Virus record (IMG/VR): IMGVR_UViG_3300036770_005131
Span: 1-64,000 of that record
Reading direction: 5' to 3' (one strand)
DNA from: a virus
Length of the DNA stretch: 64,000 nucleotides
The position numbers and the translations under genes were made by a program. This document shows, piece after piece, positions 1 to 64,000 of this stretch (within the stretch, counting starts at the first letter, position 1; each line of letters opens with the position of its first letter). The notes under the pieces were generated by a model. That model saw nothing but the letters and a program-made list of their open reading frames with translations. It did not search any database and had not been told where the DNA came from.

Positions 1-2
1 AT

Positions 3-425
3 GTTCTGAATGAGGCATTCCTTGAACGCTTCTGTGTGACCTTTGAGCAACCTTATCCTGCCTCTACTATTGAGGTTCGCATTCTTCAAGGTGTTGCGAA
101 GCATCTTGGTCTCACTGAGATTGATGATTTCTGTAAGAAATTGTGCGATTGGGGGGATATCATCCGTAAGACATTCTACGATGGTGGTATTGACGAAATT
201 ATCAGCACCCGTCGTCTGGTTCATATCATTCGTGCTTATAGTATCTTTGGTAACAAAGCAAAGGCAATTCAAGTTTGTATCAATCGTTTTGATGATGAAA
301 CCAAAACTGCTTTCCTTGAACTCTATGACAAGGTTGATGCTGATTTCGTAGTTCCATCAGAGGAAACTGACAACAACTCTACTGACCCTGATGAGTTGTC
401 TGGGATGACAAAAATGCCTTTCTGA
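3..425 (+). CDS. cobS: CobS-like AAA+ ATPase, C-terminal part (5' end outside window)
   Basis: The frame is already open at the window edge and runs 140 codons to a stop at 423-425, so this is the C-terminus of a longer gene. The segment resembles the end of cyanophage CobS proteins (MoxR/CobS-type AAA+ ATPases named after the aerobic cobaltochelatase subunit). The ISTRRLVHIIRAY stretch fits the lid helix near sensor 2, followed by an acidic tail. Walker motifs would lie upstream. A role in cobalamin synthesis in phage is unproven; a chaperone-like ATPase role is equally possible. The GTG at 36 is internal. Confidence 0.75.
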   Translation, partial: VLNEAFLERFCVTFEQPYPASTIEVRILQGVAKHLGLTEIDDFCKKLCDWGDIIRKTFYDGGIDEIISTRRLVHIIRAYSIFGNKAKAIQVCINRFDDETKTAFLELYDKVDADFVVPSEETDNNSTDPDELSGMTKMPF

Positions 426-435
426 TTAAACTTCT

Positions 436-483
436 TTACTGAAAAGTGTTATTCGTATAAATATTAATAGCACTTTTCAGTAA
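436..483. repeat. Perfect 13-bp inverted repeat around a late promoter
   Basis: TTACTGAAAAGTG (436-448) is exactly inverted at 471-483, separated by 22 bases that contain TATAAATA (456-463). It lies between cobS and the HNH ORF and ends just before the HNH start codon. Confidence 0.8.
456..463 (+). promoter_or_regulatory. Late promoter motif TATAAATA
   Basis: Exact T4-type late promoter core, 23 bases upstream of the HNH ORF start, in the loop of the inverted repeat. Confidence 0.6.
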
Positions 484-485
484 TT

Positions 486-995
486 ATGTCATATACCAAA
501 GAACAAAAATCAGAGTATAACAAACAATATCGTCAAAGAATGACGGAAGAACAAAAGGAGGCAAAACGACAAAGTGACAGAGAATATTACTATAAAAATA
601 AAGAAAGATGTAACGAAAAACATCTTCAATATTATGAGAACAACAAAGAAAAATTAAAAAAACAAAGTACAATAAACAATAACAAAAGACGACAAAAATT
701 AAGAGAACAAGCAAAAGAAAAACTTGGTGGAAAATGTGTTTGGTGTGGAACAACTGAAAATCTTGAGTTTGACCATATTGACCCCGCACATAAAAAAATA
801 ACTATCGGGAAAATTGATTGTTCTTTAGAATTGTGGTGGAAAGAAGTTGAAAAATGTCGTCTTCTTTGTAAATCCTGCCACAAAAAACATAGTGATGCTG
901 AAATGGCAGCAAAACACTTATATTGGATAAATCTTCCTTTTGATGAAAGAGAAAAACTTATTCAAGAACAACTTGACCTTTCATCTGAAAACTGA
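486..995 (+). CDS. HNH endonuclease, probably a free-standing homing enzyme
   Basis: A 169-aa protein. Residues 1-75 are a charged Lys/Glu/Tyr-rich helical region. The core from about residue 80 has a zinc pair CVWC, then FDHIDP (the His-Asp of the HNH site), then CKSCHKKH with the second Cys pair and the terminal His-like residue. This matches small phage HNH nucleases. It sits between cobS and replication genes with its own late promoter and inverted repeat, suggesting insertion as a mobile gene. Target unknown. Confidence 0.8.
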   Translation: MSYTKEQKSEYNKQYRQRMTEEQKEAKRQSDREYYYKNKERCNEKHLQYYENNKEKLKKQSTINNNKRRQKLREQAKEKLGGKCVWCGTTENLEFDHIDPAHKKITIGKIDCSLELWWKEVEKCRLLCKSCHKKHSDAEMAAKHLYWINLPFDEREKLIQEQLDLSSEN

Positions 996-1001
996 TATAA
1001 T
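973..1001 (+). promoter_or_regulatory. Sigma70-type promoter TTGACC-17-TATAAT
   Basis: The -35 is at 973-978 and the -10 at 996-1001 with 17 bp between them, inside the 3' end of the HNH gene. It probably drives the downstream replication block. Confidence 0.7.
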
Positions 1002-1002
1002 T

Positions 1003-1028
1003 TGGGGGAAGTTAATATGTTCTTCCCC
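1003..1028 (+). promoter_or_regulatory. GC-rich hairpin over a possible start codon
   Basis: GGGGGAAG (1003-1010) pairs perfectly with CTTCCCCC (1021-1028); the 10-base loop contains the ATG at 1017. It directly follows the promoter at 973-1001, so it would be at the transcript 5' end. It has no T run, so a terminator is unlikely. Confidence 0.55.
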
Positions 1029-1457
1029 CTTATTATGTTTGGTCCTGAAGACGAAAGAAATTTAGTTCAATACAACCTCACTATGAATGAACATAGTGGA
1101 ATGCTTAATCTCACAAAAACCCCTGCTAATATGGAAACTCCGACTAATCACCTTTGGAAATATAATGAAGACAAAATCCTCAAGGATATTGAATATTATG
1201 TGACCAGCACTTATAACAGTCACTACTGCGGTCATAATGATGATTATAAAGATATTCAAACAATTGACCTGATGGCAGCAAAAGACCTTGCTACACATTT
1301 CTGTCAGGCAAACATTCTCAAATACGGTTCTCGTTATGGTGATAAGGATGGTCGTAGCAAGCGTGATTTGCTGAAAGTCATTCACTATGCTATGCTCCTA
1401 CTTCACTTTGACGGTCACTACACTCGTCAAGATAACGGTCTAACTGAATTTCGTTGA
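1017..1457 (+). CDS. DUF3310-like protein (phage nucleotide-kinase-annotated family)
   Basis: About 146 aa. The C-terminal half, FCQANILKYGSRYGDKDG followed by DLLKVIHYAMLLL, fits the DUF3310 pattern of many phage proteins, whose function is not known. The start is uncertain: ATG 1017 sits in the hairpin loop only about 9 bases after the predicted transcription start, while ATG 1035 gives a slightly shorter protein. It is the first gene of the replication block and ends just before gp45. Confidence 0.6.
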   Translation: MFFPLIMFGPEDERNLVQYNLTMNEHSGMLNLTKTPANMETPTNHLWKYNEDKILKDIEYYVTSTYNSHYCGHNDDYKDIQTIDLMAAKDLATHFCQANILKYGSRYGDKDGRSKRDLLKVIHYAMLLLHFDGHYTRQDNGLTEFR

Positions 1458-1462
1458 TTATT

Positions 1463-2128
1463 ATGAAACTATCTGATAAAACTCTAACTCTTCTCAAGAA
1501 CTTCGCAGGCATCAATCAGTCTATTCTCTTCAAAGAAGGCAACAACCTACGCACAATTTCCGTAATGAAGAATATTCTTGCGGAAGCAACTGTAGAAGAA
1601 GAGTTTCCCAAGGACTTTGGGATTTATGACCTGAACCAGTTTCTAAATGGTATTGGTCTCTATCACAGTCCTGAACTTGACTTTGATAACGAAGGTTATG
1701 CGATGATTAGGGAGGGTAAGTCACGGTCAAAGTATTTCTTTGCCGACCCTAACGTAATCGTAACTCCTCCTGATAAGTCCATCACTCTTCCTAGTGAGGA
1801 TGTATGCTTCATTCTGGATACTAAAGAACTTGATAAACTCATCAAGGCATCTTCAATCTATCAACTCCCCGACCTTTCAGTAATCGGTGAAGCAGGAGTA
1901 GTCAAACTCGTTGTTCGTGATAAGAAGAACGACACTTCAAACGAGTTCTCAGTAATTGTTGGGGAAACTGATGAGGAATTTGCTTTCAACTTCAAGGTGG
2001 AGAATATAAAAATTTTGCCAGGAACCTATGAAGTTGTAATCTCCAAGAAACTTCTTTCCCGTTTTGTAAACACTAACTTTGACGTAAAGTACTATATTGC
2101 GATGGAACCTGATAGCACTTTTGGATGA
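1463..2128 (+). CDS. gp45: Sliding clamp, DNA polymerase accessory protein
   Basis: The 221-aa protein starts MKLSDKTLTLLKNFAGIN, closely like T4 gp45, and ends with the family-typical YIAMEPDSTFG. It forms the trimeric ring that tethers gp43 to DNA and, in T4, also acts with gp33 and gp55 in late transcription. ATG 1463 was chosen over TTG 1454 because it reproduces the T4 N-terminus. It overlaps the next gene by ATGATG. Confidence 0.93.
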   Translation: MKLSDKTLTLLKNFAGINQSILFKEGNNLRTISVMKNILAEATVEEEFPKDFGIYDLNQFLNGIGLYHSPELDFDNEGYAMIREGKSRSKYFFADPNVIVTPPDKSITLPSEDVCFILDTKELDKLIKASSIYQLPDLSVIGEAGVVKLVVRDKKNDTSNEFSVIVGETDEEFAFNFKVENIKILPGTYEVVISKKLLSRFVNTNFDVKYYIAMEPDSTFG

Positions 2129-2562
2129 TGGAATTTCTTCTTTATCTAACTCCAATCGGGAGGGATATCTACAACATAATGTCTCAAAAGGTTAGGTTTC
2201 TAGAGAACCCTCCCATTTGTAGGCAAAAGGAAATTTATGGGTGGTATGATGCTAGTAAGGATACGATGAGTATTTGTACTGACCGAATTCTTGCTGGACC
2301 TTCTCCAAAGTATTATATTAATGAGACTTTGTTTCACGAAGCAGTCCACGCAGCACAAGATTGTAAGGCAGTTAATACACCATATTGGTATGTTCCTTTT
2401 GGTATCAGTCAATCCCAAATGAAACTGTCTGAAAGACGACGTGATGACCTTGAAACTTCTGTTCGCATTCACCCAAACAATCGTGAGATTGAACACGAAG
2501 CATTCTGGTTGGAAGACAAACCTGAAAAAGTAAGGTATGTTGTTCAAAAGTATTGCTTCTGA
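2125..2562 (+). CDS. Small HExxH zincin-like protein
   Basis: A 145-aa protein with LFHEAVHAAQDCK, an HExxH zinc-metalloprotease signature at about residues 73-77, and a later REIEHEAFW that could give the third ligand. The surrounding sequence is not one I can assign to a peptidase family. It sits between gp45 and gp44 genes with overlapping start (ATG within gp45 stop) and stop. Protease activity is inferred from the motif only. Confidence 0.55.
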   Translation: MMEFLLYLTPIGRDIYNIMSQKVRFLENPPICRQKEIYGWYDASKDTMSICTDRILAGPSPKYYINETLFHEAVHAAQDCKAVNTPYWYVPFGISQSQMKLSERRRDDLETSVRIHPNNREIEHEAFWLEDKPEKVRYVVQKYCF

Positions 2563-2708
2563 TGAGGTATCAAGTTCGTTACAAACTTCCAAATGATAAT
2601 CGTTATTTGAAAATGATTGTTGAAGCAACAAGTCAGTCACAGGCAAAAAAAGTTGCCCAAGCACAGGTTCCTTCTGCTACAATTGTGGGAGGACCACAAC
2701 CCCTTTGA
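2562..2708 (+). CDS. Hypothetical 48-aa protein
   Basis: A short ORF starting MRYQVRYKLPNDN, overlapping the preceding stop (TGATG) and ending five bases before the next ATG. It is not recognised. The tight junctions on both sides support it being real. Confidence 0.5.
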   Translation: MRYQVRYKLPNDNRYLKMIVEATSQSQAKKVAQAQVPSATIVGGPQPL

Positions 2709-2712
2709 TATT

Positions 2713-3222
2713 ATGAATATATTCGTCACAAATCAGTTTCCCGCAGAGAGTGCGATTGTACTTCCTGACAAACATATAGTGAAAATGCCTCTGGAGTGCT
2801 GCCAGATGCTCTCCATCGTTGCCTCTGAGTGGTATCACGGGTATGGACCCCTCCCTAAGGCAGACGGAACCCCCTACAGCACCGCAAAGGGGGCATTCAG
2901 GAACCATCCCTGTACCCAGTGGGCAGCAGAGAGCATCCATAATGCCTACTGGTTAATCAAGCACGGAATGAACCTTTGCGATGAGTATCACCTGCGATAT
3001 GGAAAGCAACATTCGTGCTATAATACTTTACTTCACGCATATTACCTTTTCCCCAAAGGTAAGATTACTGAAGTAACTCCATTTGCCCGTGCGATGCCAG
3101 ATGAGTTTAAATTTGACACAAGCATTGACACTTTTACTGCTTACAAGATGTATATCGCATCCAAACCTTGGGTTGCATCTAATTATCTTCGTATGCCGCA
3201 AAGAAAACCTAATTGGATTTAA
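2713..3222 (+). CDS. Conserved phage protein of unknown function
   Basis: 169 aa starting MNIFVTNQFPAESAIVLPDKH. The pattern (short N-terminal beta strand, LPDKHIVKM, ECCQMLS, RNHPCTQW, LCDEYHLRYGK) recurs in many phages. It is loosely reminiscent of the pyrimidine-dimer glycosylase-like fold, but I cannot assign a function. ATG 2713 is preferred to upstream in-frame starts because those overlap the 48-aa ORF. It ends two bases before gp44. Confidence 0.6.
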   Translation: MNIFVTNQFPAESAIVLPDKHIVKMPLECCQMLSIVASEWYHGYGPLPKADGTPYSTAKGAFRNHPCTQWAAESIHNAYWLIKHGMNLCDEYHLRYGKQHSCYNTLLHAYYLFPKGKITEVTPFARAMPDEFKFDTSIDTFTAYKMYIASKPWVASNYLRMPQRKPNWI

Positions 3223-3224
3223 TT

Positions 3225-4169
3225 ATGACAAGTGATTTCCTTTTCGTGGAACGATACAGACCTCAAGTGATTGATGACTGTATTCTTCCTGATGATACTA
3301 AAAAAACCTTTAAGGAGTTTGTAGAGAAGGGTGAGATTCCAAATCTCCTTCTTGCTGGACCTCCTGGTATTGGTAAAACCACAATCGCAAAAGCACTTTG
3401 TAATGAACTGGGTGCTGATTTTTATGTGATTAATGGTTCGGATGAAGGTCGTTTCCTAGACACCGTAAGAAATCAGGCAAAGAACTTTGCTTCTACCGTT
3501 TCTCTCACTGGTGGTTCAAAGCATAAAGTCATCATTATTGATGAGGCAGATAATACTGGTAATGATGTTCAACTTTTGCTCCGTGCGAATATTGAGTCAT
3601 TCTATAACAACTGCCGTTTTATCTTTACTTGTAACTACAAGAACAAGATTATTGAACCACTACACTCTCGTTGTGCCGTAATTGACTTCACCATTAAAGG
3701 TAAGCAGAAGGCACAACTTGCTGCTAATTTCTTTCAACGACTACAGGTAATCCTAAATACAGAAAAGATTGAGTATGACCCGAAAGTTCTTGTAGAACTT
3801 ATTTCAAAGCACTTTCCAGATTTTCGTAGAGTTCTGAATGAATGTCAGAGGTATTCTACGGGTGGAAAGATTGATTCGGGCATTCTCGCAACGTTCTCAG
3901 ACATTTCTGTAAATGACCTTATCAAGAATCTTAAGGCAAAGAATTTTACGGAAGTTCGTAAGTGGGTTGTCTCCAATCTGGATAATGATTCTTCTCTTAT
4001 CCTACGGAGGGTATATGATGCTCTCTATGATGCTCTGGTCCCAAATTCAATTCCCGCTGCTGTCCTTATTATTGCTAAGTATCAGTATCAAATTGCTTTC
4101 GTCGCTGACCAAGAAATTAACCTCTTGGCGGCATTAACTGAAATTATGTGTGAGGTAGAGTTTAAATGA
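3225..4169 (+). CDS. gp44: Sliding clamp loader large subunit
   Basis: A 314-aa AAA+ ATPase. Walker A is GPPGIGKT at about residue 43, Walker B IIIDEAD, and the arginine-finger region LHSRCAV follows TCNYKNKI. With gp62 it loads gp45 on DNA. ATG 3225 is used; the in-frame TTG 3213 overlaps the upstream gene. Its stop overlaps the next ATG (ATGA). Confidence 0.93.
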   Translation: MTSDFLFVERYRPQVIDDCILPDDTKKTFKEFVEKGEIPNLLLAGPPGIGKTTIAKALCNELGADFYVINGSDEGRFLDTVRNQAKNFASTVSLTGGSKHKVIIIDEADNTGNDVQLLLRANIESFYNNCRFIFTCNYKNKIIEPLHSRCAVIDFTIKGKQKAQLAANFFQRLQVILNTEKIEYDPKVLVELISKHFPDFRRVLNECQRYSTGGKIDSGILATFSDISVNDLIKNLKAKNFTEVRKWVVSNLDNDSSLILRRVYDALYDALVPNSIPAAVLIIAKYQYQIAFVADQEINLLAALTEIMCEVEFK

Positions 4170-4459
4170 CTGTAAAATTAATTCGTATGTCTTCTGGGGA
4201 AGATTTAATAGCAACTGTAAATAGTTCTGATAGTATAAAAGATACTATTACCCTTCAGGATGTAATTGTCGCAATTCCAACTGGTAGTGGATCATTGGGA
4301 TTTGTTCCCTGGTCTCCATTATTAAGTAAAAATGAAAATGAATTGGTTGTTAGTAGAAAATTTGTAGTCTATATGGCAGAACCAGATGAAGAGGTGGTGA
4401 TGCAGTATAATAAGATGTTTAATAAGATAATCACCCCAATAAAGAAAATAATTAAATGA
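4166..4459 (+). CDS. Small Sm-like fold candidate, copy 1
   Basis: A 97-aa protein starting MTVKLIRMSSGEDLIATV. The strand-turn-strand with SGE resembles the Sm1 half of Sm-like domains and is similar in pattern to the proteins at 7024 and 7338. Such small proteins recur around clamp-loader and polymerase genes of cyanophages. RNA binding is speculative. ATGA overlaps join it to gp44 and to the next gene. Confidence 0.5.
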   Translation: MTVKLIRMSSGEDLIATVNSSDSIKDTITLQDVIVAIPTGSGSLGFVPWSPLLSKNENELVVSRKFVVYMAEPDEEVVMQYNKMFNKIITPIKKIIK

Positions 4460-5514
4460 TATTAAATGAAGAAGATGCAGTTTATGCTGCTAATAAATTT
4501 ATAGATTATTATTCTCAGTTTAATCGTATTGATGATTATCTTAGATTTGTTAAGAAGGATAGAATATCTTCTCGTTCTGGATCTTTGTTTGGTGCAGAAA
4601 CTGAAATGTTTGATCAGTTTAACATGCATCCAAATGATATGAATATTCGTATTCATATTGTTGACACTAATCCTAAATCTTCTTCTAGATTTAATCAATG
4701 GTTATATTCTGAAACTCTTAACTTAACTGCTTCAAATGCGATTGAAGAAGCAATTCCAGGAAGAACTCATAAGTGGATTGTTGAAGAAACAACCACTCAA
4801 AAAGTTCTTGGTGTAGTTCGCTTCGGGTCTCCAACCATTAATTCAAAACCAAGAAATGAATATTTTGGAAAAGTTCTTCCTTTAGATATTATTAATGATG
4901 AGTTTGTAATGGGTTTTAATATCGTTCCTGTTCAACCATTTGGATATAATTATCTTGGAGGAAAACTTCTTGCTCTTCTTGCTTGTTCTAATGAATTAAA
5001 AAGGCAGTTTGACGAAAAGTATGGAACTAATTTAAAATACTTTGAAACTACCTCTTTGTATGGAACTACAAAGGGAATGTCTATGTATGATGGATTAAAA
5101 CCATACCTTCGTCATATTGGAGACACTGAAAGTAATTTTCTTCCACTTTTTCATGATGATGAATTTAGAGACTTTTTTTGGTGGTTTAATGAGCGAAATG
5201 GTGGCGAGCGTTTAGTTCCCGCAGATAAATCTTCAAAGAAACTCAAGATCCAGCAAAAAATGATTGCGATCATTCGCAAGTCACTTGGAGATCAAAGTAA
5301 ACTTCAAGAGTTTAATATAGTAATTGATAATGCAAAGAAACTTACTGAAAAAAAGAGATACTATCTTTCTCAGTTTGGGCATGAAATGTCTGACGTTATT
5401 GTGTGGTGGAAGAAAAAAGCATCTAAAAGATATGAAAAACTGAAGAGTGAAAATAGACTCAGAACTGAACTTGAAATATGGGAACCTGGATCCGACTTGG
5501 AAATTATTAGATAA
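4456..5514 (+). CDS. DUF4338/DruA-like protein in the clamp-loader operon
   Basis: 352 aa. The central part has VLGVVRFGSP, then YNYLGGKLLALLACSNE and YFETTSLYG, which fits the pattern I associate with DUF4338 (the DruA family of Druantia defence). The C-terminal third is basic and helical. It lies between gp44 and gp62, which are adjacent in T4, with a 4-base overlap upstream and 3 bases downstream. Its role in the phage is unknown. The family call is from memory of the motif pattern and needs a profile search. Confidence 0.5.
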   Translation: MILNEEDAVYAANKFIDYYSQFNRIDDYLRFVKKDRISSRSGSLFGAETEMFDQFNMHPNDMNIRIHIVDTNPKSSSRFNQWLYSETLNLTASNAIEEAIPGRTHKWIVEETTTQKVLGVVRFGSPTINSKPRNEYFGKVLPLDIINDEFVMGFNIVPVQPFGYNYLGGKLLALLACSNELKRQFDEKYGTNLKYFETTSLYGTTKGMSMYDGLKPYLRHIGDTESNFLPLFHDDEFRDFFWWFNERNGGERLVPADKSSKKLKIQQKMIAIIRKSLGDQSKLQEFNIVIDNAKKLTEKKRYYLSQFGHEMSDVIVWWKKKASKRYEKLKSENRLRTELEIWEPGSDLEIIR

Positions 5515-5517
5515 ATT

Positions 5518-5898
5518 ATGGAACTTAAAGATTGGTTGAATTCAATTAACTTTACAAAGGAAAATTTTCTAGAAGATGATCCAACACTTGTAAAGGAATA
5601 TTCTCCTTACATTATAAATCGTTGTTTATCGGCACATATTGACTGCATTCTTTTTGCGAACGAAATGAATATGAATCATGCTTTGGATAAAGATATGCAA
5701 TATTCATTTTATCTAAATACTTTGAGGAAAAGGAAGAGATTTTCTCCCTGGATCCGAAAAGATAAAGTTCAAGATTTAGAATGTGTCAAAAAATATTATG
5801 GTTATAGTAATGAAAAAGCATCTCAAGCTTTAAAAATTCTAAATAAATCTCAACTTGACTTTATAAAAAAACGACTTGAAACTGGCGGAAAGAAATGA
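5518..5898 (+). CDS. gp62: Sliding clamp loader small subunit
   Basis: A 126-aa protein starting MELKDWLNSINFTKENFLEDD, a compact version of T4 gp62 (187 aa), as in other cyanophages. The position next to regA, with an ATGA overlap, matches the T4 order 62-regA-43. It works with gp44 to load gp45. Confidence 0.85.
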   Translation: MELKDWLNSINFTKENFLEDDPTLVKEYSPYIINRCLSAHIDCILFANEMNMNHALDKDMQYSFYLNTLRKRKRFSPWIRKDKVQDLECVKKYYGYSNEKASQALKILNKSQLDFIKKRLETGGKK

Positions 5899-6335
5899 CT
5901 AACCAAACAATTGAACCACAAGTAAACTGGTCTCCCGATATGATGGTGGAGGTCATTCTCAACGAACCTGATGATTTTCTCAAAGTTCGTGAGACTTTAA
6001 CCCGAATTGGGGTTGCATCCAGAAAGGAGAAAAAACTTTATCAAAGTGCTCATATTCTCCATAAGCAGGGTAGATATTATATTACCCACTTTAAAGAACT
6101 ATTTGCACTTGATGGCAAACATGCTAATTTAACTGTAAACGATATTCAGCGTAGGAATAGAATTATTCGCCTTCTTGCTGATTGGGGACTAATTACAGTA
6201 GTCAATCAAGATAAAGTAAGTGATATTGCTCCTCTCAATCAAATTAAGGTTCTTCCCTATAAAGAAAAAGGGGAATGGGAACTGGAGCAAAAATATAACA
6301 TTGGTAAAAAAGGAAAGGTTCAGGAAACCGAATGA
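5895..6335 (+). CDS. regA: RegA translational repressor of early mRNAs
   Basis: 146 aa, containing VEVILNEPDDFLKVRETLTRIGV and HFKELFALDGK, typical of RegA. In T4 it binds the start regions of early mRNAs and blocks initiation. It lies immediately before a strong terminator. Confidence 0.9.
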   Translation: MTNQTIEPQVNWSPDMMVEVILNEPDDFLKVRETLTRIGVASRKEKKLYQSAHILHKQGRYYITHFKELFALDGKHANLTVNDIQRRNRIIRLLADWGLITVVNQDKVSDIAPLNQIKVLPYKEKGEWELEQKYNIGKKGKVQETE

Positions 6336-6341
6336 TTTTGT

Positions 6342-6366
6342 AGGGAGTTCCACACTCCCTTTTTTA
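6342..6366 (+). terminator. Rho-independent terminator after regA
   Basis: AGGGAGT (6342-6348) pairs with ACTCCCT (6354-6360), followed by six T. Confidence 0.85.
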
Positions 6367-6409
6367 TTGTTCTTTGATATATAATAACGATGGGAGCGTG
6401 GTAGATCTA

Positions 6410-6419
6410 CCCCCCCCCC
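6410..6419. repeat. Ten-base poly-C tract in the hsp20 leader
   Basis: Ten consecutive C in an otherwise AT-rich leader between the regA terminator and hsp20. Nothing else was recognised nearby. Confidence 0.7.
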
Positions 6420-6480
6420 ATACGCTACGGATGCCTTTATGGGTCCTAATTTAAACCTCGCTTATTTAAGGAGAAAAACA

Positions 6481-6924
6481 ATGGCAAATTTAACAACTTG
6501 GAAATTAAATTCATCTGATCTTCCAACTTTATTTGATAAGATTCAAAAACATGGTTTAGGTTATGATGATTACTTTTTTGATAGATTTTTCAATCTTCAC
6601 GAAACCACATCAAATTATCCGCCATATAATTACATAAAACTAGATAATGTCACAGCAAAACTAGAAATTGCTCTATCTGGTTTTAAGAAATCTGAAGTTT
6701 TTGTATATACACAAGACGGTAAACTTTTTGTTGAAGGACAAAAAGAAGACAAAGAAACCGATACAGTGTATATCCACAAAGGACTAGCACAAAGAAGTTT
6801 TACGAGAGTGTGGACACTTTCTGAAGATACTGAGGTTAGATCCGTTGACTTTGAAGATGGTCTTTTAACTGTTGTTCTAGGTAGAATCGTCCCAGAGCAT
6901 CATCAGAGAAAAGATTGGTTCTAA
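6481..6924 (+). CDS. hsp20: Hsp20-type small heat-shock protein
   Basis: 147 aa with an alpha-crystallin domain (about residues 50-135) including KLEIALSGFKKSEV and GLAQRSFTRVWTL. A strong ribosome site AAGGAG precedes ATG 6481, so the in-frame ATG at 6439 is rejected. Cyanophage Hsp20s are common and thought to protect or assemble phage proteins. It stands alone between two terminators. Confidence 0.9.
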   Translation: MANLTTWKLNSSDLPTLFDKIQKHGLGYDDYFFDRFFNLHETTSNYPPYNYIKLDNVTAKLEIALSGFKKSEVFVYTQDGKLFVEGQKEDKETDTVYIHKGLAQRSFTRVWTLSEDTEVRSVDFEDGLLTVVLGRIVPEHHQRKDWF

Positions 6925-6948
6925 ATAATTAAGAATATCGTCGGCGCA

Positions 6949-6991
6949 GAGGGAAGACTGGCAAAATCCAGTTGACTTCCCTCATTTTTTT
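6949..6991 (+). terminator. Terminator after hsp20
   Basis: GAGGGAAG (6949-6956) pairs with CTTCCCTC (6976-6983), with a second stem ACTGG/CCAGT inside, then eight T. Its 3' arm contains the next promoter's -35 box. Confidence 0.8.
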
Positions 6992-7000
6992 TGCTAAAAT
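6972..7000 (+). promoter_or_regulatory. Sigma70-type promoter TTGACT-17-TAAAAT
   Basis: The -35 at 6972-6977 lies within the terminator hairpin and the -10 at 6995-7000. It serves the polymerase block. A direct repeat ATGAGGTAAA follows at 7004-7023, the second copy giving the ribosome site of the next gene. Confidence 0.65.
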
Positions 7001-7023
7001 ACTATGAGGTAAAATGAGGTAAA

Positions 7024-7341
7024 ATGTCAATTAAATTGGTCATACTAAAAAGTGGAGAGACTATTATATCCGATATTCGTGAGATGATTTTAGGTGAAGA
7101 TGAAAGTAAAGCAGTTATAGGGTATTACCTTTATAATCCTTGCGCTATTGTTTTGGATTCATTAGATGAAACCCAGGAAGTAGATGAAAAGCGGAAAGTG
7201 TCAATCAGACTATTTGATTGGATGCCCCTTGCAAAGGAAAGTAAAATACCAATTGTCGCTGAATGGGTTGTTGGTATAGTTGATCCAGTTGATAGTTTAA
7301 AAGAAACTTATAGCGAATCTTATAAAATTGAGGAAGAATGA
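7024..7341 (+). CDS. Small Sm-like fold candidate, copy 2
   Basis: A 105-aa protein starting MSIKLVILKSGETIISDIREM with a second strand pair around VSIRLFDWMPL. It has the same pattern as the 4166 and 7338 proteins, suggesting a small paralogous family near replication genes. Function unknown. It overlaps the next ORF by ATGA. Confidence 0.5.
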   Translation: MSIKLVILKSGETIISDIREMILGEDESKAVIGYYLYNPCAIVLDSLDETQEVDEKRKVSIRLFDWMPLAKESKIPIVAEWVVGIVDPVDSLKETYSESYKIEEE

Positions 7342-7604
7342 AAATGGATGAAAAGAATATAGTTTTACTTGTATTGAGCACAAAAATCTTACTAATTGCA
7401 GATGTAACTCAAGTTACCTCTGAACTTGGTGATCCTGATCTTCTATTAAAGAATCCATTTATACTACTTGATGATTCTACATTAGTGCCTTGGTTGCATG
7501 AGTTTACTAAAGAAACTGCTTTTAAAATTCATTCAGACAAGGTGTTGACAATAACGGTGCCAAATCCAATTTTACTTGATAAATATCAGTCTCTTACTAA
7601 ATGA
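7338..7604 (+). CDS. Small Sm-like fold candidate, copy 3
   Basis: 88 aa, the most divergent of the three related small proteins (NIVLLVLSTKILLIADV, then KNPFILL). The start may be ATG 7338 or ATG 7344. Its end overlaps gp43 by ATGA, so it is probably translated with the polymerase. Confidence 0.45.
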   Translation: MKMDEKNIVLLVLSTKILLIADVTQVTSELGDPDLLLKNPFILLDDSTLVPWLHEFTKETAFKIHSDKVLTITVPNPILLDKYQSLTK

Positions 7605-10096
7605 AATTTTACACTAATGTACAAATGATTGGGAATCAATTTCTCGTTCGCGGGTATGATAATGGTGAGCATGTCATGTTTAAAGAAGAATACTCACCAA
7701 CTCTATTTGTAAAATCAAATAAACCAACAAAATATAAAACCCTAGAGGATGAATATGTTGAAGCAATTCAACCTGGATCTGTCAAGGAATGTAGGGAATT
7801 CTATAAGAAATATGATGGTGTAGAAAATTTCAAAATCTATGGAAATGATAGATATGTCTATCAGTACATTTCCGATAAGTATCCTGAAGATGAAATCAAG
7901 TTTGATATTAATAAAATTAAACTAGTTACTTTGGATATTGAAACAACTTCTGAGAATGGATTTCCTGATCCAAAATCTTGTGAAGAAGAAATACTTCTAA
8001 TCACAATTCAAGATTATGCTTCAAAGCAAATTATAACTTGGGGATCCAGGCCATTTAATAATACTCAGAAAAATGTAAAGTATATTGAGTGTGATTCTGA
8101 ATATTCTTTGTTGAGTTCTTTTCTATACTATTGGGACAATAATATGCCCGAAGTAGTAACTGGGTGGAACATTCAATTTTTTGATATTCCATATATTTGC
8201 GGGCGTCTTTCTCGGGTTTTGGGTGAGAAAAAAGCAAGAAGTTTTTCTCCTTGGGGACTAGTTTCTATAGAGGAAGTTTTTGTCAATAACAGACAGCAGA
8301 TTTATATGGATGTTGGTGGCATTACTCAACTTGATTATCTTGATCTTTATAAGAAGTTTACTTATAAAGCACAGGAATCATATCGTCTTGATTATATTGC
8401 CGAAGTTGAACTTGGTTCTAAGAAACTAGACCACTCTGAGTTTGATACTTTCAAAGACTTCTATACCAAAGGTTGGCAGAAGTTTGTTGAATACAACATC
8501 GTTGACGTAGAACTTGTTGACCGTTTGGAAGACAAGATGAAACTGATTGAACTTGCCATCACGATGGCATATGATGCTAAGGTTAATTATGCCGATGTAT
8601 TTTATCAAGTAAGAATGTGGGATAATATTATCTATAACTACTTGAAAAAAAGAGATATAGTAATTCCACCTAAAGATAGAACTGAAAAGAATGATAAGTA
8701 TGCAGGTGCTTATGTAAAAGAACCTGTTCCTGGAGTTTATGATTGGATTGTTAACTTTGACCTTAATAGTCTATATCCTCACCTTATTATGCAATTTAAT
8801 GTTTCTCCCGAAACATTAATTGAAGAAAGATGCCCAAATGTTTCTGTAGATAAGATTCTAAATCAATCAACTAATTTTGAGTTGTATAAGGATTATGCAG
8901 TATGTCCAAACGGTGCTATGTACCGTAAAGATGTTCGTGGAATTCTTCCTGAACTTATGGAGAAAATGTATAATGAACGTGTCATCTTTAAAAAGAAGAT
9001 GATTGAGGCAAAGAAGAAATATGAAAAAACTAAAACTAAGGAATTAGAAAAGGAGATTGCTCGTTGTAATAATATTCAGATGGCAAAGAAAATTTCTTTG
9101 AACTCTGCTTATGGTGCTATTGGCAATAATTATTTCCGTTATTATAAACTTGAGAATGCTGAAGCAATTACTCTTTCGGGACAAGTTGCTATTCGTTGGA
9201 TTGAAGGAAAACTGAATAAGTATATGAACAAGGTTCTTAAAACTAATGATGTTGATTATGTTATTGCTTCTGATACTGATTCCATTTATCTTCATATGGG
9301 TCCTTTGGTTGAAACTATATTCAAAGGAAGAGAAAAAACTACTGAAAGCGTTGTCAATTTCCTTGATAAGATCTGTAAGGTGGAACTTGAAAAATATATT
9401 GAAAGTTGCTACCAAGAATTGGCGGAATACATGAATGCTTATGAGCAGAAGATGCAAATGAAGCGGGAGAATATTGCCGACCGTGGAATTTGGACTGCTA
9501 AGAAGCGTTATATTATGAATGTTTGGGATAGTGAAGGAGTTCGTTATGCTGAACCAAAACTTAAAATCATGGGTATTGAAGCAGTTAAATCTTCAACACC
9601 AGCACCTTGCCGTAAAATGATTAAAGATGCTCTTAAGTTGATGATGAGCGGAACTGAAGATGATGTAATTAGTTTCATTGAACAGTGTAGGAAAGATTTT
9701 TATAAACTTTCTCCAGAAGAAATATCATTCCCTCGTTCGGTTTCTGATGTAGTGAAGCATTATTCTTCCTCTTCAATTTATAGCAAAGGAACACCTATTC
9801 ATGTTCGTGGTGCATTATTATTCAATCATTATGTCAAGGAAAAGAAACTTACAAAAAAATATTCCTTAATACAAAATGGTGAAAAAATTAAATATTGTTA
9901 TCTCAAAAAACCTAATCCAATTTATGAGAATGTAATTTCTTTTATTCAAGATTTTCCAAAAGAACTGGGATTAAATTCATACATTGATTATGATACTCAG
10001 TTTGATAAGGGGTTCTTTGAACCACTCAAAACAATTCTCAATGCAATTGGATGGGATTCTGAGAAAAAAGTAACCCTTGATTCTTTCTTTTCATAG
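7601..10096 (+). CDS. gp43: DNA polymerase, family B
   Basis: A full-length 831-aa enzyme. The exonuclease site DIETT lies at about residue 112. Polymerase motif A is DLNSLYPHL, motif B includes KKISLNSAYGAIGNNYF, and motif C is ASDTDSIYL. It replicates the phage genome with gp45 bound at its C-terminus. There is no intein or intron interruption. The T4 order regA-43-uvsX is kept, with small genes inserted. Confidence 0.96.
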   Translation: MKFYTNVQMIGNQFLVRGYDNGEHVMFKEEYSPTLFVKSNKPTKYKTLEDEYVEAIQPGSVKECREFYKKYDGVENFKIYGNDRYVYQYISDKYPEDEIKFDINKIKLVTLDIETTSENGFPDPKSCEEEILLITIQDYASKQIITWGSRPFNNTQKNVKYIECDSEYSLLSSFLYYWDNNMPEVVTGWNIQFFDIPYICGRLSRVLGEKKARSFSPWGLVSIEEVFVNNRQQIYMDVGGITQLDYLDLYKKFTYKAQESYRLDYIAEVELGSKKLDHSEFDTFKDFYTKGWQKFVEYNIVDVELVDRLEDKMKLIELAITMAYDAKVNYADVFYQVRMWDNIIYNYLKKRDIVIPPKDRTEKNDKYAGAYVKEPVPGVYDWIVNFDLNSLYPHLIMQFNVSPETLIEERCPNVSVDKILNQSTNFELYKDYAVCPNGAMYRKDVRGILPELMEKMYNERVIFKKKMIEAKKKYEKTKTKELEKEIARCNNIQMAKKISLNSAYGAIGNNYFRYYKLENAEAITLSGQVAIRWIEGKLNKYMNKVLKTNDVDYVIASDTDSIYLHMGPLVETIFKGREKTTESVVNFLDKICKVELEKYIESCYQELAEYMNAYEQKMQMKRENIADRGIWTAKKRYIMNVWDSEGVRYAEPKLKIMGIEAVKSSTPAPCRKMIKDALKLMMSGTEDDVISFIEQCRKDFYKLSPEEISFPRSVSDVVKHYSSSSIYSKGTPIHVRGALLFNHYVKEKKLTKKYSLIQNGEKIKYCYLKKPNPIYENVISFIQDFPKELGLNSYIDYDTQFDKGFFEPLKTILNAIGWDSEKKVTLDSFFS

Positions 10097-10103
10097 TGCT
10101 ATT

Positions 10104-10244
10104 ATGGACTTACCAATCACAGAAAAAGATCTGGACACTATTATGAAGTTGTTACAGCATACTGATAAACAACTTTATGATAAATTATGGATCTATAAAT
10201 TTGATAAATTACAAAAGGATAAAAAAACAGTATGGACTTCTTAA
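10104..10244 (+). CDS. Hypothetical 46-aa protein between gp43 and uvsX
   Basis: A short [21 protein letters not shown] with helical, charged composition, overlapping the uvsX start by 13 bases. It is not recognised. The position and overlap favour a real coupled gene. Confidence 0.5.
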
Positions 10245-11236
10245 AAGATATTGTAAAAGAAATTGGTGGAGAATACACACAACTCGCTGCTGAGATAGAT
10301 GAAACTGAACAGTTTGTTGACACAGGTTCTTATATTTTTAATGCCCTTGTTAGTGGTAGTATTTTTGGTGGGGTTTCTGGTAATAAAATCACTGCAATTG
10401 CTGGTGAATCCTCCACAGGAAAAACTTTTTTCAGTCTTGCTGTGGTTAAGAATTTTCTTGATAATAATCCCGATGGATATTGTCTATACTTTGATACTGA
10501 GGCAGCAATTACCAAGTCATTACTAGAAAGTCGTGGTATTGATACTTCACGTCTTGTAGTAGTAAATGTTGTAACAGTAGAAGAGTTTCGTGGAAAGGCA
10601 CTTAAGGCAGTAGATATATACCTTAAGAAACCCGTAGAAGACCGCAAACCTTGTATGTTTGTGCTAGACTCTTTGGGTATGCTTTCAACTGAGAAAGAAA
10701 TCACTGATGCACTTAATGACAAGCAAGTTCGTGATATGACTAAATCCCAACTTGTTAAAGGTGCCTTCCGTATGCTTACTCTTAAATTGGGTCAAGCAAA
10801 CATTCCTATGATTGTAACTAATCACACTTATGATGTTATCGGTGCTTATGTTCCTACTAAGGAAATGGGTGGTGGTAGTGGTCTTAAGTATGCCGCTTCT
10901 ACTATCATTTATCTTAGTAAGAAGAAGGAAAAGGATGGAACGGAAGTCGTTGGAAATATTATCAAGGCAAAGACTGCTAAATCACGTTTAAGTAAGGAGA
11001 ACAAAGATGTGGAAGTACGTCTCTACTATGATGAGAGAGGACTGGACAGATATTATGGGTTATTGGAACTTGGAGAAATTGGAGGAATGTGGAAAAACAC
11101 TGCAGGACGTTATGAAATGGATGGTAAAAAAATCTATGCTAAAACAATTCTTGCCAACCCAGAAGAATACTTCACTGAAGAAGTAATGCATCAACTTGAC
11201 GAAATTGCTAGAAAGGAATTTTCTTATGGCAATTGA
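10232..11236 (+). CDS. uvsX: RecA-like recombinase
   Basis: 334 aa. Walker A is GESSTGKT at about residue 53 and Walker B is FVLDSLG. The L2 region and [12 protein letters not shown] follow, as in T4 UvsX. It drives strand invasion for recombination-dependent replication. It overlaps the oxygenase gene by 11 bases. Confidence 0.95.
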
Positions 11237-11786
11237 ATTGAATGATTTGATAAAAGTCTATGATAATGTATTGGAGGTGAATGTCTGTAATTTTCTCATC
11301 AATCTATTTGAACAGAATGGAGATAAGCATGAGAGAGTTGAAAATGATAAAAGACCAAATTTCACTCAATTTAATTTAACTGAAAATTGTAAAATTGATG
11401 AACAGGTAGATAACGTTCATAATTATCTTATTTCTAAAGTTTTTGAGTATAAGAAAAAATATTATGAATATATTGATGATAGATGTTTTCCGCAGGAGCA
11501 TAATTTTGAGCAATTTCGGATTAAAAAATACAATCCGGAATTGCAAGATCAATTTGATACTCATGTAGATGTAATTGATCATGCTTCTTCTAGAAGATTT
11601 TTATCTTTCATGTGGTATTTAAATGATGTTAACGAGGGAGGTGAAACTGTATTTGAAAATTTGACTATTAGACCAAAACAAGGAAGTATGCTAGTATTTC
11701 CTCCTATGTGGACATTTCCTCACAGGGGTAATCCTCCAGCAAAAACAGCAAAGTATATTATGAGTACATACCTTCACTATAAGTAA
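11226..11786 (+). CDS. 2OG-Fe(II) oxygenase, prolyl-hydroxylase-like
   Basis: 186 aa. The iron ligands are visible as THVDV (HxD) and FPHRG (distal His), with 2-oxoglutarate-binding basic residues near the C-terminus. ATG 11226, preceded by AAGGAA, is used. This family is abundant in cyanophages, with substrate unknown. It lies between uvsX and gp41 and ends by TAATG overlap with gp41. Confidence 0.85.
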
Positions 11787-12421
11787 TGGAAAAAATTGAA
11801 TTTTTAATTCTACGAAATTTAATACATAACGAGGAATACCTAAGGAAAGTTTTACCTTTTATTAAAGAGGATTATTTTGAAGATCTAGAACAAAAGATTG
11901 TATTTGAAGAAATTTCTCAGTTTGTACTTGAATATAATGATCTTCCAACTAAAGAAGTTCTTTGTATTGAAATTGAAAAGAGAACAGATGTAAATGAGGA
12001 TCAATTTAAAAAACTGGTACATCTTGTCAGTCATCTTGAAAATGTACCATGTGAGCAAAATTGGTTAATTGATACCACTGAAAAGTGGTGTAGGGATCGT
12101 GCCATTTATTTGGCACTTATGGAATCAATACAACTTGCTGATGGTAATAGTACTACCAAATCTAGAGATGCAATTCCATCAATTTTACAGGATGCATTAG
12201 CAGTTTCTTTTGATAATCATGTAGGTCATGATTACCTGCTTGATTATGAGCAAAGATATGAATCTTATCACAAATCGGAGGATAAAATTGAATTTGACCT
12301 TGAACACTTTAACAAAATCACAAAAGGTGGTCTCCCTAACAAAACTCTTAATATCGCTCTTGCTGGATGCGTTCATCCAGAAACCAAAGTTAAAATTAGG
12401 TTTAGGAAGTTGAAAATCTAA
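11786..12421 (+). CDS. gp41: Replicative helicase gp41, N-terminal fragment with N-intein
   Basis: 211 codons. Residues 1-194 are the gp41 N-domain and the beginning of the RecA-like core, ending LNIALAG just before the Walker A loop. Residues 195-211 read CVHPETKVKIRFRKLKI and then a stop. This Cys-initiated stretch matches intein block A, not helicase. The rest of the helicase continues at 13949 after a C-intein. The exteins sum to about 461 aa, close to T4 gp41 (475). The functional enzyme should need protein trans-splicing. Confidence 0.9.
   Translation: MEKIEFLILRNLIHNEEYLRKVLPFIKEDYFEDLEQKIVFEEISQFVLEYNDLPTKEVLCIEIEKRTDVNEDQFKKLVHLVSHLENVPCEQNWLIDTTEKWCRDRAIYLALMESIQLADGNSTTKSRDAIPSILQDALAVSFDNHVGHDYLLDYEQRYESYHKSEDKIEFDLEHFNKITKGGLPNKTLNIALAGCVHPETKVKIRFRKLKI
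12368..12418 (+). other. N-half of split intein (17 residues)
   Basis: Begins with Cys1 after AG and shows the CxHPxTxV pattern of intein block A. It is exceptionally short for an N-intein. Confidence 0.85.
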
Positions 12422-12449
12422 ATAAAGATATAGAAAAATAGTTTATCTA

Positions 12450-12860
12450 ATGAACTTCAAACAATTTATAGAAAAAGCAAATGCAATTCTTGAATCACGA
12501 GGAGATGATCTTCGCAAAAAGCATAGATTAAAACCAGGAGAAGCATCTGCAAGATTATCAAGAAGAGCAGATATAAAGAGATTTGATTATGAAAGAAACA
12601 CACCTAAAAGAGATGCATTAGATTGGTTATCTGCACGATCAGGAGATAGAGCATCTGGAGTAACACCTGAAGATAGAAGTACTTCTCCGGATGGAAAATC
12701 AAGAGTAGTTAAAAGAGGTGGTGGAAAAAGAACCACTATTTCTGCAGGTGAAAATAGAGATAGAGGAGATAAGGAAGAAAGATTTGCAAAATGGGCAAGC
12801 GGAGAAAGATCTTCACCCAATATGAGTGATGTTGATAGAAAATTAAGACACGGAAGATAA
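12450..12860 (+). CDS. Small basic protein with capsid-targeting-like N-terminus
   Basis: 136 aa. It starts MNFKQFIEKANAILES, similar to the T4 internal-protein signal MKTYQEFIAEA. AILE followed by S fits the prohead protease rule (I/L)xE before A/G/S. The rest is Arg/Lys/Gly/Ser-rich, disordered and basic, as expected for a DNA-associated head-interior protein. It lies between the two halves of gp41, in the same orientation. Packaging is inferred. Confidence 0.55.
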   Translation: MNFKQFIEKANAILESRGDDLRKKHRLKPGEASARLSRRADIKRFDYERNTPKRDALDWLSARSGDRASGVTPEDRSTSPDGKSRVVKRGGGKRTTISAGENRDRGDKEERFAKWASGERSSPNMSDVDRKLRHGR

Positions 12861-12864
12861 ACTT

Positions 12865-13533
12865 TTAGTAATTATCTTTAATTTTAGAATTTGGTGACGG
12901 TTCTCCAGTTCCAAATTTCCAACCTTCATTTAGTTTGGTATCAATATCTTCAGGGGGTATTCTTTTCCATCCTTTTGTTCCTGGCAAGTGCATTACCTTT
13001 TTACCTTTATGTGCCTTCCCTCCAAGAGATGCTCTTTCTTTTCTTCCTTTATCTGATGCCCAATAATTAAATTCTTTGGATGCTCTCTTTTTACCTCCAA
13101 GAGATGCTCTTTCTTTTCTACCTTCCTCTGTGCTCCAGTAATAAAAATTTTTAACTTTATCTTTTAAATATTCTTCTTTTTGAGTTTCTATTCCTTTAAC
13201 AATCCAATCCTTTCTTTCTTCTATTGGAGTTGAAAAGAAACCAAGTTGATTATCTCTACAAAACTCCCCTATTATTTTTCTATATTGTGGTGATAAATTT
13301 ACACCTAACACTTTCATAGATCTTAAGTCATTTGGATTTTTATAAATCTTCCAAAGTAAATAATGTGCTATGATGTGTTCTCTAACATTCAAATATGTAA
13401 GGTTACAATCATCATCGGTTCCTCCCATATGTTTAGGAACAATATGATGTTTGTGTAGTCCTGAATATTTTTTATAATCTTCTCTTCTTGACTTATTACC
13501 TTCACATAGGTTAGAATATATACGGTCAAACAT
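12865..13533 (-). CDS. HNH homing endonuclease inside the fractured gp41 locus
   Basis: 222 aa on the reverse strand. LHKHHIVPKHMGG and DDDCNLTYLNVREHIIAHYLLW form the HNH core. The C-terminal half has two repeats of a (S/D)xGRKERASLGGK(K/A) motif, typical of DNA-binding NUMOD-like repeats in homing enzymes. It lies between the split intein halves, the arrangement known for fractured genes with split inteins. A reverse TATAAATA motif lies 28 bases upstream. Confidence 0.85.
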   Translation of the reverse strand: MFDRIYSNLCEGNKSRREDYKKYSGLHKHHIVPKHMGGTDDDCNLTYLNVREHIIAHYLLWKIYKNPNDLRSMKVLGVNLSPQYRKIIGEFCRDNQLGFFSTPIEERKDWIVKGIETQKEEYLKDKVKNFYYWSTEEGRKERASLGGKKRASKEFNYWASDKGRKERASLGGKAHKGKKVMHLPGTKGWKRIPPEDIDTKLNEGWKFGTGEPSPNSKIKDNY

Positions 13534-13561
13534 TCCCAGTCCCTGCTACTACTAATACTAT

Positions 13562-13569
13562 TATTTATA
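13562..13569 (-). promoter_or_regulatory. Late promoter motif for the reverse HNH gene
   Basis: TATAAATA on the reverse strand, 28 bases before the HNH start codon. It also lies just upstream of the gp41 C-fragment on the other strand. Confidence 0.6.
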
Positions 13570-13573
13570 CAAA

Positions 13574-13948
13574 ATGTGGATTGAAAAAGAAACGTCAATT
13601 GCCGAAATCAAAACATTACTTGATAATGGATATGAGGTAGAAGTTGATTCTCCTGATGGATATGTTCCAGTCAATTTCTTTATCAATAAAGGAATGTATG
13701 ACGAATATGTTTTAAAGGTTGATGGTGGAGAACCTATTAGATGTAATGCCGATCATTTATTTGAAACATCTTTTGGGTGGATGAAAGCATCTCATCTTTA
13801 TGAGAAATACAAGACAAACCATTTTCTAACAAAAAATGGTTATAAACTTGGTAGTGTCTTTAAAACAGGAAATCAAATACCTATTGTAGATATTAATGTA
13901 AATCATCCAAATCATAGATATTACACTAATAGAGTTTCCTCTCATAAT
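13574..13948 (+). other. C-half of split intein (125 residues)
   Basis: The block-B-like stretch RCNADHLFET contains the conserved His. Block F/G IVDINVNHPNHRYYTN ends SHN before Thr+1. With the 17-residue N-half the total is 142 residues, a normal mini-intein size. Confidence 0.88.
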
Positions 13949-14752
13949 ACTGGTGTAGGTAAATCCTTGTTTATGTGCCACGTAGCAGCATCAGTTCTTC
14001 TCCAAGGTAAAAATGTTTTATACATTACGCTGGAAATGGCAGAAGAAAAAATTGCTGAGCGAATTGACGCAAATCTCTTAAATGTAAATATTAAAGATAT
14101 TATAGATCTTCCAAAATCTGTATTTGAAACTAAAGTAAATAATATTGCAAAGAAAACACAAGGATCTTTAATAATTAAAGAGTATCCTACTGCTTCTGCT
14201 CATGCTGGACATTTTAAAGGACTTTTAAATGAACTTTCTCTCAAGAAATCATTTAGACCTGATATTATTTTTATTGACTACCTTAATATTTGTGCTTCCT
14301 CTAGGTATAAAGGAAATAGCAACATCAACTCTTATTCATATATCAAGGCAATTGCTGAAGAACTTCGCGGATTGGCAGTGGAATTCAATGTTCCCATTGT
14401 CTCTGCTACCCAAACTACTCGCAGTGGTTATGGTAGCTCTGATGTTGAACTTACTGATACTAGTGAATCCTTTGGCCTTCCTGCTACTGCTGATCTTATG
14501 TTTGCCCTTATTAGCACTGAAGAGTTGGAGGAGTTGGGACAGATTCTAGTCAAACAACTTAAAAACCGTTATAATGATCCGACGATGTATAAAAGATTTG
14601 TCGTTGGAATTGATAGAGCAAAAATGCGTCTTTATGATGTTGAACAAAGTGCTCAAAAGGACATACTTGACTCTGGCAAAGAAGAGGAGTATGATTATGA
14701 TGACGATGAAAAACCATCACTAAAACAAAAATTCGGAGGATTTAAATTCTGA
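13574..14752 (+). CDS. gp41: Replicative helicase gp41, C-intein plus C-terminal fragment
   Basis: 392 codons. Residues 1-125 are a C-intein ending VSSHN. From residue 126 the helicase resumes with TGVGKSLFMCHVAAS (Walker A), then YITLEMAEEKIAERIDANLL, IIFIDYLNI (Walker B) and SATQTTRSG, all as in T4 gp41. The Walker A loop is therefore assembled only after trans-splicing of the two fragments, with Thr as the +1 residue. Confidence 0.92.
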   Translation: MWIEKETSIAEIKTLLDNGYEVEVDSPDGYVPVNFFINKGMYDEYVLKVDGGEPIRCNADHLFETSFGWMKASHLYEKYKTNHFLTKNGYKLGSVFKTGNQIPIVDINVNHPNHRYYTNRVSSHNTGVGKSLFMCHVAASVLLQGKNVLYITLEMAEEKIAERIDANLLNVNIKDIIDLPKSVFETKVNNIAKKTQGSLIIKEYPTASAHAGHFKGLLNELSLKKSFRPDIIFIDYLNICASSRYKGNSNINSYSYIKAIAEELRGLAVEFNVPIVSATQTTRSGYGSSDVELTDTSESFGLPATADLMFALISTEELEELGQILVKQLKNRYNDPTMYKRFVVGIDRAKMRLYDVEQSAQKDILDSGKEEEYDYDDDEKPSLKQKFGGFKF

Positions 14753-14753
14753 T

Positions 14754-15164
14754 ATGACTCAAAAAATTGACACTGAAAAATATGTTGAATTTGTACGCCA
14801 AACTACCAGTCCGGCAAGTAGCGATTTTCCTTCTCTACTTTCTCGCTTAACTGAACTTGAAGTACAAAATGCTGATGTTTGCCGTTTAATGACTGCTGCT
14901 TATGGTCTTACTGCTGAGGCAGGTGAATTTACTGAGGTTGTGAAAAAAATCTTCCTTCAAGGTAAACCCTATAATGAAGATAATGTATTTCATATGAAGC
15001 GTGAACTTGGTGATATTTGCTGGTATCTCGCACAAGCATGTATGGCACTTGATGTTACCTTTGATGAGGTTCTTGAAATGAATTTTCAAAAACTAAGTGC
15101 TCGTTATCCAGAAGGAACCTTTGATGTTCATTATTCCGAAAATCGTGTAGAGGGAGATCTTTAA
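14754..15164 (+). CDS. MazG-like nucleotide pyrophosphohydrolase
   Basis: 136 aa with LTAEAGEFTEVVKKIF and KRELGDICWYLAQ, the paired acidic metal-binding helices of the all-alpha NTP pyrophosphatase (MazG/dUTPase-like) superfamily. It probably hydrolyses a nucleotide or cleans (d)NTP pools. It directly follows gp41. This is not the longer host-like MazG known from some cyanophages. Confidence 0.8.
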   Translation: MTQKIDTEKYVEFVRQTTSPASSDFPSLLSRLTELEVQNADVCRLMTAAYGLTAEAGEFTEVVKKIFLQGKPYNEDNVFHMKRELGDICWYLAQACMALDVTFDEVLEMNFQKLSARYPEGTFDVHYSENRVEGDL

Positions 15165-15166
15165 TT

Positions 15167-15349
15167 GTGAAAGTTCCAAATAAATCTGAACTTATGCATC
15201 TACAAATTCAAGCAGCAATGCGAGAATATGTATTTACAGAAGATCAAATGAAATATCTTGGATTTGAGAATGATGAGCATTGGTATCTTATTGATAATGA
15301 ACATAAGGTATCTGCAAGTCAACTTGAAAGTTTTGAAATAGTTGAATAG
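15167..15349 (+). CDS. Hypothetical 60-aa protein
   Basis: GTG start three bases after the MazG-like gene. The acidic protein contains YLGFENDEHWYLIDNEHKVSA, resembling a small beta-rich domain. It is not recognised. A terminator follows 24 bases later. Confidence 0.5.
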   Translation: MKVPNKSELMHLQIQAAMREYVFTEDQMKYLGFENDEHWYLIDNEHKVSASQLESFEIVE

Positions 15350-15373
15350 TGACAGTTTAATAAGTGGCACATG

Positions 15374-15398
15374 GGGAGGACTTTGTTCCTCCCTTTTT
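15374..15398 (+). terminator. Rho-independent terminator
   Basis: GGGAGGA (15374-15380) pairs with TCCTCCC (15387-15393), followed by five T. It closes the replication block; a TATGAT -10-like box follows at 15401. Confidence 0.8.
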
Positions 15399-15425
15399 GC
15401 TATGATATGGAAAATGGAATCTGAA

Positions 15426-16337
15426 ATGACCAAAAACCTTCACCTTGAGCATCCTGAAGACACCATCCTGAATGGAGATCTTTCTGTTCTTGATTGGTTT
15501 GTGACTCCTTATGGACACCTATCTGTCAAGATGGATGGTGCTCCTGCAGTTGTATTTGGCACTAACCCTGAGAACGGTCGGTTCTTTGTAGGAACTAAGA
15601 GTGTTTTCAATAAGAAGAAGATCAAGATCTGTTATACTCAGGAGGACATTTTTACCCTCTATGATGAAGCAACTCACGCTTCTCTGATTGAAATTCTGTG
15701 TGCTTGTTTGAAGTATCTTCCTAGAATTCATGGAGTTGTTCAGGCAGATTTCATTGGGTTTGGTGGTTCTGATAAATATACACCAAATACTATTACCTAT
15801 AAGTTTCCAGAAGTTGTTCGTCAAACAATTATTTTGGCACCTCATACTTTTTATTATGCCTTCACAAATCTTCGTGATGCTGTGGCAGAACCACTAACTG
15901 CACTATTGGATTCTACTGATCAGGTTAAGTTTGTTCAACCTAAGGCATATATTGTCCATAATCAGGATTCATTTGCTGATGTAGAAGACGCTTGTGCTTT
16001 TGCTCGTCAAATGTCCACAATGATTGATTTTGTTGATGATAAGAAAGTTCCTGAACTGAAAAAACAAATTAATGCCTGCATTCGTGAAGGTCATTCAGTT
16101 AATATGTTTAAATTTGAATGTGATCCTCTCCTGATTCAATTTTGGTTATTGGTTAAATCTATTAAAGATGATTGCCTGTATATCTGTAGGAACAATGGCC
16201 CTGATGCTTACATTGGTCAAGATCGCATTGATTCTGAAGGTTATGTAATGTTTAATAAATATGGAATGTATAAACTAGTAAATCGTGAAGTTTTTAGTCA
16301 CGCCAATTTTAATCTTCAAAAGAATTGGTGCAAATAA
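15426..16337 (+). CDS. KMDG-motif protein, possible nucleotidyltransferase/ligase fold
   Basis: 303 aa. The N-terminal region contains LSVKMDGAPAVVFG, resembling motif I (KxDG) of covalent nucleotidyltransferases such as ATP-dependent ligases. GRFFVGTKSVFNKKK and VVQADFIGFGG could be later strands and motif III-like. Clear motifs IV/V were not identified, so ligase activity is only suggested. The three possible starts are ATG 15402, 15414 and 15426; the last is downstream of the -10-like box. Confidence 0.5.
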   Translation: MTKNLHLEHPEDTILNGDLSVLDWFVTPYGHLSVKMDGAPAVVFGTNPENGRFFVGTKSVFNKKKIKICYTQEDIFTLYDEATHASLIEILCACLKYLPRIHGVVQADFIGFGGSDKYTPNTITYKFPEVVRQTIILAPHTFYYAFTNLRDAVAEPLTALLDSTDQVKFVQPKAYIVHNQDSFADVEDACAFARQMSTMIDFVDDKKVPELKKQINACIREGHSVNMFKFECDPLLIQFWLLVKSIKDDCLYICRNNGPDAYIGQDRIDSEGYVMFNKYGMYKLVNREVFSHANFNLQKNWCK

Positions 16338-16359
16338 ATATAAGTATAACTAACTACAT

Positions 16360-17517
16360 ATGAAAAACTTTTCCCAATTCATTCAAGAAGCAAAAACATC
16401 TCTTGCTCAGTTTAATGCAAAGAGATTGGGACTTGTTGGTAACGAGCATGGAGATTGGTACGATAAGAAGACTGGAGAATTTGTTGCTAAAACTAAAGGA
16501 ACTAAACTAAAGTTTTATAATCAAAATCAGATTATTGGAAAAACTGATCCAAGACAAAATAGATCTAAACTTTCTCCCCTTGTTCCTCCATCACATCAAG
16601 TTACTGAAGAAATTTCTGTAGTTTTTGGAAGGTTTAATCCTCCAACACTAGGTCATCAAAAATTGTTTGATACTCTTTCTGAAGTTGCTGAAAACAATCA
16701 ATATAGAATCTACCCTTCAAGATCTAATGACTCTAAAAAGAATCCATTAGATCCTACAACTAAAATTTCTGTGATGCGTGAAATGTATCCAGAACACAGT
16801 GATAAAATTGTAGATGATGATAATATTCGTAATATTTTAGATGTTCTTAAAAATCTTTGTGAGGAAGGATTTACTAAAGTAAATATTGTTGTTGGATCTG
16901 ATCGTCAAACTGAATTTGAAAAACTGACAAATCAGTATAATAATGATCTATACTTCTTTGAAGAAATCAATATAGTTTCTGCTGGAGACCGAGATCCTGA
17001 CTCTGATAGTGTTGAAGGAGTATCTGCATCTAAACTAAGAAAATTTGTAGTAGAAGGTAATTATCAAGATTTTCGTAAAGGAATTCCAGATACATTTAAC
17101 TCTACAAAGTCTCAAAGACTCTATAACATTCTTCGCCAATCTATGAATATTGATGAAGGATGTGAGATTTGGGAAATTGCTCCTAAGTGTGATATAAAAA
17201 ATCTTAGAGAAAATTATCTTGCGGAGAAAATTTACAAACTTGGAGAATGGGTTGAGAATTTAAATACTGGACTAATTGGTAAGATTATTCGTAGAGGAAC
17301 TAATTACCTTATTTGTGTAACTGAAGATAATGTGATGTTTAAACCTTGGATTCGGGATGTTGTTGAATGGACAAATAAATCTGGTGTTCCTGCAAATCAA
17401 AGAGAAGTTGGAACCGATGCTTTGAGAAAATATGTTATGTCTATTACAGACACTAAAAAGATTGATAATTTTAATGTAAGGAAATTCATAAATAAGTATA
17501 AAGTAAATCGTAAATAG
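16360..17517 (+). CDS. Nucleotidyltransferase with capsid-targeting-like N-terminus
   Basis: 385 aa. It begins MKNFSQFIQEAKTSL, close to the T4 internal-protein signal, with a protease-type site after IQE. Residues about 85-250 form a nucleotidylyltransferase domain: VVFGRFNPPTLGHQKLF ((T/H)xGH) and GVSASKLRKFV (the ISSTxxR equivalent), as in NMN or phosphopantetheine adenylyltransferases. The remaining C-terminal part is unassigned. The combination suggests an enzyme carried in the capsid and injected with the DNA; this is inference. Confidence 0.7.
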   Translation: MKNFSQFIQEAKTSLAQFNAKRLGLVGNEHGDWYDKKTGEFVAKTKGTKLKFYNQNQIIGKTDPRQNRSKLSPLVPPSHQVTEEISVVFGRFNPPTLGHQKLFDTLSEVAENNQYRIYPSRSNDSKKNPLDPTTKISVMREMYPEHSDKIVDDDNIRNILDVLKNLCEEGFTKVNIVVGSDRQTEFEKLTNQYNNDLYFFEEINIVSAGDRDPDSDSVEGVSASKLRKFVVEGNYQDFRKGIPDTFNSTKSQRLYNILRQSMNIDEGCEIWEIAPKCDIKNLRENYLAEKIYKLGEWVENLNTGLIGKIIRRGTNYLICVTEDNVMFKPWIRDVVEWTNKSGVPANQREVGTDALRKYVMSITDTKKIDNFNVRKFINKYKVNRK

Positions 17518-17521
17518 AAAA

Positions 17522-19834
17522 ATGTCATCTTATATTACAAATGATCTCCATCAGGTGTATGTTGAAGAGGTTTTCAAACCAAAACTAGGAAAGCCTGGTG
17601 CATCAACACCAGCAAAACCAACTTCTCCTTCAGATCTTGATGGTGATGGTGAGACTGATTCATTTGAAAAGAAAGTTCGTCAATTCATTTATGATGTTCG
17701 CCATTTGATGAGAAAAAATAATATTCCCGTAGAAAGAGCATTTCAAATTAGATCTTCAAAAACTAATTATGGTGCAGAAGTAATTAAAACTGCAAAAGAA
17801 AAACTTGGCATTAAAGGAGGTGGAACAACTCCAGTTTCTGAAGAAAAAGGTCATGAAGAAAAGTTATACTCTATTGTAATAAGATATAAGAACGGAACAT
17901 CTTACAGAAAGAGAACTTCAAGATCAGAAATTTCAAGATTGAGATCTAATCCAAATGTTTCTTCTGTAGAGATGACAAAGTATGGTGTAGATGGCATTGC
18001 CAAAAAGGATTATGATGGTGATGGTAAAATTGAAAGTGGTTCAAAAGAACATGCTGGAGCAGTTCATAATGCAATTCAAAGAAAAATGGGTGGAACTCCA
18101 GATGGTCAAGATACTAGAGGAAAATCTTCCAAAAAGAAACTTAAGGGTTATGGTGTAAGTGAAGGTTTTTCAAACTGGAGACAAGATCTTAAAGAAGTAG
18201 TTGGTGTAGATGATGAGATTGCTTCTAGAAATGAAAAGCAAATAAAGGAAAAAAAGGTAGATAATTACAAAGATAAAACTATAGTAATTAATCCTCAAGT
18301 TACAGAAGAAGTAGAAATTTTTGGTGGTCGTATTGTTGAATCTTTTGAACTCTCTGAAGAATATATTGAGGAAGTAGTTAATATTGCCACCAACTTTTTC
18401 TTTAATTGTGGATTAAATGAAAACGGTGTAGATATTGTAATTGAAGAACTTGGTGAAGATAAGTTTGCAGAATTTGTATTTGATTTATCTGAAGAATATT
18501 TCTTAAGTGAAGCAAGAACTTTACTTGGCAAAAAGAAAGTTGCTAAGAAATTGCCAACAGGAACCAAACCCTCTCAGACAACTAAAGCAAGAGTTGAGAA
18601 GGGAGGACAAACAATCAAGTCCCAATCTGTTAAGGGTACTATTGGTAAAAAGATAACTGCAAGTAAAGCAAAAGATGCTGTAGAAAAAGCAAAAGAAACT
18701 CAAGCACCTTCTTCAGAAAAAACTTCTGAAGGTAAGAAAAAAGGAATCGCCGGAAAACTTGGTGCTGCTCTAGGGGCTGTTGTTAAAAAAGGAAGAGAAG
18801 ATATTAAGAGAGTTCAAGATGCTGCCCAAACTGCAAAAACTGTTGCTTCTCGTAGAGGAGCAGAAGCAAAGGCAGTTTATGATGCTGTAAGAGAAAGAGG
18901 TAAGAAAGCAGAACAATCTGCTGCTGCCACTAGAGCAAGAAGAAAAGCAACTGTTGCTGCAGGTAGAGCGGCACAGGCAGCAGGTAGAACGGCAATTAAA
19001 GCGGCAGGTGCTGCAGGTGCCGCTGCTGGTTCTGGTGTCGCTGCTCGTAGAAGGGGTGCTTCTCCTGCAGGCGTTGCTGGTGCTGCTTTAGGTGCTGGTC
19101 TTCGTAAATTAACTAAAGAAGAATTGGAACTTCAAGAAAAGTCAGAAAGTGAGCAACAGCAAAAACTTTTTGGTCTTGCTCTTTCAGTAAAAAGAGGAGA
19201 AACCCCAAGATCTGAAGCAAGTGCAGAAGTTCTTAAAATTGTTGATGATATGAGTGAAAAAAAAATTCGTGATTTTGCAGCAACTCCACATAAAGGGATT
19301 CCAAAAAAAAAAGTAAATGAGGCAATTGCCAATCCAGAAGGAGCAACTGATACAAAGTCTCCATTAATTACAAGAATCCAAAAGGAAATTGCAAATAAAC
19401 AAATAAAAAATGCTCAAGACAGCCTGGGTGAAGATTTGCAACCAACTACTCCTCAACAATTTTCTGCTGAGCGTCAAGTTCAAGTAGCATTAAGAAAAAG
19501 GCAAGATGCGGATAAAACTGCTTTAAAAATAAAGCAGAGACAGAAAAACCTGCAAAAGGATCAACAAGAACCTCAAAATTCTCAATTACAAAATGCGTCA
19601 TATGAACCAGAAGGTGAACAAATTGATGAAACAACTCCTCTTTTTTACAGATTACAACAAAGAGGAAAAGGTCTTTCTACTCCAACTGGAAGAGCACAAA
19701 CTAGAATTGATGCTGATCTAGAAAGGCAAAAAAATGCAAACATAAAGAAACAAAGAGCTAAACAACGACAAGAAAGAGAACCTGAGTATTCTCATAGTGA
19801 GAATCCAGCATCTTGGCCAAGACCTCAAGCATAA
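17522..19834 (+). CDS. Large basic Ala/Lys-rich putative head-interior structural protein
   Basis: 770 aa. It has two EF-hand-like acidic loops (DLDGDGETDSFE near residue 40, DYDGDGKIESG near 160). An acidic helical segment at about 270-330 ends FLSEARTLL, a good prohead-protease site (LSE before A). From about 340 to 530 it is Lys/Ala/Arg-rich, histone-tail-like, and the last 200 residues are Gln/Lys-rich. Its composition and neighbours (CTS-bearing proteins) suggest a processed core or DNA-condensing virion protein. It has the same layout as the gene at 26635. Confidence 0.55.
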   Translation: MSSYITNDLHQVYVEEVFKPKLGKPGASTPAKPTSPSDLDGDGETDSFEKKVRQFIYDVRHLMRKNNIPVERAFQIRSSKTNYGAEVIKTAKEKLGIKGGGTTPVSEEKGHEEKLYSIVIRYKNGTSYRKRTSRSEISRLRSNPNVSSVEMTKYGVDGIAKKDYDGDGKIESGSKEHAGAVHNAIQRKMGGTPDGQDTRGKSSKKKLKGYGVSEGFSNWRQDLKEVVGVDDEIASRNEKQIKEKKVDNYKDKTIVINPQVTEEVEIFGGRIVESFELSEEYIEEVVNIATNFFFNCGLNENGVDIVIEELGEDKFAEFVFDLSEEYFLSEARTLLGKKKVAKKLPTGTKPSQTTKARVEKGGQTIKSQSVKGTIGKKITASKAKDAVEKAKETQAPSSEKTSEGKKKGIAGKLGAALGAVVKKGREDIKRVQDAAQTAKTVASRRGAEAKAVYDAVRERGKKAEQSAAATRARRKATVAAGRAAQAAGRTAIKAAGAAGAAAGSGVAARRRGASPAGVAGAALGAGLRKLTKEELELQEKSESEQQQKLFGLALSVKRGETPRSEASAEVLKIVDDMSEKKIRDFAATPHKGIPKKKVNEAIANPEGATDTKSPLITRIQKEIANKQIKNAQDSLGEDLQPTTPQQFSAERQVQVALRKRQDADKTALKIKQRQKNLQKDQQEPQNSQLQNASYEPEGEQIDETTPLFYRLQQRGKGLSTPTGRAQTRIDADLERQKNANIKKQRAKQRQEREPEYSHSENPASWPRPQA

Positions 19835-19884
19835 CAAAGAAATTTTCTAAATAATTATACACTACCTTATTAGGAGGTAAACCC

Positions 19885-20070
19885 ATGTCAGTAGCAGCAC
19901 TCTGGGCTTGGATTATTGCTAACGAAGCAGCAGTAGCAACTCTTCTACTTGTTGTTTCTGAACTTCTTGGTGCTATCCCAGCATTTAAATCAAACGGTAT
20001 TGTTTCTTTTGTTCTTTTACAGGCAAGAGAATTTGCAAAGAAAAAGGGTGGACAAGATCCAACTCCATAA
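19885..20070 (+). CDS. Small membrane protein
   Basis: 61 aa with a strong ribosome site AGGAGG. One long hydrophobic stretch (VAALWAWIIANEAAVATLLL and onward) is followed by a basic tail AREFAKKKGG. A holin-like role is possible from size and topology but not shown; it is not next to the endolysin genes. Confidence 0.6.
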   Translation: MSVAALWAWIIANEAAVATLLLVVSELLGAIPAFKSNGIVSFVLLQAREFAKKKGGQDPTP

Positions 20071-20095
20071 TTTAACATAAAAAACAATAATACTA

Positions 20096-20123
20096 ATGGG
20101 GATATTTAAACTCCCCATTTTTT
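20096..20123 (+). terminator. Rho-independent terminator
   Basis: ATGGGGA (20096-20102) pairs with TCCCCAT (20112-20118), then a T run. Confidence 0.85.
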
Positions 20124-20130
20124 ATAAATA
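20123..20130 (+). promoter_or_regulatory. Late promoter motif TATAAATA
   Basis: Exact motif overlapping the T run of the terminator, 33 bases before the Ig-domain structural gene. Confidence 0.7.
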
Positions 20131-20162
20131 CTTGTAAGAAAAATTTAGTAAAGGTAAAAAGA

Positions 20163-20987
20163 ATGGCACTCTGGGGAACTGCAGATAGTCTTTATTCTGT
20201 TGGAACAGTAGCTGTAGATTATGCTGCAAAAACAATCACAGGTACTGGCACATCATTCACTGCTTTTGGAATATCTGCTGGAGATGTAATTACTGTTGGT
20301 GCTGGTGGAACTTTTGGTTCTGCTGTAATTGCTGGCATCACTTCAGATACATTGATTTCAATAGCAACCACTCAGTATTTAAGTGGGCAACCTATTTCTG
20401 GAGTTGCATACACAATTTCAGAAAGACCAGTCTATACACTTGAAGATTCTGGATATCAGTATAATGCAAATCCAAAACATGAAGTATATGGTGTAGATAA
20501 GTATGAAATTTCAACTCTTGGTGCTTCTGCACAATATGGTGGAATTCATGCTGGTTGGGTAGGAATTCATACTTATATTGATATGCATGGAACCTTAAGA
20601 GTTAAGTCAGAAACTCTTGTTGCCATGTCTGAAGTTACAAATGGCGCTGCTTCTTATACTTCTGCTGGTGATGCTGGAGATGATGCAGTTCTTGCTGATG
20701 CAATTATTACAATTACTTCACAACCAGTATCTTCTAGTGTTGGAGTTGGAACCACTGCAACATTTAGTGTAACTGCTTCTGTAACACCTTCTTATGCACC
20801 TCTGTCTTATCAGTGGCAAGAAAGTGATGATGCTGGACTTACATTCGCTAATCTCGTTGGGGCAACTGGTACTAGTGTAGGTATTGCAAATACTGATGCA
20901 TCTAAGGATCAATATGAATATCGCGTTGTAATTACATCTGGTGGTACATCAGTAACTTCTGGAATTGCAACAATGACAGTTTCTTGA
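20163..20987 (+). CDS. Virion structural protein with C-terminal Ig-like domain
   Basis: 274 aa, no signal peptide, rich in Gly/Thr/Ser/Ala. The N-terminal domain MALWGTADSLYSVGTVAV recurs in cyanomyovirus structural proteins. About residues 183-274 form an Ig-like domain (ITITSQPVSSSVGVG, LSYQWQES, YEYRVVITSGG). Such domains decorate capsids or tails and can bind surface glycans. It is preceded by a late promoter, consistent with a virion role. The exact location in the particle is unknown. Confidence 0.65.
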   Translation: MALWGTADSLYSVGTVAVDYAAKTITGTGTSFTAFGISAGDVITVGAGGTFGSAVIAGITSDTLISIATTQYLSGQPISGVAYTISERPVYTLEDSGYQYNANPKHEVYGVDKYEISTLGASAQYGGIHAGWVGIHTYIDMHGTLRVKSETLVAMSEVTNGAASYTSAGDAGDDAVLADAIITITSQPVSSSVGVGTTATFSVTASVTPSYAPLSYQWQESDDAGLTFANLVGATGTSVGIANTDASKDQYEYRVVITSGGTSVTSGIATMTVS

Positions 20988-20993
20988 TAACCT

Positions 20994-21386
20994 ATGATTT
21001 TTAATGAACTGAATGAGGACAACTTCCTCTTGTTTGCTATAAAAAATTATGAGAATCCTCAGGCAGTCACTAAAGATGATTTTCAAAAGGATTTAAATCA
21101 TTTTAAGTACATTAAAAGACTTTTGAAACGATATAAAAAAACAGGTGATCTAAAAATTCACCTGTTAATAAATCATTTTGTTGTTCTTTATAACATATTT
21201 GGAGAAGCGACTACACCTATGTTATTTTTTAAATTGGATAAAGAGATGTGGTCTCAAGTTAAAACATTCATTTTGTTTTTAAATAGACTACCACAATATC
21301 CAAAAACATATGTGCATGACATTCCAGTTGATATAAATTGTTTAGAAAAACTTCAAAAGATCTATAATAAAGATGAACAAGATTGA
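20994..21386 (+). CDS. Conserved T4-like cyanophage protein of unknown function
   Basis: 130 aa, predicted mainly helical, with DLNHFKYIKRLLKRYKKTGDL and LINHFVVLYNIFGEA. I recognise the pattern as a conserved phage protein but know no function. It overlaps the next gene by 14 bases. Confidence 0.65.
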   Translation: MIFNELNEDNFLLFAIKNYENPQAVTKDDFQKDLNHFKYIKRLLKRYKKTGDLKIHLLINHFVVLYNIFGEATTPMLFFKLDKEMWSQVKTFILFLNRLPQYPKTYVHDIPVDINCLEKLQKIYNKDEQD

Positions 21387-21564
21387 TAAAGTTATAGAGT
21401 ATTTTAGAAATCTTCGTGAAGAAGCCCCAACAAATTCTACAGGGCCTGCTATTGCTACATTTGATCCTATTTTAGGAATGAGAAGAAGAAAAAATAATCA
21501 AGTTGATTTGAGAACAATAGATTCTAAACTTAGAAGGTGGGTAAAATCTATAAAGAATAAATAA
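21373..21564 (+). CDS. Hypothetical 63-aa protein
   Basis: Starts MNKIDKVIEYFRNLREEAP and contains FDPILGMRRRK. Small and basic, overlapping the preceding gene. Not recognised beyond being of the same phage-conserved type. Confidence 0.55.
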   Translation: MNKIDKVIEYFRNLREEAPTNSTGPAIATFDPILGMRRRKNNQVDLRTIDSKLRRWVKSIKNK

Positions 21565-21609
21565 TAAAAAATAGATGAATTGTGTGACTTTTCTTCTGTA
21601 AGTTTAAAA

Positions 21610-22041
21610 ATGTCACCATTCCAGGTAAGAAGATCTGACTTGGCGAAGTTAGATGTTTTAGAAACAAAGTTCAACATTTACGAGGAATTATCTAGACAAA
21701 TGCTAGATAAATTAGAGTCTGCTGTAGATAAAATATCAGAAGCAAATAGTACAATTGCTAATATTTTAACTAAGCATGATGAAAGAATAGATCAAACTTT
21801 AAAAAATGATCAAATCTTCATGAAAGAGATTGATGAAATGAAGGAAGAAAATAAGAAAGACCACGAAAGAGTTTATTCTAGAATTGAAAAGTTAGAAATG
21901 AAGATAGAAGAATTTGTAAAGTTTCGTTGGATTCTTGTTGGAGCAGTTATTATTATATCCTTCATATTCTCCCAATCAACTACAGTCGTTGATATCTTGA
22001 CACCAACCGACGAATCTGTTAGAATTGAGAAGACAAAGTAA
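21610..22041 (+). CDS. Coiled-coil protein with C-terminal membrane anchor
   Basis: 143 aa from ATG 21610 (the TTG at 21580 gives ten extra residues). The long central coiled coil (about 15-105) has many Glu/Lys/Ile heptads, then one transmembrane helix WILVGAVIIISFIFS and a short tail. This could be a spanin-like or t-like membrane protein, but that is not supported further. It lies just before primase. Confidence 0.55.
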   Translation: MSPFQVRRSDLAKLDVLETKFNIYEELSRQMLDKLESAVDKISEANSTIANILTKHDERIDQTLKNDQIFMKEIDEMKEENKKDHERVYSRIEKLEMKIEEFVKFRWILVGAVIIISFIFSQSTTVVDILTPTDESVRIEKTK

Positions 22042-22054
22042 TATCTAATTTGTA

Positions 22055-23029
22055 ATGGATTTGATTGACTCCAAGTATATTGGATTGGTATCTTCTCGTC
22101 TTCAAAAATTTAAAAAGGTAAAAGCAAATCTCTACAATTTTCGTTGTCCTATTTGTGGAGATTCTCAAAAAAATAGGAATAAAACCAGAGGTTACTTTTA
22201 CTCAGTAAAAAATAACACTAACTTTAAGTGTCATAATTGCGGTGCTAGTTTATCATTTAATAACTTTTTGAAGAAGGTTGATCCAGCACTTCATCAAGAT
22301 TATTCAATGGAAAAATTCAAGGAAGGTTTTACTGGAAAGAATTTTGTAGTAGAAGAACCTAAAGTTGAATTTGAACCTCCAAAGTTCAATGAGACAATAA
22401 ACCTTCCAAAGGCATCTGAAAATGAAACTGCAAAAAAGTATTTGGAATCTAGAAAATTAGATCCTGACAAATTTTATTTTGCCAATAAATTTAAGGAATG
22501 GACTAATACTAAAATAAAAACTTTTGATGAGAAATCTTTAAGATATGAAGAACCTAGAATTGTAATTCCATTGTATTACGATAAGAGATTGATAGGATTT
22601 CAAGGTAGATCTTTAGGTAGTAGTAAAATTAAATATATTACTATTATGCTTAATGATGACTCCCCAAAAGTATATGGATACGATACAATAGATAAAAATA
22701 ACCCAGTCTATGTTTTGGAGGGGCCTTTTGATTCGTTTTTTGTAGAAAATTCTATTGCTATGTGCGGATCTGACCTTGATCTAAAACCTCTAAATATTTC
22801 TCACCCGGTATATGTTTATGACAACGAACCGAGAAACAAAGAAATACACTCTAGAATGAGTAAAAAAATTGAGCAAGGAAATTCTATTGTGATATGGCCT
22901 TCTTCAATACAAGAAAAGGACATCAACGACATGATTTTGTCTGGACTTAATGTGCAAGATGTGATAAAATCAAATACCTACTCTGGATTAGAAGCAAAAC
23001 TAAAGTTTACTACCTGGAAAAAAATATGA
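22055..23029 (+). CDS. gp61: DNA primase
   Basis: 324 aa (T4 gp61 342). The N-terminal zinc finger has CPICGDSQ and CHNCGAS. The TOPRIM region includes VYVLEGPFDSFFVENS and VYVYDNEPR. It makes RNA primers with gp41. Its stop overlaps nrdA by ATGA. Confidence 0.93.
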   Translation: MDLIDSKYIGLVSSRLQKFKKVKANLYNFRCPICGDSQKNRNKTRGYFYSVKNNTNFKCHNCGASLSFNNFLKKVDPALHQDYSMEKFKEGFTGKNFVVEEPKVEFEPPKFNETINLPKASENETAKKYLESRKLDPDKFYFANKFKEWTNTKIKTFDEKSLRYEEPRIVIPLYYDKRLIGFQGRSLGSSKIKYITIMLNDDSPKVYGYDTIDKNNPVYVLEGPFDSFFVENSIAMCGSDLDLKPLNISHPVYVYDNEPRNKEIHSRMSKKIEQGNSIVIWPSSIQEKDINDMILSGLNVQDVIKSNTYSGLEAKLKFTTWKKI

Positions 23030-25326
23030 GCAACGGAACAAAAGTAGTTAAGAGAAATGGTTCAATTGAGTCTCTTGACTTAAATAAGATGCATGTGATG
23101 GTTGAAGAGGCATGTAAGGGTCTTGCAGGGGTCTCTGCGAGTCAAGTTGAAATGACCTCTGGTATTCAATTTTATGATGGGATTTCTACAAAAGAAATTC
23201 AAGAAATTCTGATTCGCAGTGCAAGTGACCTAATTGATTTGGATCATCCAAACTATCAATATGTTGCTGCTCGTCTTCTTCTTTTTTCTGTTCGTAAGCA
23301 AATTTACGGAAGAATGAAAGAGATGCCTAGTCTTGAGCAACACATTTATAATTGTGTAAATGCTCAAGTTTATGATAGCGATATTTACAATAAGTATTCT
23401 AAAGAAGAAATTCAAAAGGCTAATTCTTACATTGATCATGATCGTGATTATTTGTTTACTTATGCAGGTCTTCGTCAAGTAGTTGATAAGTATCTTGTTC
23501 AAGATAGAAGCACTGGTGGTGTATATGAGACTCCTCAGTTCATGTATATGTTGATTGCTCTTACAATTTTTGCAGAATATCCTAAGCAAACAAGAATGCA
23601 TTATGTCAAGAGGTATTATGATGCAATCTCAAAGCACAAAATTAACATTCCAACGCCAATTATGGCAGGGGTCAGAACACCCCTTCGCCAGTTTGCTAGT
23701 TGTGTTCTCGTTGATGTTGATGATACCCTTGATAGTATTTTTAGTAGTGATATGGCTATTGGTCGCTATGTTGCTCAACGTGCTGGCATCGGCATTAATG
23801 CGGGTAGAATCCGTGGAATCAATTCTAAGATCAGAGGCGGAGAAGTTCAGCACACGGGCGTTGTTCCTTTCCTTAAAAAGTTTGAATCAACTGTACGTTG
23901 CTGTACACAAAATGGAATCCGTGGCGGATCAGCTACTGTCCATTTTCCTATTTGGCACCAAGAAATAGAGGACATTATCGTTCTAAAGAATAATAAAGGT
24001 ACTGAAGATAATCGTGTCCGTAAACTTGATTATTCTATTCAAATTAGTAAGATTTTTTATGAAAGATTTATTCAAGACGATAACATCACGCTTTTCTCCC
24101 CACATGATGTACCTGGACTTTATGATTCTTTCGGAACAGACAAGTTTGATGATTTATACATTTCATATGAAAAAGATCCGACCATTTCAAAGAAAACTGT
24201 TAAGGCTCAAGAACTTATTCTTGATCTCCTCAAAGAACGTGCTGAAACGGGTCGTATCTACATCATGAATATTGATCATTGCAATTCACATTCATCATTC
24301 AAAGATAAAATTGAAATGAGTAATCTTTGTCAAGAAATTACTCTTCCAACTTATCCAGTTCAACATATTGATGATAAAGATGGAGAAATTGCACTTTGTA
24401 TTCTTTCTGCAATCAATGTTGGAAAAGTTAAATCTGATGAAGAACTAGAAGAACTCTGTGATCTTTCTGTTCGTGGTCTTGAAGAACTCATTGACTATCA
24501 GAAGTATCCTGTGAAGGCAGCAGAGATCGCTACAAAGGCACGTAGATCCCTTGGAGTTGGGTTTATTGGACTTGCTCACTATCTTGCTAAACTTGGATTT
24601 AAGTATGATTCCCAAGAGGCATGGGATGCTGTTCATGGACTTTCTGAGGCATTTCAATATTACCTTCTAAAGTCATCTAATCAGATTGCTAAAGAGAAAG
24701 GACATTGTGAATACTTTGGGCGCACTAAGTATGCTGATGGTATTTTGCCAATTGATACATATAAAAGAGACGTAGATGAAATTTCTTCCATTCCATTAGA
24801 GCATGATTGGGAATCACTTAGAGCATCCATCTTGGAACACGGACTCAGGCACTCAACATTGTCCGCACAGATGCCATCGGAGAGCAGTTCCGTTGTGTCA
24901 AATGCAACAAACGGAATTGAACCACCTAGAGGATACCTGTCCATTAAAAAGTCAAAGAAAGGGCCTCTTAAGCAGATTGTCCCTCAGTACCAAACCCTTA
25001 AGAACAATTATACGCTTCTTTGGGATATGCCTAGTAATACTGGTTATATCAATGTTGTTGCTGTTATGCAAAAGTTCTTTGATCAAGCAATCTCCGGTAA
25101 CTGGTCATATAATCCGGAAAATTATGCCGATAATGAAGTACCTGTGTCGGTGATGGCGCAAGATTTTCTAACAACTTACAAATATGGTTGGAAGACGAGT
25201 TACTATCAAAACACTTATGATATTAAGACTGATGAGGTAGTTGAAGAATCAAAACAAGACCTTCAATCACTTTTAAGCGAGATTATGACTTCTGATGAAG
25301 AAAGTTGTGAAAGTTGCACTATCTAG
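23026..25326 (+). CDS. nrdA: Ribonucleotide reductase class Ia, alpha subunit
   Basis: 766 aa. It has a partial ATP-cone at the N-terminus (TKVVKRNGSIESLDLNKM). The active-site Cys residues are visible as FASCVLVD, MSNLCQEI (thiyl radical) and ALCILSAINVG, and the C-terminal redox pair as SCESCTI. It converts NDPs to dNDPs with NrdB. It is uninterrupted by introns or inteins. Confidence 0.96.
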   Translation: MSNGTKVVKRNGSIESLDLNKMHVMVEEACKGLAGVSASQVEMTSGIQFYDGISTKEIQEILIRSASDLIDLDHPNYQYVAARLLLFSVRKQIYGRMKEMPSLEQHIYNCVNAQVYDSDIYNKYSKEEIQKANSYIDHDRDYLFTYAGLRQVVDKYLVQDRSTGGVYETPQFMYMLIALTIFAEYPKQTRMHYVKRYYDAISKHKINIPTPIMAGVRTPLRQFASCVLVDVDDTLDSIFSSDMAIGRYVAQRAGIGINAGRIRGINSKIRGGEVQHTGVVPFLKKFESTVRCCTQNGIRGGSATVHFPIWHQEIEDIIVLKNNKGTEDNRVRKLDYSIQISKIFYERFIQDDNITLFSPHDVPGLYDSFGTDKFDDLYISYEKDPTISKKTVKAQELILDLLKERAETGRIYIMNIDHCNSHSSFKDKIEMSNLCQEITLPTYPVQHIDDKDGEIALCILSAINVGKVKSDEELEELCDLSVRGLEELIDYQKYPVKAAEIATKARRSLGVGFIGLAHYLAKLGFKYDSQEAWDAVHGLSEAFQYYLLKSSNQIAKEKGHCEYFGRTKYADGILPIDTYKRDVDEISSIPLEHDWESLRASILEHGLRHSTLSAQMPSESSSVVSNATNGIEPPRGYLSIKKSKKGPLKQIVPQYQTLKNNYTLLWDMPSNTGYINVVAVMQKFFDQAISGNWSYNPENYADNEVPVSVMAQDFLTTYKYGWKTSYYQNTYDIKTDEVVEESKQDLQSLLSEIMTSDEESCESCTI

Positions 25327-25394
25327 ATTTGATGACAATTCAAAATCTTAAATATTTTATGTGAAGTTGAGTTAAAGTTTAACAAAGAGGAAGT

Positions 25395-26570
25395 ATGCAG
25401 TTCAATTTTATGAATACAACAGAAGAAAAGATTAAAGGAATGACCGTATTTAATACGGAAGAAGTAAATACCAAAAAGCAACCTATGTTTTTTGGAAAAC
25501 CTCTAGGAGTTCAAAGATATGATTCATACAAATATCCAATCTTTGAAAAACTTACAACTCAACAACTAGGATATTTCTGGAGACCTGAAGAGGTCTCCCT
25601 TCAAAAAGATCGTGGTGATTATCAAACACTTCGTCCCGAACAAAAGCACATCTATACTTCAAATTTGAAGTATCAAATCATGCTTGATTCTGTTCAAGGA
25701 CGTGGGCCTGGAATGGCGTTTCTTCCATACTGTTCTCTTCCAGAATTGGAAGCATGTATGACCGTGTGGGAATTTATGGAGATGATTCATAGTCGTTCAT
25801 ACACATATATTATCAAGAATGTTTATTCAGACCCTTCAGATGTATTTGATACTATTATTCACGATGAAAGAATTCTAGAACGTGCTGAGAGCGTTACAGA
25901 ATCATATAATGACTTCATCAACTCTGCACAATTTTACGGTACTTCCGAATCATGGAAGCACCGACTTGAGGGAGTCACTTATGCTAAGGAAAATCTCAAC
26001 GATGTCAAACGAAAACTCTACCGAGCAATCGCAAACGTTAATATTCTTGAAGGTATTCGCTTCTACGTTAGTTTTGCTTGCAGTTTCGCCTTTGGTGAAC
26101 TCAAACTTATGGAAGGATCTGCAAAAATCATATCACTCATCGCAAGAGACGAAAATCAACACCTAGCACTTACTCAGAACATTCTGAATAAGTGGAGGGA
26201 GGGTGATGATCCAGAAATGCAAACAATTGCAAAGGAAGAGGAAGAATGGGTTTATAAAATGTTTGATCGTGCTGTAAATGAAGAAAAGAAATGGGCAGAT
26301 TACCTGTTCAAAGATGGTTCTATGATTGGTCTTAATGATAAACTTCTTCAGCAGTATGTTGAGTGGATTGCTAATCGTCGCATGAAAGCAATTGGTCTCA
26401 AACCAATTTATGATATTGCCGCAAATCATAATCCTCTTCCTTGGACTCAGCATTGGATCAATTCTAAATCTGTTCAGGTGGCACCCCAGGAAACGGAGAT
26501 TACTTCATATTTGGTTGGTGGTATCAAACAAGATATGAAAACTGATACTTTTAGTGGATTTAAACTATAA
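25395..26570 (+). CDS. nrdB: Ribonucleotide reductase class Ia, beta subunit
   Basis: 391 aa with diiron ligands visible in YCSLPELEACMTVWEFMEMIHSR-type context and ARDENQHLALTQ. It supplies the tyrosyl radical to NrdA. A ribosome site GAGGAAG precedes the ATG, and a strong terminator follows. Confidence 0.95.
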   Translation: MQFNFMNTTEEKIKGMTVFNTEEVNTKKQPMFFGKPLGVQRYDSYKYPIFEKLTTQQLGYFWRPEEVSLQKDRGDYQTLRPEQKHIYTSNLKYQIMLDSVQGRGPGMAFLPYCSLPELEACMTVWEFMEMIHSRSYTYIIKNVYSDPSDVFDTIIHDERILERAESVTESYNDFINSAQFYGTSESWKHRLEGVTYAKENLNDVKRKLYRAIANVNILEGIRFYVSFACSFAFGELKLMEGSAKIISLIARDENQHLALTQNILNKWREGDDPEMQTIAKEEEEWVYKMFDRAVNEEKKWADYLFKDGSMIGLNDKLLQQYVEWIANRRMKAIGLKPIYDIAANHNPLPWTQHWINSKSVQVAPQETEITSYLVGGIKQDMKTDTFSGFKL

Positions 26571-26576
26571 ATATTT

Positions 26577-26603
26577 GAGGGTCTTAGAAGACCCTCTTTT
26601 TTT
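26577..26603 (+). terminator. Terminator after nrdB
   Basis: GAGGGTCT (26577-26584) pairs with AGACCCTC (26589-26596), followed by seven T. Confidence 0.88.
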
Positions 26604-26610
26604 ATAAATA
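26603..26610 (+). promoter_or_regulatory. Late promoter motif TATAAATA
   Basis: Exact motif immediately after the nrdB terminator, 25 bases before the next gene. Confidence 0.7.
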
Positions 26611-26634
26611 AATAAAAGTAAACAAGAATTAGAA

Positions 26635-27768
26635 ATGAACCCATTAGAACTTTACGAAGCATATTCTGCTGTTTATGACGAAGATCTGAGAGATCAAATT
26701 TTAGATGAAGACTATGATATTATTGATGAACTAACCGATGAAGAACTGGAAGACATTGTAGAAGAGGTTATTTATGATCTTTTAGATGAAGGTTATAGTA
26801 TTAATGATGTAGATTTAATTTTTGAAAGTGAAGAAATTTATGATGAAATTCTTTGTGAGGCAACAGTAACAAGTGATGAAACTAGACCTACATCTAGTAA
26901 AGCGGAAGTAACTTCTGGAACTGGAACAAGAAGAGTTGCTGCAGCAAGACTTGCTCGTATGAAAGCAGGTCAAAAAATTGAAAGACAAAAGGCAAGAAAG
27001 AAAAGAATTCAACGTGCAATTAGTAAAGTAAAAGGTGGAATAAAAGGCGCAATTAAGTCCGGTGTTTCAGTAGCAAGGGCTGCAGTTGATGAACCAGCAA
27101 GAAAATATGCTGAAAAAAGAGGTGTAGTTCCTAGTAAAAGTGGAAAAACTTCTTTAGGATCAGGTGAAGGTATAGGTTCTGTTAAATTTAAACAGAAAAC
27201 ATCTGCTGGAAGAAGAGAAGTTCGTTCTAGAGTTGCTGGTGACATTGCATCTAGAATAAAAGGAAAAGTTCAAAGAGGTGCTGAAAAATTAGGTAAAGCA
27301 CTCACATCACCCGCTCGTGGTGGGTCTGGTGGAGGAACATCAGTTTCTGGAAGAGTTGGTCAGGCGGCATCAGCAGTTGCAACCCGCGCTGGTGAAGTAG
27401 GAACTGCAGCAAAAAGAGGTCTTCGTGGAGCACTTCTTGGCGCTGCAAGGAAATTGAGAGAAGACGAAGAATTTGAAACCGTAGATCTTTATGATATAGT
27501 TCTAGAGCATCTCCTAGATGAAGGATATGCTGATACTGAAGAGGCAGCAACCGTAATTATGGCAAATATGAGTGAAGAGTGGAGAGATAGTATTATTGAG
27601 GAAGCAGAACAATCTTCTATGCCTCCAAGAAGAAGTGCTGCCGAACGAAAAAAAAGAGCAAAGGAACTTGGAGATAGGCAAACAATCAGGGGTATTGTAT
27701 CTAATTATAATAAAAAAAGGCAACCGTCTAGACAAGAAGACCCAGAAAAGTATTATTCTAATAATTGA
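26635..27768 (+). CDS. Basic Ala/Lys/Arg-rich putative head-interior protein, second copy of layout
   Basis: 377 aa. The acidic N-terminal helical region (LTDEELEDIVEEVIYDLLDEG) ends EILCEATVT, a prohead-protease-like LCE before A. The middle 85-270 is strongly basic with Arg/Lys/Ala/Gly. A second acidic helical block (VDLYDIVLEHLLDEGY) ends IIEEAEQ, again fitting (I/L)xE before A. The layout mirrors the 770-aa gene at 17522 and suggests acidic modules flanking a basic DNA-binding core released by proteolysis. Confidence 0.55.
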   Translation: MNPLELYEAYSAVYDEDLRDQILDEDYDIIDELTDEELEDIVEEVIYDLLDEGYSINDVDLIFESEEIYDEILCEATVTSDETRPTSSKAEVTSGTGTRRVAAARLARMKAGQKIERQKARKKRIQRAISKVKGGIKGAIKSGVSVARAAVDEPARKYAEKRGVVPSKSGKTSLGSGEGIGSVKFKQKTSAGRREVRSRVAGDIASRIKGKVQRGAEKLGKALTSPARGGSGGGTSVSGRVGQAASAVATRAGEVGTAAKRGLRGALLGAARKLREDEEFETVDLYDIVLEHLLDEGYADTEEAATVIMANMSEEWRDSIIEEAEQSSMPPRRSAAERKKRAKELGDRQTIRGIVSNYNKKRQPSRQEDPEKYYSNN

Positions 27769-27795
27769 AACCACTTTTCAAATCATAATATTTCT

Positions 27796-27824
27796 AAGGG
27801 GTCTTGACAAGGCCCCTTTTTTTA
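27796..27824 (+). terminator. Terminator with 10-bp stem and three-base loop
   Basis: 27796-27805 pairs with 27809-27818 (one G-U), followed by T residues. The -35 of the next promoter straddles the loop. Confidence 0.85.
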
Positions 27825-27834
27825 TTGCTATAAT
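27804..27834 (+). promoter_or_regulatory. Extended -10 promoter TTGACA-19-(TGC)TATAAT
   Basis: The -35 is at 27804-27809 inside the terminator hairpin, and TGCTATAAT ends at 27834. Spacing is long (19) but the TGN extension compensates. The next + strand gene is 490 bases away, beyond a reverse-strand nuclease. Confidence 0.6.
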
Positions 27835-27867
27835 AGGTTTGTTCCCTTTGAAGATAGGTTGTAGTCT

Positions 27868-28293
27868 CTAAGAATCTCCTGAACTCTTAAGAACCACATC
27901 ATAAATTCTTTCTACTTCACTACTAAAAAATTTACCTTCAACATTAGTATTATAGTAATCTTCTCTAAGAATCACATCTCTCTTAAACTGCTCCATAGTT
28001 TCATAAAAACTCATAGATTTCTTATGAGGACATAAGTAAAGTATTTCTCGGAGAAACTTATCTTCTCCGAGATTTTTTACATCTTCAATTAGTTCATCAC
28101 AAGATCCAAAGTATTTTTGCCAATCACTTTCTTTTGTTTTTCTACGACCTGTCTTACGATCTTTTTGACGAGTCCAGAAATGTTTTTTACCAATATACTT
28201 TTTATTGTTGGTTAGATTTGTAATTAGATAAACAAATCCTTCCATACCCTTTGGTACTTCCGTAAACTCTTGATTGTTATATTTCCAAGTCAT
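27868..28293 (-). CDS. GIY-YIG family endonuclease, probably homing-type
   Basis: 141 aa on the reverse strand. GFVYLITNLTNNKKYIGKK gives the GIY-YIG strands; the following K/R-rich stretch and DWQKYFGSCDEL resemble phage GIY-YIG nucleases. It is a lone reverse gene between a promoter and its likely + strand target at 28322, consistent with a later insertion. Confidence 0.75.
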   Translation of the reverse strand: MTWKYNNQEFTEVPKGMEGFVYLITNLTNNKKYIGKKHFWTRQKDRKTGRRKTKESDWQKYFGSCDELIEDVKNLGEDKFLREILYLCPHKKSMSFYETMEQFKRDVILREDYYNTNVEGKFFSSEVERIYDVVLKSSGDS

Positions 28294-28296
28294 TCA

Positions 28297-28303
28297 ATAA
28301 ATA
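28297..28303 (+). promoter_or_regulatory. Late promoter-like ATAAATA
   Basis: CAATAAATA-type late core 19 bases before the 28322 gene. Confidence 0.45.
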
Positions 28304-28321
28304 TTTCTAATAAGACTATCT

Positions 28322-28729
28322 ATGATGGAATTTCGTGCTATAGTAGGTTCATGTTCAAATACAACTGTGGCAATTTTTAAATCATTACAAAAACTTTATC
28401 GGTACTTGACAAAAGAAGAAGATCAAGTACAGTATGAGGAGGTTTCGGAACCTCAAGCAACCGAGGAACCTAATGAACCTGTTGAATCCGATGAAACCAT
28501 TATTGAGGATGAATCTGTGAAAATTGAATGTGAATCCATTCATCATGCAAGAGAATGGGCAATGAGGAAAATTGATCTTCTTCATGAGTCAGATAGGCAT
28601 AGGAATGCTCGTGCATTAGAAGCAGAGTTCAATGAGTGGATTCATATTCCCGATGGTGTTGATGAGTTTGAATACATTAGTATTGAAAATCCTGAATGGA
28701 CTGAAGAACAGGAAATTGACACAAAATAA
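28322..28729 (+). CDS. Hypothetical acidic protein
   Basis: 135 aa. The middle is Glu-rich and disordered (residues 35-70), followed by a helical part with HHAREWAMRKIDLLHESDRHRNARALEAEFNEW-type sequence (residues 74-106). Not recognised. It is preceded by a late motif and followed by an internal-protein-like gene, so a virion role is possible. Confidence 0.5.
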   Translation: MMEFRAIVGSCSNTTVAIFKSLQKLYRYLTKEEDQVQYEEVSEPQATEEPNEPVESDETIIEDESVKIECESIHHAREWAMRKIDLLHESDRHRNARALEAEFNEWIHIPDGVDEFEYISIENPEWTEEQEIDTK

Positions 28730-28735
28730 TAAATA
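28729..28735 (+). promoter_or_regulatory. Late promoter-like ATAAATA
   Basis: AATAATAAATACC overlaps the stop of the preceding gene, about 15 bases before the next ATG. It is close, so it may rather reflect the AT-rich junction. Confidence 0.4.
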
Positions 28736-28750
28736 CCTAAAAAGGTCAAA

Positions 28751-29242
28751 ATGAGAACTTTTAGGGAATTTATTGCTGAAGCAGAAATTAAATGGAATAC
28801 TGGTACTTTAAGAGGTAGCGGTAAAAGTCCATCTGAAACTGCTAAAGCAAAAAGAGCAACTTTAGAAAGAACTGCGAGACAAAAACCATCTCCAGAAGTT
28901 TTTAAAAGACTCACAAAAATAAAAAAAGGAATCAGTGGATCTGATACTCTTTCTAAAGAGACTGATCCAAAACCAGAAACCACTGCAACAAGAATGCAGA
29001 GAACTGGTAAGATAAGAAAAAATACTGGATATGCTACTCACGGGAAGGATACCCCTACAAGTTCAGTTGGAACTGAAAGTGGAGTGGCGAGAACAGGAGT
29101 CCATGATATGCGCCAGGGAGGGCGTAGAATCGGTTCTGCGAGTCCTTCTGACCAAATTACCTCTGGAAGGTTTGGAACCGTTTCTGGAGGCAGAGGGACT
29201 AGAGTAAGTCGTTCTGGTGGAACAGTCGGTAGACGAGGATGA
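28751..29242 (+). CDS. Small basic internal-head-protein-like protein
   Basis: 163 aa starting MRTFREFIAEAEIKW, nearly the T4 internal-protein targeting signal (MKTYQEFIAEA) with the cleavage context IAE before A. The mature part would be Lys/Arg/Gly/Ser/Thr-rich and basic with no predicted fold. T4 internal proteins are packaged, cleaved and injected; the same is inferred here. Confidence 0.65.
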   Translation: MRTFREFIAEAEIKWNTGTLRGSGKSPSETAKAKRATLERTARQKPSPEVFKRLTKIKKGISGSDTLSKETDPKPETTATRMQRTGKIRKNTGYATHGKDTPTSSVGTESGVARTGVHDMRQGGRRIGSASPSDQITSGRFGTVSGGRGTRVSRSGGTVGRRG

Positions 29243-29243
29243 C

Positions 29244-29272
29244 TTGACAAATCCTAAATAATCACTTATTAT
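29244..29272 (+). promoter_or_regulatory. Sigma70-type promoter TTGACA-17-TATTAT
   Basis: The -35 is at 29244-29249 and the -10 at 29267-29272. It gives a roughly 120-base leader before the hydrolase gene; the leader contains short GC-rich hairpins (around 29334-29372) but no recognised riboswitch. Confidence 0.65.
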
Positions 29273-29400
29273 GTAAAATCCCTATTATGAGTAGGGTAAT
29301 CATTATGAGTCTTTGAAGTGACATTTAGAGCCGTGGGTACTGCCCCTGAGAAGGGGAACTTCTCCTTTACCTATACGGATGTAGAGTTCTATTAAAATTA

Positions 29401-30054
29401 ATGCTAAGAAACCTTTCAACTGTAGCCGTATCTCTTCTAGGTGCGGTTGCGACATCAGCGGCAACACTGCCAACACCGAGTTTTGCTACTTCAAGTGCTA
29501 CTCAACAAATTGCAATTTTGACTGAAGAAGACAAAACTCAGGAGACAGCGACCAAAGAGGTTGCTCCCGAAAAGCCTAAAGTGAAAAGGCTAGTTTGTAA
29601 AGGATGTAATTCAAACGAAACACGTACTCTAGAATTTCTTCAGAGTCGTGGAATTACTGATAGAAATGCCCTCGCAACCATTATGGGAAACATTCGTCAG
29701 GAATCAACATTTTTCCCTAATATCTGCGAAGGTGGTGCTAGAGTTTCCTACAACTCTTGTAGAAGTGGTGGGTATGGTCTAATTCAATGGACTAATGCCC
29801 CAAGGTTCTATGGGTTAGGGAAACACGCAGCACGTATCGGTGCTAATCCTTCCTCACTAGATGCTCAACTTGATTATATGCTTCATGAGGGTGACTGGAA
29901 GATGATTGAACCTTATATGAAGACACCAGGCAAGACCATTAATCAATATATGCGTCTTGCTCAAAGGTGGATTCGTTGGGGTCATCATGGTGCCAGAACC
30001 GATTATGCGTATAATTATGCGAATAAGTTAGTTCTAACTGAAGTGGATTCATAA
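29401..30054 (+). CDS. Exported cell-wall hydrolase, phage tail-lysozyme-like
   Basis: 217 aa. The N-terminal signal-like segment ends around TPSFA (residues 25-29). The catalytic-type domain from about residue 75 has MGNIRQESTFFPN (Glu candidate), GGYGLIQWT and LDAQLDYMLHEG, matching the phage lysozyme-2/tail lysozyme pattern. The signal peptide suggests periplasmic action. It is monocistronic: promoter 29244, terminator 30073. Lysis versus penetration role unresolved. Confidence 0.7.
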   Translation: MLRNLSTVAVSLLGAVATSAATLPTPSFATSSATQQIAILTEEDKTQETATKEVAPEKPKVKRLVCKGCNSNETRTLEFLQSRGITDRNALATIMGNIRQESTFFPNICEGGARVSYNSCRSGGYGLIQWTNAPRFYGLGKHAARIGANPSSLDAQLDYMLHEGDWKMIEPYMKTPGKTINQYMRLAQRWIRWGHHGARTDYAYNYANKLVLTEVDS

Positions 30055-30072
30055 AAACTGAATATAACTCTA

Positions 30073-30097
30073 AGGAGTGCTTCGGCACTCCTTTTTT
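30073..30097 (+). terminator. Terminator with UUCG loop
   Basis: AGGAGTGC (30073-30080), loop TTCG, GCACTCCT (30085-30092), then T run. Confidence 0.9.
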
Positions 30098-30103
30098 AAT
30101 GAC

Positions 30104-30132
30104 TTGACATAAGTATCAAAACTCTATATAAT
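30104..30132 (+). promoter_or_regulatory. Consensus promoter TTGACA-17-TATAAT
   Basis: Perfect sigma70 consensus hexamers at 30104-30109 and 30127-30132. Confidence 0.85.
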
Positions 30133-30192
30133 AGGTTTGTGACCGATGAAAAACATATAAGGCTTATAGATATATAAGAAGCAGAGAATCTT

Positions 30193-30582
30193 ATGTATCA
30201 GTATAAAATTAAAGATATAAGAGTAGTTGATGGTGATACAATTGAAGCATCAATTGATTTAGGATTTAATATCTTTCTAAAGCAATTTATTCGTTTAAGT
30301 AACATTAATGCTCCTGAAATTAAGACTTTAAATGAAGAAGTAAAGAAGTATGGATTGAGGGCAAAGAATAAACTTGAGGAGTATATCAACTCTGGAACAG
30401 AGGTAATTGTAGCAACTCAAAATCCTAATAAGTCTGAAAAGTATGGAAGAGTATTGGGTGAGGTTTATGTTCAAGGACATAATCTAACCGCAAGTGAATA
30501 CTTATTCGCAAATCAGTATGCTTGGGCATATGACCCATCAAAAGAACAAGACCTATCAGAACTCGCACCGTTAAATGAGTAA
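30193..30582 (+). CDS. Thermonuclease-like (SNase) protein
   Basis: 129 aa of staphylococcal-nuclease fold: VVDGDTIEASIDLG (metal site), QFIRLSNINAPE (Arg35 equivalent), YGLRAKNKL and YGRVLGEVYV (Arg87 region). There is no signal peptide, so it acts inside the cell, possibly in host DNA or RNA breakdown. First gene after a consensus promoter. Confidence 0.85.
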   Translation: MYQYKIKDIRVVDGDTIEASIDLGFNIFLKQFIRLSNINAPEIKTLNEEVKKYGLRAKNKLEEYINSGTEVIVATQNPNKSEKYGRVLGEVYVQGHNLTASEYLFANQYAWAYDPSKEQDLSELAPLNE

Positions 30583-30865
30583 TCTACCAGAAGACCCAGA
30601 ACAGGTTATTGATTTAGTTGCTAAATCTCAGTATTTAAAAGTGAATACTGAGTTAGGTGAGATTAAACTAGAAGCACACAATCAGGTTAACATTCAACCA
30701 AAAGGAACTCCTTTGGGAATGAAACTTAAGTTAGAAGAAACTGGTGATATTACACCTACCATTACATTTGATACAAAAAAACTGAGAGAACCTTCTAAGA
30801 AAATTAATCCTTCTGAAATAGTTGATAATGCTATAGAGGAGTATTTAAATGACCAAGAAATCTAA
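30575..30865 (+). CDS. Hypothetical 96-aa protein
   Basis: Acidic, with strand-rich KVNTELGEIKLEAHNQVNI and a helical C-terminus (PSEIVDNAIEEYLN). It overlaps both neighbours. Not recognised. Confidence 0.5.
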   Translation: MSNLPEDPEQVIDLVAKSQYLKVNTELGEIKLEAHNQVNIQPKGTPLGMKLKLEETGDITPTITFDTKKLREPSKKINPSEIVDNAIEEYLNDQEI

Positions 30866-31133
30866 GTTTAATATTTTTGAATTTAAATATGGTGTAGAAA
30901 AAAGAAATATCTTTCATTATGTAAGACTTGGATTTTTTCTCAAAGGAACTGTAGATGTTGTATCACTACTTCCATTCGTAGACCGTAAATTTCTTTTCAA
31001 TTTAATTGACGAAATACAATTAAAATTTGGTGTTGATGTTCTAAACGATTATATTATCAAAGATGACGAATTACTCCGTTTTCGTATAGATAGAACAATA
31101 GAGAAAGCACTTAAAGACCATGAAGATACCTGA
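30849..31133 (+). CDS. Hypothetical 94-aa protein
   Basis: Basic N-terminus then mixed; FLKGTVDVVSLLPFVDRKFLF is notable. It overlaps the 30575 and 31120 genes. The C-terminal helix resembles that of the next protein (both end in acidic-basic helices after DDE/DDA). Not recognised. Confidence 0.5.
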   Translation: MTKKSKFNIFEFKYGVEKRNIFHYVRLGFFLKGTVDVVSLLPFVDRKFLFNLIDEIQLKFGVDVLNDYIIKDDELLRFRIDRTIEKALKDHEDT

Positions 31134-31605
31134 ATTCTTGGTTGGGTTTAGACTGTCTCCTAAAAGGTCTCTGATTGCTGCTCTAATCGCCTCTGGGATT
31201 GCCTTTCTCACTACAAGGTGTGGTATCAGTCAAGAAGACCTTTTGAAGTTCTACAACGAACTCAGAAAGGGAATTAAATTTGACTTACCCGATGAGAATA
31301 ATGTTTTGAATGAGATTGATAGACAACTCAACGAAAGAATTAATAATGACCCAAAATTACTTGAATTCAAAGTTCGTAGAGAAGTTGATGACGCAATCAG
31401 TCGTTATGAAAGAGAAGAATACCAAAACCGTCAAATTAATATGAAAAACAAGAATATTCTAGAAGAAATTAATAAACCCAAGTATGATAAGTTACAAAAA
31501 CTGATTGTAGAAAACGCAGTTTATTATGAGTTTGATGATGGAACTATGGGTATTCGTGGTGCTTGGGTTGCTCCAGACCCACGGGAAATAGATTTAGAGC
31601 AATAA
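31120..31605 (+). CDS. Hypothetical membrane-anchored protein
   Basis: 161 aa. A possible N-terminal transmembrane helix (LIAALIASGIAFLTTRC), then a long charged helical domain and a C-terminal strand region (YYEFDDGTMGIRGAW). It could be periplasmic or virion. Not recognised. Confidence 0.5.
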   Translation: MKIPEFLVGFRLSPKRSLIAALIASGIAFLTTRCGISQEDLLKFYNELRKGIKFDLPDENNVLNEIDRQLNERINNDPKLLEFKVRREVDDAISRYEREEYQNRQINMKNKNILEEINKPKYDKLQKLIVENAVYYEFDDGTMGIRGAWVAPDPREIDLEQ

Positions 31606-31650
31606 AACTTGTATATATAAACATATCTTTTATTTTTATTGGAGATTATT

Positions 31651-31848
31651 ATGTCTGAAATCGCAACTAAAATCGCAGAAGCATTTGAAGCTTGGCAAAC
31701 TGAAGATGAAAAGTTTGTAAATGGCAATGGTGCTGCAGGAACCCGTGCTCGTAAGGCACTACAGGAAATTGCAAAACTCGCAAAAGAAAGAAGAGCAGAA
31801 ATTTCCGAAGAAAAAAACGCCAGAAAGGAAGCGAAGGTGGGGGGTTGA
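31651..31848 (+). CDS. Histone H1-like (Hc1-type) small DNA-binding protein
   Basis: 65 aa from ATG 31651 with ribosome site TTGGAG. The pattern GNGAAGTRARKALQEIAKLAK resembles Hc1-type histone-like proteins of bacteria and cyanophages. Helical, with basic clusters. It probably binds DNA. A promoter -35 lies over its stop codon. Confidence 0.65.
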   Translation: MSEIATKIAEAFEAWQTEDEKFVNGNGAAGTRARKALQEIAKLAKERRAEISEEKNARKEAKVGG

Positions 31849-31873
31849 CAGACCTCTTCCTCCATGGTATTCT
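31845..31873 (+). promoter_or_regulatory. Sigma70-type promoter TTGACA-17-TATTCT
   Basis: The -35 is at 31845-31850 overlapping the histone-like gene stop, the -10 at 31868-31873. It faces the tRNA region. Confidence 0.6.
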
Positions 31874-32101
31874 ATGAGGGTGGTTGAGAGACCACCAACT
31901 AAATCCTAAGTTTCTTAGGTCAAGGGAATGGCCTCCCTTGTCAGATAAGGTAAGGAAAGAAAAAGGAGAATGGGAACGCCTGCGGGATGATACCTCACCT
32001 GCCTTATCTACTGATAGAGGTTATGCCTCTGTTATATTCTTGAGATATAACACGCATAATCCATCAATACCCTCTATGCCTATCCTTCAAAAAAATAATA
32101 C
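31874..32101. other. Non-coding stretch before tRNAs
   Basis: No convincing gene. It contains several short repeats of CCTTATC/GATAAGG type able to form hairpins, between two promoters. It may be a leader for a tRNA precursor. Confidence 0.4.
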
Positions 32102-32130
32102 TTGACAATTCTAGATAAGTTGAGTATTAT
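32102..32130 (+). promoter_or_regulatory. Sigma70-type promoter TTGACA-17-TATTAT for tRNA cluster
   Basis: The -35 is at 32102-32107 and the -10 at 32125-32130, about 30 bases before tRNA-Arg. Confidence 0.75.
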
Positions 32131-32159
32131 GAAGTGAAGCACAACCCAGAGGGTCTCTT

Positions 32160-32235
32160 GGGCAAGTAGCATAATGGATAATGCAGCATCCTTCTAAGAT
32201 GTCGATTGGGGGTTCGAGTCCCTCCTTGCCTGCCA
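32160..32235 (+). tRNA. tRNA-Arg(TCT)
   Basis: Acceptor GGGCAAG/CTTGCCT, anticodon loop CTTCTAA, T arm GGGGG-TTCGAGT-CCCTC. CCA is encoded at 32233-32235. It reads AGA, a codon favoured by this AT-rich phage. Confidence 0.9.
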
Positions 32236-32308
32236 GGGGAATTAGCTCAGTTGGTAGAGCAGCGCCTTTGCAAGGCGAAGGTCAGGAGTTCAAGTCTCCT
32301 ATTCTCCA
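32236..32308 (+). tRNA. tRNA-Ala(TGC)
   Basis: Acceptor GGGGAAT/ATTCTCC, anticodon loop TTTGCAA, TTCAAGT T loop. It starts one base after the CCA of tRNA-Arg. Confidence 0.92.
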
Positions 32309-32309
32309 C

Positions 32310-32338
32310 TTGACAATCTAGGTTAAATACCTTATGAT
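32310..32338 (+). promoter_or_regulatory. Promoter TTGACA-17-TATGAT between tRNAs
   Basis: The -35 at 32310-32315 begins one base after tRNA-Ala; the -10 is at 32333-32338, so it transcribes tRNA-Gly and tRNA-Asn separately. Confidence 0.65.
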
Positions 32339-32348
32339 TGTCTCAAAT

Positions 32349-32420
32349 GCGGGGTTAGTTCAGTGGTAGAACGCTATCCTTCCAAGTTAGATGTCGTCGG
32401 TTCAAATCCGATACCCCGCT
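32349..32420 (+). tRNA. tRNA-Gly(TCC)
   Basis: Acceptor GCGGGGT/ACCCCGC, anticodon loop CTTCCAA, T loop TTCAAAT. It reads GGA. Confidence 0.92.
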
Positions 32421-32440
32421 CTGAATCTTTTGGTTCTCAT

Positions 32441-32512
32441 TCCCCTGTAGCTCAGCGGCAGAGCTATCGGCTGTTAACCGATTGGTCGTAGGTTCAAATC
32501 CTACCGGGGGAG
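32441..32512 (+). tRNA. tRNA-Asn(GTT)
   Basis: Acceptor TCCCCTG/CGGGGGA, anticodon loop CTGTTAA, T loop TTCAAAT. Confidence 0.92.
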
Positions 32513-32513
32513 T

Positions 32514-32521
32514 TATAAATA
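32514..32521 (+). promoter_or_regulatory. Late promoter motif TATAAATA
   Basis: Exact motif just after tRNA-Asn, 22 bases before the next ORF. Confidence 0.65.
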
Positions 32522-32543
32522 CTCGGAGAAATATGAAGATATC

Positions 32544-32804
32544 ATGGAAAACTTACGAATACGGTGTAGATCCTGTAATAAGGAAATAGAAGGTCATCCA
32601 GCAAAAACCATTTCTTGTGGTTGTCCTAACATGGCAACTATAAGAAATAATACAAATATAACTGCACTTGACCTGTCTCAGGTAGTAATGTTAAATTCGC
32701 CAAATAAGAAGCAAAAGAATAATGTCCTTACAAATGAGGATATTATGTGGCAAGAAGCAAGACGACAAAGAAAAGTTCGTCGTTTAGATTTTGAAGTCCG
32801 TTGA
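32544..32804 (+). CDS. Small Cys-rich, possibly zinc-binding protein
   Basis: 86 aa. CRSCNKE and SCGCPN provide four cysteines in a zinc-ribbon-like arrangement; the C-terminus is basic (ARRQRKVRR). Possibly DNA or RNA binding. It lies inside the tRNA cluster under a late promoter motif. No firm family. Confidence 0.55.
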   Translation: MENLRIRCRSCNKEIEGHPAKTISCGCPNMATIRNNTNITALDLSQVVMLNSPNKKQKNNVLTNEDIMWQEARRQRKVRRLDFEVR

Positions 32805-32815
32805 GGACTTTTATT

Positions 32816-32902
32816 GGTAGCGTGGCAGAGTCCGGTTTATTGCGCTTGTCTTGAAAACAAGTGAGGGTAAAACCTCCGTTGGTTCAAATCCAACCGCTAC
32901 CG
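32816..32902 (+). tRNA. tRNA-Ser(TGA)
   Basis: Acceptor GGTAGCG/CGCTACC, anticodon loop CTTGAAA, long variable arm TGAGGGTAAAACCTCCG typical of type II tRNAs. Confidence 0.92.
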
Positions 32903-32967
32903 TTTTAGTAAAATGGAACACCAATTTAACAATTTCTTCAACAGTGTTACTAAATGAACATATTTTG

Positions 32968-32995
32968 TTGACACTGAAAACCTAGGAACTATTAT
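32968..32995 (+). promoter_or_regulatory. Sigma70-type promoter TTGACA-16-TATTAT
   Basis: The -35 is at 32968-32973. The -10 could be TATTAT 32990-32995 or an overlapping TATATA further on. Confidence 0.65.
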
Positions 32996-33019
32996 ATAAT
33001 AGTACTATGCACAAACCCA

Positions 33020-33169
33020 ATGGATGATCATACTTATGCCAACTGGGTGAAAATTAAAGAAACTTTTGAAGAATCGGGTAACACTGATAATATGTTTTAT
33101 AAAAGAGCATGTGAAATTGTGAAGACAAAAAGAGATCCTATGGAGAAATTCTGGAACAAAAATGGATAG
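33020..33169 (+). CDS. Hypothetical 49-aa protein
   Basis: Starts MDDHTYANWVKIKETFEESG; helical and charged. First ORF after the 32968 promoter, overlapping the next ORF by 8 bases. Not recognised. Confidence 0.5.
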   Translation: MDDHTYANWVKIKETFEESGNTDNMFYKRACEIVKTKRDPMEKFWNKNG

Positions 33170-33359
33170 TAACATTCTTCAGCAAAGAGCATTTATTTTA
33201 AGTTCTCTTCGTAGGTTAGATGTACCCATATCAACCTATGCTTATAGATTTGCAGATAAAGTAATTAAAGAAGGTTGGATGCCTTCCTCTGGAAATTTAA
33301 AAGAAGTTGATGCAAAAATTGAACTGAAATACTTGGAGTTCATAAATGGGCAAGGATGA
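33162..33359 (+). CDS. Hypothetical 65-aa protein
   Basis: Starts MDSNILQQRAFILSSLRRLD; helical and basic. Overlapping both neighbours. Not recognised. Confidence 0.5.
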   Translation: MDSNILQQRAFILSSLRRLDVPISTYAYRFADKVIKEGWMPSSGNLKEVDAKIELKYLEFINGQG

Positions 33360-33501
33360 AATTGCAAAACTTATAGATAAGAAAATACGGCAGCACGAAG
33401 TTCGTGTTGGGTATATAAGTGGTGTGATTGGATTTTTCTTTACATTTGGTATTGTTCATGCGATTTGGATTCTTAAGAATATGATTGAAATTGGTAATTG
33501 A
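33346..33501 (+). CDS. Small single-pass membrane protein (51 aa)
   Basis: An N-terminal charged helix (KDEIAKLIDKKIRQHE) then one transmembrane segment (GVIGFFFTFGIVHAIWIL). Overlaps the preceding gene by 14 bases. Not recognised. Confidence 0.5.
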   Translation: MGKDEIAKLIDKKIRQHEVRVGYISGVIGFFFTFGIVHAIWILKNMIEIGN

Positions 33502-33526
33502 CAAATCTGATACCATTTGGTATTAT
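33498..33526 (+). promoter_or_regulatory. Promoter TTGACA-17-TATTAT
   Basis: The -35 at 33498-33503 overlaps the stop of the 51-aa ORF; the -10 is at 33521-33526, just before the Pro-type tRNA. Confidence 0.75.
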
Positions 33527-33538
33527 ACATAGAGGTAT

Positions 33539-33609
33539 CGGGGTGTAGTAGAAAAGTATAACTCCGCTTTTGGGAAGCGGCGAAGAGGGGGCAGTACCTT
33601 CCATCCCGA
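33539..33609 (+). tRNA. tRNA-Pro(TGG)-like, degenerate arms
   Basis: Acceptor CGGGGTG/CATCCCG and anticodon stem CCGCT-TTTGGGA-AGCGG are good. But the T arm lacks the normal TTCRA loop and the D arm is weak. It has its own promoter, so it may be a functional odd tRNA, a decaying tRNA or a tRNA-like RNA. Confidence 0.5.
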
Positions 33610-33643
33610 CTCATAAAAACGAAACTTTACTAAATTATTAAAA

Positions 33644-33856
33644 ATGACATCAAAAGTTTTACAAAAAATGGAAAGTTTTACCGTAGAAGAATTTCAACTT
33701 CATTTTGATGAACTCATTGAACGAGTAGAAAATGGAGAATCATTTGTTATAAGAAGTGATTATGGAGATGCTGTGTTAGTTCCTTGTAGCGAAGATGATT
33801 GCGAAGAACTTGATGAGATCATTCGTATTCATACTGAGCACGGCGACGGATGCTGA
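33644..33856 (+). CDS. Phd/YefM-like antitoxin without visible toxin partner
   Basis: 70 aa. FTVEEFQLHFDELIERVENGESFVI followed by GDAVLVP matches the N-terminal DNA-binding fold of Phd/YefM antitoxins. The tail is acidic (EDDCEELDE). The next genes do not resemble RelE, Doc or other toxins. It may neutralise a host toxin or act as a regulator; both are inference. Confidence 0.6.
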   Translation: MTSKVLQKMESFTVEEFQLHFDELIERVENGESFVIRSDYGDAVLVPCSEDDCEELDEIIRIHTEHGDGC

Positions 33857-33878
33857 GACACTTAGAAAATTGTCACAC

Positions 33879-33907
33879 TTGACAGAAAGGCATTAAGACC
33901 CTATACT
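33879..33907 (+). promoter_or_regulatory. Promoter TTGACA-17-TATACT
   Basis: The -35 is at 33879-33884 and the -10 at 33902-33907, 22 bases before the next ORF. Confidence 0.75.
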
Positions 33908-33929
33908 TACTAAGTCAACTTGAAAAGCA

Positions 33930-34142
33930 ATGACTCTCACTTCCAAATTTAAAAAAGACATTCAAACACTTCGTTCTGCCGCTAATGGCGACATTTATCT
34001 GGATGTAAAAAATCCAAAACTTTATAAAAAAGTTCGTCGTTATTATGAAAATGAAGGTGTAGTATTTTCTGGTGATCCTATGGATGATTATGAAATCCTG
34101 ATGGAATACATTTATAATGATCTTGAAACTGTAGAGGTCTGA
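33930..34142 (+). CDS. Hypothetical 70-aa protein
   Basis: Starts MTLTSKFKKDIQTLRSAANGD; mixed charge, with an acidic C-terminus. Its stop abuts the next ATG (TGATG). Not recognised. Confidence 0.5.
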   Translation: MTLTSKFKKDIQTLRSAANGDIYLDVKNPKLYKKVRRYYENEGVVFSGDPMDDYEILMEYIYNDLETVEV

Positions 34143-34390
34143 TGACTAAGGTTCTTTTTGAACGAGAAGGTTATCGTTTTGTTGAAGCGGGTATTCTAGA
34201 GATCAATGGAAAACCTGACTTTCGCTTACAAAAAAAGAATTATTACACTAAGCGTTGGTATGACATTTATCTTTTTGATAATGGTATGCAGTGTTCTCTA
34301 GCAATGGAAGACATTGAGTATGCTAAATGGTTAGACCCAGATAGGGTTCCTTGCTATATAAAAGATGATGAAGACACGGATGGTCTATAA
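34142..34390 (+). CDS. Hypothetical 82-aa protein
   Basis: Predicted beta-rich small domain (VLFEREGYRFVEAGILEI, RWYDIYLFDNGMQCSLA) with an acidic tail. Co-transcribed with the preceding ORF. Not recognised. Confidence 0.5.
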   Translation: MTKVLFEREGYRFVEAGILEINGKPDFRLQKKNYYTKRWYDIYLFDNGMQCSLAMEDIEYAKWLDPDRVPCYIKDDEDTDGL

Positions 34391-34416
34391 CAGAACTGGT
34401 CGGAAGCAAAACCCTT

Positions 34417-34656
34417 ATGCCAAATCCCAATTTCCTCAGATACATTGGTAACATTCTACTTTTAACTGGTTACTTCTTCCTTCTCTGGGGAGATCTTCAA
34501 CTTGGATTAATTGTTAAATGTATAGGTAACATTCTTGTTATTCCATTTGCAATTAAATATAAATTTTGGGACATTTTAGTATTGTGCGCTTTTTATGCTG
34601 CAATTGAAGTTCCAAAACTCATTCAAGTTTCCTTTCCTAGTTTGTTTGTAAACTAG
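34417..34656 (+). CDS. Small multi-pass membrane protein
   Basis: 79 aa with two or three hydrophobic segments (YIGNILLLTGYFFLLWG, LIVKCIGNILVIPFAI, LVLCAFYAAIEVPKLI). Similar small proteins occur in marine picocyanobacteria and their phages as far as I recall. Function unknown. Confidence 0.55.
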   Translation: MPNPNFLRYIGNILLLTGYFFLLWGDLQLGLIVKCIGNILVIPFAIKYKFWDILVLCAFYAAIEVPKLIQVSFPSLFVN

Positions 34657-34820
34657 GTGGTGGAGTCAAGTATGAACCCTGATTTGTCCTCGTCGGATGG
34701 ACATTAAATATGCCGACTGGTGTGGATGGGAAGAACCCCGCCTGGTTTCCAATTTCCAGATAAAGAATTGGTGGCGAGCCTGAGTTACATAAGATGGGTT
34801 GCATAAACCCATCTTTTTTA
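34657..34820 (+). ncRNA. Candidate structured non-coding RNA ending in a terminator
   Basis: A 160-base stretch without ORF, richer in G+C than its surroundings. It has short helices (GTCGG/CCGAC around 34699-34725; CCAATT/AATTGG around 34749-34771) and ends in the 34792-34820 terminator. No known RNA family was recognised. It could be a long 3' UTR instead. Confidence 0.4.
34792..34820 (+). terminator. Rho-independent terminator
   Basis: AGATGGGTT (34792-34800), loop GCATA, AACCCATCT (34806-34814), then T run. Confidence 0.9.
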
Positions 34821-34892
34821 GTATAGTATAAAATGTCAATTTATAAGTTGTATAATTAATAATACAAATTAAACAAATGTGGAGAATTTGTT

Positions 34893-35468
34893 ATGCCGCG
34901 AAAGAAAAAAAAGTCATTGTCTGAAATATACTTAAGTGGGCAATATTGTACTGATAAGTATCAATTGGGATATTATGATCATTTTTACGAAAATCAATTA
35001 AAACCTTATACAAAAACTCCTATTAATATTCTGGAGATTGGAATACGAGGGGGAGGTTCTATTAAAATATGGAAAGAATATTTTCATCCTGATTCTAATG
35101 TTTATGGTGGAGAAATAGAGAATTTTAGTCCAATTGAAAATACAACATGTTATAAAATTGACATGTATTCTCAAAAGGCATTGGATCTATTTCAAGATTC
35201 TTATTTTGATATTATTATTGATGATGGAATGCATACATATGAATCTTTTGTATATGTAATTGAAAAATATTATTCTAAAATTAAAGATGGTGGAATTCTA
35301 ATTGTTGAAGATGTTATTGATCCCGAATGGGTTAGTCCATTGGTAGACTTGTCAAAGTCTATTGGATATAGTAAATCTGAATCATTTAATATGTCTGGAG
35401 TTCAAAAATACGAGGACTTATTAAATCGTTGGAAAAATGGTTTGTATATTTTAAAATTAACGAAATAA
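34893..35468 (+). CDS. Class I SAM-dependent methyltransferase, cephalosporin-hydroxylase-like
   Basis: 191 aa. YCTDKYQLGYYDHFYENQL precedes ILEIGIRGGGSIKIW (SAM motif I), then DIIIDDGMHTYESF and GGILIVEDV. This pattern occurs in macrocin-O-methyltransferase and cephalosporin-hydroxylase-like enzymes of sugar clusters. Probably methylates a glycan. First gene of the glycan cassette, which runs to 43403 with overlaps or 1-2 base gaps. Confidence 0.75.
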   Translation: MPRKKKKSLSEIYLSGQYCTDKYQLGYYDHFYENQLKPYTKTPINILEIGIRGGGSIKIWKEYFHPDSNVYGGEIENFSPIENTTCYKIDMYSQKALDLFQDSYFDIIIDDGMHTYESFVYVIEKYYSKIKDGGILIVEDVIDPEWVSPLVDLSKSIGYSKSESFNMSGVQKYEDLLNRWKNGLYILKLTK

Positions 35469-35469
35469 A

Positions 35470-36063
35470 ATGGCACATAGTACGCAGAAAGATTTTATTG
35501 TATATGTTAGAAATAAATTTCCAAATTTTTTCCAAAATGTAAAAGTTTTAGAAGTTGGAAGTTTGGATATTAATGGAAGTATGAGATCGTTTTTTTCGGA
35601 TTGCGATTACTTAGGTATTGATGTTGGGGAAGGAAAGGGTGTTGATCTAGTTATTCAAGGTCAAGAATATGATGCTCCCGATGATACTTTTGATGTGTGT
35701 GCTTCTGGAGAATGCTTTGAGCATAATCCATATTGGGCAGAGACATTTGCTAATATGGTAAGAATGTGCAAACCTGGAGGATTAGTTTTTTTCACTTGCG
35801 CTACTACAGGAAGAAAAGAACATGGAACTTCTAGATCTGATAAAGGTTCTTCTCCATTAACTATAGATATTGGGTGGGAATATTATCAAAATCTTGATGA
35901 ACAAGATTTTAGAGAATCCTTTGAAGAGTCATTTGATGATGTATTTTCTGAATATGAATTTCATAGTACAGTGGATTATGATAATCCTACAGATTTCATA
36001 AAGAATATGAGAACTTACATTAATCCATGTGAAGATTTATATTTTTGGGGAATTAAAAAATAA
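35470..36063 (+). CDS. Class I SAM-dependent methyltransferase
   Basis: 197 aa with VLEVGSLDINGSMRSFF (motif I), YLGIDVGEGKGVDLV and DTFDVCASGECFEH, then MCKPGGLVFFT. It resembles methyltransferases found with glycosyltransferases. Substrate probably a sugar; unproven. Confidence 0.8.
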   Translation: MAHSTQKDFIVYVRNKFPNFFQNVKVLEVGSLDINGSMRSFFSDCDYLGIDVGEGKGVDLVIQGQEYDAPDDTFDVCASGECFEHNPYWAETFANMVRMCKPGGLVFFTCATTGRKEHGTSRSDKGSSPLTIDIGWEYYQNLDEQDFRESFEESFDDVFSEYEFHSTVDYDNPTDFIKNMRTYINPCEDLYFWGIKK

Positions 36064-37002
36064 ATGAATTTAATTGATGGGGTTAGTATTTCAAATTTGT
36101 GTGACTATTCTTTTGGAGATCAATCTGGAAGTTTTGGAAATATTCCGAATCATTTCATCAAGTCTGCAAATCTTTTAAATTTAGAATTTGCCGAAAGAGT
36201 CTTGTTTGAAGATAAAAAGTACATGACTCTTTTTATTGATAACATAAGACTTTATAAAAGAGAAATTGAAAATGTAAAACCTCAGGATAAATCCTATGTG
36301 AACTCATTAATGGAGGATAGTGATCTTTTAAGTTTGTGCTCAAAGTTTCCAGAAAAAAAATTTATTATTTTTACAAACTTAGAAGATACTCCAATTGATA
36401 AGTTTATCTTTGATAGAATTCCAGATAATGTTTTAAGTGTAAATGCTGTAAATGCAATAAGTTTTGGTGGAAAAGTCAATCCAATTCCTTACGGTATTCA
36501 AAGAAAATTGCATACTGGGGATAATAGAAAGCAAATCCTCTTAGATTTTATGTTTTCAGATGAAATTTCCATTGAGCAAGTTCTTTATGTTAATCATAGT
36601 GATCATACCAATCCAAAAGAGAGATCTGGAATAAAGGAAATATTTTTAGATAAATCTTGGGCAAAAGTTCAATTTCAAAGTGTTGATTATTATGAATATC
36701 TGTCTTCATTAAAAAAATCAAAATTTATGATATGTCCGATTGGAAATGCAGTTGATTGCCATCGTAATTGGGAATGTCTTTATATGAGAAGAGTTCCTAT
36801 TATGAAAAAGAATTCTTACTTGGAATACTTACTTAAAGATTATCCAGTTCTTTTTGTGAATGATTACTCAGAAGTGACTGAAGATCTTCTTAGTTCAAAT
36901 CAACATCTTTTTGATCAAATTCAAAAAATTAATCTTGACGATTTGGATGTTAAAAATTTTTATGATAAAATAGTTAGTGATTCTATAGATATTTTATGTT
37001 AA
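36064..37002 (+). CDS. Exostosin-like glycosyltransferase candidate
   Basis: 312 aa. The C-terminal region has KKSKFMICPIGNAVDCHRNW and ECLYMRRVPIM, like the donor-binding half of exostosin-family GT47 enzymes. The N-terminal half is poorly conserved. Its place in the cassette supports a sugar-transfer role. Confidence 0.6.
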   Translation: MNLIDGVSISNLCDYSFGDQSGSFGNIPNHFIKSANLLNLEFAERVLFEDKKYMTLFIDNIRLYKREIENVKPQDKSYVNSLMEDSDLLSLCSKFPEKKFIIFTNLEDTPIDKFIFDRIPDNVLSVNAVNAISFGGKVNPIPYGIQRKLHTGDNRKQILLDFMFSDEISIEQVLYVNHSDHTNPKERSGIKEIFLDKSWAKVQFQSVDYYEYLSSLKKSKFMICPIGNAVDCHRNWECLYMRRVPIMKKNSYLEYLLKDYPVLFVNDYSEVTEDLLSSNQHLFDQIQKINLDDLDVKNFYDKIVSDSIDILC

Positions 37003-37814
37003 CCGTATATGGATCTTCTGGATTTATTGGAGGAAAATTTTGTAATTTATATCCAGATATGATTGTTAGGCAAGAAAGAGAAGAGAGAAAACCTAAAACA
37101 AAAGACATTTTATATTTCATATCAACCACCGATAATTATAATATTCATACGAATATTACATTGGATGTAAATACAAACTTAAAAGTCTTGTGTGAAGTTT
37201 TGGATCATTGTAGAGACAATAAAATTACTTTTAATTTTATAAGTTCTTGGTTTGTATATGGAAACACAAATCTTCCTGCAAAGGAAGAATCTGAATGTAA
37301 TCCAACTGGATTTTATTCAATTACTAAAAAGGCAGCTGAGGATCTATTAATTTCTTTTTGTAAAACTTATGAAGTTAATTATAAAATTATGAGACTTTGT
37401 AATGTTCTTGGCAAAGAGGACAATAATAGATCAAATAAAAAAAATGCTTTATCTTATATGATAGATTTGTTGAAGAAGAATGAAGATGTATATTTGTATG
37501 ATGATGGTACTCCAATAAGAGATGTAATGCATGTTGATGATGTCTGTAGAGCAATAAAACTCATATGCGATAAGGGAAAAGTAAATGAAATATATAATGT
37601 CGGCAGTGGACAACCAGTGTCTATTGGTGATATAATATATCAGGCAAAACGAAATTTAAATTCTCAGTCTCAAATAAAATCAAAAGAAGCGCCCAGGTTC
37701 CATAAAATTGTACAAGCAAAAGATTTTTGGTTTGATACAAGTAGGTTAAAAGAACTTGGATTCGTTCAGTCAATTTCATTAAAAGAAATCATTCAAGAAT
37801 TATGTACCAATTAA
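36996..37814 (+). CDS. NAD-dependent sugar epimerase/dehydratase (extended SDR)
   Basis: 272 aa. The Rossmann motif is YGSSGFIGGKF, the catalytic pair YSITKK (YxxxK), then MRLCNVLGKE and a C-terminal NVGSGQPVSIGDI typical of nucleotide-sugar epimerases. It overlaps the aminotransferase-like gene by 13 bases. The substrate is a nucleotide sugar, not identifiable. Confidence 0.85.
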   Translation: MLTVYGSSGFIGGKFCNLYPDMIVRQEREERKPKTKDILYFISTTDNYNIHTNITLDVNTNLKVLCEVLDHCRDNKITFNFISSWFVYGNTNLPAKEESECNPTGFYSITKKAAEDLLISFCKTYEVNYKIMRLCNVLGKEDNNRSNKKNALSYMIDLLKKNEDVYLYDDGTPIRDVMHVDDVCRAIKLICDKGKVNEIYNVGSGQPVSIGDIIYQAKRNLNSQSQIKSKEAPRFHKIVQAKDFWFDTSRLKELGFVQSISLKEIIQELCTN

Positions 37815-39100
37815 TTGACAAATTTATAGAATCTGCAAAAAATATAGATGGAGATATTTTTCCATTTATTGCAAATAAAAAAGAGTTTATTGAAGGTAAG
37901 GACAGTGTATATTATTCTGGGCCTTATTGGGATGAACTTGAAGCAAGAGAGATTATTTACTCCATTTTAAAGGGAAAGTGGCTTTCTTCTGGAGAAAAAG
38001 TTAATAAATTTGAGCATGAATTTTCAAAAAAATTTAATTTTAAACATTCAGTAATGGTGAATTCTGGAAGTTCTGCTAATCTTGTAATGTTTGCTGCTCT
38101 TAAAAAATATTTTAAATGGAATGATGGTGATGAAATAATTGTTTGTGCTTGTGGATTTGCTACTACTATTGCACCTATTGTTCAATGCGGATTAACTCCA
38201 GTTTTTGTTGATATTGATTGGGAGGATTTAAATTGGGATTTAGATCAGGTTAGTGATAAAATTACTAGTAAAACCCGAGCAGTTATATCTTCACCTGTTC
38301 TTGGAAATCCTTATGATATTGATAAGATTATTGAAATTTGTAAAAAAAATAATATTCATTTGATTGCCGATAATTGCGATAGTCTTGGAAGTAAGTGGAA
38401 AGGCGAATATTTAACTGAAAATGCTATTGCAGCATCTTGCTCTTTTTATCCTGCTCATCATATTTGTACAATTGAAGGCGGAATGGTTTCCTCTAACGAA
38501 AAAGGAATTATTGACCTTGCTCGTAGTTTTGCTTGGTGGGGACGTGGGTGTTATTGTGTTGGCCAACAAAACCTTCTTCCTAATGGAATATGTGGAAAGA
38601 GGTTTGATACTTGGTTGGAAAATTATGAAGATATTGTTGATCATAAGTATGTTTTTTCTAATATGGGATATAATCTAAAACCACTAGATCTTCAGGGTTC
38701 GGTGGGATCTGTTCAACTTTTAAAATTTGATGAAATTCATAATATTCGCAGAAAAAATAAAGAAAAAATTCAAAGTATAATTGAAAGAATTCCTGAAACA
38801 AGAGTAATTAATGAAAAAAAGGAATCTGAAACAAGTTGGTTTGGAGTTCCGATTATTTGCGAAAATAAGAATTTAAAAAGAGCATTAGTTTCTCATTTTG
38901 AAAAAAATAAGATTCAAACCAGAAACTATTTTGCTGGCAATATTCTTCTTCATCCTGGGTATAAGCATTTAGATGATGCGACTAAATATCCAAAGTCAAA
39001 CGAAGTTCTGGATAAAGTATTTTTTCTTGGATGTTCTCCTACTATTAATGAAAAAATGATTGATTATATTGATACTATTGTGGAAAAATTCAATGCTTGA
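37802..39100 (+). CDS. PLP sugar 3-dehydrase, RfbH/E1-like (DegT fold, His instead of Lys)
   Basis: 432 aa of the DegT/DnrJ/EryC1 fold. At the PLP site the sequence is SFYPAHHICTIEGG: the lysine is replaced by His, as in RfbH/AscC (CDP-4-keto-6-deoxyglucose 3-dehydrase) and ColD. GCYCVGQQNLLPNGICGKRF has a cysteine cluster resembling the 2Fe-2S ligands of RfbH-type enzymes, though with a longer spacing. It predicts 3,6-dideoxyhexose formation. Confidence 0.75.
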   Translation: MYQLIDKFIESAKNIDGDIFPFIANKKEFIEGKDSVYYSGPYWDELEAREIIYSILKGKWLSSGEKVNKFEHEFSKKFNFKHSVMVNSGSSANLVMFAALKKYFKWNDGDEIIVCACGFATTIAPIVQCGLTPVFVDIDWEDLNWDLDQVSDKITSKTRAVISSPVLGNPYDIDKIIEICKKNNIHLIADNCDSLGSKWKGEYLTENAIAASCSFYPAHHICTIEGGMVSSNEKGIIDLARSFAWWGRGCYCVGQQNLLPNGICGKRFDTWLENYEDIVDHKYVFSNMGYNLKPLDLQGSVGSVQLLKFDEIHNIRRKNKEKIQSIIERIPETRVINEKKESETSWFGVPIICENKNLKRALVSHFEKNKIQTRNYFAGNILLHPGYKHLDDATKYPKSNEVLDKVFFLGCSPTINEKMIDYIDTIVEKFNA

Positions 39101-39797
39101 TCTTTCTAAAATAACACTTTTGGCAATTGATAATACTAATAGAATTGATGGAACTATTAAATCTTTATACACTAGTATGGGATTTGCTAAGTTTGGTTCT
39201 GTAAAATTAGTTACATCAAAAGAGTATATTAAAAAATACTCCGAAAATTTGCTTGAGGATAAAATCCATTGCGAGGAAATGGATCCAAATATTACAAATA
39301 TAGATGAATATAGTCATTATATTCTTTATAGTCTTGGTAAGCATGTTGATACTGAATATGTGTTAATAACTCAAGATCATGCATTTATTATTAATCCTGA
39401 TTCTTGGATGGATGATTTTTATGAATATGATTATATTGGAGCTCCTTGGCCATATAAAGAAGATGCATTTGTTACTCCATTTGGAGAACATATTAGGTGT
39501 GGTAATGGTGGATTTTCTTTGAGAAGTAAAAAACTTATAGATATTTGCACAGAAGACACTATTCCATTTTTAGTGTATAATAACCCTGAATTTTATAAAA
39601 TGTTTGGATCAAAAAATACACATGAAGATGGAAATATTTGTGTACATAATAGGCATATCTTCATTGAAAAGGGGTGTAAATTTCCTCCAGTAGAAATTGC
39701 AGCTAAATTCTCTTATGAAAGTCCTGTTCCCGAAAATAAAGGACTTATTCCTTTTGGATTTCATTATAATTTACCTCCAGGAATTATTTTAGAGTAA
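39093..39797 (+). CDS. DUF5672-like putative glycosyltransferase
   Basis: 234 aa from ATG 39093. YVLITQDHAFIINPDSWMDDF, YIGAPWPYKE, RCGNGGFSLRSKKL and the C-terminal PFGFHYN match the DUF5672 pattern seen in sugar clusters. GT activity is suggested by context. Confidence 0.7.
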   Translation: MLDLSKITLLAIDNTNRIDGTIKSLYTSMGFAKFGSVKLVTSKEYIKKYSENLLEDKIHCEEMDPNITNIDEYSHYILYSLGKHVDTEYVLITQDHAFIINPDSWMDDFYEYDYIGAPWPYKEDAFVTPFGEHIRCGNGGFSLRSKKLIDICTEDTIPFLVYNNPEFYKMFGSKNTHEDGNICVHNRHIFIEKGCKFPPVEIAAKFSYESPVPENKGLIPFGFHYNLPPGIILE

Positions 39798-39798
39798 A

Positions 39799-40581
39799 AT
39801 GATTGGATTTAATCACATTGGTCGCCACGGACGACTTGGAAATCAAATGTTTCAATATGCTGCTCTCCGTGGCATTGCAGATGTTAAAGGATATGATTTT
39901 TGTATTCCAGAATCAGATTTTGATAATGAATGGCAGGATCATCAATTATTTGAAGCATTTACTCTTCAGAATTTAAAAAATAAAAAGTTTTTACCTGCAA
40001 ATTATTATCAGGAAAAGCAGTTTAATTATTCTCAAGAGTATGTTGATGAGTGTCCTGATAATGTAAATTTATTTGGATATTTTCAAACTGAAAAATATTT
40101 TTATCATATTGCAGATAGTATTCGTGAAGATTTTACTTTTAAACCTGAAGTTTTAAATCCATGCAAAGAAGCATTTGAATTTGATGAGGCAATTTCTTTA
40201 CATGTAAGAAGAACAGATTTTGTTGAAAAGTCTATTGATCATCCTCCTTGTTCACTTGAATATTATGAAGAGGCATTGAGTAAGTTTGATTCAAATTTAC
40301 CAGTTTTAATCTTTTCGGATGATATTGAATGGTGTAAAAATCAAAATCTTTTTAGTCCAGACAGGTTTATGATTTCGGAATCAAATTGGAATTTGATTGA
40401 TATGTGTTTGATGACAATGTGTTCTCATCATATTATTGCAAATTCATCATTTTCTTGGTGGGGTGCTTGGTTATCTGGTAGAAATAATGTCATTGCACCA
40501 TCTCGTTGGTTTGGTGATTCAGGATATACTGCAAATCACAATACTGAAGATATTATTCCTGAACGATGGATAAAAATATGA
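39799..40581 (+). CDS. Alpha-1,2-fucosyltransferase-like (GT11)
   Basis: 260 aa with GRLGNQMFQYAALRG, LHVRRTDF (GDP-fucose contact), LIFSDDIEWCK and IIANSSFSWWGAWLSG, all GT11 hallmarks. Would transfer fucose or a related deoxysugar. It overlaps the next gene by ATGA. Confidence 0.88.
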   Translation: MIGFNHIGRHGRLGNQMFQYAALRGIADVKGYDFCIPESDFDNEWQDHQLFEAFTLQNLKNKKFLPANYYQEKQFNYSQEYVDECPDNVNLFGYFQTEKYFYHIADSIREDFTFKPEVLNPCKEAFEFDEAISLHVRRTDFVEKSIDHPPCSLEYYEEALSKFDSNLPVLIFSDDIEWCKNQNLFSPDRFMISESNWNLIDMCLMTMCSHHIIANSSFSWWGAWLSGRNNVIAPSRWFGDSGYTANHNTEDIIPERWIKI

Positions 40582-41333
40582 TTCCTGAAATTTCTATTGC
40601 TATTCCAACTTATGAAATGAAAGGTTTTGGGAATCAATATCTTTTGCAACTATTTGAGACCATTAGAGATCAAAATTTTAAAAATTTTGAAGTTTGTATT
40701 TCTGATCATTCTAAAGATGATAGTATTCTTGAAGTATGTGAAGAATACGCAAATTATTTTGAAATAAAATATTTTAAAAATGAAGAAAATCGCGGAAACA
40801 GTCCCGCAAATGTAAATTCATCTGTTGAAATGTGTAATGGTAAAATTACAAAAATAATATTTCAAGATGATCTTTTTATTGATAAATCTGCATTATCAAA
40901 AATAAAATCTGCATTTGACGATCATTATTGTAGTTGGTGTGTCAGTGGATTTGTTCATACGATCAATGGTACACAACATTTTAGACCAATGATACCAAAG
41001 TGGACTGATATGATATTGGAAGGTAGAAATCTTTTGGGTAGTCCTTCTTGTGTTTCTTTTTTAACTGAAAAATTTGAAAAGTTTGATGAAAATCTTAAAC
41101 TTCTTATGGATACTGATTTTTATCATAGGATGAGATATAATAATGGTATGCCATTTATAATTCAAGATTATCTTATTTCAAACAGAGAACATTCTAATAG
41201 AATAAGTTCATCTCATATAAAATATGATAAAGTAATTAATCATCCTGAGGGTTCTTGGATGGTTAATGAGGATGAACTTAATTATGTTTTAGAAAAAAAT
41301 AAAAATATTAGAAATTATTCAGATGAAAACTAA
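40578..41333 (+). CDS. Glycosyltransferase family 2
   Basis: 251 aa from ATG 40578. ISIAIPTYEMKGFGNQYLLQ, FEVCISDHSKDDS, ENRGNSPANVN and the metal-binding IIFQDDLFI define a GT-A fold. Donor and acceptor unknown. Confidence 0.82.
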   Translation: MIPEISIAIPTYEMKGFGNQYLLQLFETIRDQNFKNFEVCISDHSKDDSILEVCEEYANYFEIKYFKNEENRGNSPANVNSSVEMCNGKITKIIFQDDLFIDKSALSKIKSAFDDHYCSWCVSGFVHTINGTQHFRPMIPKWTDMILEGRNLLGSPSCVSFLTEKFEKFDENLKLLMDTDFYHRMRYNNGMPFIIQDYLISNREHSNRISSSHIKYDKVINHPEGSWMVNEDELNYVLEKNKNIRNYSDEN

Positions 41334-42144
41334 TTTAACGGAAGCAACATTTATAATTCCAATTCGTATAGAATCCTCTGACAGACTTCGTAATGTAATT
41401 ACTACTACGGCATTTTTGTTGGAGAATTTTGATACTAATATCATAATTAAAGAAGTTGATAGTCAATCTGTTTTTAAAGATGAAGCATTACCAATTTTAG
41501 AAGAAATTCTTGATATTGATGTAGATGTTAATCATATTTTTGAGAAATCAAATAATCCATCATTTCATAGGCAAAAAGTCTTGAATGAAATGATTATGGA
41601 AGCAAAAACTAAAGTGATTATCAATTATGATTGTGATGTTATTCTTCCACTTGATTCATATAAAGTTGCTTATGATTTTATTTTGAATAATGACTTTGAT
41701 GTGGTATACCCATATGGACAAGGTAGTTATCAAAAACAAGTAAATGCCACTGATGAAATTGTCTCCAAATTCTTAGAAACAGGTGATTATTCTTATTTGG
41801 ATAATAATTCAAATATTTACTTGTCTGATTTTGGATGGGTTCAGTTTTTTAATCGTCAAGTTTATATTGATGGTGGAATGGAAAATGAGAATTTTGTCGC
41901 TTATGCTCCAGAAGATAAAGAAAGATTTTACAGATTTACTACTTTGGGGTATAATGTAGGAAGAATTGATGATATAGTTTATCACTTAGAGCATGTAAGA
42001 GGACATAACTCTTGGTTAAACAATCCTCATATGCAACAAAATAATAATATTTGGAATCAAATTCAAAAAATGAATTGTGAACAATTAAAAGAATATTATT
42101 CAAATCAAGATTATTTAAAAAAATATGATACAAGTTATAGATAA
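41323..42144 (+). CDS. Glycosyltransferase, GT-A fold (GT2/GT27-like)
   Basis: 273 aa. ATFIIPIRIESSDRLRNV, IINYDCDVILP (DxD) and FVAYAPEDKERFYRF, as in galactosyltransferase-like C-termini (xEDxE type). It overlaps both neighbours. Confidence 0.75.
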   Translation: MKTNLTEATFIIPIRIESSDRLRNVITTTAFLLENFDTNIIIKEVDSQSVFKDEALPILEEILDIDVDVNHIFEKSNNPSFHRQKVLNEMIMEAKTKVIINYDCDVILPLDSYKVAYDFILNNDFDVVYPYGQGSYQKQVNATDEIVSKFLETGDYSYLDNNSNIYLSDFGWVQFFNRQVYIDGGMENENFVAYAPEDKERFYRFTTLGYNVGRIDDIVYHLEHVRGHNSWLNNPHMQQNNNIWNQIQKMNCEQLKEYYSNQDYLKKYDTSYR

Positions 42145-42610
42145 TTTTTTATCAGATGAAGAGTTTAATTTTGCCCTTAGATTTTGTATGAATACTTCTT
42201 ATCGTTATGGGGAAGCAGATAACGAACACACCCCTCCTACAGGAATGTATCATGCTATCAATAAAACCGATGAGATCTATAAATTATTTGAAACAAAAAC
42301 TAAAACTTTTGTTCCAAATCATAATTTGTATAGAATGTATATAAATTGTTTTGCTCCATCTGAAAATCCATATTTTCATACTGATGGGAATCCTGAAGAA
42401 ATTACTTTTTTATACTATTCTAATGATAGTTGGAATATAGATGATGGTGGAGAAACACAATTTCTAATTAATAATAACATATATGGTATTTTGCCTATTC
42501 CAAATCGTTTAATTTACTTTGATGCTTCTATTCTACATAAAGCTACCTCATTTAGAAATAAGCACCGATTTTCAATTGCAATAAAATATGAAACTTCTTC
42601 ATTAAAATAA
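42125..42610 (+). CDS. 2OG-Fe(II) oxygenase, second in window
   Basis: 161 aa. The iron ligands are YFHTDGN (HxD) and SILHKATSF (His), with HRFSIAIKY for 2-oxoglutarate. Different from the 11226 oxygenase in length and sequence. Lying in the glycan cassette it may hydroxylate a sugar or protein carrier. Confidence 0.82.
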   Translation: MIQVIDNFLSDEEFNFALRFCMNTSYRYGEADNEHTPPTGMYHAINKTDEIYKLFETKTKTFVPNHNLYRMYINCFAPSENPYFHTDGNPEEITFLYYSNDSWNIDDGGETQFLINNNIYGILPIPNRLIYFDASILHKATSFRNKHRFSIAIKYETSSLK

Positions 42611-42611
42611 T

Positions 42612-43403
42612 ATGGATAAAAATAAATCAGCGTATAAACTTAAAAACTTTGGGCCAATATATTACTTAAATCTTGATGGGCAACCAGAAAGAAAAGAGTA
42701 TATGGAAGAACAATTTAAATATTGGGAAATTGAAAACTATACTCGCATCTCTGCATATGATGGAAGAGATGATGATTTGAGTGATATTATAAAAGGTAGA
42801 TATCCAGATTTTATGACTTCTGGTGAAGTTGGTTGTGTGACATCTCACCTAAAGGCAATTCAGCATTGGTATACAACTTCAAACTCTCCATATGCTGTAA
42901 TTATGGAGGATGATTGTAGTCTTGAGACAGTAAAGTATTGGAACTTTGCTTGGAGTGATTTAGTTGCTAGAGCACCTTATGCTTGGGATGTTTTGCAACT
43001 TGCAATTATTTGTACTGGAGATATTGTTGTTCCTATTCACAATCGGTTTGTGAATGATTTTTCAACTGCTTGCTATGTAATTACAAAACACCATGCTGAA
43101 AAACTAATCCGAAATCATTGTAGGGATGGTAAATATAAACTTGATAATGGTGTAAAACCCAGAGCAGTTGCTGACGATTTGATCTATAATTCTGGTTGTA
43201 CTTATGCTTCTCCATTACTTCTTTATAAAACTGAACTTGGATCTACTATTCACCCAGATCATGTAGACATGTTCCATCGCAATAGTTATAATGCTATATT
43301 TAATTTTTGGCAAACACAAGGGCATGAATTGACTATAGAACAAATTACAAACTACGATCCATATCTTGGTAGAATTACCGAACCTTCTCAAAAAACCACT
43401 TGA
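42612..43403 (+). CDS. Glycosyltransferase family 25 (LPS-type)
   Basis: 263 aa. IYYLNLDGQPERKEYM, SGEVGCVTSHLKAIQHW and YAVIMEDDCS are typical GT25 motifs. Last gene of the cassette; a promoter for the porin gene overlaps its stop. Confidence 0.85.
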   Translation: MDKNKSAYKLKNFGPIYYLNLDGQPERKEYMEEQFKYWEIENYTRISAYDGRDDDLSDIIKGRYPDFMTSGEVGCVTSHLKAIQHWYTTSNSPYAVIMEDDCSLETVKYWNFAWSDLVARAPYAWDVLQLAIICTGDIVVPIHNRFVNDFSTACYVITKHHAEKLIRNHCRDGKYKLDNGVKPRAVADDLIYNSGCTYASPLLLYKTELGSTIHPDHVDMFHRNSYNAIFNFWQTQGHELTIEQITNYDPYLGRITEPSQKTT

Positions 43404-43428
43404 CAAACTTCAAATGTGTCTGTATACT
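43400..43428 (+). promoter_or_regulatory. Promoter TTGACA-17-TATACT
   Basis: The -35 at 43400-43405 overlaps the GT25 stop; the -10 is at 43423-43428. Confidence 0.8.
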
Positions 43429-43496
43429 AAATATTGAGTTGAGAATTCAGTTGTAATTCTTAACACTTGTCGTTTAGTACTAAAACAAACACATAT

Positions 43497-44960
43497 ATGA
43501 AACTTTTTCAACAACTGATGCTTGCACCTGTTGCTGTTGGTCTGATTGCTCCCGCTGCGACTGCCGCAGAACTCAATATGGAAGGAGTAAATCAGTATTC
43601 AACCTCAGAGCAGGTTACAAGTATCAACCAATTCTCTGATGTTCAACCTACCGATTGGGCATATCAGGCACTCAGCAATCTTGTAGAGCGTTATGGTTGT
43701 GTAGCAGGTTATCCTAACGGCACCTTTGGTGGTGGTAAGGCAATGACCCGTTATGAAGCAGCAGCACTCTTCAATGCTTGCCTTGACCGTGTAACTGAAG
43801 TCACCGATGAAATTCGTAAACTTCAGGAAGAATTCAAGGCAGAACTGATTGTTCTTCGTGCCCGTGTAGATGGTCTAGAAGCAAAGGTTGGTGTGCTTGA
43901 AGCACAGCAATTCTCCACCACTACCAAACTGAATGGTGAGGTAAACTTTGTTCTCGGTGGTGTTCCTGGTTACGAAAGTCGTGGAACTAAGGCAGATGGA
44001 ACCGCATTCAACTATGATGTTCGTCTGAACTTTGATACCTCATTTACTGGTCGTGACCTACTCCGCACCCGTCTTCGTGCTGGTAACTTCAGTGAACTAC
44101 CTTTTGGTTCAAGTTCTTCCTTATTCAAACTGGATAAGGCAGAAACCACTGGTGATACTGTAGAACTTGACCGTATCTACTACCAGTTCCCTGTAGGTGA
44201 CGACTTCACCGTAACCGTTGGTCCAAAGGTTCGTAACACCGAAATGGCGTGGGTTCCTTCAGCATACCGTTCAGAAATCCTTGATTTCTTCACTACTGCT
44301 GGTGCTCCTGGTGTTTATAACAAGGCAACTGGTGCTGGTGTAGGTGTTCAGTATGAAAGCAATGGTTTTGTTGCTGGTCTAAACTATGTTGCTCAGGATG
44401 GTGATAGCACCGAAACTGGTATGTTCTCATCCGATGGTGCCCTGAACCTGATGGCACAACTTGGTTATCGTCAGGATAATTGGGGTGTCGGTGTTGGTTA
44501 TCGTTACGGTTCCGAAGGCACCCGTCCTCGCACCTACAACGGTTTCCAAGGTGCTAATGGCACTCTGCTAGGTAATCAGGATTCCAATAGTGTTGCTGTA
44601 AATGCTTACTGGCGTCCTACCGAAACTGGTATCATTCCTTCAGTCAGTGCTGGTTATGGTTATAATGCCGTAAGTGGTCGCACTGGTGAAACTGACGCAA
44701 CCGATTCACAATCTTGGTTCGTTGGTCTTCAGTGGGATGACGCATTCGTTGCTGGTAATGCTGCTGGTGTTGCTGTGGGTCAACCCGCAAATGCCGAAGG
44801 TCTTGCTAACGATGCCCTGATGCTTGAGTTCTTCTACAAGTATCAAGTTACCGACAATATCAGCATCACTCCTGCTATCTTCTATGTAAGCAACGATGCT
44901 GCCCAACGTGGTAATGCCTCTGAGTGGGGTGGTGTAATCCAAACCAAGTTCAAGTTCTGA
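43497..44960 (+). CDS. Cyanobacterial-type SLH-domain outer-membrane porin
   Basis: 487 aa from ATG 43497. A signal peptide MKLFQQLMLAPVAVGL...ATAAE, then an SLH domain (FSDVQPTDWAYQALSNLVE, RYGCVAGYPNGTFGGG, MTRYEAAALFNACL), a coiled coil (about 95-135), and a beta-barrel with alternating strands ending in VIQTKFKF (C-terminal Phe). This is the Som/OprB-like porin layout of cyanobacterial outer membranes. It is intact, with its own promoter, and so probably expressed during infection. Likely host-derived. Confidence 0.88.
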   Translation: MKLFQQLMLAPVAVGLIAPAATAAELNMEGVNQYSTSEQVTSINQFSDVQPTDWAYQALSNLVERYGCVAGYPNGTFGGGKAMTRYEAAALFNACLDRVTEVTDEIRKLQEEFKAELIVLRARVDGLEAKVGVLEAQQFSTTTKLNGEVNFVLGGVPGYESRGTKADGTAFNYDVRLNFDTSFTGRDLLRTRLRAGNFSELPFGSSSSLFKLDKAETTGDTVELDRIYYQFPVGDDFTVTVGPKVRNTEMAWVPSAYRSEILDFFTTAGAPGVYNKATGAGVGVQYESNGFVAGLNYVAQDGDSTETGMFSSDGALNLMAQLGYRQDNWGVGVGYRYGSEGTRPRTYNGFQGANGTLLGNQDSNSVAVNAYWRPTETGIIPSVSAGYGYNAVSGRTGETDATDSQSWFVGLQWDDAFVAGNAAGVAVGQPANAEGLANDALMLEFFYKYQVTDNISITPAIFYVSNDAAQRGNASEWGGVIQTKFKF

Positions 44961-44975
44961 TTTCCTGATTAGGAC

Positions 44976-45004
44976 TTGACATTAACTCCCCACGGGTGTA
45001 TGCT
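44976..45004 (+). promoter_or_regulatory. Promoter TTGACA-17-TATGCT with hairpin
   Basis: The -35 is at 44976-44981 and the -10 at 44999-45004. ACTCCCCA/TGGGGAGT forms a hairpin across the spacer that could be the porin terminator (only a short T run follows). Confidence 0.6.
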
Positions 45005-45026
45005 TGTGGGGAGTTTCTCTATTGCT

Positions 45027-45203
45027 ATGTCCCTCATCTCTCAGCAAGACCGTCAAATGGTCATTGAAGCACTTGAATTTTACATCTATAGAATGGAGCA
45101 AGATAACTGCAATGCTGCAGCAATCTATGCTTATAACACTCTAAAAAACTGGATTGAGCTGGAATATTACAAACACGAACCTCTTGAGGTCAGAGAATCC
45201 TAA
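45027..45203 (+). CDS. Hypothetical 58-aa protein
   Basis: ATG 45027 lies after the predicted start of transcription, so the upstream TTG is rejected. Helical: SQQDRQMVIEALEFYIYRME and NTLKNWIELEYYK. Not recognised. Confidence 0.55.
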   Translation: MSLISQQDRQMVIEALEFYIYRMEQDNCNAAAIYAYNTLKNWIELEYYKHEPLEVRES

Positions 45204-45211
45204 CAATCTCC

Positions 45212-45242
45212 AAGTCAAGGGCGGTTTCCCCCCTTGACTTTT
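45212..45242 (+). terminator. Terminator with embedded -35 box
   Basis: AAGTCAAGGG (45212-45221) pairs perfectly with CCCTTGACTT (45231-45240), with a few T after. The 3' arm carries TTGACT. Confidence 0.75.
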
Positions 45243-45262
45243 CTTCATGTCTCCTATATAAT
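45234..45262 (+). promoter_or_regulatory. Promoter TTGACT-17-TATAAT for hli
   Basis: The -35 at 45234-45239 in the terminator stem, -10 at 45257-45262, 25 bases before hli. Confidence 0.8.
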
Positions 45263-45286
45263 GTTACAGTTCGTTACAATAGGACA

Positions 45287-45481
45287 ATGACTGTTACAAC
45301 AAATGAGCGTGGGCAGCAAAATATGTTTGCTAAAGAACCCACTATGTATTATGAAAACTACGGAATGTATACCCCAAACGAAATTAAAGAGCGTACCAAT
45401 GGTCGCTGGGCGATGATGGGGATTATTTCTGGGTTCATTTCTTATGCCATTACTGGCAAATTTTTCTTCGGAATCTTCTAA
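45287..45481 (+). CDS. hli: High-light-inducible protein
   Basis: 64 aa with ERTNGRWAMMGIISGFISYAITG, the ExxNGRxAMxG chlorophyll-binding helix. Hli proteins protect photosystems from excess light. One transmembrane helix; thylakoid. First of a tandem pair. Confidence 0.95.
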   Translation: MTVTTNERGQQNMFAKEPTMYYENYGMYTPNEIKERTNGRWAMMGIISGFISYAITGKFFFGIF

Positions 45482-45493
45482 GGAGGTATTAAA

Positions 45494-45613
45494 ATGGAAA
45501 AAATCTTTACTGAAGCAGCAGAGCGTCTAAATGGTCGTCTTGCGATGCTAGGATTCGTAGCAGCAGTTGGTGCTTATTTCACCACAGGTCAAGTCATCCC
45601 AGGAGTATGGTGA
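45494..45613 (+). CDS. hli: High-light-inducible protein, minimal second copy
   Basis: 39 aa, MEKIFTEAAERLNGRLAMLG..., with the ExxNGRxAMxG motif (AERLNGRLAMLG). A good ribosome site AGGAGG lies 7 bases upstream. Thylakoid. Confidence 0.93.
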   Translation: MEKIFTEAAERLNGRLAMLGFVAAVGAYFTTGQVIPGVW

Positions 45614-45700
45614 GTGACTGAATTTTTATTTACAATTACAAGCATCAGTTTTCTGGTGCTTCTATTTCACTCAGTTAACAACTTAGCAGAAACTTACTAA
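45614..45700 (+). CDS. 28-aa single-helix peptide ORF
   Basis: GTG start directly after the hli stop. A hydrophobic helix (FLFTITSISFLVLLFHS) with short ends. Resembles tiny photosystem or cytochrome subunits in form only. Speculative. Confidence 0.35.
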   Translation: MTEFLFTITSISFLVLLFHSVNNLAETY

Positions 45701-45701
45701 A

Positions 45702-45773
45702 ATGATACTCATAGATATCTTTATTGTCTTATGTGTATCTGCGATTATTATTAAAACTTCTTTAAGTTCATAA
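45702..45773 (+). CDS. 23-aa single-helix peptide ORF
   Basis: MILIDIFIVLCVSAIIIK...; starts one base after the preceding stop. Almost entirely a membrane helix. Ends just before a terminator, so it would be the last gene of the hli operon. Speculative. Confidence 0.35.
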   Translation: MILIDIFIVLCVSAIIIKTSLSS

Positions 45774-45779
45774 TAATTT

Positions 45780-45812
45780 ACTCTATCCCTAAATAAGGGG
45801 TAGAGTTTTTTT
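45780..45812 (+). terminator. Terminator of the hli operon
   Basis: Ten base pairs between 45780-45789 and 45797-45806 (one G-U), then seven T. Confidence 0.88.
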
Positions 45813-45816
45813 GTTT

Positions 45817-45963
45817 ATGCCCAGAAACCAAGTTTCATTAGACGAAATTAAAGTTTTTGTTGAAAAACTGAAGGATGAAGTAGTAAGGGACAACTCTTGT
45901 GGAGAGTGTGCTCATAAATATTTGAACAAGGTTTTAGACAAACTTAGAGAATACAGGTACTGA
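45817..45963 (+). CDS. Hypothetical 48-aa protein
   Basis: Helical and charged (SLDEIKVFVEKLKDEVVRD), with CGEC near the middle. Directly before the lysis genes. Not recognised. Confidence 0.5.
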   Translation: MPRNQVSLDEIKVFVEKLKDEVVRDNSCGECAHKYLNKVLDKLREYRY

Positions 45964-45966
45964 AAA

Positions 45967-46674
45967 ATGCAGATAGACCTTCATAACTTTTTTAAGTTTT
46001 ATGATGAAAAAAATCCAAAGCACGTTGCCGCAGTAGAGCAACTTGAAAAGGATTTGCTTGCGAAAGCATCAGACCTAATGCAGGATGAGGCAAGTTGGGT
46101 AATTACTTATAGAACACCTAATACTCCTCCACAACCTCAAGGGGTTCTAAATGTTCCTTGGTTTCCACAAACAGATAATTATACTCAACCAGATAGAACC
46201 TGCAATTCTTCTTCCTGTGCGATGTGCCTTGAGTATTTCAAACCAGGCACACTCGTAGGACCGCAGGGAGATGACGCATATATTCGCAAGATTTTCGCAG
46301 TGGGTGATACGACAGACCATTCGGTTCAAACCCGTGTTCTACAGTCTTACGGAGTTTCTTCTGAGTTTAGGTATAATCTTTCATTTGATGACCTTGACCG
46401 TGAGTTATCTGCTGGGAAACCTGTTTGTATTGGGATACTCCATCGTGGTCCTTTATCTTCTCCTACTGGGGGTCACATACTTGTAGTTAGAGGTAAGACC
46501 GCATCAGGAGATTATGTTGTAAATGACCCTTATGGTTCTCTCAACGATGGTTATACTGGACCTGTAACTAATGGTAGAAGTGCCGTTTATAAGAGGTCTG
46601 ATTTAGTCCGTAGATGGACTGTGGACGGTCCTACTACTGGATGGGGTCGTGTATTTACTGCTGTAAAAAAGTAG
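45967..46674 (+). CDS. C39-like cysteine peptidase, zero frame of a frameshifted endolysin
   Basis: 235 aa. The catalytic Cys region is TCNSSSCAMCLEYF, the His GGHILVVRG, followed by VVNDPYG; this is the papain-like C39_2 pattern. It probably cleaves peptides in the cell wall. The gene ends GTA AAA AAG TAG, and a GH24 lysozyme lies in the -1 frame without a convincing start of its own. A frameshift would give a peptidase-lysozyme fusion of about 393 aa. Confidence 0.8.
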   Translation: MQIDLHNFFKFYDEKNPKHVAAVEQLEKDLLAKASDLMQDEASWVITYRTPNTPPQPQGVLNVPWFPQTDNYTQPDRTCNSSSCAMCLEYFKPGTLVGPQGDDAYIRKIFAVGDTTDHSVQTRVLQSYGVSSEFRYNLSFDDLDRELSAGKPVCIGILHRGPLSSPTGGHILVVRGKTASGDYVVNDPYGSLNDGYTGPVTNGRSAVYKRSDLVRRWTVDGPTTGWGRVFTAVKK

Positions 46675-47147
46675 AAGAGGCATCACAAATTCCTCAAAGT
46701 GGTGTCTCTTTAATTAAAGAATTTGAGGATTTCAGTCCAACCGCATACTACGACCCTCATACGGGAAATTTACCTATCACTATTGGATGGGGAAGTACTC
46801 GTAATTTTGATGGAAAACCATTCAAGATTACTGATACGATTACTCTTTATCAGGCAAATCTTTTATTTGAACACCAGATTAAAACGGAGTTTCTCCCAGC
46901 ACTCAGAAGAATTCCTTACTGGGATGAGATGAATGAAAATCAAAGAGGAGCACTTCTTTCTTTTATCTATAACTTAGGTGCTGATTTTTATGGTGAGAAA
47001 GGATTTGATACTATCTCTAGAGTATTAAGAGAAAGAAGATGGGATGAAGTTCCTAAGACATTAGAACTTTATAGAAATCCTGGTTCTAATGTTGAGGCAG
47101 GATTACTGAGAAGAAGAAAGGTTGAGGGTGCCTTATGGAAATCATAA
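46614..47147 (+). CDS. GH24 (T4-type) lysozyme, probably reached by -1 frameshift
   Basis: The lysozyme domain runs from about 46671. LIKEFEDFSPTAYYDPHTG holds the catalytic Glu; ITIGWGST, LLSFIYNLGADFY and GLLRRRKVEGALW follow. The only upstream ATG in this frame (46614) lies in 60 bases overlapping the peptidase C-terminus and would add a meaningless 19-residue leader. I therefore read it as the -1 product of the gene at 45967. The 46614 start is given only as the open frame. Confidence 0.8.
   Translation: MDCGRSYYWMGSCIYCCKKVEEASQIPQSGVSLIKEFEDFSPTAYYDPHTGNLPITIGWGSTRNFDGKPFKITDTITLYQANLLFEHQIKTEFLPALRRIPYWDEMNENQRGALLSFIYNLGADFYGEKGFDTISRVLRERRWDEVPKTLELYRNPGSNVEAGLLRRRKVEGALWKS
46665..46710 (+). 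promoter_or_regulatory. Programmed -1 frameshift signal
   Basis: Slippery A AAA AAG at 46665-46671 in zero frame, immediately followed by TAG. A hairpin of 11 bp (46676-46686 with 46699-46709, two G-U pairs, 12-base loop) starts 4 bases downstream, extendable by one A-T pair. This is the layout of the dnaX-type signal. Confidence 0.75.
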
Positions 47148-47150
47148 ATA
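47144..47150 (+). promoter_or_regulatory. Late promoter-like ATAAATA
   Basis: CATAAATA overlapping the lysozyme stop, about 20 bases before the fibre-like gene. Confidence 0.5.
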
Positions 47151-47168
47151 ACTAAAAAACATAATAAT

Positions 47169-48149
47169 ATGTCTATACCGAATACAACCTATAGAGTTCT
47201 TGTAGAAAAAATCGGAGGTCAAAATCCTTCTCAATTTGTCGGAAATGAAGGAGAAGTATTTTATGATCCTGATTCTCCATCTCCTGTTTTAAAACTATCG
47301 GATGGAACAACTCCTGGTGGTGTTTCTATCGGTGGAACTGGTGGTGGTAATACTGGAAATATTACTTTTTCTGGCGAAAGGATTATTGGCGATATTAATG
47401 ATGAATTTGCACTTGGAGCAATTCAACTTACTCCATCATTAGATAATCCAGACTCTGGACAATTATTTGTTACTAATGGACAATATGTAAATATATATCC
47501 AACAGTTGCTGATGATGCTCCACATATTCACATTACTGCCGGAACTTTAAGTACTACTTCTAATTATTATGACCCACTTAATAACTATTATAAAGGTGAT
47601 ATTTTCTTAGGGGATGATAGTAATTATTTTTCTGTATTGGGTAATGGAGATGTCCGAATTCAGTCCAGTTCAAATAATGGAGAAATGTCTTTTGGGACAG
47701 GTTTGTATGATAGATATTCAATTAGTTTTTATTGTGATGGAAATGGAATAAACCTTTATAATCAGGGTTTGGATTTTGATAATGATTATTCTCTTGCTAG
47801 TGGTAGAACAGATTATATTGGTGTCGCATCAAGCAGCATAATTTATACTAGTAAGGTTTATGACAATGAAGTTGGATCAATGAAACTTTTGGTTCAATGT
47901 CAAGGAACTAATAATAATTGCCAATTATCTGAACTTTTAATTGTAAGACCTTATAATGGAACTTCAGTTTTTATAAATGAAATTGGAAGAGTCACTGGAA
48001 TTGGATTAACTGCTCATATTACATTTACTGCTGCTTGGAATGGTAGTTCTAGTGAAATTGAAGTATATGCAGATACTTCAAGTGATCCTGATAATGATCA
48101 ATGGTCATTTAGAGTTATGCCTATTGAACTTCATCAGTATCAGGATTAA
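47169..48149 (+). CDS. Putative tail-fibre-type structural protein
   Basis: 326 aa, Gly/Ser/Thr/Asn-rich and beta-strand-rich. The N-terminal NEGEVFYDPDSPSPVLKLSDG motif and GGVSIGG linker recur at the N-termini of cyanophage fibre and short-fibre proteins. The C-terminal region (RVTGIGLTAHITFTAAW) looks like a beta-sandwich head. Late promoter upstream, terminator downstream. Probably receptor binding. Confidence 0.6.
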   Translation: MSIPNTTYRVLVEKIGGQNPSQFVGNEGEVFYDPDSPSPVLKLSDGTTPGGVSIGGTGGGNTGNITFSGERIIGDINDEFALGAIQLTPSLDNPDSGQLFVTNGQYVNIYPTVADDAPHIHITAGTLSTTSNYYDPLNNYYKGDIFLGDDSNYFSVLGNGDVRIQSSSNNGEMSFGTGLYDRYSISFYCDGNGINLYNQGLDFDNDYSLASGRTDYIGVASSSIIYTSKVYDNEVGSMKLLVQCQGTNNNCQLSELLIVRPYNGTSVFINEIGRVTGIGLTAHITFTAAWNGSSSEIEVYADTSSDPDNDQWSFRVMPIELHQYQD

Positions 48150-48197
48150 AACTTAAGTAACTTTCTTCCTTTCTTCGCTGGTCTCCTTATAAACCTA

Positions 48198-48236
48198 AAG
48201 ACCTCTGCCGGTAATTTCTTCGGCAGAGGTCTTCTA
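48198..48236. terminator. Bidirectional terminator, 13-bp stem
   Basis: A perfect stem of 48198-48210 with 48221-48233 between convergent genes (fibre-like gene + strand, small pair - strand). Confidence 0.85.
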
Positions 48237-48254
48237 TTTTCTAGAAACATTCCA

Positions 48255-48401
48255 TCATTCGTCAGAAGTCTCATTAGGATTAGAATGAGAAGAAGTTTTT
48301 TCCTCATTTTGGTCTAAGGTGAGAATGTAATAGAGAAAGTATAATACGGTAATTAAACCAAAGATAAGTAGAATATTTACGGACCAAACAGTATCATTCA
48401 T
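48255..48401 (-). CDS. Small single-pass membrane protein (48 aa)
   Basis: Reverse strand, starts MNDTVWSVNILLIFG; a membrane helix (ILLIFGLITVLYFLYYIL) then a Ser/Asn/Glu-rich tail. It overlaps the 65-aa ORF by ATGA. Not recognised. Confidence 0.55.
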   Translation of the reverse strand: MNDTVWSVNILLIFGLITVLYFLYYILTLDQNEEKTSSHSNPNETSDE

Positions 48402-48595
48402 AGGTTTTCCTTTTCTACTTTATGTATCCAAGTCTTCAATTCTGAAACATATTTTCTTAATGTTTCTGCTTTTTCTAGATGCCAAGTATCACCACTCTTG
48501 AAGTATTCTTGAGTGTGATTATCAATTGCTTTTAGGATATTATGTATCGGAGCATTCCAAGGTTCTCTGATTGGAGTATTCCACTCTCTTGGCAT
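48398..48595 (-). CDS. Hypothetical 65-aa protein
   Basis: Reverse strand, starts MPREWNTPIREPWNAPIHN; helical. First gene of a two-gene reverse operon opposite psbA. Not recognised. Confidence 0.55.
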   Translation of the reverse strand: MPREWNTPIREPWNAPIHNILKAIDNHTQEYFKSGDTWHLEKAETLRKYVSELKTWIHKVEKENL

Positions 48596-48670
48596 AAATG
48601 AGAAGCGGTTTGAAGTATTTAGATTGTAAAGGTTCTTATTTATCGGTGGACACCTGAGTAATTGTCCTTA

Positions 48671-48704
48671 TTGACAGGAAACCCTGACAGTGTTATTATA
48701 AATA
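48671..48704 (+). promoter_or_regulatory. psbA dual promoter: sigma70-type plus late motif
   Basis: TTGACA (48671-48676), 17 bp, TATTAT (48694-48699), and the late motif TATAAATA (48697-48704) overlapping the -10. It would let psbA be made both early and late. Confidence 0.8.
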
Positions 48705-48737
48705 CATCAACGGGTTAAGGAATGTAACAATTCTGAA

Positions 48738-48772
48738 CTCGGTGTCTTGCCCGACCGAGACTAATGGGCAAG
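48738..48772 (+). ncRNA. H-type pseudoknot in psbA leader
   Basis: Stem 1: CTCGGT 48738-48743 with ACCGAG 48754-48759. Stem 2: CTTGCCC 48746-48752 with GGGCAAG 48766-48772. Loops are 2, 1 and 6 bases, ideal pseudoknot geometry. A hairpin TCCACAC/GTGTGGA follows at about 48800-48822. It may correspond to a psbA-leader RNA family such as PhotoRC; not verified. Confidence 0.6.
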
Positions 48773-48869
48773 TAAAATCCGTCTCTCATATCCACACTGG
48801 AGGGTGGTGTGGAGTATAATCTGTAACAGTTCGTACCCCCGGACTCTTATTTACCCTTTAACGAAACAA

Positions 48870-50207
48870 ATGACTGCTACTATTTCACAACAACGTCCCA
48901 CAAATACCTGGGAACAATTCTGCGAGTGGGTTACTTCCACCAACAATCGTCTTTATGTTGGTTGGTTCGGAACTCTTATGATTCCTACCCTTCTTGCTGC
49001 TACTATTTGCTTCATCATTGCATTCATCGGTGCTCCCCCTGTGGACATTGATGGTATTCGTGAACCAGTTGCTGGTTCTCTAATGTATGGCAACAACATC
49101 ATCTCTGGTGCCGTTGTTCCTTCAAGCAATGCAATCGGTCTACACTTCTATCCCATCTGGGAAGCTGCTTCACTTGATGAATGGCTCTATAATGGTGGTC
49201 CTTACCAACTTGTAGTTTTCCACTTCCTCATCGGTGTCTTCTGCTATCTCGGTCGTGAATGGGAACTTTCATACCGTCTAGGTATGCGTCCTTGGATTTG
49301 CGTTGCTTATAGTGCTCCAGTTGCAGCAGCATCTGCTGTATTCCTTGTCTATCCTTTTGGTCAAGGAAGCTTCAGTGACGGAATGCCTCTAGGTATCTCT
49401 GGAACCTTTAACTTCATGCTTGTATTCCAAGCAGAACATAACATCCTTATGCACCCTTTTCATATGCTTGGTGTTGCTGGTGTGTTCGGTGGTTCACTGT
49501 TCTCTGCGATGCACGGTTCTCTTGTAACTTCTTCACTGGTTCGTGAGACCACTGAAAGTGAGTCACAGAACTACGGTTACAAGTTCGGTCAAGAAGAAGA
49601 GACTTATAACATTGTTGCTGCTCACGGGTATTTTGGTCGCCTTATTTTCCAATATGCCTCATTCAACAACTCTCGTTCACTTCACTTCTTCCTTGCTGCC
49701 TGGCCCGTAGTTGGCATCTGGTTCACTGCTCTTGGTGTTTCTACGATGGCCTTCAATCTCAATGGTTTCAACTTTAACCAGTCAATCGTTGATAGTCAGG
49801 GTCGTGTGCTCAATACCTGGGCAGATGTACTGAATCGTGCTGGACTTGGGCTTGAGGTGATGCACGAAAGGAACGCTAGATTTGTTGGTGTTCTTGCCTA
49901 GTAATAGGCATTAGTAAAATCGGGTTAAACGGGGAAACTCTCAAGTAGACAATCCCGTACCAAGTCAGAAAGGGTTTAAGTTTTCTGAAAGGTCTAACGA
50001 CTAGGTAGTGAGTCCCAACAATAATCTACCCACGAATGCCCGACTCCTTAATAACCATAAGGATGAAGAGATAGTCTGAACTTACTGGCGACAGTAAGAA
50101 GTAAGAAATAAAGAGTTCTTACGATAACACAATTGCACAACTTCCCACTTGACCTTGCTGCTGCTGAAGCAACTCCCGTTGCTCTCACCGCACCTTCAAT
50201 CGGTTGA
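48870..50207 (+). CDS. psbA: Photosystem II D1 protein, interrupted by a group I intron
   Basis: Exon 1 is 48870-49877 and exon 2 is 50136-50207, joined 359 aa. Exon 1 starts [20 protein letters not shown] and reaches EVMHERNA. Exon 2 resumes [23 protein letters not shown]. Without splicing the frame adds eight residues and stops at 49901, losing the manganese-cluster and processing end. D1 is replaced in host thylakoids to keep photosynthesis going during infection. The upstream ATG-less extension to 48804 is untranslated leader. Confidence 0.96.
49878..50135 (+). ncRNA. Group I intron in psbA (258 nt)
   Basis: Exon 1 ends in T (49877) and the intron ends in G (50135), the group I rule. The core shows ACCAAGTC, a GACTA near 50000 and AGATAGTCTGAACT near 50070, as expected for P7/S-region pairing. 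It has no ORF. S-PM2-type cyanophages carry a smaller group I intron in psbA. Confidence 0.9.
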
Positions 50208-50234
50208 TTTAACAACTGAATAGTGGTATAATTA

Positions 50235-50260
50235 AGAGACCCCAAAGGGTCTCTTTTTTT
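50235..50260 (+). terminator. Terminator after psbA
   Basis: AGAGACCC (50235-50242), loop CAAA, GGGTCTCT (50247-50254), then seven T. Confidence 0.9.
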
Positions 50261-50267
50261 ATAAATA
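50260..50267 (+). promoter_or_regulatory. Late promoter motif TATAAATA
   Basis: Exact motif directly after the terminator, 12 bases before the endonuclease ATG. Confidence 0.65.
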
Positions 50268-50278
50268 ATTGGAAAGTT

Positions 50279-50884
50279 ATGAGCAACATTATGGATTTAC
50301 ATAATCTAGTAATAACTGAATGTGAACGGAGAGGATTAGAACTTATACATCTCCCAGAAAAACTTGTTCGTCGTTCTACTGATGTGGTCGTCAGTTGCCC
50401 CTGTACTGGGATAAGAAATATGAGTATAAGAAACTTTATTGTGACTTATGAAAAAGGTGGAGAAGCATTCTGCTGTAAAAGAAAGTCAAAAATTGGAAAA
50501 AATAATCCTGCCTTTGGAAAACCAACTTGGAATGCTGGAACTGTTGGAGTATCAAAGAGTTATGGATTTTTTGGTTTTAAGGAAGAGTGGTCGGACAGAG
50601 AAGATTACTTATATTTCATAGAAACAATCTATGGAACTTATAAAATTGGTAGGTCATTTCACGGAATAAAATATAGGTTTACTGAAACTATAAAAGAACT
50701 TGGTGAATGGAAAGCAACTCATAAAGAAGTGTTTGATTGTGAACGATATATTCTAGATACATACAAGCACTATCAAAAGAAGATTGATGGTATAATTGGT
50801 GGGTCTGAACATTTTACAAAAGAATTACCAATTCAAGAAATTGTGGAATATGCAAATCAAAAATTAAGCACTAACACCTATTGA
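50279..50884 (+). CDS. Putative homing endonuclease between psbA and psbD
   Basis: 201 aa. It has a NUMOD3-like DNA-binding motif [13 protein letters not shown] and a GIY-YIG-like core [20 protein letters not shown] free-standing homing endonuclease (F-CphI) sits beside the intron-bearing psbA of S-PM2; this gene is in the same place. Whether it cuts intron-less psbA is inference. Confidence 0.65.
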
Positions 50885-50937
50885 CCTCTGTGTTACGGTA
50901 TGTTAACATAAATATTACAAATCTTAATGGAGGATTA

Positions 50938-51999
50938 ATGGTTTCATCTACACTTTCATTACCAAATCAACAAAGGGGGTGGTTTGATGTTCTGGACGAC
51001 TGGCTTAAGAGAGACCGTTTCGTTTTTGTTGGATGGTCTGGACTTCTTCTTTTTCCCACTGCTTATCTTGCTCTTGGTGGTTGGCTTACTGGGACAACTT
51101 TCGTTACGAGTTGGTATACTCACGGGTTGGCAAGTTCCTATTTGGAGGGTGCAAACTTTCTTACTGCAGCAGTTTCTACTCCAGCAGATTCTATGGGTCA
51201 TTCTCTTCTGCTTCTCTGGGGTCCTGAGGCTCAAGGGGATTTCGTCAGGTGGGTCCAACTTGGGGGACTCTGGCCTTTTGTGGCACTCCACGGGGCTTTC
51301 GCTCTAATCGGTTTTATGCTCCGTCAGTTTGAGATTGCCCGTCTTGTAGGCATCAGACCCTATAACGCAATCGCATTCTCTGGTCCTATCGCAGTATTCG
51401 TTTCTGTATTCCTGATGTATCCACTGGGTCAATCCAGTTGGTTCTTTGCTCCATCCTTTGGTGTGGCAGCAATCTTCAGGTTCCTACTGTTTCTTCAGGG
51501 TTTCCACAACTGGACGCTAAATCCGTTTCACATGATGGGGGTGGCAGGTATTCTAGGTGGTGCTTTACTTTGTGCTATTCACGGTGCTACTGTGGAGAAT
51601 ACACTTTATCAGGATGGTGAAAAAGCAAACACCTTCAAGGCATTTGAACCAACACAAGAGGAAGAAACTTACTCTATGGTTACGGCAAACCGCTACTGGT
51701 CACAAATCTTTGGTATCGCTTTTAGCAATAAGCGTTGGCTTCACTTTTTTATGTTATTTGTTCCCGTTATGGGTCTTTGGATGGCATCTATTGGTATGAT
51801 TGGTCTTGCTTTAAACTTTAGAGCATATGATTTTGTGTCTCAAGAAATCCGTGCTGCTTACGACAGTGAGTTTGAAACTTTCTACACGAAAAACCAGTTG
51901 CTTAATGAGGGACTTCGTGCTTGGATGGCACCTGTAGACCAACCACATCTCAATCTGGTGCTACCAGAAGAGGTATTACCACGAGGAAATGCCTTGTGA
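50938..51999 (+). CDS. psbD: Photosystem II D2 protein
   Basis: 353 aa from ATG 50938 with ribosome site GGAGG. It starts [22 protein letters not shown] and has the D2 iron-ligand and QA-site regions ([37 protein letters not shown]). The ORF upstream to 50881 is excluded. TTGACC at 50881 and a late-like CATAAATA lie upstream. Full-length, no intron. Partner of D1 in the reaction centre. Confidence 0.96.
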
Positions 52000-52025
52000 T
52001 AAAATATAATACCCTGCGGAAACGC

Positions 52026-52047
52026 AAGACCCTTCGGGGTCTTTTTT
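52026..52047 (+). terminator. Terminator after psbD with UUCG loop
   Basis: AAGACCC (52026-52032), loop TTCG, GGGTCTT (52037-52043), then T run. Confidence 0.88.
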
Positions 52048-52048
52048 A

Positions 52049-52084
52049 TTGACTTATCGCCCTAACTATGATATTATATAAATA
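52049..52084 (+). promoter_or_regulatory. Dual promoter: TTGACT-17-TATTAT plus TATAAATA
   Basis: The -35 is at 52049-52054 right after the terminator T run, -10 at 52072-52077 and the late motif at 52077-52084. Same early/late layout as psbA. Confidence 0.7.
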
Positions 52085-52109
52085 ATAATATATATTCGTA
52101 GTTAGGATA

Positions 52110-52691
52110 ATGGCACTAAATAGTAAATCAAAACCTTGTGGAGATTTAGTTGGTAAAAATTTTGGAAGATTGCTGGTTGAAAAAGAAGAGGTTATTTTTA
52201 GAAGTGGTAAAAAGAGAATATTTGCTACTTGTAAGTGTAAATGTGGAGGAACAAAAGTATGCGATAGAACTAGTTTGTTAAACGGTAAAACTACAAGTTG
52301 TGGATGTTTTGCCAGTGAAAAAACAATAGCATTTAATAAAACTAAAACAAAACCTCCTGGAACTAAAAAAGAAGATGATAGAAGATATAAGATGTTTCAT
52401 AATGCTCAACACAGAGCAAAGAAAAAAGGAATACCATTCACTATAACTATAGATGATATTATTATTCCAGAAACTTGCCCTTTGCTTGGAATACCTCTTG
52501 TATCTACTAACGACAAAAGAGACCCAAGAAATCCTAGTTTAGACCAGATAGTTCCAGGAAAAGGATATACTCCAGATAATATTTGGGTAATATCCTCAAG
52601 AGCAAATTGGATAAAGTGTGACGCATCCCTACAAGAACTCCAAACATTAGTAGAAAATCTCAAATGTTTATCACTCTCGCATTATTCATAG
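52110..52691 (+). CDS. HNH-type endonuclease downstream of psbD
   Basis: 193 aa. The N-terminal part has zinc-like CKCKCGGTK and TTSCGC. The nuclease part has CPLLGIPL, PSLDQIVPGKGYTPDNIWVIS and RANWIKCDAS, a known phage HNH-type homing-nuclease pattern with Asp in place of the first His. It flanks the psbA-psbD region on the right. Confidence 0.75.
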   Translation: MALNSKSKPCGDLVGKNFGRLLVEKEEVIFRSGKKRIFATCKCKCGGTKVCDRTSLLNGKTTSCGCFASEKTIAFNKTKTKPPGTKKEDDRRYKMFHNAQHRAKKKGIPFTITIDDIIIPETCPLLGIPLVSTNDKRDPRNPSLDQIVPGKGYTPDNIWVISSRANWIKCDASLQELQTLVENLKCLSLSHYS

Positions 52692-52721
52692 GTTTCGGTG
52701 TAATTCTCTTTCTTCTGTCCC

Positions 52722-52750
52722 TTGACTTTTAACCCTCTTCCTGCTAGACT
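52722..52750 (+). promoter_or_regulatory. Promoter TTGACT-17-TAGACT
   Basis: The -35 is at 52722-52727 and the -10 at 52745-52750, 25 bases before the next ATG. Confidence 0.65.
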
Positions 52751-52775
52751 AGAGAACTCTTCGCAGACTTCAAAG

Positions 52776-53012
52776 ATGGTTGGAAAACTTGACCCAGAAG
52801 AACGAGTGCTTCCCGAAACATTCGCACAAACCTCTGATGAACCTTATGTTCGTCACGATTATAAACTTCATTATACAACGAAGAAACCAGAAGTGTTTGA
52901 TAACTTTGAAGATACCCAAAGGACTTGGTTTCAAACTCCAAAACAATTTCTAGATTATGTTGAAGTGCTAGATAAGAAACAACCAAAGAATAAAAAAGCA
53001 AAAGGGTTCTGA
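52776..53012 (+). CDS. Hypothetical 78-aa protein
   Basis: ATG 52776 is used because upstream starts fall in the promoter. Starts MVGKLDPEERVLPETFAQTSDE; acidic then a basic end KKQPKNKKAKGF. Not recognised. Confidence 0.55.
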   Translation: MVGKLDPEERVLPETFAQTSDEPYVRHDYKLHYTTKKPEVFDNFEDTQRTWFQTPKQFLDYVEVLDKKQPKNKKAKGF

Positions 53013-53013
53013 A

Positions 53014-53103
53014 ATGGAAATTGATTGGATTAATTCTCTGATGGGCATTTATCTTATTTGGTTGGGTCTTAACTACGGAAAACCAAAACAGACGGATGAT
53101 TAA
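53014..53103 (+). CDS. 29-aa single-helix peptide ORF
   Basis: MEIDWINSLMGIYLIWLGLNYG plus a polar tail, one base after the preceding stop. Possibly a real membrane peptide; weak evidence. Confidence 0.4.
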   Translation: MEIDWINSLMGIYLIWLGLNYGKPKQTDD

Positions 53104-53136
53104 AAAATAAATAAATTTGAGTTCGGGATACCGTAC

Positions 53137-53373
53137 ATGACACTACAAGAAGGATGTCATTCTCTTAAACTTGAATGTGCATTGAGAGAACTTGGATTCG
53201 TTGATATTGGATGGAAATGTATTGCTCATGCTGGATTATTTTTCGTTCAACCAGTAGGAATACCTGATGACCCAGAAGGAGACCTTCTGGGATTTTCTGT
53301 CTTAAAATCAAATGAAATTATCAAATTATCAATATCTGCTAAGAAAGCACTAGATTATGCTCTGTCAATATGA
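53137..53373 (+). CDS. Hypothetical 78-aa protein
   Basis: Mixed alpha/beta: SLKLECALRELGFVDIGW, HAGLFFVQPVGIPD, SAKKALDYALSI. Its stop overlaps the next ATG (ATGA). Not recognised. Confidence 0.5.
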   Translation: MTLQEGCHSLKLECALRELGFVDIGWKCIAHAGLFFVQPVGIPDDPEGDLLGFSVLKSNEIIKLSISAKKALDYALSI

Positions 53374-53525
53374 TTAGTTCAGAAACACCTTATAAACTTG
53401 CCGAAATACTCCGTGAAACTTGGCCAGGAATATATAAGAAACCACACTTTCGTAAAAATGAAACTGAAATATCTTCTGGCATTACTACCACTACTTCTAA
53501 CAGCATCTTGTACTCAAGAACCTGA
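53370..53525 (+). CDS. Possible 51-aa ORF overlapping lipoprotein start
   Basis: MISSETPYKLAEILRETWPGIYKK is plausible coding sequence coupled by ATGA. Its last 22 codons overlap the lipoprotein signal peptide in another frame, so only the first part is convincing. Confidence 0.35.
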   Translation: MISSETPYKLAEILRETWPGIYKKPHFRKNETEISSGITTTTSNSILYSRT

Positions 53526-54357
53526 ACCCTATGAGATTCATAAGGTTACAAAGAGTAACACAACAATTGACTGTAAGGGTAAAGAATTTAACAACGGAAA
53601 AAATACAGAAATTCGTGTGATTTCTGATATAGAAAATATCACAATTAAAAACTGTTCACTTAAGGGTTCCATTCGGGTTTATGGTCTTGGAATGAATGGT
53701 GAAGATGAAAAGGTAAAAGAATCTTCACATAAGGCAGGGCATACCGAAAGAGTACAGGCAGCAGCACCTTCTAATGTTATTATTTCCAATATGGTCATTG
53801 AGGGTATGAATAGAATTCCTGTTTATCTTGCTCCTGGTGTTACAAAAACAACTGTAGAAAACAATAAGTTTACTGGAACAACTGACTCATCTGTGATTTA
53901 CTTGGATGCGGAGAGTGCTTATAATACCATTTACAACAATACCTTTGATGTAAGTGGAAACTTTACACTTCGTCAGTTTAGAATTCGTGAAGTCATCGCA
54001 GTAGATGGTTCCGCACATAATACCATTTCTGGAAATGATTTTAAAACCGCAGTAGGTGGTGGAGTATATCTCTATCGCAACTGCGGAGAAGGTGGAACCG
54101 TTAGACACCAAGAACCACAGTATAATGTAATTGAAAATAATAACTTTAATCTATCAGGATTACATATTGGCAATTATGGTATTTGGTTAGGTGCTCGTAA
54201 TGGAAATCGTTTCTACTGTAATGCTGATGAAGGTCATAAGTTAGGTAGTAGTATAGATGACCGTGATTTCGCAAACAATAACATCGTTAGAGACAATAAG
54301 TTCTCAGGTTCTGACAGAACTGTAAAGAATGATGGCGAAAATAATGTGGTAAAATAA
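53458..54357 (+). CDS. Lipoprotein with right-handed beta-helix repeats
   Basis: 299 aa. Lipoprotein signal MKLKYLLALLPLLLTASC with lipobox LTASC. Residues about 60-290 show Asn-rich helix turns (ITIKNCSL, NVIISNMVIEG, TVENNKFTG, NTIYNNTFDVSG, NTISGNDF, NVIENNNF, NNIVRDNKF), as in parallel beta-helix proteins such as pectate-lyase-like folds. It would sit in the host envelope; superinfection exclusion or glycan modification are guesses. Lipoproteins are unusual in cyanophages. Confidence 0.7.
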   Translation: MKLKYLLALLPLLLTASCTQEPEPYEIHKVTKSNTTIDCKGKEFNNGKNTEIRVISDIENITIKNCSLKGSIRVYGLGMNGEDEKVKESSHKAGHTERVQAAAPSNVIISNMVIEGMNRIPVYLAPGVTKTTVENNKFTGTTDSSVIYLDAESAYNTIYNNTFDVSGNFTLRQFRIREVIAVDGSAHNTISGNDFKTAVGGGVYLYRNCGEGGTVRHQEPQYNVIENNNFNLSGLHIGNYGIWLGARNGNRFYCNADEGHKLGSSIDDRDFANNNIVRDNKFSGSDRTVKNDGENNVVK

Positions 54358-54387
54358 ATAATCAATGTCCCCATTTTGGAGTATTAG

Positions 54388-55746
54388 ATGATGGAAGAAA
54401 ATCTATTTCTTGAAGAAACGCAAAAGAATGTTCTACAATCACAAGATGCTGTAGAGCACGATCCAAACGCAGCACTACGAAATCTTGAAGGTTATACTCC
54501 TGTGGGAGGTGCCGAAGATAATACACCTACACTAGAAGTTAATCCTAATAATATTGGTGAAGTTTCCGCAACTTCTCCAGTTCCTACCAGACAAGTTTCA
54601 GATTTACCTCTTGAAACTTATGGTGGAACTGGAGACTTTTTAATTGCTCCTGAGGAAGAAGGAGTAGAAGATAATTCTCAAGAACTAGAATTAATTCCAC
54701 TAGCAGAAACTCCAAATGTTAGGGTTCAAACTCTATCTAATGTTGGTTCTATTCCTGATAATACTAACGATAATCCTGTGGATAGTCAGGAACCGAATGA
54801 AGAAGTTGTAGATGAAGTTCCTGAAGAACCAGCACCAACTCCCCCTACTCCACCAGTAGAACCTCCTGCTCCTGAAGATCCTGAGGAACCACCTGTAGAA
54901 CCTCCTGCTCCTGAAGATCCAGAAGATCCTGAAGATCCTGAAGATCCAGAAGATCCTGAAGATCCTGAGGAACCAGATCCTGAAGATCCAGAAGATCCTG
55001 AAGATCCTGAGGAACCAGATCCTGAAGATCCAGAAGATCCTGAAGATCCTGAGGAACCAGATCCTGAAGATCCTGAGGAACCAGAACCTCCTGCTCCTCC
55101 AGAACCTGAAGACCCAGAAGACCCTGAGGAACCAGAACCTCCTGCTCCTCCAGAACCTGAAGACCCAGAAGACCCTGAGGAACCTGAAGACCCTGAGGAA
55201 CCTGAAGACCCTGAGGAACCTGAAGACCCATCAGGTCAAAATCCAGGAAACAATAAGGATGTAGGAAACTCACCTTTTGATGGTATTACTGGAAATTCTG
55301 GAAATAATGGAGATAAAACTCCTGGTTCTGGACCTATGGAAGGTGGTGAAGATGATATTGGAGAGCAACCGGGATTTAAAGGAAATGGGCCATCAAATGC
55401 TAACGGAAACCAAAATTCTGATGATGAAAATGATAGTGATGATGGAAGAGGTCAGGGACAAAATTCACAAAGAGATAATGGATGGGGAAATGGAGATGAC
55501 GATGCTCCAGGTGGTTCAAGACCAAATAACAACGCTGAAAATGATGAAACTCCATCTGGAAATTATGATGAACTTGTGAGTAGATTTTTAGAAGAAAATC
55601 CTGTAACTCCTACTTTAGATATTTACAACTTTGATGACGATGTTACTTTTGATGAAATTCCTCAAGAATTAATGACTGAATTTCCAGAAATTCCTGAATA
55701 CGGAATTGGTTATGATGATGATTTTTCCTATGATGATGCTGGTTGA
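54388..55746 (+). CDS. Acidic Pro-Glu-Asp repeat protein
   Basis: 452 aa. Non-repetitive N-terminus (about 150 aa), then Pro/Glu/Asp repeats at about 150-285, then a Gly/Asn/Asp-rich low-complexity part and an acidic C-terminus with FLEENPVTPTLDIYNFDDDV. Highly acidic and disordered. Ribosome site GGAG at 54378. Function unknown; a virion surface or linker protein is possible. Confidence 0.6.
   Translation: MMEENLFLEETQKNVLQSQDAVEHDPNAALRNLEGYTPVGGAEDNTPTLEVNPNNIGEVSATSPVPTRQVSDLPLETYGGTGDFLIAPEEEGVEDNSQELELIPLAETPNVRVQTLSNVGSIPDNTNDNPVDSQEPNEEVVDEVPEEPAPTPPTPPVEPPAPEDPEEPPVEPPAPEDPEDPEDPEDPEDPEDPEEPDPEDPEDPEDPEEPDPEDPEDPEDPEEPDPEDPEEPEPPAPPEPEDPEDPEEPEPPAPPEPEDPEDPEEPEDPEEPEDPEEPEDPSGQNPGNNKDVGNSPFDGITGNSGNNGDKTPGSGPMEGGEDDIGEQPGFKGNGPSNANGNQNSDDENDSDDGRGQGQNSQRDNGWGNGDDDAPGGSRPNNNAENDETPSGNYDELVSRFLEENPVTPTLDIYNFDDDVTFDEIPQELMTEFPEIPEYGIGYDDDFSYDDAG
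54862..55230 (+). repeat. In-frame tandem repeats coding (P)EDPEE-type units
   Basis: Three nested unit sizes: about 42-bp units (PDPEDPEDPEDPEE), a 51-bp unit duplicated almost exactly (PEPPAPPEPEDPEDPEE), and 18-bp units (PEDPEE). Codon choice differs between blocks (GATCC versus GACCC), so the array grew by separate recent duplications. Confidence 0.85.
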
Positions 55747-55769
55747 TTTTCCTTAACAAATCTGTTAAA

Positions 55770-55795
55770 ATGAGAGGACAAACCTCTCATTTTTT
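55770..55795 (+). terminator. Rho-independent terminator
   Basis: ATGAGAGG (55770-55777), loop ACAAA, CCTCTCAT (55783-55790), then T run. The next ATG follows at once. Confidence 0.85.
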
Positions 55796-56098
55796 ATGAC
55801 TAAAGAAACTTACGGAAACCCTTATAGGTCTGGCGAAAGGAATATTGATGATTTGCATAAGTCATTAGTTCAAGACCTTATGCGAACTTCAAAGGAAGAA
55901 ACCAAATACAATTATGTGATGAAAGATGTTTTTCAGATTATGAAAGACCTTGGATGGACTGGCGATGATACTTTTGAAGTTCAGGTTGCTGGAACTTTAA
56001 ATAAAGATAAGTTTATTGTGATTAAGAATGAAAGTCTTAATCCCCGACCAAATAAGAAAGCACTTCCTCAAGGTCAAGGGAAACCTGTGAATATATAA
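55796..56098 (+). CDS. Hypothetical 100-aa protein
   Basis: Starts MTKETYGNPYRSGERNIDDLH; helical first half, basic end (NPRPNKKALPQGQGK). The ATG is two bases after the terminator T run. Not recognised. Confidence 0.5.
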   Translation: MTKETYGNPYRSGERNIDDLHKSLVQDLMRTSKEETKYNYVMKDVFQIMKDLGWTGDDTFEVQVAGTLNKDKFIVIKNESLNPRPNKKALPQGQGKPVNI

Positions 56099-56114
56099 TA
56101 TAAAATTATATTTT

Positions 56115-56210
56115 ATGGAACCTAATAGTATGCGCCCCCTACTGAATGAGGTAGGGGGATTTATAATAGGAATTCTTACACTTTTAGTTCCTTTAGTTGT
56201 GTTACTATGA
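56115..56210 (+). CDS. 31-aa single-helix peptide ORF
   Basis: MEPNSMRPLLNEVGG then a membrane helix (FIIGILTLLVPLVVLL). A hairpin CCCCCTAC/GTAGGGGG lies inside it (about 56135-56158), so the DNA may instead be a regulatory RNA. Speculative. Confidence 0.35.
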   Translation: MEPNSMRPLLNEVGGFIIGILTLLVPLVVLL

Positions 56211-56299
56211 GCAAATACAGAACCACTTATTATGAACAGTTTTCTTATATTTACATAACACTTAAGGAAACTATAAAAATAATTCTAAATTCTAAATAA
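56207..56299 (+). CDS. 30-aa ORF
   Basis: MSKYRTTYYEQFSYIYITLK..., basic, overlapping the preceding ORF by ATGA. Not recognised; weak. Confidence 0.35.
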   Translation: MSKYRTTYYEQFSYIYITLKETIKIILNSK

Positions 56300-56318
56300 T
56301 TAAAATCGCATTTTTCAT

Positions 56319-56678
56319 ATGCCTCTATACGCAACTCCAGAAGAGTGTATGTTTAACCTTGAAACATTTTCTTCTAGTGAGGCAAAGCGAAAATGGAGAA
56401 AATCAATTAAAGATCACTGGGGAGAATGTGCATATTGCGGATCTACTGAAAATCTAACCTTGGATCATATAACACCAAGATCTAAAGGTGGAACTGATAG
56501 AATCACAAATGTACTGTGTGCTTGTCATTCTTGCAATCAATCAAAAGGTCATGAAAAATGGCATGATTGGTATTTAAAACAAGACTTCTTTACAACTGAA
56601 CGATTAAGTGATATCATTGAATGGCAAAAGCAAATCTCTGAAAAAGAATTAGTAGTTTACCGACCAAGAAAAATATGA
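56319..56678 (+). CDS. HNH endonuclease
   Basis: 119 aa. CAYCGSTENLTLDHITPRSKGG, TNVLCACHSCNQSKG: a complete zinc-type HNH core of the McrA/homing family. Common in cyanophages. It is followed by an ATGA overlap with glutaredoxin, so it may be a resident gene rather than a recent insert. Confidence 0.85.
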   Translation: MPLYATPEECMFNLETFSSSEAKRKWRKSIKDHWGECAYCGSTENLTLDHITPRSKGGTDRITNVLCACHSCNQSKGHEKWHDWYLKQDFFTTERLSDIIEWQKQISEKELVVYRPRKI

Positions 56679-56914
56679 AATTTACAGTTTATTCAAAACA
56701 TGGATGCCCATTTTGTTCTAAAATTGAACAAGTTCTTAATCTTTCAAACTTAGAACATATTGTATATAAGTTAGATGAAGATTTTACTCGTGAAGAGTTC
56801 TATGCAGAATTTGGAGTAGGATCTACTTTTCCTCAAGTTGTGATGAATGATACCGAGCATCTTGGTGGATGTACTGACACAGTTAAATACCTTCAAGAAA
56901 ATAATGTTATTTAA
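56675..56914 (+). CDS. grx: Glutaredoxin
   Basis: 79 aa with the active site GCPFCSK, TFPQVVMND (cis-Pro) and LGGCTDTVKYL. It probably reduces the phage ribonucleotide reductase or other thiols. Its stop directly abuts the next ATG. Confidence 0.93.
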   Translation: MKFTVYSKHGCPFCSKIEQVLNLSNLEHIVYKLDEDFTREEFYAEFGVGSTFPQVVMNDTEHLGGCTDTVKYLQENNVI

Positions 56915-57274
56915 ATGGAAACAACATTTAATGAAGTTTATTATGATGTAGAAAAGGCAATTGACTATGCCTTTCAAGGTAAATTTGTGCTTAAATTTTA
57001 TGAGTATTTAAAAGTTAAGGGGACTATAAAAAAAGAAGTAGAGCAATTTTTACAAAGTAAAATCATAAACAACATTAATGAAATTATAATAGATCTGGAT
57101 GAATATATTGCAGGAGGTGCTGATAATCAACACAAACAACTTCGTGAAGCATATGGGCATCTTTCAAAACCTCAAGCAAGAAAAATACGAAATTATCTGA
57201 GTACAATTATTGAAGATGCTGAAAAGTATAATTATGACAAAAGAAAAGGAAGGCGAAAAAGCAAAACTAAATAA
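56915..57274 (+). CDS. Conserved cyanophage protein of unknown function
   Basis: 119 aa, all-helical, starting METTFNEVYYDVEKAID, with a basic end (DKRKGRRKSKTK). Overlaps the next ORF by 41 bases. Function unknown. Confidence 0.6.
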   Translation: METTFNEVYYDVEKAIDYAFQGKFVLKFYEYLKVKGTIKKEVEQFLQSKIINNINEIIIDLDEYIAGGADNQHKQLREAYGHLSKPQARKIRNYLSTIIEDAEKYNYDKRKGRRKSKTK

Positions 57275-57446
57275 TTCTCAAGACCTCCAAATTAACCGAG
57301 GTTTTGAGTTAATGTTAAGACATGATAGGAGGGAGAATCAATCGGAACCAAAATCGTTTCAAGTTCATTTTGGTAAGATGATATCTCTCTTTCAAAGGGA
57401 GATGCATTTTCAAATTGATTTTTGTTTTAATATGAAAAAAAAGTAA
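57234..57446 (+). CDS. Hypothetical 70-aa protein
   Basis: ATG 57234, MTKEKEGEKAKLNNSQDLQ, then FELMLRHDRRENQSEPKSF. Basic. The large overlap with the preceding gene makes the start uncertain. Not recognised. Confidence 0.5.
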   Translation: MTKEKEGEKAKLNNSQDLQINRGFELMLRHDRRENQSEPKSFQVHFGKMISLFQREMHFQIDFCFNMKKK

Positions 57447-57463
57447 CTCTCTGGAGAAAATAA

Positions 57464-57700
57464 ATGGAACTATCAATCATTCTCACATTTACTACACTTT
57501 TTTGTGTAATGTTTCTTTTCATAGGACTGATTGGGGGGTGGATATTTAAACAATATCAAATTGAACGAATATATGGAATTCGTAATATACATCCAGAATT
57601 TTTTGATGGAAACGGAAATTTAGTTCCTGATGAAGTCTTAGCAGTTAGATTTGAAGAAGGATTTTTTGATGATGAGGAGGAAGAAGTTGAAGATGATTGA
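57464..57700 (+). CDS. Small membrane protein with acidic tail
   Basis: 78 aa. One N-terminal transmembrane helix (IILTFTTLFCVMFLFIGLIG), then a cytoplasmic part ending FFDDEEEEVEDD. Unknown function. Confidence 0.55.
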   Translation: MELSIILTFTTLFCVMFLFIGLIGGWIFKQYQIERIYGIRNIHPEFFDGNGNLVPDEVLAVRFEEGFFDDEEEEVEDD

Positions 57701-57725
57701 TAAATAATCCGAATTGTACTATAAT
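57697..57725 (+). promoter_or_regulatory. Promoter TTGATA-17-TATAAT, overlapped by late-like ATAAATA
   Basis: The -35 is at 57697-57702 and the -10 at 57720-57725. ATAAATA at 57700-57706 overlaps the -35, so this may serve both phases. Confidence 0.65.
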
Positions 57726-57747
57726 AGAATTAACTCATTGAATAATT

Positions 57748-58323
57748 ATGACTGTAACAAAAACAAAGACGGAAAGACCAATTCCAAAACTTCAACCAAA
57801 TCCCTTTCAATATGAAATTTTGGAATTGGCTTCAAAACAAAGAAGTAATGCCAAAAAAGTAGAAGTACTTAAAGATTATCGTAATGATGCTCTTGTGAGT
57901 CTTTTAATTTGGAATTTTGATGAAAGTGTAGTTAGTATTCTTCCTCCAGGGCCAGTTCCTTATGCGGATCCAAATGATCAATCATCTGTAGGGGGAAATC
58001 TTACTGATCTAATTGATAGTAAATCAAAGAATACTAATTTAAGAAGTGGTGCTTATGCTGGAACCGATGAGGTAATGAACAAACAGCATACTTCACTTCG
58101 TAATGAATATAAGAATTTTTATCTTTTTGTGAAAGGTGGGAATAACGAATTGTCTCAAATTCGTAAGGAAACTATTTTTATCAATATGTTACAAGGTCTT
58201 CATCCTCTTGAAGCAGATCTTGTTTGTCTTGTAAAAGATAAAAAACTTACTGATAAATATAAAATAAGTTGGGATATTGTTAAAGAAGCATATCCCGACA
58301 TTCGTTGGGGAGGTCGTTCATGA
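57748..58323 (+). CDS. Conserved T4-like protein of unknown function
   Basis: 191 aa with FQYEILELASKQRSNAKKVE, FINMLQGLHPLEADLVCLV and WDIVKEAYPDIRWGG. I recognise it as a widely conserved T4-like phage protein (DUF6433-type, from memory), probably replication- or transcription-linked. It overlaps the next gene by ATGA. Confidence 0.6.
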   Translation: MTVTKTKTERPIPKLQPNPFQYEILELASKQRSNAKKVEVLKDYRNDALVSLLIWNFDESVVSILPPGPVPYADPNDQSSVGGNLTDLIDSKSKNTNLRSGAYAGTDEVMNKQHTSLRNEYKNFYLFVKGGNNELSQIRKETIFINMLQGLHPLEADLVCLVKDKKLTDKYKISWDIVKEAYPDIRWGGRS

Positions 58324-58652
58324 CCCAAGTTGCGGAGAAAGAAATGGCACAATGGACTCCAGAAGAGAAAAAAGAAGTACCATCACAATACGGATGTGAA
58401 CTTCTATTTGAAAGAACTACTCTGCAACAGATTAAAGATCCTTCTTTACCTTCAGATGCATATATTGTTGTGTATCGTGTAAATAATGAGACCTTTATGG
58501 ATTTATGTAGAGGTAGAAGAGTGAATATATTTGATATGTATTATGATAAATTTGGCCCTGGATCTGTTCAAAAAATAGATTGGGGATATGGAAAAACAAA
58601 TCCCAGACTATGGGGAAATGCTAAAAAGTCTGAAGGTAAAAAGAAAAAATGA
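58320..58652 (+). CDS. Conserved phage protein of unknown function
   Basis: 110 aa from ATG 58320. DAYIVVYRVNNETFMDLCRGRRVNIFDMYYDKFG is its conserved-looking part; basic Lys-rich end. Linked to the preceding and following genes by 4-base overlaps. Confidence 0.6.
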   Translation: MTQVAEKEMAQWTPEEKKEVPSQYGCELLFERTTLQQIKDPSLPSDAYIVVYRVNNETFMDLCRGRRVNIFDMYYDKFGPGSVQKIDWGYGKTNPRLWGNAKKSEGKKKK

Positions 58653-58837
58653 GTGAAGGTTTTAACAACAAAATTAAAGTAGAAATTGATCAAAGTGAAG
58701 TTGATAAACTACTTAAACAATACAAGAAAATAAAAAAATATATGAAATCTCCATTATATCAAGTAAAAAAGATTGATGGAACCGAAAAAGTTGTGTCGGA
58801 ACTTTTAAGCGAATACTACGATAATCCAATTGAATAA
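58649..58837 (+). CDS. Hypothetical 62-aa protein
   Basis: Starts MSEGFNNKIKVEIDQSEVDK; Lys-rich helices. Its stop abuts speD. Not recognised. Confidence 0.5.
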   Translation: MSEGFNNKIKVEIDQSEVDKLLKQYKKIKKYMKSPLYQVKKIDGTEKVVSELLSEYYDNPIE

Positions 58838-59164
58838 ATGGGTAAGCACTTTTTATTAAATCTCTATGGATGCTCATTCGTTCTTTTGAACGATGAGCAT
58901 TTTCTTATTGACCTACTAGAAAACGCTGCATCTGCTAGTGGGGCAACAGTGTGTCAAACAATTTACAAGAAGTTTGATCCACAAGGAGTCACGGTATTGT
59001 GCTTACTCTCAGAAAGTCATATTAGTATTCATACTTGGCCGGAAGAAGGCAAAGCTGCATGTGATGTTTATACCTGTGGAGATTGCAATCCAAAGATTGG
59101 GTGTGACATCATTATTGAGCAATTATATGCTCAGAGTCATACTATGAGTTACATTGAAAGATAA
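58838..59164 (+). CDS. speD: S-adenosylmethionine decarboxylase proenzyme
   Basis: 108 aa with LLSESHISIHTWPEEGKAA, the autocleavage site (E-S) that makes the pyruvoyl cofactor, and CGDCNPKIGCDII. Makes decarboxylated SAM for spermidine, a known auxiliary metabolic gene of cyanophages. Confidence 0.93.
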   Translation: MGKHFLLNLYGCSFVLLNDEHFLIDLLENAASASGATVCQTIYKKFDPQGVTVLCLLSESHISIHTWPEEGKAACDVYTCGDCNPKIGCDIIIEQLYAQSHTMSYIER

Positions 59165-59188
59165 TTGTAACAAATGTTACAAAAATAC

Positions 59189-59217
59189 TTGACTAACTAG
59201 AATAAGAGTGTTATGGT
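59189..59217 (+). promoter_or_regulatory. Promoter TTGACT-17-TATGGT for the riboswitch unit
   Basis: The -35 is at 59189-59194 and the -10 at 59212-59217; transcription would begin at about the first base of the riboswitch. Confidence 0.65.
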
Positions 59218-59220
59218 ACT

Positions 59221-59300
59221 CTTATCGTTCATCTGCTATTTGCGAATAGCAAATAGAGACGGAAGTAGGGAAACCGAAGGAACGCACCTATACCCATAAG
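59221..59300 (+). promoter_or_regulatory. Glutamine riboswitch (glnA / downstream-peptide RNA)
   Basis: Contains the highly conserved strings CGTTCA, GACGGAAGTAGG and CCGAAGGAACGC in order. P1 CGTTC/GAACG is extended by CTTAT/ATAAG; the variable hairpin is CTATTTGC/GCAAATAG. This class binds L-glutamine and in cyanobacteria controls nitrogen genes or short downstream peptides. Confidence 0.93.
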
Positions 59301-59315
59301 TAAAGGAGCAGACCT

Positions 59316-59417
59316 ATGAAAATCGCTTTCGTTCAATATCTAAAAAATAAGGTCAAAAGAAAAGCAAAACTTCATAATGCCGAACTTAATATGGCAAAAA
59401 AGCCACAAGTCGCGTGA
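59316..59417 (+). CDS. Downstream peptide, first ORF (33 aa)
   Basis: MKIAFVQYLKNKVKRKAKLH... follows the riboswitch by 15 bases with ribosome site AAAGGAG. Very basic. It contains slippery A AAA AAG at 59396-59402 in frame; a -1 shift would join it to the next ORF to give an 83-aa protein. Its own stop TGA overlaps the GTG of that ORF. Confidence 0.7.
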   Translation: MKIAFVQYLKNKVKRKAKLHNAELNMAKKPQVA

Positions 59418-59566
59418 TTGAGGACTATTATCACGAAAAAGACCCAGACGACAGAAAACCTGCCTGCTATCTTTTAACCTATCGTGGTCATAAGTATTGG
59501 CACTGTTATGGAATACACTTGACGGAGTGGTTTGAGAAAATCTTTAAAGTTGAGAGGGAGGATTGA
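59414..59566 (+). CDS. Second part of the downstream peptide gene (50 aa from GTG)
   Basis: Starts VIEDYYHEKDPDDRKPAC and has YRGHKYWHCYGIHLTEWFEK; it looks like the conserved domain. It may be translated by coupling at GTGA or by -1 frameshift from 59316 (which adds ATSR before VIEDYY), or the gene may carry a one-base deletion in the A6 run. Presumably glutamine-controlled. Confidence 0.65.
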   Translation: MIEDYYHEKDPDDRKPACYLLTYRGHKYWHCYGIHLTEWFEKIFKVERED

Positions 59567-59582
59567 CACTCCCTCTTTTTTT
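59553..59582 (+). terminator. Terminator with the next -35 box as its loop
   Basis: AGAGGGAG (59553-59560) pairs with CTCCCTCT (59569-59576); the 8-base loop GATTGACA contains TTGACA. T run after. Confidence 0.88.
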
Positions 59583-59591
59583 GTGTAGAAT
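59563..59591 (+). promoter_or_regulatory. Promoter TTGACA-17-TAGAAT
   Basis: The -35 at 59563-59568 is exactly the hairpin loop; the -10 is at 59586-59591. Confidence 0.8.
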
Positions 59592-59613
59592 GTTGGGAGA
59601 CAATCAAAACAAA

Positions 59614-59784
59614 ATGGACAGAGAAAAAGTAAAACTGATTGTGCGAAATATGGAACTTTTACTTGATGCTTTGAAGCAAGAAGTTCAAGATATTCCCGAA
59701 TCTCAATCTGACTATGTAAGTGCATTTCCATATATAGATGATGATGTTGATGAATATTATTCCGAGGAGGAAAACGATGTATGA
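59614..59784 (+). CDS. Hypothetical acidic 56-aa protein
   Basis: Start ATG 59614, after the predicted transcription start with GGAG at 59595. MDREKVKLIVRNMELLLDALK helix then acidic DDDVDEYYSEEEND. Not recognised. Confidence 0.55.
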   Translation: MDREKVKLIVRNMELLLDALKQEVQDIPESQSDYVSAFPYIDDDVDEYYSEEENDV

Positions 59785-59968
59785 AAATTTAACTCCTTAT
59801 GAAAGAGCACTTGCTAGATTTGGAGATAAGTGTGCTCTGATTGCTGGTCTTGAAATTGCAGATAAAATTTCACCAGAAGAAGCATATCAGCAGATAAAAG
59901 ATATGTATAAAGAACTTAAAAAACTTCGTAAACAAGAAAAAGAAACTTGGGAGATTGAAACTGAATGA
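59777..59968 (+). CDS. Hypothetical 63-aa helical protein
   Basis: ATG 59777 with ribosome site GAGGAGG. ERALARFGDKCALIAGLEIADKI, then a Lys/Glu coiled helix. Overlaps thyX by ATGA. Not recognised. Confidence 0.6.
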   Translation: MYENLTPYERALARFGDKCALIAGLEIADKISPEEAYQQIKDMYKELKKLRKQEKETWEIETE

Positions 59969-60717
59969 AACCTATTAAAGCAAAAGACCTTCTAGAATTT
60001 GATAAAAACCTGCAGGTTCAAGTTCTGCAGTGTTATGCTGTTCCGGAGCAAGTCATTTACCAGGCAGCAAAATGCGACTACTCAGAAACCCCCATCCATG
60101 AGCAAGAGATTCCAACACCCTCTAAGTGTGGTGAGTGGGTCGTAGAGCGTCTCCTGAGCAACGAGAAGGGGCATTGGGGCCCACTAGAGCATCCAGGCAT
60201 CACATTTTCCGTTTCAGGGTATGTCCATAATGTAGCGATGCAAGCACGAACTCATCGTGTTGGTGTTTCCTTTGATGTTCAATCTCAACGATATACTGGT
60301 AAGCGTGTCGTAAAGGTTGCAAGTGGAGAACTTAACCCCGAGGATGTATTCTATGTTCGTCCTCCAGGTTTCTATACCAATCGTTATGGTAAGAAGTATG
60401 AATGGACACTTGGCGACTATCAGGATGAACTAGATTTCATTTACGAAGGTTGTAAGCGTTATGCAGCAAAATACGAAAAAGGAATGTGTGAAGAACACAT
60501 TAGGGATTATCTTGCACAAGCAATTCGTCAGAACTTTGTGGTTTCTTTTAATCTGCGTTCTGTCCTCCATATTATGGATTTGCGAGCAAAGATGGATGCC
60601 CAACTAGAAATTCAAGCACTTTGCGAACAATTTGTTCCTCATCTTGAAAAGTGGGCACCTCATATTTGGAAGTATTATGAGGAGAAGAGACTACATAAAG
60701 CTAGGTTATCTCCATAA
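59965..60717 (+). CDS. thyX: FAD-dependent thymidylate synthase
   Basis: 250 aa with the ThyX signature region RTHRVGVSFDVQSQRYTG (variant RHR...SQRY), GPLEHPGITFSVSG and FNLRSVLHIMDLR near the C-terminus. It makes dTMP using FADH2 and methylene-THF and supplies phage DNA synthesis. Confidence 0.94.
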   Translation: MKPIKAKDLLEFDKNLQVQVLQCYAVPEQVIYQAAKCDYSETPIHEQEIPTPSKCGEWVVERLLSNEKGHWGPLEHPGITFSVSGYVHNVAMQARTHRVGVSFDVQSQRYTGKRVVKVASGELNPEDVFYVRPPGFYTNRYGKKYEWTLGDYQDELDFIYEGCKRYAAKYEKGMCEEHIRDYLAQAIRQNFVVSFNLRSVLHIMDLRAKMDAQLEIQALCEQFVPHLEKWAPHIWKYYEEKRLHKARLSP

Positions 60718-60722
60718 TTTTT

Positions 60723-60881
60723 ATGAAATCATATTGCATAAAAGATCATTTGACTGGTCATGTCTTTAAAATTCTTTTGACAGAGGATGAATTTCAAGAC
60801 TTTTTGAAAAGAAATCCAGACTTGGATGAATGTATTGATTGTGTAGAATGTGATGATGCTCCAAGTATAACTCTAGAATAA
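60723..60881 (+). CDS. Hypothetical 52-aa protein
   Basis: MKSYCIKDHLTGHVFKILLT and a Cys-containing acidic end (CIDCVECDDA). ATG 5 bases after thyX. Not recognised. Confidence 0.5.
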   Translation: MKSYCIKDHLTGHVFKILLTEDEFQDFLKRNPDLDECIDCVECDDAPSITLE

Positions 60882-60909
60882 ATACCTTATATTTCATGGA
60901 GGTTTAATT

Positions 60910-61158
60910 TTGGCCACATATCCAGTAATTAATAAGATCACTGGTGAACAGAAAGAAGTTACAATGAGTGTTCACGAATGGGATCAATGGAAAAAGGATA
61001 ATTCTGAGTGGGATAGAGATTGGTCTGATCCTTCTACTTGCCCATCCTCAGCAGAAGTTGGTGAGTGGAAAGATAAACTTGTTAAGAAAAATCCTGGATG
61101 GAATGATATTCTTTATAAAGCATCCAAAGCACCAGGATCAAGAGTAAAACCTATTTAA
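60910..61158 (+). CDS. Conserved cyanophage 82-aa protein
   Basis: TTG start supported by GGAGG 8 bases upstream. ATYPVINKITGEQKEVTMSVHEWDQWKKDN then Trp/Asp-rich DRDWSDP. A phage-conserved pattern; function unknown. Confidence 0.6.
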   Translation: MATYPVINKITGEQKEVTMSVHEWDQWKKDNSEWDRDWSDPSTCPSSAEVGEWKDKLVKKNPGWNDILYKASKAPGSRVKPI

Positions 61159-61164
61159 TTTTAT

Positions 61165-61929
61165 ATGGCAAGAAAAAGAAGAGCACCACAAGACAATCCA
61201 ATTGGAGTAGGATTAACTGCTAGACAACTAAAACGCAGAAAACCAATCAATTCAGATTTACTTTTAAATATTGATCCTCTTACAGATAATCAGACAAAAC
61301 TTTTTGAATCTTATGATGAAGGAAAAAATATAGTTGCCTATGGTGCAGCTGGAACAGGTAAAACCTTTATTGTTCTTTATAATGCTCTAAGAGATGTTCT
61401 TGATCAAAGAACTCCATATGAAAAAATTTATATTATTCGTTCTTTAGTTCAAACAAGAGAAATAGGATTTCTCCCTGGAGGACATGAAGACAAGAGTGCT
61501 CTTTTTGAAATACCATATAAAAATATGGTAAAGTATATGTTCCAACTTCCATCCGAAGAAGACTTTGAAATGCTCTATGGCAATCTAAAAACTCAAGGAA
61601 CCATAAGTTTTTGGTCTTCTTCTTTCTTAAGAGGTACGACTTTTGATAATTGTATTCTTATTGTGGATGAATTTCAGAATATGAATGGACATGAGCAAGA
61701 TTCAATCATTACTCGTGTTGGCGAAAACTGTAAGATTATGTTTTGTGGCGATGCTTCTCAGAGTGATTTGGTTCGCCAAAATGAAAGAAATGGAATTCAT
61801 GATTTTATAAAAATTCTTCAAATCATGCCATCATTTGATTTTATTGAATTTGGTATTGAAGATGTATGCCGTAGTGGATTGGTTAAAGAGTATCTTATTG
61901 CAAAGCACACCTTAAATATTACAATATAA
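61165..61929 (+). CDS. phoH: PhoH-family ATPase
   Basis: 254 aa. Walker A is YGAAGTGKTF, Walker B ILIVDEFQNM, and GDASQSDLV follows. PhoH is one of the most common cyanophage auxiliary genes; its role is unclear (RNA-linked ATPase). Its stop directly abuts the next ATG. Confidence 0.93.
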   Translation: MARKRRAPQDNPIGVGLTARQLKRRKPINSDLLLNIDPLTDNQTKLFESYDEGKNIVAYGAAGTGKTFIVLYNALRDVLDQRTPYEKIYIIRSLVQTREIGFLPGGHEDKSALFEIPYKNMVKYMFQLPSEEDFEMLYGNLKTQGTISFWSSSFLRGTTFDNCILIVDEFQNMNGHEQDSIITRVGENCKIMFCGDASQSDLVRQNERNGIHDFIKILQIMPSFDFIEFGIEDVCRSGLVKEYLIAKHTLNITI

Positions 61930-62595
61930 ATGTTCACACATATTGATTTGAATCTCCCAGAACTTAAAAGGGAAAGTATAGATGGAATTCGTTATTACAC
62001 AATTAACGGAAAAAATAAAAAACTAGTTGCAATTACTTCTGTCATTAGTCACTATAATAAAGAAAAGTTTTCTAAGTGGCGTGAAAAAGTTGGTGAAGAG
62101 GAAGCAAATAGAATCACCAAAAGAGCAACCAGTCGTGGAACTGATACTCATACTCTTATTGAAAACTATTTGTTAAATCAAGAACTTCCAACAGTTCAAC
62201 CAATCTCCGAGCATTTATTTAAAATAGCGAAGTCAACTCTTGATCGTATAAATAATATTCACTGCCTTGAAACTTCTCTGTATAGTGAAGTATTGGGTGT
62301 TGCAGGGTCTGTAGATACCATTGCAGATTTTGATCAAGAACTTTCAGTCATAGACTATAAAACTTCAAAAGAACCAAAACCCAGAGAATGGATTGAAGGA
62401 TATTTTGTTCAAGCCATGTTTTACGGAATGGCACTTTATGAGATGACTGGTATTGAAATTAAGAAACTTGTAATTATCATGACTTGCGAAAATGGTGAAT
62501 GTGTCGTTTATGAAGAACGAGATCTAAAGAAATATATGAAACTTGTAGTTCAGTATATTAGAAAATTTGTAAACGATAAATTGCTTGACATTTGA
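61930..62595 (+). CDS. PD-(D/E)XK nuclease, RecB/Cas4-like exonuclease
   Basis: 221 aa. The active site is GVAGSVDTIADFDQELSVIDYKTS (D...DYK), with upstream RGTDTHTLIENY and downstream YFVQAMFYGMAL, the RecB-type motif set. Possibly DNA processing in recombination or host DNA breakdown. Confidence 0.85.
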   Translation: MFTHIDLNLPELKRESIDGIRYYTINGKNKKLVAITSVISHYNKEKFSKWREKVGEEEANRITKRATSRGTDTHTLIENYLLNQELPTVQPISEHLFKIAKSTLDRINNIHCLETSLYSEVLGVAGSVDTIADFDQELSVIDYKTSKEPKPREWIEGYFVQAMFYGMALYEMTGIEIKKLVIIMTCENGECVVYEERDLKKYMKLVVQYIRKFVNDKLLDI

Positions 62596-62613
62596 GGACT
62601 AAACTCCTATAAT
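62585..62613 (+). promoter_or_regulatory. Consensus promoter TTGACA-17-TATAAT
   Basis: Perfect hexamers at 62585-62590 and 62608-62613, within and after the nuclease stop, for the gp33-gp59 unit. Confidence 0.85.
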
Positions 62614-62639
62614 CATATAATCTTGGTAATTTAATTATT

Positions 62640-62930
62640 GTGTCTCTTACTCTCATTCAATTAATGAATCCCGATATAACTGGAGAATTAGAAAAAATAT
62701 TAGAAGAGAAGTTTTTCTGTCCATCAAGATTTGCTCAGGAAATTGAGAAACTTGTATTGGAAGAAGGCATTTCTTATATTGATGCTGTCATTGCCTTTTG
62801 TGAGATGAACAAAATTGATTTGGAATCAGTTCCGAAACTTCTTTCAAAACCTTTGAAAGAGAAAATAAAATATGAAGCAATGGAACTTAACTTTCTTAAA
62901 AAAACTTCTAAAGCAAGATTAGTATTTTGA
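62640..62930 (+). CDS. gp33: Late transcription co-activator
   Basis: 96 aa, GTG start. RFAQEIEKLVLEEGISYIDAV and FCEMNKIDLESVPKLLSKPLK are typical of cyanophage gp33, which links RNA polymerase to gp45 for late transcription. Fits the late TATAAATA promoters seen in the window. It overlaps gp59. Confidence 0.85.
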   Translation: MSLTLIQLMNPDITGELEKILEEKFFCPSRFAQEIEKLVLEEGISYIDAVIAFCEMNKIDLESVPKLLSKPLKEKIKYEAMELNFLKKTSKARLVF

Positions 62931-63520
62931 AATTGGAACCTTATCAAGCATATACTACTTACCTTTCTCTAAAGAATCATTTTACAAATAAAAAATATAA
63001 TTACTTTACTTACAACGGAAAGGTAAAGGCAAATATTCAATCTTTCTATAAGCGCAAAGATAGATTTTATTTTGAGAAAATGTCTCGTCAAAAAAGTGAT
63101 GAAGAAATAGTTAATTTTTTTGTGTCCAATTTTGCTTCTTGCGATGATCCTCAGTCGTTGTGGATTGGTGAGATTATCAAAGAAGGAGAGAATAATTATA
63201 AGAATTGGATGCGTAAAACACAATCACTTTCATATCTTTTTAAAGAAGAAGTTAGTATTTTAAATTCAAAAAACTTTGATGAGATGTTTAAAATTGAAGG
63301 AAATAAGCATCCTAAAATTTTAAAAGAATACTTACAAAGTAAGTTATCATTAGAAACAATGATAATCTTGAATAACATACTTGGGTATAAAAAGCAGTTT
63401 GATAAAAAACTTCAAGATCCTGTGTGGGAATTCGTATCAATGAAGATTGAAAAATATGCCCCATTCCTACATATTGATAATAGTAAATTTAAATTAATTT
63501 TAAAGGAGTGTGTGTTGTGA
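62927..63520 (+). CDS. gp59: DNA helicase loader
   Basis: 197 aa. The start is TTG at 62927 or just after. LEPYQAYTTYLSLKNHFTNK and YFTYNGKVKA match T4 gp59. It loads gp41 on gp32-coated forks; the gp33-59-32 order is as in T4. Confidence 0.88.
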   Translation: MKLEPYQAYTTYLSLKNHFTNKKYNYFTYNGKVKANIQSFYKRKDRFYFEKMSRQKSDEEIVNFFVSNFASCDDPQSLWIGEIIKEGENNYKNWMRKTQSLSYLFKEEVSILNSKNFDEMFKIEGNKHPKILKEYLQSKLSLETMIILNNILGYKKQFDKKLQDPVWEFVSMKIEKYAPFLHIDNSKFKLILKECVL

Positions 63521-63861
63521 GTTTCTTTAACTCTGATCTAGTTCGTGCAGAGATGACAGAAATCTCTATGCTGCAGGATGACATTTACCGAAATGTCTTT
63601 TCTTTTCCTATGATGTCAATGGAAGAGAAAAAATTTCATGTTTCTCTTCTTGAAAAACTTTTAAATAAGCAAAAGATTCTTTATACTCGTTTAAGTTTAT
63701 CTGATGATCCTGAAGCAATTGAAATGAAAGAAAGGATCATGGAATCTGCTCAACTTATGGGAATGCCACCTAATGTTGATATGAATGTTATATTCAATAA
63801 TATGTCTAAGTTAGTTGAGATGATGAAACAAGAACTTGACATTTCTGATGAATTAGAATAA
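63517..63861 (+). CDS. DUF1825-like small helical protein
   Basis: 114 aa from GTG 63517 (ribosome site AAAGGAG; overlaps the gp59 stop as GTGA). MSFFNSDLVRAEMTEI, then a Met-rich helical part. The start and length resemble the cyanobacterial DUF1825 family (which begins with xFFDSEIV). It has been kept between gp59 and gp32; function unknown. Confidence 0.6.
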   Translation: MSFFNSDLVRAEMTEISMLQDDIYRNVFSFPMMSMEEKKFHVSLLEKLLNKQKILYTRLSLSDDPEAIEMKERIMESAQLMGMPPNVDMNVIFNNMSKLVEMMKQELDISDELE

Positions 63862-63925
63862 TATAATTATGGGCTGGATGATCCCTTAAGCTAAATCGCA
63901 AAGGCCAAATCCGTACTTAACTAAC

Positions 63926-64000
63926 ATGTCATTTGAATCTCTAAAAAAACAATCAAAACTTGGTTCTCTTACCGACAAACTGGTAAAAGAAGTAGAAAAA
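63926..64000 (+). CDS. gp32: Single-stranded DNA-binding protein, start only (continues beyond window)
   Basis: 25 codons, MSFESLKKQSKLGSLTDKLV, the cyanophage gp32 N-terminus. Binds ssDNA and coordinates replication and recombination. The 64-base leader before it contains short repeats (GGGCTGGATGATCCC) that could be a control element; T4 gp32 represses its own mRNA through a leader pseudoknot. Confidence 0.88.
   Translation, partial: MSFESLKKQSKLGSLTDKLVKEVEK

Follow-up and report, generated by a model that had tools for sequence, protein, structure and literature searches.

The stretch of DNA analysed here (the window) comprises 64,000 nt, positions 1 to 64,000 of IMG/VR record IMGVR_UViG_3300036770_005131, a 106.6-kb uncultivated virus on a single contig that carries psbA and tRNA genes and is related to cyanophages of the Kyanoviridae. 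On its forward strand, an open reading frame at 45967–46674 encodes a predicted short product of 235 aa. Approximately the first 55 residues (45967–46131) form an N-terminal module recognised by tblastn matches to relatives; the module is common to the separate module–lysozyme genes that relatives carry, and it shares 46–56% identity (tblastn) with the beginning of the second gene in phages with a two-gene arrangement. The domain that follows (46147–46533) is predicted to be a Peptidase_C39_2 domain, of the C39-type papain-like peptidases, from its profile match (Pfam PF13529, E = 1e-11) and its conserved C, H and D positions, and the modelled fold of a relative matches papain-like peptidases.

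How does this frame end, and what lies beyond it? As the sequence-only reading had described, the peptidase gene closes with GTA AAA AAG TAG: the slippery heptamer A_AAA_AAG occupies the 0 frame at 46665–46671, and the stop codon TAG (46672–46674) lies directly 3′ of it. From the heptamer, the −1 frame (46665–47147) reads KK-VEEASQIPQS...WKS across the junction AVKK-VEEASQ and stays open to 47147, encoding a linker and a GH24 lysozyme domain that matches Phage_lysozyme (Pfam PF00959, E = 9e-18) with the catalytic E, D and T positions present. The claim that this domain has no good start codon held up: no start codon was found between the 0-frame stop and the lysozyme core of the window, and the −1-frame ATGs at 46614 and 46641 are both within the peptidase gene, and no Shine-Dalgarno-like sequence precedes either at the customary spacing. 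Elsewhere in the window, a gene at 43467–44960 encodes an SLH and OprB-family porin of the cyanobacterial outer-membrane type (Pfam OprB, 4.5e-18; SLH, 1.8e-9), and adjoining it at 42612–43403 is a gene for a family 25 glycosyltransferase (LPS-type).

Conservation of the junction in relatives

C39 loci were gathered by homology scans (the best 80 matches of each) and were selected blind to the junction; most are metagenomic. Among the matches listed, there were at least 192 non-redundant C39 loci, and 87 of them have a lysozyme that continues in the −1 frame past the stop. Of these 87, 16 possess a start codon overlapping the stop (ATGA or GTGA, 4 nt); 11 of the 16 keep the heptamer and five have no slip site. 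In the remaining 71, which have no stop-overlapping start, an X_XXY_YYZ heptamer is found near the stop without exception: A_AAA_AAG in 69, T_TTT_TTT in one (S-CAM7) and C_CCA_AAG in one (L345). The 0-frame stop follows immediately in 66 of the 71. By comparison, the heptamer is present in none of 81 control C39 genes in which the lysozyme is separate, upstream or absent (71/71 versus 0/81; Fisher p = 4e-45, a value too extreme because the sequences are related). At less than 80% nucleotide identity, 38 frameshift loci are left. Within the same 71 loci, A_AAA_AAG occurs in frame nowhere else (0 in ~26,000 codons), and the junction Lys-Lys pair is encoded by AAA AAG in 69 of 69 cases, where about 15 would be expected. 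This comparison supports the earlier proposal of a programmed frameshift yielding the peptidase alone and a peptidase–lysozyme fusion, and the arrangement clearly recurs in relatives, cultured isolates included.

Two of these isolates are instructive. In S-PM2, the peptidase gene ends GCA AAA AAG TAA, the lysozyme in the −1 frame has no ATG, GTG or TTG, and the lysin has been annotated as a truncated ORF of 219 nt; the record of an S-PM2 deletion mutant is identical at the junction. In S-CAM7, the sequence is GTT TTT TTT CCA CAG TAG, with a T8 run that is the same in three isolates, and the annotated lysin is again truncated. A third isolate, S-SRM01, keeps A_AAA_AAG and has an ATGA overlap start as well. 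As a separate observation, S-CRM01 (L008, 1327–2636) shows lysozyme matches in two reading frames inside the domain, reflecting a frameshift, decay or a sequencing error.

Could the two frames be an artefact of sequencing or assembly in the homopolymer, the true gene having seven A and one continuous ORF? In-frame relatives with seven A do exist, but they are few (L053, L222, L427 and L428), whereas the phase of A_AAA_AAG and the stop are maintained at 69 loci. We deduced that the loss of a base does not account for the two frames, because six A, a G and then a stop are kept in dozens of loci, in S-PM2 twice, and because C_CCA_AAG and the G_GGA_AAG junctions described below contain no A run. 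The T8 run of S-CAM7, identical in three isolates, the covarying hairpin and the immediate 0-frame stop likewise argue against such an error, which we consider extremely improbable.

It might also be proposed that the lysozyme is initiated independently, at the ATG at 46614 or 46641 or at a non-standard start, or by termination-reinitiation. The two upstream ATGs of the window are compatible with this, as are the ATGA/GTGA overlaps of 16 relatives, in five of which the slip site is gone. However, 37 of the 71 loci, S-PM2 and S-CAM7 included, have no ATG, GTG or TTG in the −1 frame, there is no conserved Shine-Dalgarno sequence, and internal initiation leaves the heptamer, its Lys codons, the immediate stop and the covarying hairpin unexplained; we therefore regard it as very unlikely. 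Relatives with separately started lysozyme genes, which the sequence-only reading had held would speak against frameshifting, are indeed found (S-SRM01 with its ATGA, and the two-gene phages), and there the junction slip site is dispensable or missing from the peptidase gene.

Both frames are under purifying selection: over 69 relatives, the median dN/dS is 0.14 for the 0-frame peptidase and 0.21 for the −1-frame lysozyme, in which the active-site residues are kept. On a tree of the C39 domain, the arrangement changes ~28 times, at least nine of these changes being forced by well-supported branches, which points to repeated gain, loss or exchange. Nine of the surveyed loci are in-frame fusions without a slip site; a structure model of an in-frame fusion (pLDDT 74.6, moderate, and informative for fold identity only) matches GH24 endolysins and papain-like peptidases. 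A model of the N-terminal module with lysozyme was set aside (pLDDT 46.6). C39-domain relatives were also noted in cyanobacterial genomes (L367–L376, e.g., the Arthrospira PCC 9108 chromosome, L371); most of the chromosomal relatives are without the N-terminal module, their matches beginning at aa 51–61. One locus filed under a Euryarchaeota MAG (L366) is probably a misbinned virus, because it has the cyanophage two-gene lysis arrangement.

The downstream hairpin

Immediately after the stop, the arms AAGAGGCATCAC (46675–46686) and GTGGTGTCTCTT (46699–46710) are predicted by folding to form a stem of 12 bp (13 with one G-U pair) at −17.4 kcal/mol (z = −4.96), which none of 200 shuffles equalled. 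The sequence-only reading had anticipated this stem but placed it 4 bases later; its first base is in fact directly after the stop, 3 nt past the heptamer, a trivial difference. Over the 71 junctions, the mean hairpin z is −3.7, with 65 below −2, and the spacer between heptamer and hairpin is 3–8 nt in 70. The stem sequence varies by lineage (GACATCAC/GTGGTGTC; GCCAACTAA/TTAGTTGGC; AGTTCTATTCC/GGAATAGAACT) and is complementary within each. Arms from the same locus pair at −15.5 kcal/mol, as against −8.1 ± 0.5 for permuted arms, and none of 10,000 permutations reaches the observed pairing. Moreover, in a 19-member group both bases have changed in four stem pairs; 98.4% of cells are paired there, against 30–45% when the arms are slid. 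The hairpin is, as far as comparison can tell, maintained by compensatory change.

These features also bear on whether the polymerase, rather than the ribosome, might slip on the A6 run. Transcriptional slippage is known in Thermus thermophilus dnaX (PMC5009743), and the T8 run of S-CAM7 would suit it. Nevertheless, the runs stay at six A plus G and show no lengthening, and the exact 0-frame phase and the downstream hairpin suit ribosomes. We judge transcriptional slippage to be highly improbable.

Modular and mirror-image forms of the cassette

The joint described in the sequence-only reading, a C39 peptidase and a GH24 lysozyme, proved correct but incomplete, being one member of a wider modular family. 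First, a GH19-type endolysin domain takes the place of GH24 in L297 and L349, behind the same peptidase, heptamer, stop and hairpin (PHROG endolysin, E = 9e-36; Pfam GH19 slightly under the cut-off). Second, the peptidase may be missing altogether. In L430, a short ORF for the N-terminal module ends AGA AAA AAG TAA and is followed by a hairpin, and GH19, lacking any start codon, occupies the −1 frame. Joints with the N-terminal module only were found at 14 loci with G_GGA_AAG and one with A_AAA_AAG; the 14 read from the module to CPHCGKPLGK and a stop, with the lysozyme in the −1 frame. Internal initiation is possible in most G_GGA_AAG loci, because most have ATGs just 5′ of the lysozyme core. 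The short products of L131, L135, L158, L170 and relatives end in the conserved CPHCGKPLGK, a zinc-ribbon-like CxxC half-motif, right at the slip site.

Third, the orientation can be reversed. Phages with the two-gene arrangement, such as DSL-LC02 and DSL-LC03, also carry module–glycosidase genes in a single frame. Where these genes have a Lys-Lys pair, it is encoded as A_AAA_AAG in 68 of 68 (17 expected by codon usage), and in 60 of the 68 a −1 stop comes after exactly one codon, where about 17 would be expected from synonymous choices. This stop is kept although the amino acids vary (TS, SS, GN, TN, SN, HS). GC-rich hairpins lie downstream but are weaker (mean z −1.7). Many of these loci are closely related; at <85% identity, 21 of 27 retain the −1 stop. 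Among isolates, the mirror-image form is represented by DSL-LC02, DSL-LC03 and ACG-2014f, the last an in-frame fusion with A_AAA_AAG and a −1-frame TGA one codon further. Here the shift appears to yield the short product, the opposite of the window. What would remain constant across both orientations is a pair of products, one short and one long, with a common N-terminal module.

Discussion

How might one gene give two lysis enzymes? We propose, with a probability of roughly 0.94, that programmed −1 ribosomal frameshifting makes the endolysin products of the window. At the slip site, AAA AAG would be decoded by tRNA-Lys(UUU), and the hairpin immediately downstream would slow the ribosomes. Some would then slip back by one base, re-reading A_AAA_AAG as AAA AAA, and continue into the lysozyme to produce a fusion of the N-terminal module, C39 and GH24 of about 394 aa; the others would stop at TAG and release the 235-aa module–C39 endopeptidase. 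What comparison provides is the slip site, the stop, the covariation of the hairpin, the missing starts and the selection on the −1 frame; slippage in the cell and its efficiency are inferred.

With respect to the tRNA, among the tRNA genes of a draft genome of the picocyanobacterium Synechococcus lacustris the only tRNA-Lys found was UUU, with no CUU isoacceptor, and S-PM2 encodes its own tRNA-Lys(UUU). No tRNA-Lys gene was found in the partial virus record of the window; five tRNA genes (Arg, Ala, Gly, Asn, Ser) are clustered at 32160–32903, and four more (Leu, Ile, Leu, Thr) are located at about 86.3–87.0 kb of the record. The arrangement resembles bacterial dnaX (tau/gamma) in its A_AAA_AAG, its downstream hairpin and its two predicted products with a common N-terminus, and possibly in the use of a single tRNA-Lys(UUU). 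It differs in encoding a viral lysis enzyme, in using several heptamers and in occurring in both orientations within one gene family. E. coli dnaX has an upstream Shine-Dalgarno stimulator, whereas the window has none ~10 nt 5′ of its slip site, where 46648–46664 (CGTGTATTTACTGCTGT) has no purine-rich stretch. Both orientations are known for dnaX across bacteria; the mirror genes correspond to the E. coli arrangement, and the window to the reverse, which is known in fewer bacteria (PMC5009743).

Why should two products be made? Selection probably keeps both a short and a long form built on the common N-terminal module, some related phages shifting to the short one. The products would cooperate at lysis, most likely as a mixed complex or through the dose ratio of endopeptidase to muramidase. 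A mixed complex is suggested because, in Gram-positive two-polypeptide endolysins, the short form can join the full-length one (PMC9430671); the shift may set the short-to-long ratio for such a complex. Alternatively, the shift may be real and the short product functionless by itself, so that the cassette would only lower the amount of fusion. The existence of slip-less in-frame fusions is consistent with that alternative, which is nevertheless hard to square with the mirror genes, 60 of 68 of which would shift to the short product though the long one is already made; lowering the long product is a formal possibility there, and on balance we find a functionless short form unlikely. The nine slip-less fusions and the few seven-A fusions do argue against a universal need for both products, and in phages with plain fusions the long form alone may suffice or the second product may have been lost.

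Returning to two functional products, we offer tentatively, at somewhat below even odds, a family-wide reading: that these are recoded cyanophage endolysins with a fixed short-to-long ratio in a mixed lysis complex (short, the module with or without C39; long, the module with a glycosidase), the signal having been recruited repeatedly in both orientations and GH24 and GH19 having been swapped.

Endolysins of phages on Gram-negative hosts are mostly single globular enzymes (PMC9430671). In Lys170, LysIME-EF1, CTP1L and LysP7951, a single endolysin gene yields two polypeptides, one long and one short, which sometimes form a heteromer (PMC9430671, PMC4777826). These enzymes, from phages of Gram-positive hosts, use an internal start and share a C-terminus, whereas the cyanophage cassette, with a cyanobacterial host, would use a frameshift and share the N-terminus; instead of arising from an internal in-frame start, the predicted short form here ends at a 0-frame or −1 stop. 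The tail-assembly chaperone G/GT, a late phage gene, likewise undergoes programmed −1 frameshifting, kept in long-tailed phages except T4 (PMC5009743), but it serves structural assembly rather than lysis. The sequence-only reading knew of no such recoding for a cyanophage endolysin, and we found no prior report in the open-access literature searched; for phages in general this does not extend, since the lysin of a Lactococcus phage, encoded by two overlapping genes, appears in a citation of genes known to contain a frameshift (reference 35 of PMC10885494). The likeness, a lysin spanning overlapping genes in an unrelated host, is drawn from that citation.

Cyanophages of marine and freshwater Synechococcus thus appear to make two versions of a lysis enzyme from one gene through a −1 slip, and more than 100 relatives retain the slip signals despite reshuffled enzyme parts. 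Because the joint escapes gene finders, public annotations truncate the lysozyme of S-PM2 and S-CAM7. Phages may arrive at this product pair by shifting to the long form or to the short one, by using an overlapping start, by carrying two genes or by simply fusing the parts; this constitutes a natural comparative experiment, so that whether two subunits are needed, and in what ratio, is directly testable. Reliance on recoding for the endolysin appears to extend over a large group of cyanophages, and this would bear on how abundant photosynthetic hosts are lysed.
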